Part shown: positions 1 through 64,000 of the stretch, in pieces
Position numbering within the stretch: position 1 is the first letter of the stretch
How the letters are laid out: every line of letters starts with the position of its first letter
Assembly (NCBI GenBank): GCA_013995675.1
Contig: VWRR01000007.1
Span: 186,001 to 250,000 of the forward strand
Source of the DNA: Cyanidiococcus yangmingshanensis
Lineage: Eukaryota > Rhodophyta > Bangiophyceae > Cyanidiales > Cyanidiaceae
DNA: 64,000 bases
Direction: 5' to 3'
Position numbers and translations under genes: made by a program
The notes under the pieces: generated by a model
Databases searched by the model: none
What the model was told of the DNA's origin: nothing
What the model saw: only the letters and a program-made list of their open reading frames with translations

Positions 1-1
1 C

Positions 2-802
2 CGGAAACGAGGACGTCCTATCACACCAGCATCATCTAGTGAATTTGTGCCGACACCTGAACGAGTCCAATCGCGACGAGTCCGAAACTCCTCGCGAAGT
101 TCTGGTTCAGGAGCGGAGACTTGGCAGGCTACCATGTATGATCTACTTGATGAGCTCCTGCGTGACGTCCGATGGGAGCCATTCTGGTTCCCAGTTTCAG
201 AAACGGAGGCCCCTGCCTATTACGAGCAGATTCAGCAACCAATGGACCTGTCGACGCTGAAGCAGCGTTTGGAGGCCGGGCACTATGACAAACTGGATCG
301 CTTTATCGCTGATGCGAACCTGATTTGGCTCAATGCCATGGATTATAACCGAACAAAAAGTCCAGTATGGAATGCTGCAAAGAATCTGAGAAGGCTCTTG
401 GAGTCCACCTTTGTTGCCGCGAATGGCATCCAACCCCCTGCGGATAGTCGAATGAGGCGTCAGGCTGGATTCTCAAGCACCCCTCAGCCGGGTGCCACGT
501 CTCGAAGCCGAAGATCTCGTGACAACACTGACGGTGCAGCACCTCCGGGGACGACGACCAGGCCAAGGAAACAAGGAAAACGCTCTACGGAACGATCTGC
601 ACAACTTCGTTCCCGTCGCGGTTCAGATGAAACCGAAACGGATGACAAGGCTCAAACGGAAGCAGTCGATCAAGCGCATCCCGCTGCATCCAAAATGACA
701 ACGCTGATGCACCGCACTCCACGAAAACGCTCTGCGATGACAACGCAACCTGAGCAGCTCGTGAAAAAGACGCGTCGCGGTCGTCCAAGAAGAGAGCACT
801 AG
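2..802 (+). CDS. Bromodomain protein, C-terminal part (cut by window edge)
   Basis: The reading frame is open from the first bases of the window, so the gene starts upstream. The visible part begins with an AT-hook-like KRGRP. It then has a bromodomain at about 134-420: the ZA-loop region contains WFPVSE and YYEQIQQPMDLSTLKQRL, and the acetyl-lysine-binding asparagine is probably the N of NAMDYN. The C-terminal 110 residues are basic and disordered and end in a second AT-hook-like RRGRPRR. Bromodomains read acetylated histones, and the AT hooks suggest direct DNA contact. It is therefore probably a nuclear chromatin reader or a subunit of a remodelling or acetyltransferase complex. Which family it belongs to cannot be told without the N-terminus. 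It converges on the PITH gene. Confidence 0.88.
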   Translation, partial: RKRGRPITPASSSEFVPTPERVQSRRVRNSSRSSGSGAETWQATMYDLLDELLRDVRWEPFWFPVSETEAPAYYEQIQQPMDLSTLKQRLEAGHYDKLDRFIADANLIWLNAMDYNRTKSPVWNAAKNLRRLLESTFVAANGIQPPADSRMRRQAGFSSTPQPGATSRSRRSRDNTDGAAPPGTTTRPRKQGKRSTERSAQLRSRRGSDETETDDKAQTEAVDQAHPAASKMTTLMHRTPRKRSAMTTQPEQLVKKTRRGRPRREH

Positions 803-954
803 GCTCTCTGGTGTTCTTTTTGATTGAGCATGCACCTGCCGGCTATCTCTTGCAAGCCACCATGATGGTGTTCCGAATGCCACGCATCTGGCGAGGCGCG
901 GCTCATTCGTCCATTCGTTCGCTCATAAAATGACTGAACCTGTCCGAGACATGC

Positions 955-1659
955 TCACATTCCCACATGAGGTTTTTGGTTCACTTCGACTCGCGAACGC
1001 GAATCGGTGGCTAGCGGACGGGCTTCGTACACAGCGACCACGGGTGCACGTCGGTATCCAGTCGCAGTACCATAGAAACCAACATGTTCGATCCGCGTGC
1101 ATGCCTCGTCACCGCTCATGTTCTCCGGAAAGAACAGCGTAATCGATTGGACATTCTGGAATTTGGATGGGCGAGTTGCATACAGTGCCTCGACATCCTG
1201 ATGACGGGTATTGGCCAAAGACCAACTCTGGCTGCACTGGATCTGCTCAATGCTCGTAAAATCAAGATTCTCACGGTTCACGTAGGCGCGCATGGTCGCC
1301 GGCCAATACGCTGTCTCGTTTGACGGGCCAGCCACTGCGATATGGGTAACTTTGACGGTCACTGAGAACGGAACATACATAATAAGTTGAGGATCCGCGA
1401 CAGTCTGACATACATAGTCTCCGGTTGGATTGCGTTCCCGATAGGGAACGAGCGCCCTGGAAGCCGTGCCGCCATCATTCAACGCCGTTACTCTTGCAAT
1501 ATCTATATAAGCATAGAGGTCCGTGTTCTGTTGGAGCGAGCGCGCTTGATCGAGATCAGCGGGTGGCACGTGTTCTCCAGACCCGGCTGAACCGCAACCG
1601 CAACCGTCATGGTGATGATGCCCACTGCCTTCATTACGGGAAAGATCGCCTGCGGTCAT
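955..1659 (-). CDS. PITH-domain protein (PITHD1-like)
   Basis: A 234-residue protein starting at a true ATG. Residues 13-24 form a His/Cys-rich patch (GHHHHDGCGCG) that resembles the SHGHSHGGGGC start of animal PITHD1. The rest is one PITH domain: PFSVTVKVTHIAV in the first strands, then TMRAYVNRENLDF, ALYATRPSKFQNVQSITLFFPEN and HVGFYG. It ends with the VAVYEARP stretch that corresponds to the family's VTICNYEA. PITH domains bind the proteasome; in TXNL1 the domain is fused to a thioredoxin, which is absent here. A cytosolic or nuclear proteasome-associated role is inferred from the family. The length matches PITHD1 (about 210 residues). The His/Cys patch may bind metal. Confidence 0.92.
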   Translation of the reverse strand: MTAGDLSRNEGSGHHHHDGCGCGSAGSGEHVPPADLDQARSLQQNTDLYAYIDIARVTALNDGGTASRALVPYRERNPTGDYVCQTVADPQLIMYVPFSVTVKVTHIAVAGPSNETAYWPATMRAYVNRENLDFTSIEQIQCSQSWSLANTRHQDVEALYATRPSKFQNVQSITLFFPENMSGDEACTRIEHVGFYGTATGYRRAPVVAVYEARPLATDSRSRVEVNQKPHVGM

Positions 1660-2632
1660 ACTAGTACGAACAGTTTCCTAAGCTTCGTCAGGTGGCGAGC
1701 ACGCCGCAACGTTGCGCGTCCTGCGTAACCCCCCGGTCCAAGCTGTATGAAGACGTAACCACAACAATCGTTACTCAACTTACAGCACGAGCCCTCTTGA
1801 TCAGAGCGCTGAGGTCACAACGCGCTGCGCAGCGCACGCCATCTCGCTCAGTGCAGAGACCGAAATCCTCGTCCCAAAGTGGCCGTCCAAGGACGATCTT
1901 GGTGAATGCACCTGCGCTGCGCGGGCGAGCGAGACGCAATCAGCGCCGGTGACCTGCGCTAGTGCAGGTGCTGGAGCGCCAATCCCGAACAAGGACGTAT
2001 TCCCCTTCATCTGAATGTTGCATTTGAGAGAGGCCGTCACGTCTGGAATGCCCGATCGAGATGAAGGTTCCGTTGGTCTGGGCAAGGCGAGCCCAGCGGA
2101 ATGCCTCTGCCGGATAGCCTCATACGGCAACTCCCGATGATGAATGGTGGTCTTTGGATGTCGAAACATTTTACGGGCGTCCGCGTATGGCTGATGAATG
2201 CCATCTCGTCATCATTCACTTGTGCTTCCAGATACTCGGGCCGCATGCCAGCGTGTCATGAGGCTGCCGCCAGCGAATCGGTGGAGGCACCGACGACCGG
2301 CGACGCCCACACATTCGATCGGGTCGCAGGTGCCGATGCGTGTTCGATCGAATCCTGTACATAGATGGACACTGAGGCAAGGACCAGGGATAAAAAGGGC
2401 TATAGATGAACCATTTGGTTCAGAGTATCCCAGCCGTTTGAATTTTCAAAGCGCTGGACGACGAGGTGGCCTCGAGCAGGCGCGCCTCCCGTTGCTCGAT
2501 CCTTGTAGGAGAAGGCTCCGAGTGTTTCGGCAGAACACTGTCTCTGTCGAGCGGATTGGTGTTTTAAGCTTTACATTTGCTTGTTTAGGAGCTCGTGTCC
2601 TGGGCGCAGCTGGCGCTCGCATAGTCAGAAGG
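1660..2632. other. Intergenic, divergent promoters
   Basis: Lies between the starts of the PITH gene and the next plus-strand frame. The frame continues open upstream to an ATG at 2198, but its composition before about 2600 does not look like protein. No RNA gene or repeat was seen. Confidence 0.4.
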
Positions 2633-4087
2633 ATGGTTGGTTCGCGTCCTGCAGGATCGACAGACGAGCGGCCAGGGTTTGGTCGCCCTCCAAACGGCGT
2701 CGCTGAGCTCCTTTCGACTTTCTTTGAGCCCACTGGGCCGAACAGGCTTGATCAAAAGGAGATAATAGTTCGACAAGGTATCAAAGGCCTTTCTGACGCT
2801 TCCCTCCTGGCACCTGGACGTCACCGAGCACGAAATAGTCGAGGTGTGCTGCAGCCTAGCGCGCTGGAGAACACGCGTCAGCCGAAGAGTAATCAACCGT
2901 CCGATTACATCATCGATCGAATGAATGAGAACAGCGGCTTGTGGGCGGATGAACTGGTTCTGAGTCCAGGCACGAAAGCAACGTTGCAGCGTGCAGCACT
3001 GCTTTCCCGCGACGCGCCTCGCCAAAGCAGCCTACCTAGTGTCAAACAGACCGACACAAACAAGGCCTCGATTCCTGCGACGATAGAGTCACCGCCATCC
3101 CCACCGCCAGAGGAAGACTTTTGCCAAAATTCGACTGATGACTGTAATTCTTCAACCGAGGGCAACGTCCTCATTCAGACGACATCTTTTACTCAGACAA
3201 CAATCATTTTGTCGGAGCGAAAGCGAAGAGCAGCCCGAGCCCGCGACGTTGCTCCTACAGAAGCCAGCGATCATGCCATCAACCGGATGCGTTTTGCACA
3301 TTCAGCTTCTGCATGTGAAGAAGCCACAGAGTTCGAGAAAGAGAGAGTCTCAGCCAGTCTCGCTGTAACGATTGGCGATTCGAGCGATCCATCGCTGACA
3401 GGCTTGAGTAGTCCTCGATATCGTTTCCTCCCCGAAAAAGCCGATCCAACCTACCCGGCTGGACTCGCGAATGATCCGGCGAATACCAGCGATCCAATCA
3501 ACACAACGGCAGATATTTCGGCAATCCTGGCCGCACACTCTGGACTCGTCCGCAAGTATGCGAACATGAGCGCTCTTGCAGAGGGCGCGGAAACGAATCC
3601 AAAGCGCAATGCATCCGAGCTCATCGAAGCAGGTCCGGCGAATACGCGTCGAGAGAGCCGCGTCTTTGTAGGATCTCCGCTTCCTGAGAACGCCTCCGCA
3701 TGCACGACCTCTGCGACTTGGGGCCCGTCACCGGTTGTTTTCTGGGAGCCGACAGCCCTGCATAGCCGCAGGGAGTCTCTTGGACCGGTCACAATCTTGG
3801 CTTGGAAAACCAAACCGCAGTTCCGAGACGCCGTCGCAGCGTTTGCACAGAGGTCAGCACTCGCTTTACCAGACGAGCGTTCAGGAGCACGTCGGGCTAT
3901 TGGTGGCCCGGGGGCTCCTCGACCTAATGTTGAAGTTGGAACTCACCAGTTCGTATCACGCGATCAGAGCGGCAGCGCAACCAAGTTTTATGCCAGCTGC
4001 AGCCAAGACGGCACCACTTCGTGTACCGCTGCCAATAACACCGTCCAAGGAAAAGGAAAGCCCGCTCGAGCAACAATGCTCGCCTGA
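2633..4087 (+). CDS. Disordered protein; probably the N-terminal part of the TPX2-like gene
   Basis: No domain is recognised. From the ATG at 2633 the frame encodes a Ser/Thr/Pro/Ala-rich, low-complexity protein with acidic and proline patches (for example PPSPPPEEDF) and no membrane segment. An in-frame ATG at 2198 would give 629 residues, but the extra part is Arg-rich and unlike the rest. Coding-like sequence passes without a gap into another frame between about 3840 and 3990, then at about 4200-4230 into the frame of the TPX2-like ORF. Both changes are in the one-extra-base sense seen elsewhere in this window. I therefore think 2633-5418 is one gene of roughly 900 residues. Amino-acid content is the only evidence for this part. 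Confidence 0.4.
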   Translation: MVGSRPAGSTDERPGFGRPPNGVAELLSTFFEPTGPNRLDQKEIIVRQGIKGLSDASLLAPGRHRARNSRGVLQPSALENTRQPKSNQPSDYIIDRMNENSGLWADELVLSPGTKATLQRAALLSRDAPRQSSLPSVKQTDTNKASIPATIESPPSPPPEEDFCQNSTDDCNSSTEGNVLIQTTSFTQTTIILSERKRRAARARDVAPTEASDHAINRMRFAHSASACEEATEFEKERVSASLAVTIGDSSDPSLTGLSSPRYRFLPEKADPTYPAGLANDPANTSDPINTTADISAILAAHSGLVRKYANMSALAEGAETNPKRNASELIEAGPANTRRESRVFVGSPLPENASACTTSATWGPSPVVFWEPTALHSRRESLGPVTILAWKTKPQFRDAVAAFAQRSALALPDERSGARRAIGGPGAPRPNVEVGTHQFVSRDQSGSATKFYASCSQDGTTSCTAANNTVQGKGKPARATMLA

Positions 4088-4194
4088 CCGTCGACCGACG
4101 GAAATGAATGCGAACGAGATACTGTCCGACATCCCAAGTAAGCGTGAGCGTGCAGGAAACACTCGACGAGATTTTACAAAGATGACGTTAACAG

Positions 4195-5418
4195 ATGAGG
4201 CTGAGTTTTTGGATGAACGAGGCGATGGATGTCGGCTTTTTACAACCGAAAAATGCGGCTACACCTCCAGGCGCAAGCATCCAGAACGACCATGGATCGT
4301 TTGAGGATGAGCACGAAATCGCTGAACTTGTTGAAAAGGCTGCATTTCATGAAGAGGGCAATCCATGGGCCCGACGACAACTCCTCGAGCACGCGACGGC
4401 CTCAATCACGAGCAACAGGGAGCGAGGCATTGTTCCTATGAGCGACAACGCTCAAAAAGTCTATGAAGGAGCGCGCAGTCAAGCCGGTCACAAACAGCAG
4501 CGACCAACGCTGAACCCGCTTTCCTTGCCAGCGGTCGACATAGACCCAAAGAGGAGCGCTCCAAGTGCGCTCACAAAGAAGAACCATCTACCGCCACGTA
4601 TCCCGCGTGGCGACAAGTCCTTCGTTCCTTCGCTGGCGCAGCAGAAAGAGCTCAGAAACGGGTACCTACCTGCTCAACGACAGGACGTAACGCGCGAAAC
4701 TCTCCTGCCGAGCAAGGGAGCAGGCGTAGCGCACAGCCGACCCGTTTCGGAGCGAACTCAGTTCGCTGGCCGACATCGACCCACAACGGTCCCAAAAACA
4801 CCACACTTGGAGACAGAACGGCGGGCACGACTCCGAGCTGCCGCAGCGGCTGCTCAGGCCGACGCTGCTCGTGCCCAGCAGGTCCGCGGAAGCAAAGTGA
4901 CCAACGCGGGCAACCCTTCGGAACGTTGGAGGCCGCGCATCACAGTTCCTCAAACGCCAAACGTTTTACGTCACACGAACCTATGCCGTCGTGAGCGACC
5001 AAAGACCAAAGAGGAACTAGACTTGGAGGAAATGGAGAGGGGTCGTCGTGCACTTTTGCGTATGCGCGAGGCAAACGAGCGCTCTCGTCGAAGATGTATG
5101 CGACAACAAACCTGTGCTGTTTACGGTACGGTGCCCTTCGAGCATTGGCCGGATGCTTCCGAATCTACGCTCGCTGCAAATAACCATTTTGGTATCGAAC
5201 GGCAAATGCAGCGCACCCTGTCATTAGGGGGGCCAGTCGAGCATCCTGAGTGGGTCGAAGACGGCTCGACCCCTCAAGCCCGACGGCTAACCATGCCCGC
5301 TTGGTCCGAGACAATTCCATCAGCGTATACGCACAGCCAGAAGAGGATCATATCTTCCCATGCAGACGACCGCCCGCATTCGCCGGGTACCCTCGGACTA
5401 TTCCGCAACCTCAGATGA
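4195..5418 (+). CDS. TPX2-like spindle/microtubule-associated protein
   Basis: A basic, disordered protein of up to 407 residues. Two motifs of the type found in the central part of TPX2 are visible: VPKTPHLETERRAR near residue 200, and VPQTPNVL near 250. The second is followed by a charged helix, KTKEELDLEEMERGRRALLR, which parallels the helix after DPQTPVLQTKHRAR in human TPX2. TPX2 proteins bind importin alpha and microtubules, and they activate Aurora kinase at the spindle. Only the importin/microtubule-type motifs are seen here; no Aurora-binding segment is recognised. The ATG at 4195 may not be the true start, because the upstream frame (through LTDEAEFLDE) appears to run into this one. 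Assignment rests on short motifs. Confidence 0.58.
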   Translation: MRLSFWMNEAMDVGFLQPKNAATPPGASIQNDHGSFEDEHEIAELVEKAAFHEEGNPWARRQLLEHATASITSNRERGIVPMSDNAQKVYEGARSQAGHKQQRPTLNPLSLPAVDIDPKRSAPSALTKKNHLPPRIPRGDKSFVPSLAQQKELRNGYLPAQRQDVTRETLLPSKGAGVAHSRPVSERTQFAGRHRPTTVPKTPHLETERRARLRAAAAAAQADAARAQQVRGSKVTNAGNPSERWRPRITVPQTPNVLRHTNLCRRERPKTKEELDLEEMERGRRALLRMREANERSRRRCMRQQTCAVYGTVPFEHWPDASESTLAANNHFGIERQMQRTLSLGGPVEHPEWVEDGSTPQARRLTMPAWSETIPSAYTHSQKRIISSHADDRPHSPGTLGLFRNLR

Positions 5419-5610
5419 TAAAACGAAACGTCCACAGAGATAACCGCGAGCGCGCACCCGAGGTTGGCGTGCGTCCGCGCACCCAAACACTCGCTCGGGC
5501 GAGAGGCGCGCAACCACGAGGCCCCGTGTAAGAGCGCTCGAGAGATGCCCACTTCGTCCTCGTGATATGGCACACCGCACGAATCGTCTGACAGAACAAC
5601 AGCACTGAAT

Positions 5611-6318
5611 CTAAGCAATCGCCGACGCTGCCGAAGCAATCTTGGGCCAGATATCCGCCGCCTCCTTTGCAACCGGCCCCGTGATTGCACTGCCCTTCAT
5701 TTCCCCTTTCGGATTCACAATAACACCAGCATTATCTACAGCATGGAAATCCCGTCTCATATGGTTAGTTTCAAGTTCCAGTCCAGTGGGGATGCTGGCA
5801 CGCAGCGCATACCCTTGCTCAGCCCCGAAAGATGGTTCAAATATCCATATTTCTCCATGCTGGGTGCCACCGTAAGCGTTTCCCTGACTCACGGAGACGA
5901 AACCAGCTCAGTGTTGGATTGTGCAAAAGATTTCCTCATCATCAACAAAGGATGCGCCGCAGAGGCCAGAGTAGACACGCCAGCCGATACAGGCGGGTAA
6001 CCGGGTCACGCGAAACTTACCCTCAAACATAATGTAGGTACCGTCCTTCCGTCGCCAAGCCTTTCGTTGTCTCACAACCACGGCCGGCATCACCTTCTTA
6101 CGGAGTTCGGGCTTGCCTTTCTTGACAGTCACAAGGACCATATCGCCAATGCTTGCTGCAGGAAGCCGATTTAAACGACCACGAACACCGTGAACCGCGA
6201 TGATGTAAAGGTTTTTGGCCCCAGAGTTGTCCGCGCAGTTCATGACTGCACCCACAGGAAGACCCAACGTACACCGAAACTTGGTGCCTGCCGCACCTCC
6301 GCGCCCGCGCTTACTCAT
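5611..6318 (-). CDS. RPL23: 60S ribosomal protein L23 (uL14), two exons
   Basis: Exon 1 is 6021-6318 and exon 2 is 5611-5735. Joined they give 140 residues, exactly the length of animal RPL23. Exon 1 starts MSKRGRGG and runs through [36 protein letters not shown] and [13 protein letters not shown] to TYIMFE. The split Asp codon (G|AT) opens exon 2, [20 protein letters not shown]. The protein sits on the 60S subunit face near the GTPase centre and contacts 18S rRNA in a bridge. Every conserved block is present and no frame break is seen. It has a neighbouring 3' end to the TPX2-like gene. Confidence 0.97.
5736..6020 (-). other. Spliceosomal intron of RPL23
   Basis: A 285-nt phase-1 intron on the minus strand with donor GTAAGT (complement of 6015-6020), branch site ACTAAC (complement of 5764-5769) and a TAG acceptor about 27 nt further on. 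Removing it restores the conserved FEDNAGVIV junction of uL14. Confidence 0.95.
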
Positions 6319-6870
6319 GATCTACAAGTTGATGGAAAACAATTGTTCCAAGTGGTAGTATAGACCGCAGCAACTCGTTGAGCAAATCAGCGTCTACAAA
6401 CGTCACAGGAGAAGTGTATAAGGTGTCGCGTCGCGGCTGCTGGCCGGGCGCCGATCGAAACAGTCAGAATCTGTACATCACAGAATCATTTTGTACATGC
6501 TGGTTGGTTGGTCGACGCCCCCGGGGAGGCGATCGCGCCAAGCGGACGCGCTCGGCAAAGGCGCGCTCGAGCCACGGATCAAACCGTGTCAGACAGTGCG
6601 TCGATCCTGACGACCATTTTGGTTCTGTGCAAGTAGAGACTCGATTGTCCCCATGACAAGTACATTCACGCAAGAGGATGGTCTTTTTGGCACCGTCGCA
6701 GAGTCCCGAAATCCGAAAAAAAAGTTTTCCAACAAGCCTTTCAAAGCGATCGCATGCACACGCTTCATGTCGTCCAAGGCAGGGTAGATCACTGACAAGA
6801 AGCGCTGATCGTACACTGGCAGCGCTATCGTTCCTACGCCGATTTTGAGAAATGTATAACGCCACCTGAC

Positions 6871-8481
6871 ATGTCCAATTCATCTGGAAGAGGGCACTTT
6901 CGGAGAATATCATCGCAAAGGCCGCTGACTCTGTTTGCGCGGCACGAGGAACCCGTCGTCCCAGCGTCGCTGCCGGGACGGCGCATGTGGACAACAGCTG
7001 AATTTGTTCGAACTTTTGGCGGACTCGTGGTTGTTTCCGCACGAGCTCGCTGTGCACTGGAACAGACGGCTATGGAAGCAGATTTTCGACCTGAGCACTA
7101 CTGCAGTGTGATGCAACCGATTCTGATTCAAAGATCAAGCGACAGACGAGAGCGTTTGGGGTTTCAACGCTGCTTGGGTGGCGGGTGCGGACCGTGCCGT
7201 GCTTTAACCGGGCGACCGGGTCGTACTGGTAAACGCGGACGATCCATCGGTTCACAAGGGTCGCTGCTGCGGTCGGACGCTGAATTGAAGACTTCAAGAC
7301 GCACTTTTCGGCGAAGTATTTCTGGAGAACACCTCGCACGCCTCCGAATGAAGCTTCCCCAAGCAGCAGATACGCCAGTTGTCCTGGGTCTCGGAGCAAC
7401 GGCGATCGATTACCTCGCGACCGTTGACAGATACCCTCAACCTGATGAAAAAATTCGTAGCCGATCGTTCACGATCCAGGGCGGAGGTAACGTGGCCAAT
7501 ACGTTGACGGCTTTGGCGCGCCTCGGAGTCGAGACTCGCCTCCTCACCAAACTGGGTGATGACGCTATCGGGCGAGACATTCTCGCGGACCTTGAGAGCG
7601 AAGGCGTGGATACGAGTTTCGTCGCCATCAGATCGAATATGAACTCACCGATTACTTATGTGATTGTGGATGAATCCACTCGAACTCGTACATGCATTCA
7701 TACTCCGGCCGCAGAGGAGCTCACGGCGGCGGATGTTTCCAACTGCGAAGCGCTCTGGAATCGAGTGGCTTTGGTGCTCTTGGATTCGCGTCATACATTG
7801 GCTGCATTGGCTCTCGCCAAAGAAGCGATAGCACGGGGGATTCCTATCATGCTAGATATCGAGAAAGACCGCCCCTATGCACTGGAGTTGCTCTCTCTGG
7901 CCGACTATATCGTCACGAATGCTACGTATCCGTTGAAGTTCAAAGGGCAGCCCGGTGAAACGTCGCATCATCTATCAATCTTGACTGGACTGGTGGCCAT
8001 GCTGGAGTACGGTCGGGCACAGTTTGTGATTGGGACGCAGGGAGAGGAAGGCTCTCTCATGGTTCAACAAAAAAGGCGACCATCACCATCATCATCAAAT
8101 CAACCAGAAGGAGCGGATGCGGAACCACAGTCACTCGCTGGACTGCCGATACTTGTCCGATCCGATACGTATCCACCGCAGTCATCGTGCAGTGCATGCG
8201 AACCGCCATATTCCATACTTCGTTGCCCGGCATGGCCACCATCGAGACCAATCGTAGATACCACGGGTGCTGGCGATGCCTACATTGCGGGAATCATCTA
8301 CGGACTGCTTCATCGGATGGAGCCAGCACATATGATGGCTATCGCCGCTTTTGTTGCCGCGGAGAAACTAACTGCGCCTGGAGCCCGCTCCGGGTTACCA
8401 ACTTTGGAACAAATTCCGTCCCCATTACGAGCTGAGGTCACGGTTTCGCCGGTTGGATATGGCTCTTTTCGCTCGCGTTAG
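6871..8481 (+). CDS. PfkB-family carbohydrate kinase
   Basis: A ribokinase-like sugar or nucleoside kinase. The PfkB fold starts near residue 169 (VVLGLGATAIDYL). The first signature, QGGGNVANTLTALARLG, follows near 204. The second, DTTGAGDAYIAG with the catalytic Asp, lies near 463. Between VIGTQGEEGSLMV and that motif is a poorly conserved insert of roughly 60 residues (RRPSPSSSNQPEG...). The first 159 residues are rich in Arg and Ser and poor in acids, like an organelle transit peptide. Alternatively translation may start at the internal ATG at 7348, giving 377 residues, a more usual length. The substrate cannot be read from the sequence; similar uncharacterised PfkB proteins exist in plants and bacteria. 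Confidence 0.92.
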   Translation: MSNSSGRGHFRRISSQRPLTLFARHEEPVVPASLPGRRMWTTAEFVRTFGGLVVVSARARCALEQTAMEADFRPEHYCSVMQPILIQRSSDRRERLGFQRCLGGGCGPCRALTGRPGRTGKRGRSIGSQGSLLRSDAELKTSRRTFRRSISGEHLARLRMKLPQAADTPVVLGLGATAIDYLATVDRYPQPDEKIRSRSFTIQGGGNVANTLTALARLGVETRLLTKLGDDAIGRDILADLESEGVDTSFVAIRSNMNSPITYVIVDESTRTRTCIHTPAAEELTAADVSNCEALWNRVALVLLDSRHTLAALALAKEAIARGIPIMLDIEKDRPYALELLSLADYIVTNATYPLKFKGQPGETSHHLSILTGLVAMLEYGRAQFVIGTQGEEGSLMVQQKRRPSPSSSNQPEGADAEPQSLAGLPILVRSDTYPPQSSCSACEPPYSILRCPAWPPSRPIVDTTGAGDAYIAGIIYGLLHRMEPAHMMAIAAFVAAEKLTAPGARSGLPTLEQIPSPLRAEVTVSPVGYGSFRSR

Positions 8482-9253
8482 CGTTGTGCAAGACGACCAA
8501 ATCGACAAGGAACGCGCATTCAACAACACGCGTAGATGTAAAGCCGCTGTCCCACTAGCGCTCTATCAATAAGCGGAATACAAGCCACGGTTCATGACCA
8601 GATGGAGATACTGCAACCAGAGGAGCCGTGTCGTTCATCGCGTCCCAAGGTTGGACCGATCCAGCGAAACCCTCCTGAGAGCGTGTACGCGAGAGACCTC
8701 AGATCCCGGACCGATATCTACATCGTGGTAATACGAGTGCCTTTACGATCATTTCATATCTTGCTTCGGTCATGTTTCGTCTGAACTAGGGACCGGAATC
8801 GAGGCAAAGTACTCAGCGCCGGTACCTATTCAAACCACATTGCGGATAGTTCGTGGTCGCCAAGAAAGCATTCCCTCGAAATCGCTTTGAATTCCCGAGG
8901 TATTCACCGTCGTATCATGCTGGATAGAGATCGCTACCGTGAAATTTTATTTTTAGCTATATTGTGTTCCCTGAAGGGGCCGATCGAGCGAGGTTCCCCT
9001 TTCATCCCCGCTTCGTGGAGGGTGTCTGGCAACAGCCATGGTGACGGTTCCGTCTCGCATTCCGAGCCAGAGCCAAACGCTCTAGTGATGCACGTTCCAA
9101 GCAGAGATCTGAACAGAAATCATCGTTATGCATCAATGGACGATATCCACTTTGCTTGTTCGGCTCGTCGGGAATGAGCAGGAAAGAGATCATCAGAGGC
9201 ATCGGTACGTCTAGCGACTGATCTGCTCCGCGCTACGCCCTGAATCGCCCTTA
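8482..9253. other. Convergent intergenic region
   Basis: About 770 bp between the 3' ends of the PfkB and KDSR genes. Only short ORFs without recognisable content; no RNA gene seen. Confidence 0.4.
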
Positions 9254-10543
9254 CTAAATCGATTGACGGAGCTCTTCTCGAAGTCGTCGCTCTGTATCTC
9301 GTGCAATGATACGATGGTATCGCAAGACGTAGTAGGGTACTATGCAGCGCAGGATAGGTAGAAGCAGGATAGGCAGTACGCCGAATCCTCGAGGGGAGAA
9401 GCCAGCTGATAATGCCCCCAGAAAGTAACCATCAAGACCAACTGTGATCCAGTATGTTCTCCTGGTGATGCCTTCCAATGCAGTGCGCGCAACTTTCTCT
9501 GCATCAAGTGCAGCACCGGCCGAGAACTCTGAGCACGCCTTTGTCGCAGGCGGCTTGCGTTGATTCTCTGCGTCAAAACCTGGGGTCAAGGTATCCGGCG
9601 GAAACACAACCGATACACCAATGCCATAAGGTCTGCCCTCATACATCAGCGCTTCCGCCAGACCGCGTAAGGCATACTTTGTTGGAGCGTACGCACTATA
9701 CCCGAAAATTGCGGCGAAAGCAGCCATCGAGGAGAAGAAGACGATATGTCGCGGCCGGTGGGCAGATCGCGGTAGCTGAATCGAAACGTCGCCTCGTCTC
9801 ACATTGTTCTTCGCCACGATCTCTTCGATGAACGCTCGTTTCCATTCTCGAAAAGCCGCCTGTGCGACCAGCACCGCCGAGAAGTAGTTGCAGTCCATCT
9901 GGGCCCGAAACTCTTCCGCGGTAAATTCTTCAAAGTAGCCAGGAAGCGCACCACCCGCACAACAAATCACAACATCATAGCAGTGGCGTCTGTTTTGGAA
10001 GACTCGCGATACGCCCGATGGTGTCGACACATCTGCTTGAATCGTCTCGATCAGGGGGAGGCCCTCAGCGCCGTCCCTTGGACTCGCTCTTGCCCTGGAG
10101 GCAATCAGTGCCGCCTTGGCGGTTTCTAGCTTCGTCCCATCTCTACCTACAATCGTCAGCTGCTTTATTGGTCCCCGTGTGGCCATGCCTTCACAGAACA
10201 AACGCGCCAACTCGAACCCAATTCCACTAGAACCGCCCGTAATCAGCACCCGCTGGTTCTCCCAGTCGATCGGCCGGCACCAGTCCCATTCTTTCCTTCG
10301 CTTATCTTTTCTAGGAAAAAAAGATCGAATCATTCCGTTCTGGTGACAGATTCCAAACCTATACAACAAGCCTTGTAATAGCGCCGCTAGAATGGAACAA
10401 GCGACGAGCACAGTCAGCAGTTCGACCAGGTTGCCGACTCGTCGCGCAGCTTCCTGTACTAGCTCAAGCACAGCGCGCAGCGGTGGCACACTTGACCAGG
10501 ATGATGTTGGTCCTCCAGCAACAAGTCTCGAGAGGGTGTCCAT
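9254..10543 (-). CDS. 3-ketodihydrosphingosine reductase (SDR family)
   Basis: Catalyses NADPH-dependent reduction of 3-ketosphinganine to sphinganine, the second step of sphingolipid synthesis, at the ER membrane. A hydrophobic segment (LLTVLVACSILAALLQGLLY) precedes the short-chain dehydrogenase domain. Visible motifs are the cofactor loop ITGGSSGIG, VICCAGG (NAG-like), the catalytic Ser in VFFSSMAA and YSAYAPTKYALRGL with the Tyr-x3-Lys pair. PPDTLTPGF follows, which is typical of KDSR/TSC10. Near the C-terminus is a second hydrophobic stretch (VLPILLLPILRCIVPYYV). This order (TM, SDR, C-terminal hydrophobic segments) matches KDSR/TSC10. It starts at a true ATG and shows no break. Confidence 0.91.
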   Translation of the reverse strand: MDTLSRLVAGGPTSSWSSVPPLRAVLELVQEAARRVGNLVELLTVLVACSILAALLQGLLYRFGICHQNGMIRSFFPRKDKRRKEWDWCRPIDWENQRVLITGGSSGIGFELARLFCEGMATRGPIKQLTIVGRDGTKLETAKAALIASRARASPRDGAEGLPLIETIQADVSTPSGVSRVFQNRRHCYDVVICCAGGALPGYFEEFTAEEFRAQMDCNYFSAVLVAQAAFREWKRAFIEEIVAKNNVRRGDVSIQLPRSAHRPRHIVFFSSMAAFAAIFGYSAYAPTKYALRGLAEALMYEGRPYGIGVSVVFPPDTLTPGFDAENQRKPPATKACSEFSAGAALDAEKVARTALEGITRRTYWITVGLDGYFLGALSAGFSPRGFGVLPILLLPILRCIVPYYVLRYHRIIARDTERRLREELRQSI

Positions 10544-11879
10544 TCAAACTCGTCCGCAAGTCGACGGAGCGAGCTTGGAACTTGCTTCTCGACACCCGTC
10601 TGTCTGCGAAGGCCCACGGTGGTTCGGTCGGTGCCGCCCGGCGATCGCGTCGGCACGAAGAGATCTCGTCGTGGCGTGTGAAGCGGCAACAACGATCTCG
10701 ACACGAGGACGACAAGCACTGGCAGACACGTATCATGATCAGATCACTTGGTGCGATCCTATTTCAAAGGCGTGTTCGGAAAAGATGTGATTCAGCAGTT
10801 TAGGAGAGTATCTTGTGCATGAACCCAAGCGCCGGGATCCAATCATAAGAAAATCGCGATCATACTACGAATCGAGTCAGTATCGATGGTGGGTTCTCAG
10901 CTCGGGTCCTCGTTTCCGTCCGTTTCTGTCTGCTTGGTTCATGGCTTCGTTCAGACAGTCGATGCACTCGATTGGCTTGGAGGTGGCTTCGCGGCGGCAA
11001 CGCGACGATGGTGGCATCGGGCGCACGGCACAGAGGATAGCGCATCATCGCCGGGATCCCAGGGATACGAATCTAAATCGGGGGATGTTCGCCAGCTGTC
11101 CCAAACATTGCCTGTCGATATGGAGCATGGTATGCGCCGAGGCGTTCCGTGGCCTCCAAACCAGGCGCTGCAGGAGCGCATCTCATTGTCGCGAAGAATC
11201 ACATCACTGCAGCAGTGACCATGGCTCGATAGAGCAACGCGCTTCAGTGATGCCTGTTTCGGGTGTGAGCACGGACGCTGAGCGATCTGGTACGAGAACC
11301 ACCATCGCATGACACTGACATGCATCTGCGACAGAACGACGAAATTCGGTAAGCCGGAAAAGCCTTTGGCGCCGACAAAGCCATGAATATCGATGTCGCT
11401 ACGGGTTCTTCGCGTACACACTAAATTCATTACAACAATGACACTACAGTTCTTGTCATGCTTGTCGGATCCAATCATGAACATACAAGTGATCAGTTCC
11501 AATGTAGCCATGAATATCATCGTAGCGAAGCGTTCATATCATGCATGCCAGATCCAGTGTAGTTATTATACCAAGCCAAGGGCTTTCCCAGAGCCAAATG
11601 ACCTGAAAGGCTTCCACTTGCTGTGTTGGTCATCAGCATCCGCATTTCTGTAGCACTTGCTGAAGAACACAGACGCTTTGATGGTCGCGCCGATCAGCAG
11701 ACACGGCCGAGCGTCGTGCCCGTTGCGATGCTCAGGCCAACCACCGAGTCGCATTTGCACGTGGCAGCACAGCGCGTCGGTAAGTGATGTTCGTTTCTGT
11801 GTTCGAGAGCCAGCGAGCGGAGCACCAAGTTCGTTTCACTTGCTGACCCCAACCGTTAGCTTGTATTGGACAGAACTGA
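10544..11879. other. Intergenic, upstream of the PI4K gene
   Basis: No supported gene; frames at 10815-11312 (+) and 10951-11520 (-) overlap each other and have no recognisable content. A perfect GTAAGT lies at 11780-11785, and a CTGAC/TTAG acceptor-like stretch ends at 11859, which could be a leader intron of the PI4K gene. Confidence 0.35.
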
Positions 11880-14800
11880 TGCTCGATGCCTCGCTGCTTG
11901 GGTCGGATGACCCCAGACCGGACAGCACAGTTGATCAGGAGCCCGTACACTCGGCGACGGGTCCGTGTTTGGACACGGTGAATCGAGACGCAGCGGGACC
12001 TGCACTGACAACGGCCTCTGTTACCAAGAGCACCCCTGCGGCAACGAGCAGAAACGCAGATGCAAAAGTGAGCCCTACGCTGTTCTGGAGTCGGATACTT
12101 CACTGTTTTGGAGAGCAAGACTTGCGCGATACGACTGCACGCCCTTCAGGTGCTGGCACGTCGGTCGCTGCTCCAGCGGAGCGAACCAGGTCGCCAGCGT
12201 CGGCCCGAGAGGCTGCAGCGGGAGCTTCGGCTGACACCGCGCTTCAGCACGATGTTCCCGACGGAGACGGTGACCTGTCTGGGGACGATGCTGAACGAGC
12301 GATGGAGGTCTCGTCCGCGAGCGAGGAGCTCCCGTTTCGCTCCCTCTACCGTCGAGCCAAAGTGAAATGGGCCCGCCGTCGACTTGAAAAACAGGTACGA
12401 AAGCTGATCGAGTTCACGTCGAATCAGCTGAGTAACCTTCAGCACGTGCGCTCTGGACAAAAGCTTGATGCAGAATTTGCGATCCTTGCCAGAATATATA
12501 CCAACACACGCTGTGAGGATTTCCAGCGGTTTGGTCGGCAAGAGTCCCATGCACTGGCCGAGCACATGCCACTTTTTCTGAACTATCTTTTGCACTCGAG
12601 ACCGCTTGATACTCCGTTTACCAGCATGAGTGGACAGAACTCATGGCGTCAAGTCGCATCTTCAACGAGAGAGCGGATACGCCGACACCAGAATACTCGA
12701 CAACTGATTGAGACTCATTTGCTGCGCCGTTGTGCAGAGTCTGTTCGTTTTGCACTGTTTATGTATTGGTATTTGGATGGTTGTGTACAGATCGGTCCTG
12801 CGTCGGATCAAAAGGACACACTACGAATTATCGTAGAGATTGAAAACATCATGACGAAGAGTGTACGAGCAACCGTGCCGTCGAATCAGGTTGCTGCGAG
12901 CATCTTGTCTGAACCCAGAGCGAGAACCATGCCTCTACAAGGTCACGAAAGAAAACCTTTGGATGATTCGGTAACCATGGGGGCATCGGAGCGAAACACG
13001 AGCGCTCGGGAGAGAGACGACCAATCGGGATACTCACCGCGACGAAGCGGAGGTCCTCCAACAGACCGGGGCAGTCACCAGAACCACGCCAACGCCGATG
13101 ACCCAAATGTTCGTGAACGCGCGCGCTGACTCGCCAGATCACTTGATCAAACAGGGTTTATCGATTCAAGAATCCGTGGCAGAGACGCCAGGAACGACCA
13201 ACAAAAGGCATGCTACCGACATGAACATGGATCGCGGGAACGCAACAAGGGCAAGTTGTGAACCGGGATCACCTTTCGAGGAATTTTCGGTGACGATAGA
13301 TCCTGGGCCACAGGGAGAGCTTACGGAAACGGCAGCGGAACGTGATGTGAGTATCGTGTGTGCTCGCCGGGGGAGCTTGTTTCATGCGCAGCTGGATTTC
13401 ACCCGCTCCCTGGTTTCTATTTCTGAACAAGCGCTGGGAATGAGTCGCACTCAGAGGATGCGTTTCGTGGTACGAGAGCTAGCTCGTTTGAATACGCTGC
13501 TAGAATCGGAACGGCGCTCCGTATTTCTGCCGACCGAACGCGTGGCTCATCGAGTCCTTCGAATTCATGCCAACGAGACCATCGTCTTCTCGACCAAGGA
13601 ACACGCTCCGTATCTAACCGTTGCCGAAGTGCAAGACTTTGAACCGACTGAAGGTGGTGAGCGTGAACGTCGACGAACGTTGGCACGAGCCATTGGCGAT
13701 TGGTTACATCGCGGGGGAGAGCATCGTGTCCCGAGTCGTTCACTCCGAACAACGACAAGCGACGCCCTGGTTTGGTTCCCCCAAGGATCCGGATACTGGC
13801 CATCTGCCGGACCAAACAGTGTCGCCGTCGCCTGTGTATGCTCGGGGCGATGAAACAGGGATTGTGAACCTGGCCGTTTCCGGTGCATCGAGCGGGGCCG
13901 CAGTTTCGTCGACAGTTTCACCGCCATCTGAGAAGCGAACACCGCGTACACAACCAGCGGTGATTGGACGCTCGTCACGCCTCCGGCACCTTTCAGGTAC
14001 CGGCAAGGCGGACCACTCGCTGACCTTTCTGGGGCCGAATCAGGCCGAAGCACCGTTTCCGTTCGCTACCTCATCGCAGATCGATACGAAAGGGACCGAG
14101 GTAACACCTGCGGATACGTGCACTTGTCTGGACCGTATCGATGAAGCCGAGTCCCAATCGAAAGATACACGCCCAGACGTTGGCCGTGAATCTGCGGCCC
14201 TTCGATGATCCACACGACGAGACACAGACGAGAATCCCGACACAAGACTGCCCTGGGGAGTCGACTCCGTCCGATGAGCGCCCTTCCTCAACCTCTGGAC
14301 GATCCTTGCCAACAACATCAACGAGCGGGGATCGATGGAGCCGTCTCTTTGGTGAGTACTGGACAAACAAAGTGCAGCGCATTCAGCGAGACTCACCGTT
14401 TGGGATGTTGCCTGGTTGGCGACTTACCTCGGTGATTGTGAAAAGCAAGGACCAACTACGACAGGAGATGTTCGCCACGATTCTCATTGCAGAGTTTGCC
14501 CGTATCTTCGAGGCGGTGCGGCTCCCGGTTTGGCTTCGTCCATATCGTATCGTGGCCACCGGTGCAGACAGCGGTTTCGTGCAAGTCATTCCCGATGCAT
14601 ACTCAATTGACCAGATCAAAAAGGCGTTCCATGGGAACATCACGCTCGCTGGTTACTTTTCAGAAAGGTTTGGGCCTCGCGGCAGCCCCTCCCATCGCAC
14701 TGCAGTACGCAACTTTGTGATGAGCATGGCCGGCTACTCTGTCGTGACTTATCTGCTGAATATCAAGGACCGCCACAACGGAAATCTGCTCATCGATGCT

Positions 14801-15220
14801 GAAGGTCATATCATTCACATCGATTTTGGATTTCTGTTCACGAACTCGCCCGGTGGCAATATCGAATTCGAAAAATCCCCCTTCAAACTGACCTGGGAAC
14901 TCGCCGACGTTATGGGTGGACCCGACTCGAATGCCTTTCGATGGTTCCGTCGCCTCTGCGGCCAAGCGTACGCCGAGGCCTGTGCTCATCGAAACAAAAT
15001 CATGCTCATGGTGGAGTTCATGATGATGGGAAACGAATCGCTGCCCTGTTTCCGAGGCGGCCCAGACCTAACCCTAGAGCAGCTTCGTGAACGTTTCATG
15101 CCCCGACAGACGCGTCTCAAACGCATCGCCCATATGAATGCGCTGGTAGACCGCAGTACAAACCATTGGACGACGAGATTCTATGATCGCTACCAACGTT
15201 GTTGTACGGGAATTTACTGA
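11880..15220 (+). CDS. Phosphatidylinositol 4-kinase, type III beta-like (frame broken)
   Basis: Makes PI4P from phosphatidylinositol, mainly at the Golgi. Four consecutive frame segments together read as one kinase. The first (to 13129) holds a lipid-kinase-unique type helical region, with FLNYLLHSRPLDTPF and LIETHLLRRCAESVRFALFMYWY. The second (about 13140-13850) holds FHAQLDFTRSLVSISEQALG and RELARLNTLLESERRSVFLP. The third is linker (about 13740-14190). The last holds the catalytic domain: WRLTSVIVKSKDQLRQEM, VKKAF-like IKKAF, catalytic loop KDRHNGN, metal motif HIDFGF and the end QRCCTGIY, close to human PI4KB. Each frame change is in the one-extra-base sense and no splice signals sit at the seams. 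The start at 11880 (MLDASLL) is the first ATG downstream of a possible leader intron. Confidence 0.88.
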
Positions 15221-15900
15221 GTGCATCTTTGTAACGCCATTGACTCTATTTCATTGTCACCTCTTCGAGAATACAATATTCGTAAATCCAGAAAGTACAT
15301 CCCTGAGATTGCTTATTGTTTATGGGCAGTGCACAGGTTTGTGCGAGTCCAGCCATGAGCCAGTCTGCAGGGACCGAGCCGAAAGCGCTGTCAAGTGACG
15401 AGACGCCGTGCGAGGACACGGTCGCGTGTCCACCCCGCTCGGTCTCTTGTCCAGCGCTGAATGAATTCTACGAACCTTCATGACAACGAGAGAGGACTGG
15501 TTCGATCCATGAACAAGCCAAGTGCGGTGACGCAGACATTCATCAGCTATCAGACGAAATCGTTTCGGGCGCTATCCTCTTGGTCCGCCCGCAGCATTTC
15601 CAAACGACTCATCCGATTGTCTCAGAGGCGCCTATAAAGAATTCTGGGGGTTATGGAAACGGACGCTTGACGTGTTCCTGGAAGGGACTTGAAGCATTCC
15701 TCGCCACCATAGCCTCTATGGTCCCGAGAACACCAAAATAGGTGCAGAAAAAGAACACTTTTTTCGCGTGGCTACCGAGGCACGAACCCTCACCAGAGAC
15801 GAAGGGCGCGCTGCGATCACCAAACGAGAAAGCGCTGCCCCGTACGCTCACTTCGAAACGTTTTCTTTGACTGTATTGGGTTTGCGCTCCTCCTCTTTCC
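15221..15900. other. Intergenic
   Basis: About 680 bp between two plus-strand genes. No gene, RNA or repeat recognised. Confidence 0.4.
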
Positions 15901-17086
15901 ATGTATTTGCCATCTATTCATGAAGGCTTGCAGGGAATACGAGAACTTGGGAGTTCCGGTTCAACGACAAAAGCCGTGCGAACGCTTCGTACGCGATGCG
16001 TCTGGAGCGTGAGGAGTGCAAGCGTTCTTCGAAGAAGAGTCGATCAACAGCGTCACTTGATCGGAGCGCACGCGCTACAGGGACAACTCATTCACGCTCA
16101 TCCAGGAAATAGTAGTTTCGATACTTGTGTTGGGCAACCGTTGATGCGGCGCAACCCCCAAACATTGCAGATCAACGTCGGCCTTACCTGCAATATGGCG
16201 TGTACGCACTGTCACGTCGAGTCTTCGCCTTCTCGAACCGAGACCATGTCTCTGGAGGTTGCTGATCGGATCATGGAACTTTTGAAGCGTTCGTACAATA
16301 TCCATACGGTGGACATAACCGGTGGAGCGCCCGAAATGCACCACGCTTTTCGCTACCTGGTCAGGCGTATCCGAGCCGAAGCCACCCACGTGCGGACGAT
16401 CCTCGATCGCTGTAACCTGACCATATTGCAACAAGCGAACCAGAGTGACTTGATATGGTTTCTACGAGAGCACAATATTGATATTGTGGCTTCATTGCCT
16501 TGCTACCTGGAGGAGAATGTCGATATGCAACGAGGGAACACAGCTTATCGACGTAGTGTCGCTGCGCTTCGGCAGTTGAACGGCGTTGGTTACGGCTTAC
16601 CGCACTCGCCCCTACGTCTGGATCTGGTCTATAATCCTTTGGGTCCGTATTTGCCACCGAACCAGCTGGAACTGGAGGTTCAATATCACGACTACCTTGT
16701 TTCACAAGTTTGGGATTTGCTTTCATCGGTTGATCTGTATCACGAATATGCCCATTAAGCGTTTTCTGCAGGATCTCCAAGAAGCAGGCCAATACGAAGC
16801 ATATATGGAGCTGTTGGTGAATGCATTCAATCCGGCGACGTTGGACGGACTCATGTGTTTGGATCAAGTACATGTTTCGTACGATGGCAGTCTCTATGAT
16901 TGTGATTTCAATTATGCACTGGAACTCCCAGTGATGCAGCGTCTCGAACGGAAAGCTGGAAGGCAAACCGTCTTCGATCTTGAGCACAGTTTTGAGGAAA
17001 TGTCTGGCTACCGGATTCGAACAGGAAAACACTGTTTCGGTTGCACAGCCGGTAGCGGGTCCAGCTGTGGTGGAGCCATTTTGTGA
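15901..17086 (+). CDS. ArsS-like radical SAM protein (one frame break)
   Basis: Radical SAM enzyme of the family with a Cys-rich C-terminal domain (ArsS, linked to arsenosugar synthesis in bacteria). The cluster-binding motif is CNMACTHCH near residue 99, in the family context LQINVGLTCNMACTHCHVES.SRTETM. VDITGGAPEMH and LVYNPLGPYLPPNQ follow. The frame changes by one extra base near 16708-16716. It continues as FGICFHRLICITNMPIKRF, AFNPATLDGLMC, YDGSLYDCDFN and a final HCFGCTAGSGSSCGG. Both halves align in order with bacterial proteins without gaps, so this is one gene. Residues 1-75 are Arg/Ser-rich, possibly an organelle targeting peptide. Origin by transfer from bacteria or the plastid ancestor is likely but unproven. 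Confidence 0.88.
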
Positions 17087-17664
17087 AGTGCGCGGAATCA
17101 AGTATCGAGTGACAGAGGGTGCCGACTTCTCCATTTGACAGCGGCAATCGAATCATATACGCAAAGAACCATTCTTCCGTGGGCAATTGGCACAGCGCTG
17201 ATTTAGGTCCACCGCCGGAGCGGCTTCCTTGTACAGGAGACGTGCAGCCCGACAACGAGCCCCTTGTCGAAGTGACCATGTCGGACACGAACTGCGAAAT
17301 GACCGTAAGCACACTAGAGTCCCGAGGCAGCGTGCATGCCACCCGAACGTCTATGGATAACGATCATATGGCATTCGATGACTGGCTGTTGTTACAAGGA
17401 ACGAAGACTGATCTTGTTGCATCGACAATGACTGAGAAACATTCGCGCTCGACGAGGAACTGACTCCGGTGAAGGTCTCGAACGGTAACGCCACCTCATG
17501 ATACGACCTTGGCGAAACGAATCTACCAGACGATCCTGGGTTGGCGAAGGATGCTCTGAGAACAAACGCTTGAATCAGGGCTGGACCGACCAAGGTCATG
17601 GACAAAAGATCGAGATGATCGAGAATTCAGACTTTGTCAGTGAATCCAAAACTCTATCACTGCT
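17087..17664. other. Convergent intergenic region
   Basis: Between the 3' ends of the radical SAM and CCT4 genes. A 114-codon frame at 17119 starts with GTG and has no recognisable content. Nothing else seen. Confidence 0.4.
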
Positions 17665-19746
17665 TTAGCGGGTAATAACGATGTCGTCAATCTTGAGTAT
17701 CATGCGAGCCGCCTCAGTGGCCAATGTGAACGCACTGGAGCTCACCAGGGCCGGCTGAACAACATGTTCGCTGAGCATGTCTGTGACTGTGCCACCGCTT
17801 CGTCGTATATTGATCCCAGCGCTCTTCTCGCCCAGAGCATGTCGATTCCGTAGTTCTGTTATCACCTGAATCGGGTTCAAGCCCGCGTTCTCCGCCAGCG
17901 TATAGGGGATTGTCTCGAGCGCCTCAGCATAGCTCTTCACACAATAGGCTTGGGCACCGCTCAGGGTCTTGGCCCATTCGCCAAGACGCACACTGACCTC
18001 GGTCTCGACTGCTGCACCGCCAGGAACCAGACTGCGCTTCCGAACGAGAGACCGGACCACGCAAAGCGCATCGTGCAGGGAACGTTCTGCTTCATCTAGC
18101 ATAAGCTGATTGGATCCACGTACGACGATCGTGATCGTTTGAGGTAGCCCAACGATACCGCTGAGGCTCGCCAACGGGCCTGGTGAATCCCCCATCCCGT
18201 TCGTGGCAATCGACAGACCATTGATGTTGCTGACGAGGGCAGCGGCAGGACCATGAACAAAACGAACGACTTTTTCCTCGCCGCTTCCGAGTGGAACCTC
18301 CTCAACAACATCAATTTTCGCCAACTTATCCGCAGTAAAAGTGTCCAACCCGGCAATTGGAACACAACCAAGTGTCTTGCAGATGAAACCGACATCATCG
18401 CGTTCGATATCGCGAACAACCATGATCTTCATCTTGGCTAGGTAGTGCAGGCTCAGATCGTTGGTCGCATCCCGAAGGATCGATTTCTGTATCAGCAGCA
18501 CGTTGCAGCCCGTGGCCTTGATTTTCTTACACATCTGCAGAATATGCTGACGTTCCTCACGCAGGACACGATCCATCGATGCATAGTCCTGAACGATGAC
18601 ATTGTTCTCGATGTCGGTCTTGGGCGCAGATAAACAGAACTGAATGAGCGCCACCTGTGCGTTCACGACACGGCTTGGGCCACCGGCAGATTTCACCACC
18701 GGTTGTGTAAGCACCAGGCCCGGAAAGAGGAAGGTATCCTCAAGCGTACCTCCGAGTTTCTTAATGACCCGAATGCGCCCCAAATCAACCGCATGCGGCG
18801 GCGCCTCAGCCTCTTCGCCTTCGATGAAGCGACGCTCTGCCACATGGAGAACCGCATCGACCGCTATGGGTGCCAATAGACCCGCATAGTGGGAGACGAT
18901 TTTGGAGTTCAAAGCGGTCGTTGCAAGTTTCACCAGCTCGCCCCGATCTGAAAGCGATACCGGAACAGAGATTGAATCAATCGTACGAAGCGCTTCTGAA
19001 CAGGCAATCTGAAATGCATCCGAAATAATCGTCGGATGGATACCCCGTTCAAGCAGTTGTTGACTAGCGACCAATAGAGCGCCGCAGATAACAACCACTG
19101 TGGTTGTCCCATCCCCTGCTTCAATATCCTGCGATTTGGCCAAGTTCACAAGCTATCGAACATTCGTCAAAGAGAGGTTAGTTTTTGTCCGATAAAATCC
19201 CAAAAAAAGGCCGAGATCGAGTAGCGCACCACCAAAGACGAACCGCTGTGCGATGCTCCTCGACGACGAGACCGTATCGCCAACTGCGGTTCAGGTCGGT
19301 AACATCCCCGCAAGCAACACCAGACATCGCTCATTTGCTCTCGCAAACGCGTTTAACAGCAACCCTATCAGCACGTCACTAAAAACCCTGATTGATCTGG
19401 TGCGCGCCAGAGCCGCTGTAAAGATTCGCTTGCGGTGCGTCGATCCTTGAGGCTTCGTTCAACTTACCATTTTCGCAGCCGGCTCCTGAACGCCGAGACG
19501 ATCCAGAATCGTAGCACCGTCGTTCGTAATCAGCACATCGCCGCGAGCGCCCTGAATCATCTTGTCCATGCCGCGTGGGCCCAACGATGTACGAACCGCA
19601 TCCGCCACCGCTTTGGCTGCAGCGATGTTCGCGAGCCGCACATCCCGCGCCTTGGCCGAAGTGGCGTTCACTGTCGTGTCTGCACCCTTCGAGCCGTTAC
19701 CGGTCCGCACCGCTGTCGTTGCGTAATTTTGGTTCATTTTTCCCAA
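17665..19746 (-). CDS. CCT4: T-complex protein 1 subunit delta, two exons
   Basis: Subunit of the cytosolic TRiC/CCT chaperonin that folds actin, tubulin and other proteins. Exon 1 (19468-19746) encodes [38 protein letters not shown] and PAAKM. Exon 2 (17665-19152) opens with [21 protein letters not shown] (ATPase motif GDGTT). It continues through [63 protein letters not shown] and [19 protein letters not shown] to the C-terminal KIDDIVITR. The splice is phase 0, and the total is 588 residues against about 540 in animals. Much of the excess is an insert of about 35 residues after [11 protein letters not shown] and before TITIVVRG, in the apical domain. No frame break. Confidence 0.98.
19153..19467 (-). 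other. Spliceosomal intron of CCT4
   Basis: A 315-nt phase-0 intron on the minus strand: donor GTAAGT (complement of 19462-19467), branch ACTAAC (complement of 19177-19182), acceptor TAG about 24 nt later. Splicing restores the conserved [19 protein letters not shown] junction. Confidence 0.96.
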
Positions 19747-20644
19747 CCTTGTATCTGCGTTTACAGAGCAAACACAACGATCTCGTCCGACAAACGCTCT
19801 GTCTCTCTACAGAAAGGTTGCAACGAGAAATACAACAACAGGGTTCGAAATCGATCGCTGAGCGCAGCGTGCCGACGGACACCGAACACCCTGGACGCCT
19901 GGAAGCACCCTCGTCTCTTTCAAGGATGTCACAAATCAATTTCATGACATAAAGCACCCGCATTTTCTTGTCCTCGACGGTGTCTGACGCAACGTCGTTC
20001 GTCCAGCAATCCCCTACTAGACGACGTTGAAGTACTTGGTGTCGTGCTGGTGTGCTTGGCTGCAAATTTGATTGAAATATGCAGTGATAACTGGACAAGA
20101 GTACCGTTGGATACCCTGTGAAGAGCTAGCGACTCTTCTGGTGCTTCCTTGATCGAGTTGCACCTTTTTGGCGACTGGCGAGCACACGTTCGGTTGGGCA
20201 AGTTCAGAGCGTTCGAGAGGGTCGGCGCAGTATCGGTGACCTTATCCTGCACGCCGACTCAATACGGTCGCAGTACCTATCTGCGCTGGTCCTGGGTATC
20301 GTTGATTGGGCTGGCGCAGACGGTGGCCTTCGTTTCGCAGTGGCTGGGTGTGGCACAGCAACCGGACGGTTCGTTCGCTGGTCGAAGCCGAGCGTTCGCT
20401 GTACCTGCGACTGCTCTGAGTGTGGTCGGTGCAGCGCTCGCTCAACGCGTTACGGAAACGTGGCCGTCGTGCAGTGCACTCGGGGCTGAGTGCTCACGCT
20501 CGGGACCGACACTGTGAACAGCCAACGACGAGCGACGATTGGACGAGTCGTCGCAACCAGCATCCTGTCTCGAGTTTGGAAACAGCAGCCTTTGAGAAAC
20601 GCCTCAGATTATCTGTGCGGCTTGCTCGGGACCGATTGTACGGA
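19747..20644. other. Divergent intergenic region
   Basis: About 900 bp between the starts of CCT4 and the ePHD gene. From 20420 the ePHD frame is open but has no ATG until 20645. A GGTTCGAAAT box near 19853 does not fold as a tRNA T arm. Confidence 0.4.
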
Positions 20645-22003
20645 ATGAAGCCGAAAAAGCTAGCCCGTTATTTGGAACGTGTTTCCAAAAGTGGCTTTCC
20701 CTGCGTTTTGTGTCCGAAGCGTGGCGGGGCCCTGAAAGCGCTCGGCCCCCGCACGAGACCTCTCCATTCACGCGACTCGCTTGACAACCCGACATCTGGT
20801 CCAAAGAGTCAACAAACTGACGTCAGCCATGAGATCATCTCGACAGATCGGAGCGATATCGAAAAAGGGAGCCAAACCTTGGAGCCGGATGAAATCTGTA
20901 TGGCTCATGTCGCCTGTTTGTACTGGCTGTTGGCGACACCGAACGAGAACGAGACGGTCTCAGCCTGTGTTCAACGAACGCTCCGCGAACTTGAACAACG
21001 CGGTGACTTGTGCTGGATGCAGCAAGTACGGGAACATGCACCTGAAAAGTGTATTGTCTGCAAACAACGCGGTGTCGGCATCTGTCTACGGTGTGCGGCC
21101 CCAGCATGTGACGTCACTTACCATGTAACGTGCGCTCAACAGGTGCCATTGTGGATGGACCTCGGCACGCGTCAGAGCCTCTGTCCCAAGCATACTCGCT
21201 TACGCTCCCTGAATACGAACGAGGTGTCGACGTTGGCGTTGTCTCAAACGGACGTGCAGCTGGAGACGCCACCAAAACGACGACGTGGTCGACCTTCGCG
21301 CGCTGAGACGCGGCAACGGCATCTTGGTTCAGAGGCTGGACCGAAAGCGATCCACCAGCTGGAACAATCGCCTGAGAATGCTGCACACGAACCAGCTGTT
21401 GGACAGGATGCCAAGGCGCCCATCGAAGCTGGCGAGTTTTATCGAAACCTTCGACAAGGTCGTCGGGCGATGGAGCGCTTGCGTACTTTGGCGGACCTGG
21501 TATGGCGACGAGAAATGGTGAAGCTGGGGCATGCAGAGATCTGCTTTAAGTATCTCAAGCGATCTGTTGCAGCGCATATGCGTCGCGACGAGCAGACAGG
21601 GTTCAACGCGTCCCCGCGCTCGCAGCTCAAGTCCACAAAAGCGTCGCGGATACCCGACAGAGGAGTCGCATCGCCGCAGGCGTCGCCCAAGCGGCGTAGA
21701 ATTTCTGGTGCAGCTTACGAACGTCACATACTCGCAAACAATAGATCGTTAGAGGAGGAGGAGGAGGAGGCGCATGCACGACCCAGGACGAGTCAAACGA
21801 GCACCGACCCAGAGATCAAGCGTGAACACAGAACCCAGTCTATTGGTACGCCCGCGATCGCCATGCCAGCACCTGTCCAGGTCGGGGCGCCCAGCCAGTC
21901 GATGCAGGCATCCCTGCGTTTGTCGGGTTTCGTGGGGAGTGCCCTCCGCGTGGCTGGTGCCGCTTTTCGATTCAGTCGTGGGAACGGTAGACAAGGCACC
22001 TAG
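20645..22003 (+). CDS. Extended-PHD (ePHD) chromatin protein lacking the paired PHD finger
   Basis: A 452-residue protein from the first ATG of the frame. Near residue 20 it begins an extended PHD module of the BRPF/JADE type: FPCVLCPKRGGALKAL, a long insert, AHVACLYWL, then CIVCKQRGVGICLRCAAPAC and YHVTCAQQVPLWM. In BRPF and JADE proteins this module always follows a classical PHD finger; here no PHD precedes it. The open frame reaches 75 codons further upstream without an ATG. The C-terminal half is basic, with an AT-hook-like RRRGRPSRAE and a Glu run (EEEEEE) near residue 378. Such modules bind histone H3 or nucleosomes in histone acetyltransferase complexes. It converges on a minus-strand gene that ends with the missing type of finger. 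Confidence 0.82.
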   Translation: MKPKKLARYLERVSKSGFPCVLCPKRGGALKALGPRTRPLHSRDSLDNPTSGPKSQQTDVSHEIISTDRSDIEKGSQTLEPDEICMAHVACLYWLLATPNENETVSACVQRTLRELEQRGDLCWMQQVREHAPEKCIVCKQRGVGICLRCAAPACDVTYHVTCAQQVPLWMDLGTRQSLCPKHTRLRSLNTNEVSTLALSQTDVQLETPPKRRRGRPSRAETRQRHLGSEAGPKAIHQLEQSPENAAHEPAVGQDAKAPIEAGEFYRNLRQGRRAMERLRTLADLVWRREMVKLGHAEICFKYLKRSVAAHMRRDEQTGFNASPRSQLKSTKASRIPDRGVASPQASPKRRRISGAAYERHILANNRSLEEEEEEAHARPRTSQTSTDPEIKREHRTQSIGTPAIAMPAPVQVGAPSQSMQASLRLSGFVGSALRVAGAAFRFSRGNGRQGT

Positions 22004-22531
22004 TCCGCCCCTGCTATTCCAGCGGATGGATGTGTGATGCGTCTCGAGAGCTGCTCGTCATCGTCTGATCGATTGTTCTCCCGCTCATATCGAGGTTCAA
22101 GTCCAGCGCCAACGCGAGACATGAGCGAGCACCCTCTATGATCAACGCCGAGTCGCGTCGGCTGAGTGGCAGCTGTGCCGGCTCAAGATAGAATGCAGAA
22201 TGTGCATCTCGGCAGGGGAGGACACGCTCCAAACAGAGGCACTTGGTGTGCGTGTGCCTGGACGCGACTGCTGAACCTCTGCAGCACCAAACGAGGAGAT
22301 TTCACCTCTTCTCTATCTGGGAGGTTACATCTCCAGCGTCCCTTGTGCCTATGACCAATGATCGTTTCGTTCGCACCAAGGTGCCAGCAGCAGCAACAGG
22401 ATTCGTTCTGAATGTTTTGGAGCCATCTCCATGATGCGGAACACCAAGAGATAGGCGCGTACGAACGGCTACAAAAAGACGCCAGTTCAAGATCCTGGCT
22501 TTTTGGTGTCGCTGACCATAGGCGCATCTGT
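22004..22531. other. Convergent intergenic region between two PHD genes
   Basis: Between the stop codons of the ePHD gene and the double-PHD gene. Minus-strand frames here do not contain Cys spacing that would complete an ePHD. It may hold an inversion breakpoint (see findings). Confidence 0.4.
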
Positions 22532-25500
22532 TTACGCGGCGCTCATTTGGGCGTCGGATTCGAGGCAAACGAGCAGCTGGCATGCGTCACAGAACCAGTC
22601 TCCGGGGGGGATCTCCGCCACTCCATAGCATTGTTGGTGGACACCAACGCCACATCGATCGCAGAGAATAATGTCATTGCCGGCTTGGTCACAGTCACCG
22701 CCGCCACATACATCACATCGAGCATTCATGGCGATAAGCATCCGCGTATCCACTGCTGCCGGCGACTCCGAACAAGGTAAATGAGCAATGTTTTCGATCG
22801 CGCCGGGCTGCTGGGCTGCTCGTTCTCTCTCCATGAGGTGTAACGCCAGATCGGCTTCCACTTCAGCCATGGATTGCGGTGGGCATGACTCCAACCGGGC
22901 GAGACCTCCGTGGCGTTGCGTTCTTGGCGGACGCATGGCACCGAGTGCGGTCTCTTCACGACCATGATGAACGACAAGACCGGAGTCTGAGCGTCCACTC
23001 CTTAACGTGCTCAGCTCCCGAAGACGACGCACACACGCCTCCTGCTCCTGTTCCAGTCGAACCAACTGAGCCTGATTGGCTCGATCTTTTGCAGTTCGTT
23101 TCGCAAGCATCTCCCGATCGTTGCAATTCTTCATCGATATAGGGACCAGCTGTTCCCACTTGGAACACAACAGCGACCTTAATGGCGACCTATTTGAGTG
23201 CAACGGACGTTCCGATTCCATATCGAGATTCCTGGATGGGCGTGTCGGCAGGCACGACCCGATACCAGAGCAGCGCGAGACCTCTTGCCTCCAGCGACGA
23301 TGGTTCACGCGCTGTTGGAGACTCGGATTTCGGCCAACCGTACTCGCCTTCGATCGCGATACCACTTTGATCGATCATCATTCGAAAACGAAGCCGTGCT
23401 GTCGTCGGCTTGTTACCCGTCTTGGTCGTGTCTGCGACCCGGGACGATTTGGCGGAATCGATCGCGTCGTCGTGGTTGTGGTCCGACTCTTCGAAATGAG
23501 CGAAACTGCTCAACCAGGCGAGGGCGTTCGTCGTCGCCAGTGTAGTCTCTTCCGTCAGATCCGCATCTGGGCTGGACTCATTCTCACTGATCGACGGCTT
23601 GTCGGTAGGCTCCCGTTTTTCAGAGAACACGACCGATGCCTGATGTGCAAGCACCTGCTCAATTTCGCCCATGATCGCGCCCAGCCGTTGTGCCGACACC
23701 ATGGCCGGTGATCGGCCAACAACTGTTCCGCGACGAGTTTCAAAACTCGCCGCTACCCGGTTGAAACGGCAGAGCGCGTCATAGAGTTTGCGGCTCACCG
23801 ATCGGCAGAGGCACGCTTGGCAAGAGAAGCCGTTGCTGTGAATATGCTTGAAGCGTTGCTTTGCCTTCTCGAGCGCTTCGAGACCAGACATGACGCGAAC
23901 GCGCAGCGTGCGTAGATACGGTCGCAATTCGTTGCGTTTGTGAAGCTCTCGAATTTTCCGTGGCGACAAGTCATACTCATGAGTCACTGCAGGTTGCCCA
24001 GCGCCCAGAGGCAATCGTTCGGGAGCGGGAGCCGACGGATTATTGATGGCCTTCGTCCGCTGCACTGGTGTGGATAGTCGGTGCAGTGCTTTTCGAGTGT
24101 GTTCACGGCAGAAACAAAGCGCCACGACAGGGACCATGCTTCTCCAGTGCGCGCTCAGTCGATATGCGTCCTGAGCTCTGCTCTGTTTGAGCATAGCCTC
24201 AAGGGACTCTCGCTCGCTAATTAGAAAGAGATATCCTCCTCGCCGGCCGCAACTTGCGTGAAACGACGCACTGCAGTCCGCCCAGTGGCAGCGAATCACG
24301 CCGCCACAACCAGTCGACTTGTGACAGATCACACATCGCAAGTGTCTGCGATGCGCCGGGATCTTATCAAGCCCAACAATAGGTTCCATGGTGCCCATAT
24401 CTCCAAGGCTTGTATCTGGTGCGCATAGCGCGCAAAAGATATGCGCCCATGCTCCATTCGTAGCCGGTTTCAAAGCCCCAGTAGCGGCACCACAGAGCGA
24501 ACAACGGATGCTTTTGCGCAGCACTGAGGCCGCTCGGCGTGACGGGGCATGCGCGTACGTCTGCTCACAAGGACGACAGAGCCATTTTGTATCTACCAAC
24601 CGGTCTGTGTGCTCCACTCTTTCGCTAATCCCATAACATGCCTGATGTACGACGGTGCCGCATCCATGGCAGCGCCATAGCCGATTCTCCTTTGATTGCT
24701 CGCTGGATATGCATACTTCGCAGGACCGTTCAACTGCTCCGCCTCGGTCGGGCTTGATCGGGCTATGTAAACCGTCTCCCTTTGCTGCGGTGCTTTGGAT
24801 TTCGCTGCCTAAGAAAAGAACCGCCGGCTTGAAAAAGACCGGATGTGCGAGGCCAGCTCCCCGACAGTTGTCGTCAAGCTTGTCCGAGATCAGGTCGCTA
24901 CTGCGTAAGGCCGACTGGCTCTCCAAATGAGCGCCCAAAATAGATGCCTCTCCCGCAGCGTCGTTTTCTGCAAGCTTCGGCTTATCCGCGGACAACTGCT
25001 GTGCACGCAGACGGTTTCGCAGTACACAAGCTTCACAAACGATGCCTCGACGATGGTTGTGTTTGGCGCGCGCCACTGCGGCCTGCATTGGATCAGTCAT
25101 CAAATTCGGGCGATGAAGCGGAAAGCTCCTTACGCACCCAGGTGGCGTTCGATGCAAACTGAACCAACCTACGAGCGTCTTGGACCAGCCATTGCCAAGC
25201 ATACGAACCGTTGCAAGGACTGGTTAGCAATGCTTGAAGTTTGCTCGCGGTTGCCGGCGGCAATTCGAGCATCAAAAGTTCTGCAGGTTGAATTGGCTTG
25301 AAGCAACGGGTGACTGGTGGCCATCTCCATAGCTCTTCACAGCTCGTGGGCCAGTGAGATTCAGCAAAGTAGGACAGCCACTCTCGATCGTTGGCAGGAT
25401 CATCGCTCCAAAAGGCGTGATAGGCACTAAAGAACTCTTTCGATGCCTCAAATGCGTTGCTCTTCTCAGTTGGAGCTATCGTCGTGGTCGTCGTGCGCTC

Positions 25501-26019
25501 TTTTCGCTGCTGTGTCTCGGACCAGTGACGATCGGATGGCGATTCTGGCGACGTCGTCTCCATGGTCACGTCGACGAAAGCGTTCACTCTCAAGTCGTCA
25601 ATCGCACTCATATCCGTGTCATTTGTTGCCGACTGAGACTGGTCTGGTGGAATGGCATGCAGCGATGACGTCGAAACACTCGATGCGAACGTGACGCACG
25701 ATGTATCTCGGCTCGCTGAATGCGACGTATTGTCCACTCTGTGATTGGCGACCTGGTCGACGCACATCAACTTCTCGGCCTCATTAGCTGCGTCGAGAAT
25801 TGCAGCCTTACGAAAAGAAAGCTGTCGAACGCGACGTTCGCGTTGCGCCATGACCCCAGTGCCCGTTCTCAGCGGTCGTCTACGCCAACTAAGCACCTCC
25901 TCTTCGCGGTGAACACGAGCCCACTTTGGTCGTCTACCAAGCGGCTTGCCTCCAATCTCAGCAGCCGTCTTTTTTCTGCCTCCCTTGCGACCACGACGGT
26001 CGCTTCGCACGACAGACAT
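22532..26019 (-). CDS. BRPF/JADE-like protein with PHD-ePHD cassette and a second PHD (frame broken)
   Basis: Starts at ATG 26019 with a basic N-terminus (RRGRKGGRKK). Three frame segments follow one another (26019 to about 25130; about 25130 to 23190; about 23240 to 22532), each change being one extra base without splice signals. The second segment has a full cassette. Its PHD has CEVC, CHGC, HQACYG and CRPC. Its ePHD has CSLCGAATGALKP, AHIFCALC, CVICHKSTGCGGVIRCHW and FHASCGRRGGYLF. The third segment starts with a charged helix (LVRLEQEQEACVRRLREL) and has a second PHD: CDVCGGGDCDQAGNDIILC, HQQCYGVAEIPPGDWFCDAC. It stops 14 codons later, with no ePHD. This is a nuclear histone-reading subunit by family. 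Two adjacent genes instead of one cannot be fully excluded at the second seam. Confidence 0.8.
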
Positions 26020-28658
26020 GCGCTGCTGCCTCGGAGATACTATAGCTCGAAGCTATGCACGATCCAGCAACCACCGCTAGGCCAACAGACGTCCACAAAA
26101 CCGCAGCGCGCCGTGCACACAAGCAAATGCGAATGAAGTCTACAGAACGCACACTTTGCTACCCGACAGCGCGCACACGCAGATCCACGCACGGACCGGT
26201 GAAAACTCAACGGACTCGTGAGACAAAAACTTGCTGCGGCATACACCAACTTATGCAGCCGACTTGACCAAACTGGTCAGCAACCCTCAATCAGCTACAC
26301 AGACCCAACTCAGAAAAGTCACGAGAGTTATCTCCGCCTCGTTTTAGACAACAGCAGACTTTCCAGCGTCGTCCGCCCAGCCTTCCAACCTTGACAGTTT
26401 GAACGAACTCGAGGGACGACCTGTGTGCACATCCGTGCTGCCGCGATGCGTGTCGACGTGACGTAACGTGACGTGACGACACGGACGTCAGGCCCAAAAA
26501 AATCGGCGGGCTGCGTCTCTTCGCGATTTCGAGCGCCACGCGCCCTTTTCTCTCGACGATCGGTGTCGCGTGCTGGGCGGCGGTCGGTGCGCCTCCAAGA
26601 GATCGTACACTTTGGGATGAATCTTGATCAATAGGACAGGGTATGGACGGGTGCTTCCATCGCCCCCGGGTTGGCGCGCAGGCATCTCGCTGCGAATCAA
26701 GCTGGATTCGGGTCCGGCAATCGAGCACGAAACGCGAGCTTTGCAGGAGCTTTGCAGGTTATGGCACCCTGGAGCTGCGTGCGTGGATGAGACGAAAATG
26801 GTGACTGATCCAAGTTGTGATGAGGTTACGAGTTGCTATCCGGTTGCAGGCAGCTATTTCCCGGTTCGCTGTTTTGAAAACTTGTCGTGGTCGTCTCAAT
26901 CTGAGACCGTACGAATAACTAGGGTTTGTGTTCTGGCTTCAGTGCTCGAGTGTCAGCAGTTCTGAAAGCAAGATGAGTACTGATGATTCTTATAATCTGG
27001 AAATGAGAGTAGCGGCGAACTAAATATGGTTGGACGCCGATGGATGGATCCCGGTCGGCGGCGTTCGATGTGGTCTTGAGTTGCTTGTTCCCTGAACTTG
27101 CAAACGTTCAGACTGCGTTGCGTTCTCTTACTTTTGTGTAAGCTAGGGCGCGTATTCGGCGTTGAATGTAGCTTGCAAGAGTTCGCGATCAAAGTTATTG
27201 GTGGGAGGTTACTGAGGTGCCAGTGCAACGCTCCGCGCGCTTCAACAGTCTTGCAGAGGGCGCGCTTCAAGTGACCTGACTTGGCGAGGATCTGTGAACA
27301 GTCCGAGCGACCTCGCTTGAGCTTGCATGTTGCAACATGGTTGAGCGGTTTCAGGGGAGACAAACCGACGTTTTGCCAATGTCTTTGAGGCCCTATGTCG
27401 TCCGCCTCTTCCCGCTCAGATGATGCTCCGAGAAGGCGATACGCGATGGCGTCATCGATGCCACATCCAGCTAGCGAGGTGTTCATACTGGCCATCCAAT
27501 GTTCCTCTCCGATCGATCCAAAGGCCTCCGTGGGCCGAGACTCATAGCGCTTTGCTTGGACGCAAAGCAGCATGCGCTATCATTTTGCTTGCGAATGCGA
27601 TACCTGGGAGCTATTGGCGTAACATGGAACTGGACCGCGATTTAGCCCAAACGAGATACAAATCCGAACCACTCGCTTCAGTTCCGTAGAGGCTCCAAAA
27701 GACTGTAAACCGAAAGAGCAATAGGCTATGCGATGTGGCAAAGACGGCGTGCGCTGCCACGGAATGCAACGCTGGCGACGTATTCGGTACAGTGCTTGAA
27801 ACCAGTCACATGCCCGGTTTCGTCGTCACTGTTCCAAAACTTTCCGAACCTGCGCAGTACGTGCAGCGATGAAGCACGATCCCCGGTGCTATAGCATACA
27901 AACACAACCGAGCCTCTTTGATACGCTAAGCTTTATCAAAATCACGTCTCGAGATGCCCTCTCACCAAAAACGAAAAGCGTACCCGCGCTATCCCTGAGC
28001 TCGGTATAGGGTAGGAACCTTTGCGATTCTACAGATATCTCGTGTACGTGTCGCGACTACCTCTGCGACGAGATAGTTTTCCGTGAGACACACCGATGCT
28101 GACGTGCAGGGCTGCGTTTGACCTCAGGGGCCCATCGACGGTCACATGTCCTCTGACACCATCGATAGTGCAATAGGATACAGACATCCCATTAAACTCA
28201 TCAAGATGCATCTGTCTCATTCATGAGGTCGTCATCTTCCCCATAGATCCTTGCGAGAAGAACAGCGCTTGTTGAAGCAAGACCTCTCGAGCGCCTCGCG
28301 CGGTACACGACGTTTTCGCGCCCCGTCGGCGAGCCGAACGCGCGTCGTTTCGGAACGCGTCGATTGCGTCTCCCTCTGGGGACGCTCGCGAACTCGCTCC
28401 TGTTGGCACCAGCGTGTTCGCAGAGTTTCCTTGGAGTTCGTTCTTGAGCAGCACCAGTGAAGCTATCTTGGAGAGTCAGTTTGAGCAACGATCAGAAAGT
28501 AGTACAGGGAAATCATCTAGTTTCGACAGGGTTTCGGTGGGCGGTCTCGATCGGAAACGTCTCCGAAGGTCGCAGGTAGTCCTGCGGTGCAGTGCGCGCC
28601 GCTGGCACTCCTCGAGTCGCAAGTTTGATCGCAGGAAGACCCAGAAACTTCCGTGAAC
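26020..28658. other. Unusually long region without a recognised gene
   Basis: Over 2.6 kb between the divergent PHD and CRM1 genes, several times the usual spacing here. Frames such as 26953-27573 (-) lack domain, ATG support or coding-like composition. No tRNA or known snRNA core was spotted. It contains the ACGT cluster listed separately. Confidence 0.4.
26454..26489. promoter_or_regulatory. Cluster of ACGT-core elements
   Basis: Five ACGT cores occur within about 33 bp (26456, 26461, 26466, 26471, 26485), including TGACGTAA and GACGTCA. These are bZIP (CREB/ATF, TGA, G-box) binding cores. They lie about 440 bp upstream of the PHD gene start. Function is inferred only from the motif. Confidence 0.25.
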
Positions 28659-31600
28659 ATGTCATCTGTGGATGGCACAGCAAGCGTTGACGGGTCGGGT
28701 CACACTGGAGTTCTTTTGGACTTTTCGCTTCCTGATTCAGAGTTTCTGCAACAGCTTGAGGCCAAGGTGCAGCAGCTTTATGGGGCGCGCTCTGAAGAGG
28801 AGCGCAGGGCAGCCCAAAGTGAGCTCACGGCGTTTCAGATGCATCCACAAGCTTGGGTGCGTGTTGATAAGATTCTCGACGCGAGCGAAAGTAGCGAGCC
28901 GTCCAAGTTCTTTGCGCTACAGGTACTCGAGTCACTGATCAAGTATCGATGGAAGACGCTACCAACAGAGACGCGAGAATCGATCAAGCTCTATGTTCAA
29001 AACAAAGCCATTCTGCTGTCGTCATCAGCAGGAGTCACTTCGCGCGAGAACGAACTTTTCTCTCCAAGCTGAATCTGATCCTGGTGCGGATCGTTGCCCA
29101 GGAGTGGCCTTCCCGATGGCGCACGCTGATCACAGGATATCGTGAACGCCAGCAAAACCTCACCAACACTGTGCTGAGAACAACCTGAATATATTACGAC
29201 TGTTGAGTGAGGAAGTCTTTGATTTCTCTGCCGGTCAAATGACTCAGGAGAAAATCGATGAGCTGAAGACCACTTTCAACCAAGATTTTAGCGAAGTATA
29301 CGAGCTTTGCCAGTACGTCTTCGCTCAGCGAGCGATTCTGCAACAGATGCAACCGTCGCTGCTCGTGACAACCGTGCAAACGCTAGAGAAATTCTTGTCC
29401 TGGATTCCCTTGGGCTACATTTTCGAGACCGATCTCTTGGAGATTTTGTTGGAGTTATTCGATTATTCGTCGGAGCTGCGCAACGGTGTCATGCGATGCC
29501 TCGTTGAAATTGGCTCCCTCTCCGTAAGCCCAGAGTACGACCAACGTTTTGTTTTCCTTTACCTGAGCTTTATGTCGAAACTTGCTGTTGCGGTGCCGCT
29601 CGAGGTCGATATCGCTGCCCACTACGATCAGGCCAGTGAACCGACCCAGAACTTTATCATGGATTTGGCGCTGTTCTTCAGCGGTTTCTTTGGCGCACAT
29701 GCCTGCGCTGCTAGAGAGATCCCTCGACCCGGCGCAACGCCAAGCGCTTGTCACCGGCAATATGTACCTGGTGAAGATAGCCCGAGTGAACGACATTGAA
29801 GTGTTCAAAGTCTGCCTAGAATGGTGGCGTAATCTGACGGAGAGCCTGTACCAATCGCTCTTTACGATTTTGGATTATGCGGTTGGGGAACGGGTGCCCG
29901 TCCAGCTGGACCCTGATCGACCAGCGCTGGAGCGGTTGGAGGACCAGCACGTGCGACGCCAGCTCTACGCAAGCGTCCTCTACCAGATCGCTCTGGTGAT
30001 GATCCAAAGAATGGCAAAGCCCGAGGAGGTCCTCATCGTCGAGGATGAAAACGGGGAGATTGTTCGAGAGACCACCAAGGACACGGATGCGTTGGCGTTG
30101 TACAAGACGATGCGAGAGACATTTATTTTCCTGACCCACATCGATCCGTTAGACATCGAGACGATCATGATCGAGAAACTTGACCGACAGCTTGATGGGT
30201 CAGAATGGAGTTGGCAGAACCTCAATACGCTCTGCTGGGCGATCGGTTCGATCTCTGGAGCCATGAGCGAAGAATCCGAGAAGCGTTTCCTGATCCACGT
30301 CATCAAGGACCTTTTGCGACTCTGCGAAGAGAAACGCGGCAAGGATAACAAAGCTGTCGTCGCGGCGAATATTATGTACGTTGTAGGGCAGTATCCACGC
30401 TTTTTGCGAGCACATTGGCGCTTCTTGAAGACAGTTGTGAACAAGCTCTTCGAGTTCATGCATGAGCTGCACCCCGGCGTTCAAGACATGGCATGCGATA
30501 CGTTTCTCAAGATTGCGCAGAAATGCCGACGGCAGTTTGTGATCGTGCACTCGGGCGAACATCAATCGTTCGTGAGCGAGATGTTGGAACACCTCGAGAA
30601 CACCATCGGGGATCTGGAACCACATCAAGCGCACTCGTTCTACGAGTCCGCAGCGACCATGATTAGCGCAGAAACCGAATGCTGGTACGCGAGAAGACTA
30701 CATCAGGCGTCTCTATGAGACACCGAATCGACGCTGGCGAGTGCTACTAGAAGAGGCTATGCTGGACGAGAACGTACTTCGTGAGCGCAATCGCATGAAA
30801 GAGCTCGTGCATATCCTGCGCATGAATGTACGCGGCGCCCAGGCGCTTGGTCCTTTTTTCTATCCACAACTTGTCCATTTGTACATGGACTTGCTCGCAC
30901 TGTACCAGCGCTTTTCGCAGATGGTTTCGAACGCTGTGGCATCGGCCGGCGTCATTGCGACCCGCAGTGCCGACGTGAAGAATATGCGCGCTGTTAAGAA
31001 GGAGGCCCTTCGCCTTGTCGAGACCTTCTTTGAGCTGGTCGATCGAGACCCACAAGTGCTCCGCGCCGCTGCTGAACAGTTGGTGGAGCCGCTTACCGAG
31101 CCGGTCCTGGGTGATTATGCGCGGTCTGTGCCCGACGCCCGAGATGCCGAAGTGCTCACTCTGTACGCCGTCATCGTAGAGCACCTGCGACCATACTCCA
31201 ATACATTGACCCTGCTTGTCCCGATCATATTCCGTTCTTGTTTCAATGCCACTTTAGAAATGATCACGACCAACTTTGAGGACTTTCCAGACCATCGGAT
31301 AGGTCTTTTTCAGCTTTTGCGGGCAATCAACGCTTCTTGTTTTTCCGCGCTCTTCTCGCTGGATCCGAATCCGACCACGGCTGAGCAATCATTCCAGCTC
31401 GTGATCAATGCCATTGTCTGGGCATTCAAACACACTGAGCGCAACGTAGCGGAGACTGGTTTGCAGACGCTGCTCGAGCTGTTGAGGAATCTGGAGACCA
31501 GCGGCTATGCGGAATACTTTTACGAACGCTACTATCTCTTCATTCTGAACGATATTTTGGCCGTGTTGACGGATACGCTGCACAAACCAGGGTTTTCTCT

Positions 31601-32006
31601 CCAGGCGCAGGTGCTCATGCATCTGTTCGTGGCGGCTCGGCGAGGACAGGTTCGTCTGGCGCAGCCAGGGGCCGACGAACGTCCCTCAGCGACGACGCTG
31701 GCACCTTCAGAGGACGCGATTCGCGAGCACCTCCAGAGCCTGTTGGAGAACGCCTTCCCCAATATGGGTCCAGTTGCCGTTCGGCAGGTTGTCGACGGCA
31801 TGTTCGCCTTCCTGGATGACGAGCGTCTCTTCAAACAGCATCTACGTGATTTCCTGGTTCGCACGAAGGAATTCCTTGGCGGTGATAACACGGATCTCTA
31901 CGAGGACGATCGACGATCACATGAGGCGCTGGCACAAAGGGTTTTGGCCGCTGTTCCTGGAATGCAGAATGCGATCCAAACTGCGGACTCTGAGGAGGAC
32001 GATTGA
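28659..32006 (+). CDS. CRM1: Exportin-1 / CRM1 nuclear export receptor (four frame breaks)
   Basis: Karyopherin that exports NES cargo with RanGTP. Segments in order match animal CRM1 from end to end. They include LLDFS near the N-terminus, [53 protein letters not shown] and [14 protein letters not shown]. Next come [20 protein letters not shown] and [20 protein letters not shown], then [20 protein letters not shown] and [11 protein letters not shown]-like [32 protein letters not shown] and [24 protein letters not shown] close the match before an acidic tail. The frame changes near 29025-29060 and 29120-29172 (one base missing each), and near 29690-29706 and 30672-30685 (one base extra each). 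No splice signals are present. A gene this conserved should be intact, so sequencing errors are the likely cause. Confidence 0.96.
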
Positions 32007-33108
32007 TTCGCGTTCGTCGCGCGGCCTTGTATGAGCACACCCTGAGTGAGATATGCGTAGGGCCTGGCTCAATTCGTTGACGATATCGATGCGCTCGCAT
32101 GCAATGTGAACGACAGCGAACATGACTCAAGATACCTCAGCGGGTTTGGTCGCGTTTCAGCTCTGCTTTCGTGCCCCTGGACCAGTTCCGCACCAGTCGT
32201 TGGCGTTCCAGCGCCTGGTTCGTGGCGTTCCATGGATTCGAGACGCGTCCCTGCACCCGATACCAGCTCGAGAGTCTTAGCAACGATTCTTCACAAACGC
32301 AACTACATCGACGGTACATCTGTGTGGATTTTTCCCGGGATACGCTTTTCTGTAAACTGAGGTCACTCGAAACGCCGACGACCTGGCTGAGTCTCGGAGG
32401 TCGCCGAGCTGGCGATCACGAACCCATGCCCTGTATCTCAACGAGTCGCCGTGCGTCAACGCTGCAAAGACAGGAATGCTCCGCGCTCTTACTCGAATGA
32501 GGAGATTGTCTTAGGAGAGATACGTCGACGATGAAGCTGGATGCATCTTTCTGAACGTTCGATACGACGCATCCGTTGGTTGATTCCAGCCACCCGTTCC
32601 GTGTGCGACCGACGCCAATGCACATGCGTGCGCGATGGATGGACACGCATGGATAGCATGGGCACGTTCCCGCCACCGAGGACGCGTTGCGTGCACTGGA
32701 CGGACACCATCGGGTGCCGGCGCTCGAAACGTGCCGTTCACGTGGATTCGAGGCTGCAGTAGCCGGGCATCGGACCGAAATGGATATGCACTGGGAGATG
32801 ATAGAATCGAGCGTCGGATCGTATCAACCGTACAATCACCTTTATAATCTCTTTGCCGGGTCGCTGTGGTGAATACAGCGTCCTCAGAGACGTGAGGCGA
32901 TAACAAGGATGTATCGGTGCGCGCGCGTCGGCATTGCCTCGTAACTCGCGCGAGCCCTTGAGCAGGAAGCTCTGCATGGCAGTTTGCGGACTGCAGGTCG
33001 ATCCATACTGCCTTGGAGCTACACTGGACCAGGATGGGGATCTGCAGCGCATCAGGGTCCTTCAACTGGCGCTGCTCTGGAACGCTCTCAACCGAAGGCG
33101 AGTGTTCG
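32007..33108. other. Intergenic
   Basis: 1.1 kb between CRM1 and the PPR gene. Only overlapping short frames without recognisable content. Confidence 0.4.
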
Positions 33109-35512
33109 ATGCATTCCCCAGCTCCCGAATCGTTCGGTGCCTTCCATGCACATCCATGGACGGAACCAGATGAAGATGGACGGAGGCGGTCTCGCTCAAC
33201 GGACTGCGCAGAGATCGGGCGGGGGCGCTTGCCGGCGCGGCGGTTGGCGCGACGCAGCGACGAGCTGTTCGTGCCCTATCTACGCTATCTGATCATGATT
33301 CCAGCTTGTTTTCTTTCCGTTTTTGGCACAGCATTGTATCGAGAAAACTGCATCAAACAGGTTTCATATTCAAGATGTGATAATGTTGCTCGTGACGGTA
33401 TCAAGCGCCGAGAGTTCTCTCTTGTGTGCACGAGACGAAGACGGCCTGGCCGGCCACGACTGCACCGGTTGGTACTCGAGACAACGCAGCAGCCTCAGGG
33501 TTGCACGCAGGTTCTGGAGGAGCTTCTCCAGTCCAGGTTTTCTCAAAATGGTGAAGGAGAAAGAAAAACCATTCGTAAAAACCTCGAGATTCTTCAGCGC
33601 AACCTGGATTGGCGTCAGTGTGCGTTTGATGTGCGACGCTTGCGAGTTCTGGCAAGCCTGGTGGAAGCCGTGGTCCCGCTTGAAACGCTTCCGGAGGTGC
33701 TCAACTGGCTTCAGGGATGTGTTCATGAGCACACCAGTTCCAGGGAGCGAGTAGCTATGTTTTGGTGTCTAGTTCATGCGTGGGAGCGCCTCTTGCTTCG
33801 ATATTCGTCGCGGTCGCTGTTGCGCCGGCTGCAACGGACACCGACTGGAGCCATCACCTTTAGCGCCATACTTTGTGCTCTATCTCGCCGGATTGCACTG
33901 CATGGAGGCAAAGGAGCTTTGGCAAACACTGGTCGCCCAGCGGATCCCGGTTTCATCGTACGCCCTGGGTTATCTCTTGCAAGCGCATTTGCGGGCGGGA
34001 GAACCAGAAAAGGTCCCAATCCTCTTTGGGCTCATGGCTGATCATGGCTGCATGCCTGATCGATTCGCGCTGAACATCCTGTTGAATAGTCTGGGTCAGA
34101 TGGGTCAGGCACGAGAGGCTTTTGCTCTGTTTCGGCTGATGCGCGAGAATCATATCGCCAACAACATCACCTACAATGTTCTGCTGAGCATGTGTCGTCG
34201 ACTTGGTCTGGTCTCCGGCGCGCTGGCACTCAAGGCAGATATGGACCGCCAGCCCAGTATCGAGCCAGACCCGATGACGTATTTGCTATTGATGACGCTG
34301 CTCGCCTCGGTAGACCGGCCTCTAGAGATGCAAACACTCTATCAAGAGATGCGGACGAGAAAGCTTCCCTTGACCGGATCAGCGCTGAATGCGTATATCG
34401 GCTTTTTGTACAAAAGAGGAAAATTTGAGCTCGTCCTGTCGGTTTATTTGGACGCAATCCATGGTTGCATGGAAATTCTGCAATCGACGCCAAGTGGTGT
34501 GCCAGCAGACCCACAGGCGGGAGCCGATGACCTGACAAATCATACCCTGGTGCCTGAAGAAGAGTCGCCTTGCCCCGACCGCCATCTATCCGGTCTCGCT
34601 TGCGGTCTGAACCAAGACCCAGCCGCACTGCGAAAAGCAGCACTGATGCATTTGAATGCTCCAGCAGACACTTTTGTCCACGTCGTGCTGGCGTGCACCA
34701 AAAGCCTACTGAAAGCAGAGGCGGTCCAGGCATATCAGGATATGCAGGCCTGTGGTCACCGCCTAAACAACGGTGGATACAATGCGCTCATTGAGCTCTG
34801 CTGCCGCAGCGGTGACATTGCCAGAGGACTTGAACTATTCACCGAAATGCGCCGTTTGGGCCTCGAGCCAAATACCACCACCTACGCTCTTGTCATTCGG
34901 GATATCGCGACTCTAGTGGCGGATGTCCAGCGGCAGCTCAGCCGCGTCACCTGTAGCAGCATGGACTCGGCCTCTGGTTCTATCGACTCCCAGGTTTTGC
35001 AGGAACGTGCGCACTTGTTGATCAGGCAAGCCCTCCAATTCTTCGCAGATATGCGGTCCCGTTCACACGCACCGAGCCGTATGGTTTACAAGGCATTGGT
35101 CCAGGCTTGTGCAGCTACCGGTCAAGCCAAAAACCTGGCGGAGCTGTTGATTGCCCATGAAACCACCCCATCATCCATAGAGCAACTCGTCGCAGCGGAG
35201 CTCGTGGATTCGTTGCTTAACCAGAGGCACATCGAGACGGCGTTGCGATTCGTGGAGCACATGGCTGTGCTGGGACTACGCCTCAGCGTGATTACCTGTC
35301 GGACGCTGATCGACACCCTGGGTCGAGCGAAGGACGCCAACGGTGTGATGCGAATCTGTTCGCTGATGCTCAAACACGGCATCGAAATCAATCATATTAC
35401 CCTGCGTATCATTGAGCGTGCCTTGATGCATCACGATTTGCCGCAACACGTGCCATCGCATGTTGAGGAGCGTGCCAAGATTCTCCTACAACGTCTTCGA
35501 GCCGGCCAGTAA
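33109..35512 (+). CDS. Pentatricopeptide repeat protein, probably organellar (one frame break)
   Basis: PPR proteins bind organelle RNA and act in its processing, stability or translation. Repeats of about 35 residues with the usual helix pattern are visible. Examples are MPDRFALNILLNSLGQMGQAR..ALFRLMRENHIANNITYNVLL, YNALIELCCRSGDIARGLELF..MRRLGLEPNTTTYALVI, and MVYKALVQACAATGQ. More degenerate repeats lie on either side. No DYW or SMR domain is seen. The frame changes once by an extra base near 33880-33895, inside a repeat (ITFSAILCALSR joins GLHCMEAKELWQ). The start is uncertain: in-frame ATGs are at 33109 and 33295. The N-terminus is basic, which suits a targeting peptide. Confidence 0.84.
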
Positions 35513-36231
35513 AAGAGCGCAGACAATGACTATCAGATCTGCTCTTGTGGAGGCAGGTGCAACGAAGACAGAGCAACCCATGTATTGTACGACGCTGTCG
35601 ACGCTTCTGATTCTGCAGAGGCTTGTTGCGCTTCACAAATCGTCACAGTTGTTGCTGGTATCTCTAACGGTGCGTCATGGACATTGTCTGGTGTGAAGAG
35701 TATCATTGCGGTTCGCAAAGATGCGGGAGCACAGCTTTTGGCGCTGAGGTGTGCGTACACAACTCGTCGGAAACTCGAAAGCAGCCCCTCGTCGAACGTG
35801 TGAACAGGGCGGTCTAAACGTGCATGAGGCGACGCTTGCTCCGCCTGTTCTCCCAGTCCGGTAACCCTCGACCGCACACTCCTGGAGGAAACAGCTCCTC
35901 GAGATTGCCGAAAGGAGCTCACCTCCAGTAGGTCGAGCGCTTCCACTGAGAGGGATCTCCGAAACGAATTGCATCGATCCGTTCGGTGTCGTCATCGAAG
36001 CGTTGATCTGACTTGCCGCTAGCAAGCCGTTGCGTTGGTATCCGTTCCGCCGTCTCCAGAACCGTCCGCTGAGGCGACGCTTTCGAGCCGGAGAAAACAC
36101 ACACAAGTTGCTGGCACGTTGATGCACCACGATTCCGAGTGATCTGGTGGCGAATCTTGTGTCTGTACCCCGCATCTGGCGAACGCAACTATCGTGTTGC
36201 TACGAAACCGATCCCTGTCCTATCCGAACAT
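35513..36231. other. Convergent intergenic region
   Basis: About 720 bp between the ends of the PPR and GDT1-like genes; nothing recognised. Confidence 0.4.
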
Positions 36232-37245
36232 TCATGAATCCGCATGATCCGTGCAGAAAGATAGGACTCCAAACAGGATGAACAGCACTCCACCGCACAA
36301 GGCAATGAAACGCTCGGGAATTTTGTGGGCAACCAGTCGCCCGCCAATGACCGCCAAGCCTGTACACAACAGATGACCGAACGACGCGCCAAGAACAACG
36401 CCGTGTAGGTTGCGATGAGCCGCCAACGCAATCGTCGCAATTTGACTTCGATCACCCCATTCGGCTAGGAAGGTCAACGTAAAGGCCCTCAAAAACAACG
36501 GAGAGAAACACACTTGTGCGAGTGTTTCCAACGCCTGCAGCCTCTCCCGAATGTGGTCCAACCAGGTGGCATTTGCGCCTGTCGACGCGTTGCTGGTCCG
36601 TGAATCCGTCTCTGGTACCGTGCCGGCTTCGTCTCCGCTAACTCGAACCGGCCGCTCTCGCTCCCGAGCAAGTTTCTCCTCCAAGACCTGCCAATCATTC
36701 TCGTAACCCAGGTTGCCTTCCGAGTGCGTTTCGGCGACGTTCATCGGCTCGCTATCCGCCTGTTCATGAGCGCGATTTCGTTTCTGACACAGACGCCAAT
36801 AGTCGCGAATCATCTGCACACCAAAGTATAGGAAAAGAACGCCGGCCAAGATGCTTGTATACTTGGGCGAGAAAAGTTTCGGAAAAGTACGCCCCAGGAG
36901 CGCTGACAGCACGGTCATGATGAGCAATGCGCTCAGCGCGCCCTGCAGTACCGTAAAGCGTGAGTTACGGGCCGCCAGCACCGCAGCGATGAAGAACGTC
37001 TTGTCGCCTAGTTCGGTGACCAGAATCATGCCCAGCGATTGATACGTGGCCACTGAAAACGTACGCGCTTTCAGTTCCTTCATAACAAACTTGGACTGCG
37101 CCAACTGTTTCCGCTCGGCCACGTTGGTTTCGACGTAGCCGACGTTCTGCGGAGTGCCGCGGTGCTGCGCCCGCATCCCTGGTCTCTCCATACTCCCAAA
37201 GGGGCGGGGGTGTACCATCGCGCCCCTGTTCGCCGCTGAGCCCAT
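36232..37245 (-). CDS. GDT1/TMEM165-family (UPF0016) Mn2+/Ca2+ transporter; start unresolved
   Basis: Membrane cation transporter family. TMEM165/Gdt1 acts in the Golgi and PAM71/CMT1 in chloroplasts, supplying Mn2+ and exchanging Ca2+ or H+. Two halves of three membrane helices each carry the signature E-x-G-D-(K/R)-(T/S): ILVTELGDKTFFIAAVLAAR in the first and FLAEWGDRSQIATIALAAH in the second. A charged loop of about 110 residues joins them. The first in-frame ATG is at 37245. However, the frame is open to about 37923 with no ATG, and it contains a hydrophobic segment (ALLLVVLIFVAVAKV) just upstream that looks like a thylakoid, envelope or secretory leader. The true start is probably upstream, hidden by a frame error or an unseen exon. 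A plastid form is plausible in a red alga. Confidence 0.88.
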   Translation of the reverse strand: MGSAANRGAMVHPRPFGSMERPGMRAQHRGTPQNVGYVETNVAERKQLAQSKFVMKELKARTFSVATYQSLGMILVTELGDKTFFIAAVLAARNSRFTVLQGALSALLIMTVLSALLGRTFPKLFSPKYTSILAGVLFLYFGVQMIRDYWRLCQKRNRAHEQADSEPMNVAETHSEGNLGYENDWQVLEEKLARERERPVRVSGDEAGTVPETDSRTSNASTGANATWLDHIRERLQALETLAQVCFSPLFLRAFTLTFLAEWGDRSQIATIALAAHRNLHGVVLGASFGHLLCTGLAVIGGRLVAHKIPERFIALCGGVLFILFGVLSFCTDHADS

Positions 37246-38612
37246 AGACACTGGCGCCTGAGGCACTGCAACGGCGGTCGCCCCGTGCGGGACCTTTGCC
37301 ACTGCCACAAAAATCAGCACAACCAGCAACAGCGCTGCACGGAACGAGTGGCAGCCACGAAACTCACTCTGTAAGTGACCATAACCCGATCCATACGTGA
37401 TTTGAGGTCTGGAACAACAACCATCACGGCTTCTGCTTCCGATGCGCGCAGCAACCCGAGCAACGAAAATCAGACCCGAAGACCAAACTCGCTCGCCCAG
37501 GTCAGTCGTTTCCTCGTGCACTATCGACGTTGGTATTGAACACGTAATCACGCACCTTCTGACACTGAGACGATCCCTCAGACCCCTGCGCAGTCGAACA
37601 GAGAATACTATCCGTTCTCTGCGACTGAGATTCGTCTCCGATAAGGATTCATGGCGGATGCGGTTTTGCGTTGGCCTCGGCGTCGATACCCGCGGGGGCA
37701 GGCCCCAGCCATGCTGCGATGAAGAATCGCGTATCGCCGCCGGGTCTCGAATCCGCCGCGGCGCGCGCCCCAGGGCGTTGCAATGCAGACGCCGCGACAG
37801 CCCCTCATGCGATCGTCGCCAAGGTGGCGGTTTTTCGCTCAAATCTACGATCAAGCGGCCCTCGGGTGGCGACGACGACGACGACGGCAAATGCGATTCA
37901 GAGGATACGGCCGTGGCACGCAACGCCCTCGATGGATGCGCAACGCGCCCAGGCGTGGATGGGTTGACGGGCTAAGACCGGATCATTGTCGCTGGGGGGA
38001 ACGCGATGCACGGGCGATGCGCGCCCTGGCCCATGCATGTACGCAAGGAGATCGGATACCGATCGTGCAGTTGCCGATGTCTCTGTTTATTGGGTTGCCA
38101 GCTGGCTTGGTGCGGGTGATCTCGGGGTGATCGGCGAACGCTGGAGTCCAGGAACCTGTTTCTAGGTTCGGGTCTTATCGTCAACGTGTGCGGAGCGAAT
38201 GAGTTCGTAAATGGATAGACGCGCACGAGTTTCGTCATGAACACAGTGACGCTGATCGAGAAGAGTGTTTCATTCTGAATGGGTGGCTGAGACTGCTACT
38301 TTATATTCGGTGGCGGAACAGAGCGCGGTAGAGAGGGCACTGATGCAAAGGCGTGCGGTGCGTCGCACTCTGGAACCCTCAGCTCATCTCAGGTATGTCA
38401 TTTTTGGCTCGCTTGCTCGACGAAAATCTAGAAACATGCCGCAACGATGAGAGATGTGATGACGCGATACGTTCCGTGACGCACGAGCATCATGCATGTT
38501 CCATCTCCATCTGAACAGGTACCTGAATCGTTTGCGACTGTTCATGTGCGTCCTCAATCGGAACTTGTTGCCTGACTTGCCCTCCCCGATCTATGCTGTT
38601 CTCGATGCTGCG
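37246..38612. other. Region upstream of the GDT1-like gene
   Basis: 37246-37923 is an ATG-less minus-strand open frame continuous with the GDT1-like gene, Arg/Ser-rich and including a hydrophobic segment. From 37924 to 38612 nothing is recognised. Confidence 0.35.
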
Positions 38613-40011
38613 TCAATCGATTTCGTCCCACAAATCTGGGCTGGATTCGACGTCTACCCATTCGCGTTGAACACGCTCGGAGAACACGGTGGCGATGTAC
38701 TCGCCGGGGTGGCCGTAGAGTTCGCCCGTATTGGCTTTACCCCAGCTTAAAGGAAGAGCAGGGTTCTTGTCTGGTAGGCCAGCTCGTTTTCGTTGACGCT
38801 GAATAAGATCCAGGTACGGGTTCACTGAAATCAAACAGTATCCATCCGAATGAAGCTCTGCTGGTAATCGCAATTTGCGCTGCACGGCTAGTGCAGCCGG
38901 AAACACATCGCCGACCAGATAGATGTAGTTTCCCCCAAAGTATCGCGCGACTCGCTTGGGCGTCGCCAGGCAGAGCAGGATTTCAGGTTTGAGGAAACGA
39001 TCTCGCTGTATATCGAGCACACGTGGTCCTCGGAGAACATCCCATCCGCAGGGAACGTCAATACTTATGAGCGGCAATAGCGACATGGACAGCGCCTCGA
39101 TGATTGGTGCAAACACCATCAAGGCGGGGCTTGGATGGCCTGCGCTTTCCCCAGAGGTGCCTGATGGTTCTGATTGATCCGAATGAGCGTACAGATCAAT
39201 GTCGGCACCCACAAGCGCGTCAATAACGAAGTCGAAGTAGTAATCTAGTGTCCGCGGAATAAAGTCGAGCATCTCGATGCCAGCTTGGCGTGCCATAGCC
39301 AGACTCGCTTGACGCTGTTCAGGCAACTGCCACGAGTCGCGCAGGGCGCAAAACCAGCGTCTGTCCTCCGCGCGAGAGACTGCCGAAAAATATTCCACAT
39401 CAGGCTCAAACGCTGCAATCATTGTGACAGCGTAACCGCTCTTGGCCAAAGCCATCGCCAACTCGATGCCATAAAGCCCCGTAAGCCACGGTCCCGCGAA
39501 TACCAAAACGCGGCCTCTCTCTGCACCCAGAAACCGTTTCAGCACAGGCATACTCCCTTGGCAGAGTCTCTCCACCAGTGCTTTAACCGACAGATGTTCT
39601 GGCACGAGTTCCTGCAGCATCAGGCAGTGTTCTATTCTAGTCAGTGTACGCGGAAGTATTTCAACTTTCATGCCAGCGGACCCCTTCTTTAAAGTGTAGT
39701 TGACGAGGTGTGAAGCGAGCCATGAACTCGGCCAGAATATCGTTATCACCCGCGTCTGCCGCTTCGTGCTCACCGGTTGCTTGGGCCTGTAACCCGAAAG
39801 AAAGCAAATGCCGCCTTCTCGCTACGCAACGTCGTTGTACCCGCTTCAGCGCTGATGAGGAACGTCCATCGAACTGCCGAGTCACTGGACCCCGTCGCTG
39901 CGAGACCGAATGCTGTTGCCGCTGACACGCAGACCGAGAGTGCTCACCAGAGCTGATCCCGCTCCATACTCGCCTCAACGAACTGTTGAAAGACACACCG
40001 CTGATGAACAT
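38613..40011 (-). CDS. NAXE-like YjeF_N-domain protein
   Basis: The YjeF_N (NAD(P)HX epimerase) fold is recognised from VFAGPWLTGLYGIELAMALA, FVIDALVG with the conserved Asp, PLISIDVPCGWDVLRG, ILLCLATPKRVARYFGG and YIYLVGDVFP. True epimerases repair hydrated NAD(P)H and carry GPGNNGGDG in the first loop; here this reads AGPWLTGLYG, so the substrate loop is altered. After the domain come about 60 residues (SWGKANTGELYGHPGEYIATVF) of a kind I do not recognise in NAXE. The N-terminal segment (ATG 40011, MFISGVSF, Ser/Arg/Gln-rich) suggests organelle import. It joins the main frame across one extra base near 39665-39720. That join is less certain; otherwise the start would be ATG near 39671. Confidence 0.72.
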
Positions 40012-40925
40012 TTTATCCGTGGCCCAACTTTTCTGACAGTCAGCTTCCAAAAGCGGTCCAAAGATAGGCCTGCGAGTGCCTCGAGTATCGAGGAAGGGTA
40101 ACGTTTCTGTCGGCCCGCTGAAATGTCGAGGCAACAACCGAGCCAGTACGGAGCAGGGCGCCTGGGCGGAGAGACTTGTGTATCTTCGCACCAGATCACT
40201 GGGTTCGTCCGGAAAGAAACCCTGTCTCACGAGCAGAGACACAAGCCGGTTCTGTTACTTGCACATCATTACTGCGCGGAATGATAAACTGACATATCCT
40301 ATACTATGGAGTTTCGCCTCGATCGCCTGTGGTAACATCGTCGTCACTGGCCAGCCTTGTGAATCGACCATTCGTTCCTGTCGCTGGACTCGAGTTGGGG
40401 TCAACCCTCGACGGGTGCATCGGTCTCCGTTCGCTGCGAGTTGGAGCTATATCCATGTTTCCATGAATTCCCATTCAAACTTTTTCCGTCGAAATGCACA
40501 CGTCAAGGTTCAAAAGTCATCGCTCGTTCAATTCAAGCTTCTCTTTCGACGCTTTCGGGGGCACCCACCACCACGAACCGTCATCCGTACTGAACAAAAG
40601 AGACCTGCGACTCGTTCACATCGAGCTTTTGGATCTCCGCTTTCCTGGCCCATATTATCCATCCAGAGACTCCAGTATATTTCTCTATGGATGCGAACTC
40701 TCATACGACTGCGACAAAGGTATCGATATGCCTCGTATGGGCCATGAACAGGCAGAGACCAATGTCTTGGAGCGGGAGCGCTTCACAGACGCGTTCCAGC
40801 GGTGTCCATTTCAACTCGTGGCCGTTCCGAAAACGCGACGCTAGCACGAGCTTTGGAAGCGAGGTTCTCTCCTAGGGTCATGGGACCAAATTGAACGCTA
40901 TTGAGCCGATAGGCTTATTTATTTG
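40012..40925. other. Intergenic between NAXE-like and REV1 starts
   Basis: An ATG-started frame of 116 codons at 40494-40844 (+) has balanced amino-acid content (HIELLDLRFPGPYYPSRD) but matches nothing I know. It may be a small gene or chance. No other feature seen. Confidence 0.3.
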
Positions 40926-43900
40926 ATGATGAATATTGTTGAGAGGAAAAATAATGGCCTTGGAGATGCCTTCTCGGCAGGGTCAAGGTCGGCGACGGCT
41001 CCGTCACGACGTCCTGTGGCGTTTGAATCCTTCGGAGAGTACATGGCTGTGAAGGAGCAGAAACTGCGTGTCCAGCAACAAGACGACGCAATGGCTTCCG
41101 TAGGTGTGCTTCAGGTTGCCCGTGGCCCTTTGTGGGGCGTTTGCGTTTGGGTTGACGGCCGCACTGATCCCCCTCGTGACGCTCTGCGTACGCTCGTAAC
41201 GCAAGCTGGTGGCCGTTTTGAAACATATTTGCACCGTGAGCTTGTAACGCACGTCGTCGGCACACACTTTGCTCGTGGTCGAGCGATGGAACTTCGACGA
41301 GCAGTTCAGACTCGTCGTGGTGGTGCCACGCGGCCACTGTACGTGGTAAAACCAGCCTGGATCCTGGATAGCATCCGTGCTGGTCGACCATTACCAGAGT
41401 GGCAGTACGGTGTCGACGAGATCAGTCGCGACTCGAGGCAAACCGTACTACCTGTTTCACGACCAGGGTGCGTCCCGTCAGAGGAAGATGCCGATGCGAT
41501 GTCGCGTTTGGACTTGCCTCCGTCTGTTCCCTGTGGGCCAGAGACACCCATCGAATCGAACACATCGCTGACTGAAGAGGAATCCGCTGCGTCGGAATCG
41601 TCGGAACATTGGCAGAGCGATAAGATGGAATGCACCGACTTTGGTGTCTCCACGTCAGCGCCGACCATGGCGTATGCTCTGCGAGGGCTTCTCTCAAGCC
41701 GAGAGAATCCCCATTTCGTGCGCGACTTTTTCGCTCAGTCTCGCTTGCATTTTATTGGTTCGTTTCGTGAGACCTACGAGACGATTCTACGAAGACTGCA
41801 AAGTGATCGGCAGCCGTCGTCTCTGGACAGGATGCCACAGACGCTACCACGTCGCGATCGTTTTGTCCTTCACGTCGACATGGATGCGTTCTTTGTTTCA
41901 GTCTCTCTGGCGAAACGCCCTCATTTGCGCGGAAAGCCAGTAGCTGTCTGTCACTCGGGTACGGGTGAGCACAGTCGTGCTGAAATATCCTCCGCATCCT
42001 ATGAGGCTCGAGCACGAGGCGTTCGAGCGAATATGTTCTTCGGCGAGGCCCGACGACTTTGTCCGGAGCTCGTCATGGTCCCGTATGATTTTTCTGCCTA
42101 CAAAGCGGCTTGTGAAGTGCTTTATCGAATTTTTTTCGCCGAAGCTGATCTTGTTGAAGGCGTCAGCATTGATGAGGCCTATTTATTGCTCCAGCACTGC
42201 AGTGAGGTGGAGCGAGCGGAAGAGATCGCCTCTCGGATCCGCCAACGCATCCTCCAGGAGATCGAAGGCTGCACTGCCTCTATTGGTATCGGTCGAAACA
42301 AGTTATTTGCCCGTTTGGCTACCAAGTACGGCAAGGAGAAACTGGGGAAAGGCTCTCAGTTCGTGCTCATCGACCGAGCTCACCCAGACGGTTTTGGATC
42401 GCCCATGGGAGCTGCGTTGCGTTCATTCCTGGACGAAGTGCCCATCAGGGCCATTCCTGGCGTCGGTTGGAGCACCGAAGCGCGACTGCGAGATGCCATG
42501 AAGGCCACGTCGGGATCATCACAGGACAATGAAGTGCTCCTGGTAGCCTCTGTACGCGAGCATTTCAACCTCGAGGGACTTGAAAAGCTTTTGGGCTCGG
42601 CGAATGGAAATCGACTGTACCGTTTTCTAGATGGTATGGACTCGCGCCCAGTGCAGCCAATCGGGCCTCGCAAGTCAGTCAGTGCTCAGATTGGATGGGG
42701 TATCCGCTTCCTCTCGACTGAGGAGGACAAGGTGCGCAGCTTTATGATCGATCTCTCCCTGGTGGCTCGCTGATAGACTTTGCGAGGCACGTATCGCGCG
42801 CTGCAATACAGTGACCGTCACCGCACTTCGTCGTCAGGCCGGCGCAGGAATGCCATACAAGCCGCTCGGTCACGGCCTGTGTGATGAGTACTCGGCCACA
42901 ACCTCAGTACAGTGGTATCGATGCGCACAGGATCCGTCTCTGCAGCGAAAAGTGGATCAGGAATTCGCAGAGACGGTGTGGAATCTGTACCGGACATTGC
43001 AGATCCCTCATGCGGAATTACGAGGGGCCGGTGTGCACGCTCGCAAACTCGCAGAGCATCGACTCGGGCCTGGTATGTCGTCGAGAAGTGACACCTCGAC
43101 AACAACTCCTATTCCGCAACAATTGCATCTTCATGCCCTATGGAAGACAAACTCGAGGGTGTCCCGCAGCGAGCCAGACGCTTCGGACAAAGACGCAGAG
43201 GTGTGCACCGCCCCCGCCGCCACCCCGTTCCGTATCACCCTTGACGTCGACAAGAGCAATGTTGCGGGCCCAGGACGGCGCTCGCTCTATTTCGTCAACC
43301 TTGGTGGAAGGGCAACCTGTTTCAGTTGTTCGGCGCGCGTTCATGGAGCCCACGAATGCATCATCCTTGAGAACAGCGGCTGCACACCTCTCTACACCTT
43401 ATCAGCGATGATGCGCTCCTCAACAGGTGCTTCATTCGATTGCTGCGGAATCGATTGTCACGAGTCGTCTTTATTCTCCATGGAGATGAGGCCACCAGCA
43501 CCTCCTGATGTCGATCTTGAGGTGTGGAATGCACTACCGACTGAGGTCGCTCGCCAAGTCTGGAAAGAAAACCTCGCCCAGAACCAGGTACGCCGATGGA
43601 AGCGGCATCGACCTCGTCGAACAAACGGAGTCCTCAGGACGGCCGAGAACATCTTCCAGCCGACCTTGTCTCTCTTCGCAGAGATGCGCGCTGGCCAAGT
43701 GAGCCACAATGGAGCGGTTATCTGCACCCATAACCAGGAATGCTTCTGGCGTACAACAAAACCAGTACGTGTCGTCGAACGTCGGACACGCAAACCTAAC
43801 GACGACGAGACCTCTGGACAATATCACGCTCCAGCAGAGCCGCTGCTACCACTTGGGGACTGGTCGATGCTTATCGAACAGTATTTCCAACGGTTGGCAT

Positions 43901-44220
43901 TGGGGCGAGTAGCGATCGGTCATGATCTGGATCGTTCATGGTCCGAGTTCAGTGCCAAAGTATCGAGCTTTCTTCAGGAGCTCGTGTTTGCTCGACAATG
44001 GTCGTATCTCTGTGCATTTTTGGAACTGCTACGCGTCAAGCTCCGGTCATTTGGTTCGCAAATCTGGCCGGGTTACGCGTCAGCAGCAAGCGCCTATTCG
44101 AACTGGGTCAACAGTGTCCAACGTGCTTGGGTTCAGCTATGGGACGACCAAGGTATCCCGATACCAACGGGCTCGTCATCCCTTGCGATTCGCCCCTTTC
44201 AATGCCATCAAACGATCTGA
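40926..44220 (+). CDS. REV1: DNA repair polymerase REV1 (one frame break)
   Basis: Y-family deoxycytidyl transferase that scaffolds translesion synthesis in the nucleus. Order of parts: the REV1-specific FGEYMAVKEQKL, a BRCT domain (GVCVWVDG to VVKPAWILDSI), the N-digit FFAQSRLHFIGSF, and palm motifs HVDMDAFFVSV and SIDEAYLL with catalytic acids. Then follow IGIGRNKLFARLATKYGK, the HhH region (IRAIPGVGW) and the little finger. The little finger is split by one extra base near 42755-42768; it continues LADRLCEARIARCNTVTV, YKPLGHGLCDEYS and AELRGAGVHARKL. A ubiquitin-binding motif (VDLEVWNALPTEVARQV) and a C-terminal helical domain, which in homologues binds REV7 and other polymerases, follow. 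Start is the first ATG (40926). Confidence 0.94.
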
Positions 44221-45056
44221 ACGAGTTTTGCAGGCACTGGATCACGCTCGGTTGCGCGAGTTGCTCTCTGGCACGCTGCCTGCTCATCCCAGCACAGATC
44301 ATAAACCAGTTCGTCAGCTAGCGCTCTGCTTAAACTGAAGATGAGACAGGCCGCCAGCAAGATTCGGACATGACCCCTGACCGTGCCGTGATACCATTTC
44401 GGTTGATCCTCAGAGAGGCAAACCACAAGCACCCTTGGGCGGCACGAACAGCACCATTCCGTTACGTCATTTGGGTATATATCTTGGCCTACGCACGAGA
44501 CCGTACACGAGCGGCTGTACTGGCGAGATGATGTTTCTCAGCGCCAAAGCGACGCGTAGGCCGCCAGGAATACAACAACATCTCATGCAGTGCACGATGA
44601 ACTACTGTCCTGTTGTTTCCAAGAGCAATCGGTTTCGTGTCCATCTCGATGTGGCCCGGCCGAGATAAACTCCAGTGCACCAGACATCAAGGGTGGCGAT
44701 ATCGTAAAGGCACTCATGCAGTCCCCGGCCATTCGTGAATTCGTATTCCCTCACCTTGGGTTCCGGAATGTTCTGTGTCTCTTCAAGACAATTGTCCATT
44801 TCAATTGGTGATGCATTGTTCTCACTTTGAGGGGCGCTGCAACGCACAATCTAAAGCCAGTCTCTGGTGGCTCCGCTTCGAGAGCGGCACCCGTGCATTT
44901 CATTCGGTGACGCACTCTTTTGAGTCTGAGGAGTGCAACGATGCACCGTGCGGGTCGAGCACCAGCCCCCATGCCTTGTCACTCTTCGTGATCGATGCGT
45001 CTTTCGCAGTTCGGTTCGGGAGACTTGCACTCCCGATATTTTGTTCGCTTGCAAGG
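44221..45056. other. Convergent intergenic region
   Basis: About 840 bp between the 3' ends of REV1 and the next minus-strand ORF. Short overlapping frames only; nothing recognised. Confidence 0.4.
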
Positions 45057-45779
45057 CTATGCTTCGAGACGAGCCCACACAAGTCGTGAAACGACATCCG
45101 GGTCGGTCGTATTCACGATACCTTGATCAGAGACCATTTCTGCAACGACTTGACATAGCTCTTCGTAGCGTTGTACCAAAGCCTTCTCTAGCCGCCATTG
45201 CTCTGCGGCCTCAGTTGATGAACGCCCGTGAACAAGTTCATCCTCTCCTGTCGTTGAATTCGAAGACGAATCTGGGAGCAGACTGGTCTCAGTGGTGTCT
45301 GTTGTTGGTGCCGAACGTGGAAATAGCGAAGATGCAGCGTTTGTCTCCAGGTACAGCGTACGCCGCAGGCACTGTTCGAACCTTCTGCCGAACTCGAGCA
45401 GCAGTAGCGATTCGTGTTCCCGTTCCCCCATAAAAACGGCCACAACGTCACTCATACGTCGAACCAGAACCGTATAGTCCTCTAAACGCAGAACTTGCTC
45501 GCGATCTGCGAACGCATCCGAAAGGCCAAGCTGATTCCAAATAGGGGGTAAAAGCTCCTCCAGAGTGCGTAGCAAGCGTTCGTTGAGCTCCGCAGGGCTT
45601 AGCTTAGCCGTCGGTCCAGACGTAGCGGCGTTTGTTGGTCGTTCCTCAGTCTCACTCGGTTGCCGCAAAAGAGGTAGACGGCTGCTCGAGCGACGTTCCA
45701 AGCCGATGTTATCAGCAGCCGGCGACAACAGCCCGTTCCGTTGGTAGATCTCCAAATATACTGCAGTAGAGAATTCCAC
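45057..45779 (-). CDS. Unrecognised helical/coiled-coil protein; start unresolved
   Basis: A 240-codon frame whose composition is clearly protein-like: PAELNERLLRTLEELLPPIW, ADREQVLRLEDYTVLVRRM and LLLLEFGRRFEQCLRRTLYL suggest amphipathic helices. A Ser/Thr/Pro-rich linker and another helix (EKALVQRYEELCQVVAEMV) follow. The segment LEELLPPIWNQLG faintly recalls the N-terminus of MAP65/PRC1 microtubule bundlers (IWDEVG), but the protein is far too short for that family. The frame opens after a stop with GTG, and its first ATG is deep inside, so the true start lies upstream behind a frame change or an unseen small exon. No function is assigned. Confidence 0.45.
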   Translation of the reverse strand: MEFSTAVYLEIYQRNGLLSPAADNIGLERRSSSRLPLLRQPSETEERPTNAATSGPTAKLSPAELNERLLRTLEELLPPIWNQLGLSDAFADREQVLRLEDYTVLVRRMSDVVAVFMGEREHESLLLLEFGRRFEQCLRRTLYLETNAASSLFPRSAPTTDTTETSLLPDSSSNSTTGEDELVHGRSSTEAAEQWRLEKALVQRYEELCQVVAEMVSDQGIVNTTDPDVVSRLVWARLEA

Positions 45780-46997
45780 GTGTCAGATAAGATATTAAAT
45801 AGAGCGCTCGGAGCATCTGGAGGTGATGCTTCCCAAGCGGTGCGTGACGAAAGCGCTCACGGGTCGAGAACGAGAGCGGTTCCCTGGGCGTCTCTCTTAT
45901 CGCTGTGGGTGCGCCCACCGAAGAGACACCGTGCAACGATGCGTTCGATGCGTCGCGGATGCTGCACTCGGAGTCGCCGCTTTTTCCAACGTACATTGCG
46001 ACTTGGAGACCAGAACTTTGTCTCGAATTTGTCTCGAAAATCGCTAGCAAAAAGGATGCTTAAAGTCTAGTTGGAATTACTCAGTAAACGGCTAGTAGAT
46101 TCGAGTCACCTCCATCGTTGTCAGATCGATGGCACACTCGATAGAGAAGTGATCGATGCACTGGAGATCACAGAATATCCCTGCGACTGGCTCCGTTCGA
46201 GATCAGACGGCGGTAAGTTGGACTTGCTGTGCTCCTCTTCAGTTGACTGAGTTGTTTACGTTCATTGGGATCATATAAGCGGGATGTCATCGTGAGCATC
46301 TGGCACCATTTCGAGAGAATGATACCTACGCGGAGCGGTGCGAAGAAAGACGGGATCGCCGCGGTCACGTTTCACGAATTCAAGCAGCGCAGCCTCTCTG
46401 ATCATCGAGTCACTTTCGATAACAATAAAGTGCTCCTGAAGAAAACATTCTTGAATGCGTATACGCGTCACGTTCCGAATCTAGTCTACTTGCATAGCCA
46501 AAAATCGCTCAAATTCTTTACGAATCAGTCTCGGTCACAAAACCCGTTCGTTAGGCCATCCAGCACGCCAGCCTCCGATGCAAGGCGCCGCTTGAGCCCG
46601 TCCGCATCCCGCTGGGGGCAGGGAAGGGCCGCCACTCGGCCGGGTCTGCCGTTCCCCCGCCCGCTGGCCATCGATTGCCTCAGGTGTCACGACACGGCAA
46701 TGTGACACGACGGATCGTCGTCGTGCAGCCGCGCGATCGCTCGACATCCATGTCGTACCTTGGTGCAGAGCCAGCGGGTTCGCAACGAAACCGTAGACGA
46801 TCGTGCGTCTCCGCCTAGTACTGTTGGGTGGCTCGCTCTAGACGAATCACCTGGATCACAGACGCTCATCAAAGATATAATAATCAGAGCGGTTCCGTCG
46901 TTGAAGCTTTGTCTGTGAACCGGTTTTAAAGGAGCTATTTCGTTTGAGGTTGTTGCCTGCTTTCGAGACCGACAGTGAGTGACCCTGTCTGAGCATC
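45780..46997. other. Divergent intergenic region upstream of RPL12
   Basis: About 1.2 kb. A GTAAGT occurs at 46213-46218 after an ATG-led open stretch, but no ACTAAC branch site follows. A frame at 46319-46705 (+) is not recognised. Presumably holds the promoter of RPL12. Confidence 0.35.
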
Positions 46998-47495
46998 ATG
47001 CCTCCAAAAGGTGATCCAAACGCCACGACGATTGTTTACGTTCGTGTTGTAGGTGGAGAAGGCGCGGCAGCATCTAGCTTGGCGCCGAAAATTGGACCGC
47101 TTGGTCTCTCTCCGAAGAAGATCGGCGATGACATTGCAAAGGCCACCAAGGACTGGAAGGGTCTGCGCATCATGGTGAAGCTCACCGTGCAGAATCGCCA
47201 AGCGCAAGTCGAAGTCGTCCCCAGTGCGGCAGCGTTGGTGATTCGCGCGCTCAACGAACCGCCTCGAGACCGCAAGAAAGTGAAAAATGTCAAGCACGAT
47301 GGGAATTTGGCTTTGGAAGATATCAAGGAAATCGCCCGAATCATGCAGAAACGGTCCTGTGCTCGGGATTTGAGCGGTGTTGTGCGAGAGATTCTAGGCA
47401 CCTGTCATAGCATCGGCTGCACGGTTGAGGGGCGCCACCCAAGAGAGCTCATTGCGCAGATCCATTCTGGTGAACTCGTCATCGAGAACGTGTAA
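46998..47495 (+). CDS. RPL12: 60S ribosomal protein L12 (uL11)
   Basis: A 165-residue single-exon gene, the usual length. Seen are [46 protein letters not shown] and [18 protein letters not shown]. Next come [21 protein letters not shown] and [19 protein letters not shown], then [19 protein letters not shown]. uL11 binds the GTPase-associated rRNA and forms the base of the stalk that recruits elongation factors. No intron or frame break. The start is the ATG that gives the family N-terminus. Confidence 0.98.
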
Positions 47496-48111
47496 ACGCT
47501 CTATGTGCAAAGACCCGAAGCATATGGTATTCCGTCCTGTGCACTGCGCTTCATGGCCACATTCCGAAATTCCGTGCATGTTTCGTTTGAAAAAGTGACG
47601 CAGCAATGAGTGGCACAGTGGTGTGCAATAGCTACGCCCATTTTCATGGTGATTCAGCAGCGTTCCAGTTAGAAGAGTGAGCGCATGCGATAAGCGTGGT
47701 TGCTTTCTATATTCCCCAAGCGTAGCATGGATGGCCAGAGAGCACATGCACGAACCAACGGCGCATCGACGCTGTTCCCCGAGGACATCTACGACGCCGT
47801 GGGGGAATGTCCAGTCCATATGCTGCATTCGAGCGCTGCGTTGCACCTACATCTCATCTTAGCTGCATTGAAGATGCCTGTACCCTATCTTTCAAGCTAT
47901 GCTTTGCCCTGTATCTTCGAGTTGTTCGCTACCTAGCGTGCCCCTGCATGGGGAGACCCGCCAGGCGGAAGACGCCAGCAAGGCGGGACCCCGCGCACGC
48001 GCCATCGATCTCGTCGGACTTGGGTGGGGGGCGCCTTACAGCATCCCCGCGACGACGTTTGCGGGGTACCCAACGTAAGGGCGCAGCAAGGACCTGTTTC
48101 TAGTCTCTGCA
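47496..48111. other. Intergenic
   Basis: About 620 bp between two plus-strand genes. The last part is G-rich (around 48020-48060). No gene seen. Confidence 0.4.
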
Positions 48112-49041
48112 ATGATGAGTAGGTCAAAGTTACGTCTTCATTTGGGTGAACGTTCTCGAGAATCTCGATTTGGATGGGAAGCACTCGGTTTTTCGTCGGT
48201 TCCGGGTGGTTTGTGGTTGAGTGGGTCGCAGCTCGACCACGGTCGCAGCTGGCTTGATGCGTCGTCGAGCACAACGCTTCGGACGCGTTCACAGCGTCGC
48301 CTCGCCGTGTGTGCCTGGCGCTTCTCTCCATCTAGGATACGGGAGAGAGGTTTCACACAGAGCGCACGGGGCCAGGTCCCTGATCAGCGGAACTTGTTTG
48401 GGAAAAACGTCTCTCGGTACGGAGTATCGTTGCGGAGCCTCACTGGTTGCAGCAGCGAGTCGCGCCGCAGCGAACAGCGAGAGACAGGTGACAGCGAGTC
48501 AGGGATCTCGGTTCAGCCAGAAGTCAGTACGGCAACGATCGCAAGGGAAGTGGAGCGTTCGTTTGATACGGTGCTTCAGGAGCTGGCAGCGATTCAGTCG
48601 GACTCGCCGCGGAACATCGCCATCTTGGGCACGCGGCACTGCTCGTACTTGCACCAGCAGATCATCGAACTTTTAACGTTTGCGAATGTGCTGCTTGGGA
48701 ACCACGTCATCACTTCGGGAGGGATTGGGAGCAATATGGCTGTGATTCGCGGAGCGTTGCGAGCCGATAAACCGGAACTCTTAACGGTTGTGCTCCCGCA
48801 GAGCATCGAGAAGCAACCTGGGGAAGTGCGGGAACTGCTTGAGCGGGTCACACAGATTGTGGAAATGAAGCAGAATGACGGACTGCCTCTAGATGTGGCC
48901 AGCAGATTGTGCAACTCGGATATTATTAGCCGGACAGACCGCTTTATAAGCTTCGCCTTCCACGATAGTGAGGTGGTTCTGGAGGCAGCTCGGGAAGCCA
49001 AGGCTCTGAACAAGGTTGTGACCCTGCTCTATCTGGACTGA
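48112..49041 (+). CDS. Cyanobacterial-type DprA-like (Rossmann) protein, plastid-targeted
   Basis: A 309-residue protein. The C-terminal 180 residues match, from memory, a conserved cyanobacterial protein often labelled DNA recombination-mediator protein A. Seen are FDTVLQELAAIQSDSPRNIAI, LGTRHCSYLHQQIIELL, GNHVITSGGIGSNMAVIRGAL, PELLTVVLPQSIEKQPGE and LPLDVASRLCNSDIISR. FAFHDSEVVLEAAREAKALNK and VTLLYLD follow. The first 120 residues are Ser/Arg-rich and poor in acids, as in a chloroplast transit peptide. I infer a nuclear gene of plastid origin whose product returns to the plastid. Its biochemical role is not established by sequence; the fold is shared with DprA and LOG-type nucleotide-binding proteins. 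Confidence 0.85.
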   Translation: MMSRSKLRLHLGERSRESRFGWEALGFSSVPGGLWLSGSQLDHGRSWLDASSSTTLRTRSQRRLAVCAWRFSPSRIRERGFTQSARGQVPDQRNLFGKNVSRYGVSLRSLTGCSSESRRSEQRETGDSESGISVQPEVSTATIAREVERSFDTVLQELAAIQSDSPRNIAILGTRHCSYLHQQIIELLTFANVLLGNHVITSGGIGSNMAVIRGALRADKPELLTVVLPQSIEKQPGEVRELLERVTQIVEMKQNDGLPLDVASRLCNSDIISRTDRFISFAFHDSEVVLEAAREAKALNKVVTLLYLD

Positions 49042-50296
49042 TCGAGCAGGGCATCCGCTCTCGAGAAAGCGTACTTTCTAACCGAGTATGATGCATCGCG
49101 TTTTGTCGCACGGAGATCCCGACATTGACGACACAGCGGCTGGGCATGTCCCAGCAGTGCATGACGGCTAAGGCTAGGCTCTCTTCAGAGGCGACCTCGC
49201 AGAGAACAAGGCACTACATCGGATCGGTTCAAACGATATTCCGGACTTGCCACGAGAAAGCTGCTCGAGCACATATGATGGGGGACGCGTGACGGGCGAT
49301 GCTTTTGCAAAGAGAATCGGTCATCGTGGACGAAACCCTCCGGTCTGATGGAGTCGTTGGATGAAACCAGTGGTCAGGTTCGTGTCGCCACATAACAGCG
49401 CGGGCCATGCGAACGCGAACCCGTGATAACGACGCCGACATCGTCACTGCCGTTAAAAGGCACCCTTGCGTCGGCCGAAGTACGAAATGAGGACTAGCAG
49501 CTTGGTTGTGGAAATCGTCATGAATCGACGCTGATTCCTGGCGAGTACGTTCAATTCTCGATCCCGTAAAACAGCGATGTCCAAGGAAACTAGTACGTTC
49601 GAAAATGGTCCAAAGAGAACGAACCATGTGTCGGAACCTGTCTAACTCGGGCGATTCGCTCACGTTGGAGCGAAATGGCAAGTGCCATCTTCTCTCCAAC
49701 TCAACATACAATGAATCTGTAATTTTGGTCAAAGACGTGCACCAAACAGGTGCTTTCATGTACAAGCCGCGCACTCAGTTGATTAGCTTCACAACCAGAT
49801 AGTGTTACAGTACTGGCCACAACGATCCGATCCAGCGCCTTTCAGGAGATCCAGAACAGAACCATCCTGATGCACTCCGTTCTTGGAGCTGGTCAAGCTC
49901 ATGCCGATGGATCGACTGTATCTTTCCATCAGGATGCATACCGGGTAGGTTATTGGCTCGCCTGACGGCGTAGAGGTGCTGCGCTCATCAGCTTGAAACC
50001 ACGGGATACGCTCTGTCTGATTCCCTAGGAACAAGCTGGAACTCGATGGTCAACCATTTGAAAGGCCTTATGCCTCGAAAGTATGCCGCGAGTCGGTTGG
50101 ATCATTTTACAGAACATCATATCTACTATGAATAGAAGGACCCTATGGTCATCCAATTGCCCAGTCTACCGTACATCTGCTCTGCTCAGATTCATTGGCG
50201 CTGATCCCGATCGGAAGGCTCGATTGGATCGCTGCAGCAGCAACGCTTTGCGTACAGCGTGAAGACTCGTGTAAACGGACCTAGTCAAGTCGAAGA
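49042..50296. other. Intergenic
   Basis: 1.25 kb between two plus-strand genes. The minus-strand frame at 49229-49774 does not look like protein. A 10-bp inverted pair (CATCCTGATG / CATCAGGATG) lies near 49866 and 49926. Nothing else. Confidence 0.38.
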
Positions 50297-50782
50297 ATGC
50301 TGCTTCGCGTGTTCTGCGCAGAGAGCACGGAATCACCAGAGCCGAGCCAACCTCCAGAAAGGTCTGAGTCACCGAGCGGGGACACCGGTGCTTCACGGAA
50401 AATTGGAGATTCGAGTGTATCTCTAGTAGTTCTGGCAGACCTGCCAAGAGTGCCCTGTTTTCGAGAAGCTCTGCTTCGGGGAGCGATTGGTGGTTTTACA
50501 CTCACTGCGTTCCGGATGTTTCACGAGTATCGAAAACTTCGTCAAGGAGCTACCCGAAAGCCTCCCCGAATAGCAGTCATCGCTCGGATAGCTGGTTTCA
50601 GCACAGTAGACTTTGCGATACGCGCTGTATTAGCGTTTTCGGCTTTGAGTTGGGTTGCCTGCCGTTACAACTATCGACAAAGTCGGGAGCAGATTCGGAG
50701 CGCTATGAAGAGTGCGATGTCATATCCAGAGAAATCGACTGCAGTCCATGAAACCAAGTCATCCGAGCCGACGGTATCCTAG
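50297..50782 (+). CDS. COX20-like cytochrome c oxidase assembly protein
   Basis: A 161-residue protein. The core reads VPCFREALLRGAIGGFTLTA, then two hydrophobic segments, and WVACRYNYRQSREQI. This is the COX20 (FAM36A) pattern: P-C-x-R-x-(S/A)-L-x-G-x(2)-G at the first helix and W-x-x-C-R-Y-x-Y after the second. COX20 is an inner-membrane chaperone for newly made Cox2 in mitochondria. The 50 residues before the core are acidic and Ser/Pro-rich, so they are not a classical presequence, as is normal for this family. Start is the first ATG. The match is to a short, rapidly evolving family. Confidence 0.78.
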   Translation: MLLRVFCAESTESPEPSQPPERSESPSGDTGASRKIGDSSVSLVVLADLPRVPCFREALLRGAIGGFTLTAFRMFHEYRKLRQGATRKPPRIAVIARIAGFSTVDFAIRAVLAFSALSWVACRYNYRQSREQIRSAMKSAMSYPEKSTAVHETKSSEPTVS

Positions 50783-51447
50783 AGAGCAGGATACCGACAA
50801 CATTGACACGATGTGAAGCCCGCTGCAACATGCTTGCCTGAGTTTGGACCTGGACGCTATGCATTCCGCCGGATGTTGCCTTACTGGGCGAGGCAGGGTC
50901 TCTGATACTCCAGCGAAACACTCGAGCCATTGACGAGTTGCAGTACGGCAAAGTGATACTGACTCAGATGGTGCTCGTTGGGAATCGCACCTGAATATCG
51001 ATGAATGGTTCGAATACTAGCGCGAAACACGCCCGCTCTCCGACGAGAGGATTGCTAAAGAACCAGAACATTTGGCTGGTAGCCGGAGCGAGACGTCTCC
51101 CGTCGTATCCAATGATCATGTCGCTCACTAGGGAGCTCGTTTCAAGCGGCCAGGAGGCTATATCCGAACCACAGCGACATCTGCCAGTTGCGCTGCATGA
51201 TGCAGAGATCCCATCTGCGTCCAGTGTTTGGCATGTCGTATCCGCGAGCGAATCTGGAAGCACTTGGAGACTCGGGAACAACTTGACTGCCTCTCGAGGC
51301 GGCATACACCGGTGTTGAGCTTCACTGCGTTGCATGAAACGAATCTGTATCGTTCCAATCGTGGCCGCCCGAGATTAGAATAGGAATTTTCCCGCACAGA
51401 GTGGCCAGGGTGCGCTCTCTGCCTTTGCGATGCAACAGACTGCGTTC
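50783..51447. other. Convergent intergenic region
   Basis: Between COX20 and MED10 ends. A minus-strand frame (50964-51335) is unrecognised and lacks support as a gene. Confidence 0.38.
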
Positions 51448-51931
51448 TTATGCCTGCTCGTGCGTGGGCTCTGTCGTTGAACTGGCTTGTTGCGGTGTTG
51501 TGACCTCTTTTGCGGCTCGTAAACGATCAAAGGCACACAGAGCCGCACGGAACGACTTGAGTTCTTTCTGTTTTGCAGCTCCAATGCGCTCTAGGTCCAC
51601 GGCATCGTACAACAAACGAAGTAGGAACAGGTCCGGGTTCTCGCCCCGGTCAAGCCACTGCAGAAGCTCGAGCGGCACACGCCATGACTCCGGCCCTGCC
51701 GAAGCCTTGGTGATCGTTTCACGTGCCTGTTGATGATGGTTGGAGTTGGCTGCTTGCTTCCTTGAGTCTCTGGTACGCGCGCACAAGCGCAGTGAATGCG
51801 TCGCTCAAGGCCGCTGGACCGTGAACGGAAGAATCCTCCCGGAAACAGACAGCGATTCGATTCAGCTGCTCCCATAGCGCGATGCAGTCAATAAAACTTT
51901 TCTCCAGCACGTCCTCCTTCGTATTGGCCAT
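51448..51931 (-). CDS. MED10: Mediator complex subunit 10 (one frame break)
   Basis: Mediator middle-module subunit for RNA polymerase II transcription. The first segment (from ATG 51931) is MANTKEDVLEKSFIDCIALW to RAYQRLKEASSQL. After one extra base near 51735-51765 it continues as NHHQQARETITK. The hallmark VPLELLQWLDRGENPDLFLLRLL and KSFRAALCAFDRLRA follow. The hallmark equals the VPLEVFEYIDQGRNPQLY block of animal MED10, and the helix before it corresponds to the N-terminal MED10 helix. Total about 160 residues against 135 in animals. Small and divergent, but the core motif is distinctive. Confidence 0.8.
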
Positions 51932-52149
51932 ATAGGGTTACCAAAATACCTTTCGAAGCACCCCGTTTGACCTCAGGACTGCTTTCAGGACAATTGCAGG
52001 AACTCGATGTCGCGATGGTGTTCAGGAGCGTTGCCAGCGGCTTGTGTGGACGATTCGTGCTGCCGTTTCGATTCCAGGTCGTCGCTGTAGAGGTCATCGA
52101 AGCATTGTTCAACTTTGAATAGAACGTCGTTTTGGAATAATTTTCGCGA

Positions 52150-53019
52150 ATGGATGCAAACTCAAATTGGATCTTGGAATCAGGCACAACGTGGTTGTCG
52201 TTGGCGCTGGTCGGCGTGACTCTCCTGGCGAGCACGTGGCTATGGCGTCGCTATGCAAACGGAGTCGAGGCGGTCGCTCCGGCCCTGAAAACCGACTCGT
52301 TCACAACGTTCCGGCTGGTGTCGAAGACCGCTGTCTCTTACAATACCCGTATCTTCCGCTTCGCCTTGACGTCACCAAACCAGCAGTTAGGGTTGCCTCC
52401 TGGAAGACACATCGTGATTCGAGCGCGCGTTCCCGATGCCGAAGAGCCAATCCTCCGACCCTATACGCCGATCTCAAAGCCGGATACATGCGGATACTTT
52501 GAGCTACTGGTGAAGATCTACCCAGCGCCAAATGGGAGAATGGGGCGATATCTAGACTCGTTAGTGCCGGGCCGTGACGCGGCTGAGGTACGCGGCCCGA
52601 GCGGCTCGTTCACCTATCGGCCAAACATGGTCGCTGAACTGGGCATGATTGCCGGCGGGACCGGGATCACCCCCATGTGGCAGCTCATTCAAGTCATTCT
52701 CGGGGATGCAAGCGATCGCACCCGAATCAAGTTGATCTTTGCGAACGTGAAAGCAGAAGATATCCTCCTGCGTTCGGAAATCGATGCTATAGCGGCGCAG
52801 TATCCGGACCGATTCGCTCGCTTCTACGTACTGAATGAACCGCCAGCTGATTGGAAAATGGGAACTGGGTTTGTCACCACGGAGCATATACGAGACTTTA
52901 TTGGTCTGCCCGCTGAAAACAAGTTGGTGCTGCTGTGCGGTCCGCCGCCGATGAACAAAGCTATGCGAGAGCACCTGGAGGGCCTCGGGTACGACAAATC
53001 CGCCATCTTCCGATTCTAG
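52150..53019 (+). CDS. NADH-cytochrome b5 reductase
   Basis: A 289-residue flavoprotein passing electrons from NADH to cytochrome b5 for lipid desaturation and related reactions. An N-terminal hydrophobic anchor (TTWLSLALVGVTLLASTWLW) precedes the FAD domain, with LRPYTPIS and the GRMGRYLDSL loop. The NADH domain has MIAGGTGITPMWQLIQVIL, LIFANVKAEDILLRSEID and VLLCGPPPMNKAM. The length and single N-terminal anchor fit the ER or outer-mitochondrial-membrane form (CBR1/MCR1). Intact, with a true ATG start. It is divergent from MED10, with about 220 bp between. Confidence 0.95.
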   Translation: MDANSNWILESGTTWLSLALVGVTLLASTWLWRRYANGVEAVAPALKTDSFTTFRLVSKTAVSYNTRIFRFALTSPNQQLGLPPGRHIVIRARVPDAEEPILRPYTPISKPDTCGYFELLVKIYPAPNGRMGRYLDSLVPGRDAAEVRGPSGSFTYRPNMVAELGMIAGGTGITPMWQLIQVILGDASDRTRIKLIFANVKAEDILLRSEIDAIAAQYPDRFARFYVLNEPPADWKMGTGFVTTEHIRDFIGLPAENKLVLLCGPPPMNKAMREHLEGLGYDKSAIFRF

Positions 53020-54111
53020 GATCAAAACGTCTGCTCAATTCTGTTCATGGATGGAATCTCGGGGACGTCTTTGGGCCGTCATGCCTCGTTTTGGCGGGAC
53101 ACGATTCGATAAGCTGGCGCCCTCTCTTTCTAGGCGAGCTGTCTTGTATGTGAGGCGGAAGCGTCGATGATGACCTATGAAGTGCACTGCCGCTTTATGA
53201 ATGTAGCGTTGTAAATATCGTCGCTTTCCTCGTCGTGCAGGCTGCTAGGAGACAATCGCTGCGAAGATGTAGCAGTCTGTGTTTCTCGGCAAGCCCCCGA
53301 GATGAGAATTGGTGCCCCAACGAACCAGATATCCCAAACATGCAACTTGCTTCGTTTGCGAAGAGCTCCAAGTTGAGTCACACAAGAAGCGCAAAATCGG
53401 CCGCGATTGGCGGTGCATTCTATGACCCTCGTATGCAATGAGTTGACGACCAAACGATGCGCAGCCAGGACGTTGAAAGCATGGAAGCGCCGCATCACTT
53501 TGCGTACGAAAGCGACTCGACGTGAACAGAACTGCTTCGTGCGGCTTGCAAGGTTGTTCCACGGGCATGCGTCTGGGCGCTGGACATCCCCAAACACGCG
53601 CATCATTTTCGCGAGCAAAGTATCCATGTCGACACTGCCGAGAAAAGAACAGTTCTTCATGGTTTCTTGTGCCTCTCGGCGCTCGGCAAAAACTGGAAAT
53701 CACCCACGATCGTCGCGGTCGTTGAAATCAACCGAATTTGATTCATTCGAGCATCAGTGCGTGCTTCAGATCCTTGCTCGAACCATCTATGGCGCTCTCT
53801 TTGGTGAGCAACCGCCATCATTCTAACTCAACAACGCAGACGAAAGACCTTGGCCTTCGAGTCTCAAATTCGATGAACGTTGGCTTCCAAACGAGGTCGT
53901 TCCAAGTCGTGCTTTCGTCATGTCTGAGGATCCGATCCATGCCGGGAGCTTGGGGTCCGAGATCATCTCCAGGCCATTTTTGTTTTGTATCTATAGAGAT
54001 GATAAAGCAGCTATCAAATCCTGTGTTCTTTTCTCTCGCCATTGCCCGTGTTACTGCAACCCGAGTAGGTCCCTATGCCCATAGTAGCTATACATGCGCT
54101 CTACCAAAGGA
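53020..54111. other. Convergent intergenic region
   Basis: 1.1 kb between the ends of the b5 reductase and GLTP genes. Overlapping frames on both strands without recognisable content. Confidence 0.4.
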
Positions 54112-54795
54112 TCAAAACATGCCTGAACGCGTCGCAAATACTCGTCCTTCAGAGAGGCTTTCAACACCAATCGAGCGCAGAAACTGGTCGAGGGGAGGTA
54201 CGAAAATCAATGCAGCTCGAACAGCAGCAACAACCATACTCCCGTGGTGTTCTCGCAACGCCTCCTGGTACGCTGTCCAAACGCAGTCGCGCGTTGCAGA
54301 GCGTCTATTATAGGCCTCCGAGGGACACTTGGCAATCTCCCGCATGAGTACCTGAATGAACCGCAGACACCACATCATACGCAGGATGTTGCGAGCACCA
54401 CCCTCCTTACCAGATCCGGTGTTCAGGAGCCCTTGTTGCGTCTCTCGCTCAATCACTTGGCGAATGGTAGCGTTACGTTTCGGATCGCTTCGATAGATGG
54501 CCCAGAGAGTATCACGTTTCTCCAACACATCCTGGCGAACAAACGTGAACGCTGTCCCCAAGTGCTGAAATATATCTGCAACAGTTGTAAGCGCCTGTAC
54601 AAAGTCAAAGAGGTACGGGAGGGGCCACGGCTCAGCAGCAGGCGGCTCGTCAAAGCGAATGCGTTCAAAGGCTTGCAGAAACTTTTCGAAGGAAAAGGGT
54701 GTATCGCGAAGTGTCGTCATCGATGTCGCTAGAGGCACCGACAAGGAATCCACGTCTCTAAATTCAAGAGAGGTCCTAGATCCAAAGTCGTCCAT
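54112..54795 (-). CDS. Glycolipid transfer protein (GLTP-domain)
   Basis: A 227-residue all-helical protein from the first ATG. The GLTP pattern is visible: FLQAFERI near the N-terminus, IFQHLGTAFTFVRQDVLEKR with the Asp of the headgroup site, TIRQVIERETQQGL, ARNILRMMWCLRFIQVLMREI with the conserved Arg-x(3-4)-Trp/Leu helix, then AYQEALREHHGSMVVAAVRAAL and VPPLDQFL. The family's Asn after the Asp (DxxxN) is not obvious here, and the Trp that usually follows the His is replaced (HHGSM). This may mean a changed lipid preference, for example ceramide-1-phosphate or another sphingolipid. It moves single lipids between membranes in the cytosol. Confidence 0.87.
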   Translation of the reverse strand: MDDFGSRTSLEFRDVDSLSVPLATSMTTLRDTPFSFEKFLQAFERIRFDEPPAAEPWPLPYLFDFVQALTTVADIFQHLGTAFTFVRQDVLEKRDTLWAIYRSDPKRNATIRQVIERETQQGLLNTGSGKEGGARNILRMMWCLRFIQVLMREIAKCPSEAYNRRSATRDCVWTAYQEALREHHGSMVVAAVRAALIFVPPLDQFLRSIGVESLSEGRVFATRSGMF

Positions 54796-55496
54796 CAGTG
54801 GCAAACCATCCCAACGATAAGGGTGAAGGTCTCAACCGCATGCCCGCTGAACAAGGTGCAGGGCAGGACCAGTACGCTTGGGGTCGGTCCAGATGCGCAC
54901 CCTGGCCTCATTGGACGATCCTAGGATACGAGTTCGCTGGTCGGACACCGAGCTGCAAGGGCCGTTAAGTTGTGCATCGCTACATAACAAAGGCTTGATA
55001 CCGTTCGATGATGTATGGTCTTTAGCTGTCCAGTATCAATATCTACTTTTCAAAGTGCTCAGTGAACAGCTATCGTGAAGACTGGGGATGGAGGTGGACT
55101 CGCCGTTCTGACGAGCTCAATAGAGAAATTGTGTTGCGACAGACAAAGGACACTAGGAGTCTGCTCATGAAGATCATTATATGTTCAAGAATTGGATCGA
55201 ATGATGAATGCTAGTTTAGAGTAGTTGGAAACGATGGCGGTGCAGCGCTGGTGAACGACTCCAGACAGAGACGTGCAGACGAGGTATGCGTGTGGGATCA
55301 CGCCCTGTGGTGAGTTTGCGACGTTTTTATTCGCCATTTTGGCTACGGCAGCGTTGCACCGCTGTTGTGCCGGTGCAGCGCCATGAACCCTTAACTGACC
55401 ATGGTTTGTGCGTTCAATCAGTTTTCGTATACGGTACCCTATCGATATCGGTTTAAATGTTTTGTCTCGAGATGAGCCTGCTCTTCAGCAGCGGCT
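54796..55496. other. Intergenic
   Basis: About 700 bp between two minus-strand genes, upstream of the GLTP gene; nothing recognised. Confidence 0.4.
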
Positions 55497-58130
55497 TTAG
55501 GCAAACTTGGGGAACGATTCTCGTAGCGTAACCGTGCGGTTGAAGACGACTTGTGGCGCTGAGGCTTCCGTGTCCGTATCCGGATCGACGCAGAAGAAGC
55601 CCACCCTTTCGAACTGGAAGATTGCACCCGGTTGCCAGTCGTCTGCGGGTTCGCAACGTGCCTCCCGGAGAACGCGTTCGCTCTGCGGGTTGAAAAATGT
55701 CAGCCACCCGTCGCGATCGGCAAGGCCTTGGTCCGCTGCGGCTTGCAGAGGATCTTCGACGCAAAACAGTGGCTCAAATAGGCGGCACTCACACGGTATG
55801 CTGTACTGGGAGGTCCAGTGCAGCACACCCTTGGGGCGAGGCTGCGGAATCTCAGTCACAATCTCCGCGTGTAGCATACGGACCTGGTCATCGGCTGCAC
55901 AAGTTTCGTTCTTGGAATCCAAGGCAGCGACGATTCGAATCGCCCATCCGGTATGACGAAGTAGAGCCATCTTGCCCGGTGCGAGACCGTAGTAGTCTTT
56001 CGAGTCCTGCAGACGAAAATCAGTTCGCTCAATATAGATGAGCGGTGTGAGCCAGACGGTTCGCGTACCCATACCAGGGTACTTTGGATGATTCGGAACC
56101 TGGATCGCAACGGCGTCTCCGGCAGGATGTGATTCAGCGAAATTGACGAGTCGCACTGGTAGCGGTTCAAGGACCACCATGCGGCGAGGTGCGTGCGCAT
56201 CCATGAAACGACGAACGCAGGCCTCCAGCTTCCTGAGGCTCACATTGTTCTCTGCTCGAGAGAATCCCACGCTGGCCACGAAATAATTGATTGCTTGCGG
56301 CCGATACCCACGACGTCTCATCCCGATAATGGTCGGCATCCGTGGATCATCCCAGCCGCGAACGAGACCGCGCTCAATAATTTGTGTCAGTTTGCGCTTG
56401 CTTAGAACGGTGTGTGAAAGGTTCAATCGGCTGAATTCGAAAACAAATGGGCGATACATATCCAGTGCCTCCAGCAACCAGTAGTACGAGTCTCGACGGA
56501 TTTCAAACTCCAGCGTGCACATAGAATGCGTGACCCATTCCAATGAGTCCACCAGACAGTGGGTGAAATCATAGGATGGGTAGATGCACCACCGATCACC
56601 AACATGTGGATGTGCAGCATACTTGATGCGATACGCTACCGGATCCCGCATGGATGGATTCGGATGCTGCATGTCGATTTTCATCCGCAAAACGGCAGAA
56701 CCTTCGTCGAACATACCGAGACGCATTCGTTCGAAACATTCAAGGTTCTCAGCGATGGGGCGATCGCGCCATGGCGAAGGGCATTTCTCCTCACGACCGC
56801 GGGCCATCTCTTCGGGCCGCTGGTGACAAACGTAGGCTTTCCCTCGAAGAATGAGCTCCAGCGCCAACTCATAGAGGCGGTCAAAATAATCCGAAGAGTA
56901 TGTTATGCGGTCAGGTTCGTAGCCCATCCATTTCACCGTCTCGATGATCGACTCGATATAGGCCTGCTCTTCTGTGTCCGGATTGGTGTCATCGAATCGC
57001 AGAATGCAGCGGCCGCCATTCTTCATGGCATATCCAAAATCTAACAGCATTGCTTTGGTGTGACCGCAGTGCAGATGAGCGTTTGGTTCGGGCGGAAAAC
57101 GTGTGACAACCGCACACGCACCAGTCTGTACCCGCTGCTTGGCGAGGAGCTCGGGTGAGTTCCGCATGGATGCGAGTGAGCGAGCGTCGAAATACGCTGG
57201 TAGCGCAGAGAATGGATCCTCTGCGAGTCTGTTTTCTCGCTCCTGCTCGGTTTCATGCGCGGCGGCCTCTGTCGCGGCTTTGGTCTCGCGAGCGGATGCA
57301 AGCGTCTGAGCCTCATGCTTGGCCGCTGTCTTCAGCCCGTTCGAATTTCGGGATGAGTTCGCACTGGAACCGGCCCTGTGTCCACGACTCGCTTTATCAG
57401 GCGCGGATGGTCGCGGCCCCAGCAAGGCAACCAGCCTCTCGTCGATGACTTGTTTAATGCGACGGCCTTCCACAAAATGCACTCGCCGCTGCACTGCAGC
57501 AATCAAGGGACCAAGTGGATACTGATGTCCGCGTTCCAGTAAATCGCGCTTGATTGATTCGATTTCGTCATCCACAGCCGCCTGTAAAGTCTCGTTGCTG
57601 ACAACGACGCCCGCACCGATCGCCGAATTGAACGCTGTAGGATCCACATCGACGTCATTGATGACTTCCGTCGGTGGTTGTTGTTCCAAATAAGAGAACG
57701 CAGCCTCTAACTTCGCCGTGTTATCAATGCGCCCGTCGCCGATCGCTCGAAAGATCAACGCTCGAGACGCGCGCACTTTCGCAGGCAACTTGCTCACCGC
57801 AGTATATAACAACGACGCTTTTATCGGTGAGATAGCGTTAGCGTTTCCTTCCGGTACCTGTGAGCAAGAAGAACACGCTGCTTGCTCTGCTACTTGAATA
57901 GCCTCCAGCAGCGTCAGTTGTACTTTTTTAGAGCGCGCCGCTGCTCCAAGGTTTCTTTCATCAAGGCCCAGCGAGCGTAACTTATCCATGACGGCAACAT
58001 CATCCAGAGATGAAACGCTCGATGTACTTGTTTCTTCGACGCCCATATTCACTGGTTTTCTCACACGGCAACGAGGATCCGAGAAACGTACACGGGCACA
58101 ACGTCTCCGAAAAAGGCACGCGACAGCCAT
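55497..58130 (-). CDS. QARS: Glutaminyl-tRNA synthetase
   Basis: Charges tRNA-Gln. Unbroken 877-residue frame. An N-terminal GlnRS-specific helical domain (about 45-240) is followed by a Lys/Glu/Ala linker. The class I catalytic domain follows, with VVTRFPPEPNAHLHCGHTKAM (HIGH-type motif), LRFDDTNPDTEEQAYIESI, YVCHQRPEEM, SPWRDRP and IYPSYDFTHCLVDSLEWVTHS. VLSKRKL (KMSKS-type) and WDDPRMPTI come next. The anticodon-binding beta barrels run from IQVPNHPKYPG to FQFERVGFFCVDPD and FNRTVTL. The first ATG (58130) gives a basic start (MAVACLFRRRCARVRF) resembling a mitochondrial presequence, and a second in-frame ATG at 58047 gives the cytosolic-looking MGVEETSTSS. Use of both starts would give two destinations from one gene; this is inference. 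Confidence 0.98.
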   Translation of the reverse strand: MAVACLFRRRCARVRFSDPRCRVRKPVNMGVEETSTSSVSSLDDVAVMDKLRSLGLDERNLGAAARSKKVQLTLLEAIQVAEQAACSSCSQVPEGNANAISPIKASLLYTAVSKLPAKVRASRALIFRAIGDGRIDNTAKLEAAFSYLEQQPPTEVINDVDVDPTAFNSAIGAGVVVSNETLQAAVDDEIESIKRDLLERGHQYPLGPLIAAVQRRVHFVEGRRIKQVIDERLVALLGPRPSAPDKASRGHRAGSSANSSRNSNGLKTAAKHEAQTLASARETKAATEAAAHETEQERENRLAEDPFSALPAYFDARSLASMRNSPELLAKQRVQTGACAVVTRFPPEPNAHLHCGHTKAMLLDFGYAMKNGGRCILRFDDTNPDTEEQAYIESIIETVKWMGYEPDRITYSSDYFDRLYELALELILRGKAYVCHQRPEEMARGREEKCPSPWRDRPIAENLECFERMRLGMFDEGSAVLRMKIDMQHPNPSMRDPVAYRIKYAAHPHVGDRWCIYPSYDFTHCLVDSLEWVTHSMCTLEFEIRRDSYYWLLEALDMYRPFVFEFSRLNLSHTVLSKRKLTQIIERGLVRGWDDPRMPTIIGMRRRGYRPQAINYFVASVGFSRAENNVSLRKLEACVRRFMDAHAPRRMVVLEPLPVRLVNFAESHPAGDAVAIQVPNHPKYPGMGTRTVWLTPLIYIERTDFRLQDSKDYYGLAPGKMALLRHTGWAIRIVAALDSKNETCAADDQVRMLHAEIVTEIPQPRPKGVLHWTSQYSIPCECRLFEPLFCVEDPLQAAADQGLADRDGWLTFFNPQSERVLREARCEPADDWQPGAIFQFERVGFFCVDPDTDTEASAPQVVFNRTVTLRESFPKFA

Positions 58131-59089
58131 CGACCAGCGCGATGTCGATCCTGCCGGGACTGCTACAGCACCGACCCCACGAGCACAATCTGCGGTGCTC
58201 GTAAGGTGCCCTTTTCGTCCTCAAAACTAGAAGCAGGCAATAGCAATGGATCATGTGGTGTGTTTCCAACTGGTCCTGCAATCAAAATACTTGATGAATG
58301 ATGATAGACATCCTGTTGGCAACACACCGGCCTTGATTCATGCAGCGAGCGCCTGCGAAGGATGCGAACCGTGATGGTGTCAGGGATCGGTATCACAGCG
58401 AATCACCCTTGATCATGCAGTGGTTCGTCTGTTGGCGGTCCGAGGTATCGACTGGAGGCATCGGAACGAGCGTTTCCAGCACGTGCCGTGACATTCGATG
58501 GCATGGAGACCAGCATGTATCCCTTGGCGCAGAGCGACGCTTTTTGCCCTGCCACAAGGACACGTGTCCGATACGATGCCGCTGAACACAACAAGGATGA
58601 TCGTCGGCTTCATCGTGTTCAAAAGGAACTTGGACAGGTGTTGTGCACACATATGCATCGGAACAAGCATTTGGACGTCTTGTTTCCTTATGCTTCAGAT
58701 AATTGGTATATGCATAGAGATAGAGGTTTTGTTTCCTTACACTTCAGATAATTGGTATATGCATAGAGATAGAGGTTTTGTTTCCTTACACTTCAGATAA
58801 TTGGTATATGCATAGAGATAGAGGTCTTGTTTCCTTACACTTCGGATAATTGGTATATGCATAGACACGGGCGCGATCCCATGGCGACATGCCAACAGAT
58901 AATCATTGCTGCTTGGAAAGCTCGCACGGTAGATGCAGACACGCACTCCCGGGAAAGTAAAGCAGATGAACGTTAGGCTGCGGCTGAACTGTTTCAGCGC
59001 TGGTGAGAAAGCTTGGAAGGTGTGATCTTTTTAAGCACTCAAGACGAGCTCGTGAAGGTCTCACGCAGACCTTGCGCTTTGAGTACTAC
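58131..59089. other. Divergent intergenic region
   Basis: Shared upstream region of GlnRS and the DHHC gene; contains the 49-bp tandem repeat listed separately. The DHHC frame is open from 59003 but without ATG until 59090. Confidence 0.4.
58681..58865. repeat. 49-bp tandem repeat, 3.8 copies
   Basis: Copies begin at 58681, 58730, 58779 and 58828; the last ends early near 58865. Each contains GATAATTGGTATATGCATAG. The copies differ at only a few positions (TATGCTTC/TACACTTC, GGTTT/GGTCT, CAG/CGG). It is AT-rich compared with its surroundings and lies about 225 bp before the DHHC ATG and 550 bp before the GlnRS ATG. Confidence 0.95.
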
Positions 59090-60235
59090 ATGCGTGAGGG
59101 CACGGGGCGACGTTTCCCACGCTGCGGTTTGTCGACGCTTCGACATCTCTGGAATAGTCGCATCGATAACATCAGAATGGGTCGAGTGCAGTCGGGCGAT
59201 CGATCGTCTTCTTTTGAATATATAGGTGACGATCGAGTCACTGGAACAGAGCAGGCACTGGACTTGCTGGCTTGTGCGAGCGCGGTCTGTACGAGGCATC
59301 TGGGTCCACTCTTTGTATTTTTTGCTATGGCACTCATTGGTCTGATTGTGTTCACTTATTTTAGATACATGTTGCCGGCGCTTTACCAAATAGCTGCCTC
59401 GAGTGCGCATACCACGCGCACTCGAGTCGCTGTTTCGGTGCACTTGGCTGCATCCATGCATCTCCTTTTCTGTGTCTTGTATAGTTATCTGAGGACTGTG
59501 TGCACGAACCCAGGGTCGCCGCCGCTCGCAGCAGCGAACCAATCATGTCAACCGAGTAGGCCTTCCTGGTTCGAAAACGAGGATGCGTCGGCGTGTCGGT
59601 CTCAGGAGCGCGGTTGGCCCGTCTGTAGTCGCTGTGGTTGTTGGCGACCACCGCGGACACATCATTGCTCCGTATGTCGTCGTTGCGTTCTGCATATGGA
59701 TCATCATTGTATTTGGATGAATGCCTGCGTGGGCTATTACAACTACGGGTCGTTTTTGTCAACACTCTACTTTCTTGTCCTCGGAGCAACAGATACGGTC
59801 GGGACAGTTCTTTACATTTGGATGCGAGCGCCATCTCGATCGGAGCTTCGATCGAACATTTGGGTACTCTATTCGTTCGTGCTAGCTCTATGTCTCGGGC
59901 TGGCGCTTTTCGCATTGCTCGCTTTTCACGCTTGGATTTTATCCTTGGGCCTCTCAACGATCGATTATTTGGCAGGACACCCAAGTGAGCTTACGTCAAC
60001 TGCTAACTTCGAACCGACGTCGACAAGGATCGATTTGGAAAAGCCAACGCCAACCGTCGACGGATATTCCACGTCTGGCCGAAAACTCAGTCGTTGGCGC
60101 TGCTTTCGAGCAAATGCGCGGGCACTTTTTGGCCGCCACCAACCTTTATGGCGATTCCTGGTTTTACCGTCATTCACTCGCCGACTAGGAGACCCATATG
60201 AATATCGACCGGATCAGTTGAGGCAAGTCGTCTGA
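59090..60235 (+). CDS. DHHC-type protein S-acyltransferase
   Basis: Attaches palmitate to cysteines of target proteins at cell membranes. Two hydrophobic segments (LFVFFAMALIGLIVFTYF and AASMHLLFCVLYSYL) come before the Cys-rich domain CSRCGCWRPPRTHHCSVCRRC, VLHMDHHCIWMNACVGYYNY, which contains the catalytic DHHC. Two more segments follow (FLSTLYFLVLGATDTVGTVLY and VLALCLGLALFALLAFHAWIL). A TTxE/DHHC-family TPG-like motif precedes the domain (CTNPGSPP). The frame is open from 59003, but the first ATG is 59090; another at 59177 (MGRVQSGD) would also keep the whole domain. The coding region holds an 11-bp perfect inverted repeat at 59398-59426. Confidence 0.94.
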   Translation: MREGTGRRFPRCGLSTLRHLWNSRIDNIRMGRVQSGDRSSSFEYIGDDRVTGTEQALDLLACASAVCTRHLGPLFVFFAMALIGLIVFTYFRYMLPALYQIAASSAHTTRTRVAVSVHLAASMHLLFCVLYSYLRTVCTNPGSPPLAAANQSCQPSRPSWFENEDASACRSQERGWPVCSRCGCWRPPRTHHCSVCRRCVLHMDHHCIWMNACVGYYNYGSFLSTLYFLVLGATDTVGTVLYIWMRAPSRSELRSNIWVLYSFVLALCLGLALFALLAFHAWILSLGLSTIDYLAGHPSELTSTANFEPTSTRIDLEKPTPTVDGYSTSGRKLSRWRCFRANARALFGRHQPLWRFLVLPSFTRRLGDPYEYRPDQLRQVV

Positions 60236-61464
60236 ATTTGTGTCTAGTCTGTACGCCACTGCTCACGCGAATACGCTCGTGGACTTGCAGTGCCAAGTGA
60301 TTGGAGTTCTTGGCAGGCACTGTGTGCTTGGAGAGTCCATGGGCTTTCTAGTCCCAACGAGAGAGAGAGCGCGTACGATGATGCCAGCGGCGCCGGGCAC
60401 ATTGGAGGAAGGGTGATGAGCTGGTACACCAGTCTGAATCCCAGTTCGAGATCCTGCATGAGCTTGGTCGACGAGCGTCTACAAGAAAGTCATTGAAAAT
60501 CGTTTCACGGCTTTGATTGGTCTCCATGGACACCGTCATTTCGAGCTCGGCCGTCAAAATGCGGCCACCCATCCAAGATGCATTGGGGACATGCGTGGGT
60601 CAATGTGCGAGCCGCACTGTCTCTGAGACCCAAACGGGCGTGCAGTTGGCCTCGCGTCGCCCCAGAGGCACCTCCCTGAATCGACAAAACCCGGATTGGA
60701 AACAAGAACAGATTCGGGTCAAGCGCGGACCATCATCTCTGGATATGTCTCCAGCCTCGACCGCAAAATGCAGGTTGCAGACTCGCAGCAACCAATCGGA
60801 TCGACAAGAACGTTACGCCGAACGACATTGTCCATCAAGGGAATGCGCATGGGGGTCGCTTTCCCGTCTAGGCGGTACCAGCAATCACGCATCGCTTCAA
60901 GCGGCCCACTTTTCTGCGCTCCCGAGCGCAGCATGTCCAAACAATCTCGATTCAACCGGTGCTTGTTTCTCTTTAAGGAACGCTTGGCCGATTTTACTTC
61001 GATGCAGGATAGGCTTCCTTATGAAACCGCTGTTCTCTGGATGACTCGGAATCATTGATCTTGATCGCGCACACTGGATCAAAGACGAAATCGTTTCCTG
61101 GTGCTCGCTCCACCAAAACGAGGAGAAGATTTGCGCGCTCAGCTCCATTTGTTCCTGATGATACATCGACGGAGATGACTACTCGAGGGAGCGTCCCTAT
61201 CGTGCTCTTGATGCGCGACGAAGAAGATGTTTATCAAATAGCAATCAAGATTCCCTGCGGATGATCCATGCATATCGCGCGAGGCGTTTCCAACATGTCG
61301 CCTCTGCAAGCCGCGCGTCCTCGGTCTGGTACCGGCTTTGGCCGCTTCCTAACTCGGCTCATTCGATTCACCACGAGTCTGGGCTCGGAGGCACATGATC
61401 TGGCAGGGCACTAGGGATCAGTGCGGTCATAGCGGGCGCATATGGCCCCCAATCATGTTCTTCG
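60236..61464. other. Convergent intergenic region
   Basis: 1.2 kb between the ends of the DHHC and UBL-FKBP genes. Minus-strand stretches around 60719-61166 (for example MRDCWYRLDGKATPMRIPL) have balanced composition over two or three frames. I recognise nothing; a frame-broken small gene is possible. Confidence 0.35.
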
Positions 61465-63177
61465 TTACTCCTCCCCCTCCTCCATTGAAACGTTCACCTG
61501 CACGAGCTCAATGTCGAATATAAGTAGCGCGTTCTTGGGGAGCATTTGGCCAAACATATCCGACATACCCTCGCATCGTTCTGGATGAATGTAAACAGTA
61601 CGGGCCTCTCCCTCGTGCATATCAAGAATAACCTTTTTCAGGGCGGGTGGAGCATCGCCTACTCGCATGGTAATGGGATTCACCATCTCCCCATTTTCGT
61701 CGGAAGGGCAAGTGAAAAAGAAACGACCATCCAGCAAACGGCCCTGCAACACCATCATCACGTTGACTTGTTCATCTTGGCATTTCTTGCGCAATTCCTT
61801 GCCCGCCTCTGCCTTGTCAGCGTTTTCAGCATCGTCCACCTCCTCCCAGACCAACCGATCCGGTTCCAGGACACTGAATAGCTCTGGCATGTTTTTCGCC
61901 GTCTCGAAAAAGGCCTCGGCTTCTTGCAGATTCAGCTCCCCGACAACATCATTCGCAATGCCCTGCAAAACACCCATCTGCCTCTCATACTTGGCGATAT
62001 TCACAGGAAATTCCTTGCCAGCCAGGGCATCACGAAACCCCTGAATAACCAACTCGTGATCCAATCCGAATCCTGAATTCAACAACGCTTGGCCCAAAGC
62101 AAAACCGTATCCTAGAGACAGTTCGTCCAGGTTCAGGCCCTGATCCTGCGCAAGCTCACGGGTACGTTCATCACGCAAACGGGCACTTGTTTTCGCTGGA
62201 TTCTCTGCCTCCGCATCATCATCATCATCATCATCATCCATAGCAGTCAAGAAATTTTTTGAAGCGCTTGTGGAGCGGTCTGCATCCTTTCGACTGTTGC
62301 TGGTCGTTGAGGTGCCAGCGGCCGTCAACCTCGAGACGCCTTGTGACTGCGCGGACGATTCGCCTGTCGCGTGAACAAGACCCTGTTGCGCAAACAGTTC
62401 TTTGGCTGCACGCATTGACTCTGCCCATTTCCTTGGATCTTCTACGACTTCACGGAACTGTGGATCCGCATCCATCCATTGGCGCAGAAACGGATTATTC
62501 AGTAGCGCCTGCCGCGACTCCTCCTGTTTCTCCTCCGATGACAGGTAATCCTGCATCGCTGGCGAGTCCCAGAGGCCACCCATCATCTGAGTCATCTGTT
62601 GCAACCAGTTCATGGCGTCGGTTTGGTCATCGCCACCACTGCCGCCGACACCACTCCTATTTCCGGCGAGGAGCGACTGTAAAAGTGCGGTCGGGTCGCC
62701 GGTGGCAGGGTTCGCTCCACCGGCGCGCCCTCCTCGGCCACCAGAGCCAGCGCTCAGACCACGAAGCTGTCGAGCAAGCGCCTCAACATCAGCCAGCCCC
62801 GCTCTAGAACCTGCACCACTGGCTTGTGCGCCAGCGCTCGAGCTCACACGCGAAGCGCGTTGCTCCGCCGCACTGCCTCCAGCGCTTTTCGTTATCCTGT
62901 TGGTTGTGAGCCCGCCGTCTGAACCTGAACCAGACCGAACATTGCGAACGACACTCATCGTCAGTTCCGTTTGCGTTTCATCGATTCCGTAACCAGCGAG
63001 CGTCTGCTGCGGATCGTCAAGCACTTGGCCGCGAAACATGAGCAACTGATTCGAGGTGGGTATGCCTGCACCTTTTTCCACCTCATTCTGAATCTCTGAA
63101 ACAGAAGTGTGCACCCCTTGATGGGGCACTACACTGATCTTTTTCCCATTGAAGCAACGAACCTGCAGCGTAAGCAT
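61465..63177 (-). CDS. Ubiquitin-like / STI1 / FKBP-type PPIase fusion protein
   Basis: A 570-residue protein from the first ATG (MLTLQVRCFNGKKISV). Residues 1-75 are a ubiquitin-like domain (LLMFRGQVLDDPQQTLAGYGI). A Gly/Ser/Ala-rich linker leads to an STI1-like segment near 205-260 (NNPFLRQWMDADPQFREVVEDP), as in ubiquilins. After an Asp run (DDDDDDDD) comes a Mip/FkpA-like dimerisation region (LSLGYGFALGQALLNSGFGL, VIQGFRDALAGKEF, AEAFFETAKN). The C-terminal FKBP prolyl-isomerase domain follows (GRLLDGRFFFTCP, LKKVILDMHEGEARTVYIHPE, LPKNALLIFDIEL). The parts suggest a proteasome-shuttle or folding factor for misfolded or membrane proteins in the cytosol. I know of no family with this order. 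The frame is unbroken, so the fusion is not an assembly join between two genes. Confidence 0.9.
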   Translation of the reverse strand: MLTLQVRCFNGKKISVVPHQGVHTSVSEIQNEVEKGAGIPTSNQLLMFRGQVLDDPQQTLAGYGIDETQTELTMSVVRNVRSGSGSDGGLTTNRITKSAGGSAAEQRASRVSSSAGAQASGAGSRAGLADVEALARQLRGLSAGSGGRGGRAGGANPATGDPTALLQSLLAGNRSGVGGSGGDDQTDAMNWLQQMTQMMGGLWDSPAMQDYLSSEEKQEESRQALLNNPFLRQWMDADPQFREVVEDPRKWAESMRAAKELFAQQGLVHATGESSAQSQGVSRLTAAGTSTTSNSRKDADRSTSASKNFLTAMDDDDDDDDAEAENPAKTSARLRDERTRELAQDQGLNLDELSLGYGFALGQALLNSGFGLDHELVIQGFRDALAGKEFPVNIAKYERQMGVLQGIANDVVGELNLQEAEAFFETAKNMPELFSVLEPDRLVWEEVDDAENADKAEAGKELRKKCQDEQVNVMMVLQGRLLDGRFFFTCPSDENGEMVNPITMRVGDAPPALKKVILDMHEGEARTVYIHPERCEGMSDMFGQMLPKNALLIFDIELVQVNVSMEEGEE

Positions 63178-64000
63178 CCCGGTCAAAATGGTGGTGCAGA
63201 AAGCAGTACGGTCGTTCACGACTCAGTCGCTTCGCCTTGTCGACTGGTTGAGTCGCCAACGTCTCAAGACGCCGACGGCGATCCACGCTGTGAGCGACCG
63301 CAGCCTTGTACGATCATATACAAGAATATTCAGAAAGCAACCATGATGTCCAGGTAGAGATTGATGCGGACACGCGGGCCATCCTTCATGGGATTCGCTG
63401 GACTGGTCCCGGAACAGCCTTGTACGATCAGATACAAGAATATTCAGAAAGCAACCATGATGTCCAGGTAGAGATTGATGCGGACACGCGGGCCATCCTT
63501 CATGGGATTCGCTGGACTGGTCCCGGAACAGCCTTGTACGATCAGATACAAGAATATTCAGAAAGCAACCATGATGTCCAGGTAGAGATTGATGCGGACA
63601 CGCGGGCCATCCTTCATGGGATTCGCTGGACTGGCCGTTCAGCGAGTCCATGAACAGCGTATTCAGGGACCGGGCAGCCATTCCAGACGCAATGATGAAC
63701 CATATCGAGTGGCGGGTTCGATCTCGCGTGTCCATTTCCTAGCGTCTGTCCTTCAAGCGGAAACAGGATGCGACACCATCGGCCAGATCAACACCGAGAA
63801 AGATAGTTGCAAATATAGACTCCGAATCGCCCTGGTGATCATCAAAGATATTTGTCAACTTTTATCCATTGGAAAGGATGTGATTCGTACTTGAGCACTC
63901 GTTGATACGAGTTCGTTCGAAAAGAGCCGTCTAATTCCGTCTATCGACGCGCAATGGGATACTGCAGCATGCATCACCTCCAGCACCTCGAATGCTTCGC
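63178..64000. other. Region upstream of the UBL-FKBP gene to the window end
   Basis: Holds the 114-bp repeat listed separately. Beyond 63650 nothing is recognised. Confidence 0.4.
63304..63635. repeat. 114-bp tandem repeat, about 2.9 copies
   Basis: Copies begin at 63304, 63418 and 63532. They are nearly identical: the first has GATCATATAC where the others have GATCAGATAC, and the last diverges after GCTGGACTGG. The unit is 38 codons long, so frames stay open on both strands through all copies. The array begins about 127 bp upstream of the UBL-FKBP ATG, in its likely promoter. Confidence 0.96.

Follow-up and report, generated by a model that had tools for sequence, protein, structure and literature searches.

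The closest described systems to the protein analysed here are the ubiquilins, which resemble its N-terminal half, and the Mip/FkpA/FklB-type FKBPs of bacteria, which resemble its C-terminal half. The solved STI1 domain of the ubiquilin Dsk2 has six helices and a methionine-rich groove, and passages of the same study describe STI1 domains as binding transmembrane segments, a Dsk2 crystal in which two STI1 domains are stacked head to head round two transmembrane segments, and a head-to-head stacking in solution that depends on the transmembrane segment (PMC13083928). For UBQLN1, passages of a second study describe the UBA domain as normally engaged in an intramolecular contact with the UBL, and UBQLN1 without its UBA as constitutively binding the proteasome (PMC4942676). 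Here we describe a red-algal protein in which a ubiquilin-type front half is joined to a Mip-type FKBP module. Its gene lies within the 64,000-nucleotide stretch of DNA that we analysed (the window), which comes from Cyanidiococcus yangmingshanensis, a red alga of the Cyanidiales.

The gene occupies 61465..63177 on the minus strand, where a frame of 570 aa plus stop runs from an ATG at 63177 to a stop at 61465 with no interruption. An earlier note on this DNA had reported such a continuous frame, encoding UBL, STI1, FKBP_N and FKBP_C in that order, and both the frame and, by Pfam and structure prediction, the order are borne out. Upstream of the ATG the frame remains open for 14 more codons, as far as a GTG at 63219. 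We favour the ATG as the start: of the seven relatives from our first search, six begin at it or no more than one residue away (P0006 is truncated), although the predicted proteins P0020 and P0057 extend further at the N terminus. Another C. yangmingshanensis assembly encodes a protein of 569 aa in the same frame with 99% identity (P0002, hypothetical protein CCYA_CCYA06G1797). Immediately upstream of the gene start, at 63301-63634, the window holds 2.9 copies of a 114-base unit (99% matches), of which a genome search detected no further copies, and an adjoining plus-strand frame at 59003-60235 has, by eye, the look of a DHHC palmitoyltransferase.

All parts of the protein are encoded on the minus strand. 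The ubiquitin-like domain (residues 1-80; 62938..63177) is delimited by its predicted fold, by column counts, by alignment with an in-genome ubiquitin and by a Pfam ubiquitin match at residues 5-68 (29.8 bits, cut-off 25.4). It is followed by a poorly conserved, low-complexity Gly/Ala/Ser linker (residues 81-184; 62626..62937) and by a methionine-rich STI1 domain (residues 187-266; 62380..62619), for which the UBQLN1 match in the window protein alone (residues 200-261) reaches 17.7 bits, below the cut-off of 27. A second, variable linker (residues 267-326; 62200..62379), delimited by conservation, the structural model and repeat analysis, includes a run of Asp residues; this run is encoded by a CAT repeat, read on the plus strand at 62214-62238, and varies between P0001 and P0002. 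The FKBP_N part, a Mip-type helical region with a long connecting helix, covers residues 327-446 (61840..62199; Pfam match at 351-430, 24.3 bits, cut-off 22), and the FKBP_C domain covers residues 469-563 (61489..61773; Pfam match at 472-559, 32.1 bits, cut-off 21.1).

An AlphaFold2 model built from a 68-row alignment, which replaced an earlier model from 8 rows with a mean pLDDT of 55.6, has four folded parts with linkers of pLDDT <50 between them. Ten-residue mean pLDDT values are 83-88 for the UBL, mostly 70-84 for STI1, 78-89 for FKBP_N and mostly 80-91 for FKBP_C, where two loops are near 60. STI1 is modelled as six helices within residues 187-270, and the FKBP_N helices span residues 327-345, 350-368, 374-385 and 394-428. 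The PDB fold matches listed for the model are FKBP and ubiquitin folds, with no STI1 structure among them, which says nothing for or against the STI1 assignment; the best matches of the FKBP module include Mip, PaFkbA and FkpA over the full length of the fold, in agreement with the Mip/FkpA-type C-terminal module that had been read from the letters. Judged from the fold of single-chain models, dimerisation through the Mip-type N-terminal helices is plausible. The N terminus of the window protein is predicted to be the UBL fold itself; its chlamydial relatives, discussed below, start with signal-like stretches, by eye.

The architecture is real and is conserved across red algae. Our first two homologue searches, each of which, like the later one, scored about 8,000 candidates, returned the same 8 proteins both times, because words from the low-complexity linkers probably crowded the candidate list. 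A profile search with the domains only found 73 proteins at E ≤ 0.01, of which we count 68, including the window protein, as a family; the five left out are P0069 and P0070 (paralogues without a UBL), P0071 and P0073 (ubiquilins with a UBA) and P0072 (bacterial). The family ends at E 3e-47 (P0068), the two UBL-less paralogues, of red-algal type, come next (5e-38 and 3e-32), and beyond them lie ubiquilins and one bacterial FKBP at 4e-10 and weaker. Among the 68 members, the UBL is filled to at least 80% in 59, STI1 in 65, FKBP_N in 67 and FKBP_C in 66; at E ≤ 0.01, Pfam FKBP_C matches 66, FKBP_N 65, UBQLN1 64 and ubiquitin 60. UBA is absent from the 12 Pfam families that the members match at this threshold (0/68), as the earlier note had proposed for the single protein. 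Ten members can be assigned from a species name or an informative label, all of them to red algae, and nine of the ten are confirmed in Rhodophyta: besides C. yangmingshanensis, these names include Gracilariopsis chorda, Gracilaria domingensis, Agarophyton chilense, Porphyridium purpureum, Timspurckia oligopyrenoides, taxid 708628 (Erythrolobus madagascarensis), Galdieria sulphuraria and G. partita, and P0061, labelled 'Galph1', is probably another Galdieria. The suggestion that the same order might be sought in other red algae has thus been answered by a family that spans them.

Across the eight proteins returned by our first search, sequence is conserved in the four domains and drifts in the linkers. 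Relative to P0007, the window protein is identical at 46/80 positions of the UBL, 63/82 of STI1, 82/119 of FKBP_N and 68/98 of FKBP_C, and at only 35/99 and 7/47 positions of the two long linkers; the joined protein has therefore been under selection, rather than arising by chance. Nine members lack a filled UBL; all are short (230-451 aa) and may be fragments. One short protein, P0066 (235 aa), carries a transcript label, 'type:complete', and has FKBP_N and FKBP_C alone by Pfam, so a form without a UBL may exist. The paralogues P0069 (from Porphyra umbilicalis) and P0070 match FKBP_N and FKBP_C, both P0069 matches being below the Pfam cut-offs, and neither has a Pfam match to UBL or STI1. In a quick tree they group with the red-algal family on long branches, and it is possible that they are the source of the FKBP module or split-off copies of it.

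The front half of the protein is ubiquilin-like. Alignment with the in-genome ubiquitin assigns Phe, Met and Val to the places of ubiquitin Leu8, Ile44 and Val70 in the window protein, and across the family these places hold Phe (58/59), Leu or Met (60/60) and Val (58/61). Hydrophobic residues of the Ile44 patch are those read by proteasome receptors, and the patch residues of the red-algal UBL appear compatible with proteasome binding. The C-terminal Gly-Gly of ubiquitin is absent; in most members, columns 78-83 of the 68-row alignment have an RR(V/I)GK-like sequence. For STI1, a ten-row profile matches ubiquilin STI1 by hhalign with a probability of 96.7 and E 4e-10, and a search of PDB profiles with this domain returned nothing but a weak match to Ddi1 (E 0.097). 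Met makes up 8.2% of the family STI1 and 4.2% of the whole proteins (65 rows).

We searched the C. yangmingshanensis genome (12.07 Mb in 20 contigs; the window is contig C18, 186001-250000) for other components of the ubiquitin system. On contig C7, a UBL-UBQLN1 frame (C7:66578-67402) has a UBA close by in another frame (C7:68094-68198), which we read as one Dsk2-like gene, probably with an intron. Given this UBA-bearing Dsk2-like gene, the UBL-STI1-FKBP protein is an extra protein, and we reject the idea that it has replaced Dsk2. The genome also has a Rad23-like gene (UBL and UBA) and a USP14-like frame near a UBL (naming by eye), and its sole FKBP_N match is the gene under study; the protein therefore probably works beside the usual shuttles. 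Elsewhere in the genome, a 446-aa frame (G000:C19:538778-538876; L012 808-2148) has a UBA together with, by eye, a thioredoxin-like start and a UBX-like end, and is seemingly another ubiquitin-system fusion.

To look for bacterial relatives we scanned 84,980 prokaryotic species with two conserved family patterns (one being NALLIFD), and confirmed 12 loci. The five best of the 12 (L025-L029) have E values of 8e-23 to 1e-14; four are titled Chlamydiae, Chlamydiia or Clavichlamydia, and one metagenome-assembled genome titled only 'bacterium' (L026) is placed among chlamydial rows by the tree. The next loci come from Spirochaetes, from Capnocytophaga (a frame whose start looks cyclophilin-like by eye) and from two MAGs, one of Fibrobacteria and one titled Planctomicrobium. 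All 12 match residues of the FKBP module alone, and viral contigs searched with patterns from the window protein gave no relative, so, within these two scans, we reject the idea that the whole fusion is carried elsewhere. An FKBP_N protein is present in 47/50 genomes of Chlamydiota, 17/41 of Bacteroidota and 11/40 of Planctomycetota; several Chlamydiota genomes have two FKBP_N genes.

Our careful tree has 81 rows and 222 columns, with 20 red-algal rows (20 of the 68 family members, including the UBL- and STI1-less P0066), 23 chlamydial-type rows and 38 other bacterial rows. The bacteria represent five phyla, with E. coli and one unnamed bacterium in addition; they were picked by the two family patterns or by best FKBP_N score, and sampling is therefore uneven. 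Five long-branch rows (L098, L090, L033, P0069 and P0070) were removed after a quick tree. The 20 red rows group together with support of 100/100 and the 23 chlamydial-type rows with 92/84, and the two sets are split from the 38 others with 100/99, a group that we named after the first tree had been seen; quick trees from the FKBP_N or the FKBP_C columns alone each recover the same split (SH-aLRT 99 in both). The red branch is long (1.56 changes per column) and the branch joining red and chlamydial rows is short (0.16). Single residues follow the same split: Pro391 is present in 20/20 red, 23/23 chlamydial-type and 0/38 other rows, and Leu546 in 43/43 red and chlamydial-type rows and 0/38 others, all 38 of which have Ile. 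His531 is common to the red and chlamydial-type rows and also occurs in 8/32 other bacteria. Six FklB-like copies from chlamydiae (L053-L058) fall on the side of the other bacteria, apart from L025-L029, L059-L076 and the red algae. Within the sampled phyla, the closest relatives of the FKBP module are apparently the chlamydial Mip-type proteins. If the root of this unrooted tree lies among the other bacteria, as we assume, the red-algal module would be sister to chlamydial Mip rather than nested inside it. These relationships fit a gain of the gene by red algae from a chlamydial relative, with a direction and timing that we infer.

The FKBP pocket looks eroded across the whole family, with the canonical pocket largely lost. 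As a guide we used the rapamycin-binding residues of FKBP12 given in passages of PMC5114585, a list that is not a measure of catalysis. In the 68-row alignment, gaps aside, the Tyr26 place is replaced in 67/67 members (Val 43, Leu 21, Ile 3), the Ile56 place is Pro in 67/67, and the Tyr82 place is Glu or Asp in 61/66 (Glu 42, Asp 19, others 5); the Trp59 place is Leu in 66 and Ala in 1 of 67, and the Phe46 place is Leu in 62 and Ile in 5. Phe36 (67/67) and Phe99 (66/66) are kept. The bacterial rows retain Tyr26 in 61/61, Ile56 in 57/61 and Tyr82 in 59/61, which places the loss of these three residues on the red-algal side; Phe46, present in only 1/61 of these rows, is uninformative on red-algal loss. 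The remaining places suggest a longer history. Trp59 is Trp in 31/38 other bacteria and Phe in 22/23 chlamydial-type rows, and the residue after Phe36 is Asp in 36/38 other bacteria and in 4/23 chlamydial-type rows, with Phe or Tyr in the red rows. Erosion thus seems to have started in the lineage of the chlamydial-type proteins and to have gone much further in red algae. As an alignment control, we compared eight other FKBP domains, out of 13 matches in the same genome; three of the eight (L001-L003) keep Tyr26, Phe36, Asp37, Trp59 and Tyr82, by eye. The status of Asp37 in the family is ambiguous: the red proteins have an insertion there, so that the conserved acidic residue behind it (Asp493; Asp in 65/67, Glu in 2) offers an alternative match to Asp37.

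We propose, with a probability of about one half, that the protein is a dimeric, UBA-free proteasome adaptor with a ubiquilin-type front half and a chlamydia-related, Mip-type FKBP, which probably holds and delivers hydrophobic proteins rather than isomerising prolines. Dimerisation would be brought about by the Mip-type helices. Exposed hydrophobic or transmembrane segments would be gripped in the STI1 groove, which the STI1 of the partner may close; by holding two STI1 domains near each other, the dimer could favour a closed cavity like that in the Dsk2 crystal. The FKBP folds would act as additional binding cradles instead of prolyl isomerases, with the new conserved residues at the old pocket adding surface, and the UBL would dock the load on the 26S proteasome. 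Against this last step, the Leu8 place of the UBL is taken by Phe and the Arg42 place mostly by Thr (53/60 rows), so that its partner may not be the proteasome. By analogy with UBA-deleted UBQLN1, a protein with no UBA would be expected to engage the proteasome independently of any ubiquitin on the client. Tentatively, we extend this proposal to a history in which a chlamydial Mip was taken up by a red-algal ancestor and fused to the UBL-STI1 half of a ubiquilin, giving a dimeric, ubiquitin-independent proteasome adaptor whose pocket was re-used for clients and which was kept beside the normal ubiquilin.

An alternative possibility, unlikely in our view, is that the protein is a targeting or triage chaperone for membrane proteins and uses its UBL to contact other chaperone factors more than the proteasome, as in systems of the BAG6-SGTA type, while the Mip dimer and STI1 shield precursors bound for the ER, the mitochondrion or the plastid. 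The missing UBA fits a role independent of client ubiquitin, and the Dsk2-like gene is available for the classical job. Moreover, transmembrane segments are known ligands of STI1 domains, as noted above, and ubiquilins are described, in passages of PMC4942676, as chaperoning mitochondrial precursors. However, the family keeps hydrophobic residues at the Ile44-patch places, which favours the proteasome as the receptor.

Two further readings concern the FKBP module. The earlier note had linked prolyl isomerisation directly to the proteasome or to chaperones, with an active isomerase delivered to them or working with them, and we now consider this improbable, since the residues at the Tyr26, Ile56 and Tyr82 places are replaced family-wide and kept in nearly all bacterial rows, and Trp59 has given way to Leu in nearly all members. 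Chlamydial Mip has been reported to be active, so that loss of Trp59 and Asp37 alone would be no proof of inactivity; the case for lost catalysis, as we see it from these alignments, rests on Tyr26, Ile56 and Tyr82. Some residual isomerase activity is possible, because Asp493 can be aligned with Asp37 and because chlamydial-type rows already lack Trp59 and mostly lack Asp37. At least as improbable is a ubiquitin-independent scaffold without general chaperoning, in which the UBL-STI1 half would bring the machinery of degradation or of condensates to one fixed partner bound by the FKBP cradle. The eroded pocket does contain strongly conserved new residues (RLLDGR, FFTCP, YVHP and MFGD), as would be expected of a specific binding surface; nonetheless, the partner is hypothetical, and STI1 domains are known for broad client binding, according to passages of PMC13083928. 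Lastly, misassembly, chance fusion or two genes joined by gene prediction is almost certainly not the explanation and we reject it: P0002 repeats the frame in a second assembly, conservation follows the domains rather than the linkers, 68 proteins make up the family, and, where the earlier note had left room for two separately transcribed genes, full-length relatives with transcript-assembly labels (P0018, P0020, P0039 and P0040), which we take to mean transcripts, all carry ubiquitin, UBQLN1 and FKBP_C joined together, evidence that concerns relatives and not the window gene itself.

Databases already list single members of the family as, for example, 'Peptidyl-prolyl cis-trans isomerase Mip' or 'Ubiquitin'. 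Among the matches listed from open-licence literature there was no UBL-STI1-FKBP protein and no account of the family, and within that scope the earlier statement that no such family had been described holds. If the proteasome-adaptor reading is correct, red algae have a second ubiquilin-like adaptor, in which a bacterial chaperone fold stands in for the UBA; such an adaptor could couple the choice of clients to their delivery to the proteasome without reading ubiquitin, and a bacterial FKBP would have been recruited into a core eukaryotic degradation system. The family would offer a natural test of the role of the UBA in ubiquilins, and of forced STI1 dimerisation as an aid to holding transmembrane segments. 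Such a test would be practical in Cyanidioschyzon merolae, described as a genetically tractable red alga, if the gene is present there.

Joining a PPIase fold to a ubiquitin-system domain has a precedent in the PPIL2/Cyp60-type cyclophilins with a U-box, which are of E3 type; these belong to another PPIase family, and their ubiquitin-system domain is a U-box rather than the UBL of an adaptor. The UBL-less Mip-type paralogues P0069 and P0070 share FKBP_N and FKBP_C with the family, and differ from it in their lack of a UBL or STI1 match and in their long branches. With the Mip/FkpA/FklB proteins of bacteria, the red-algal module shares FKBP_N helices followed by FKBP_C, a full-length fold match and its chlamydial grouping; unlike them, it is fused behind UBL-STI1 and has lost the equivalents of Tyr26, Ile56 and Tyr82. 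With ubiquilin/Dsk2, the family shares an N-terminal UBL, a disordered linker and a Met-rich STI1; in contrast to ubiquilin/Dsk2, it has Mip-type FKBP_N and FKBP_C where the UBA would be, we found one STI1 region in the protein, and a Dsk2-like gene stands beside it in the same genome. The red-algal protein is therefore ubiquilin-like in plan and, being without a UBA, not a ubiquilin by membership, and it ends in a Mip-like fold without the canonical pocket.
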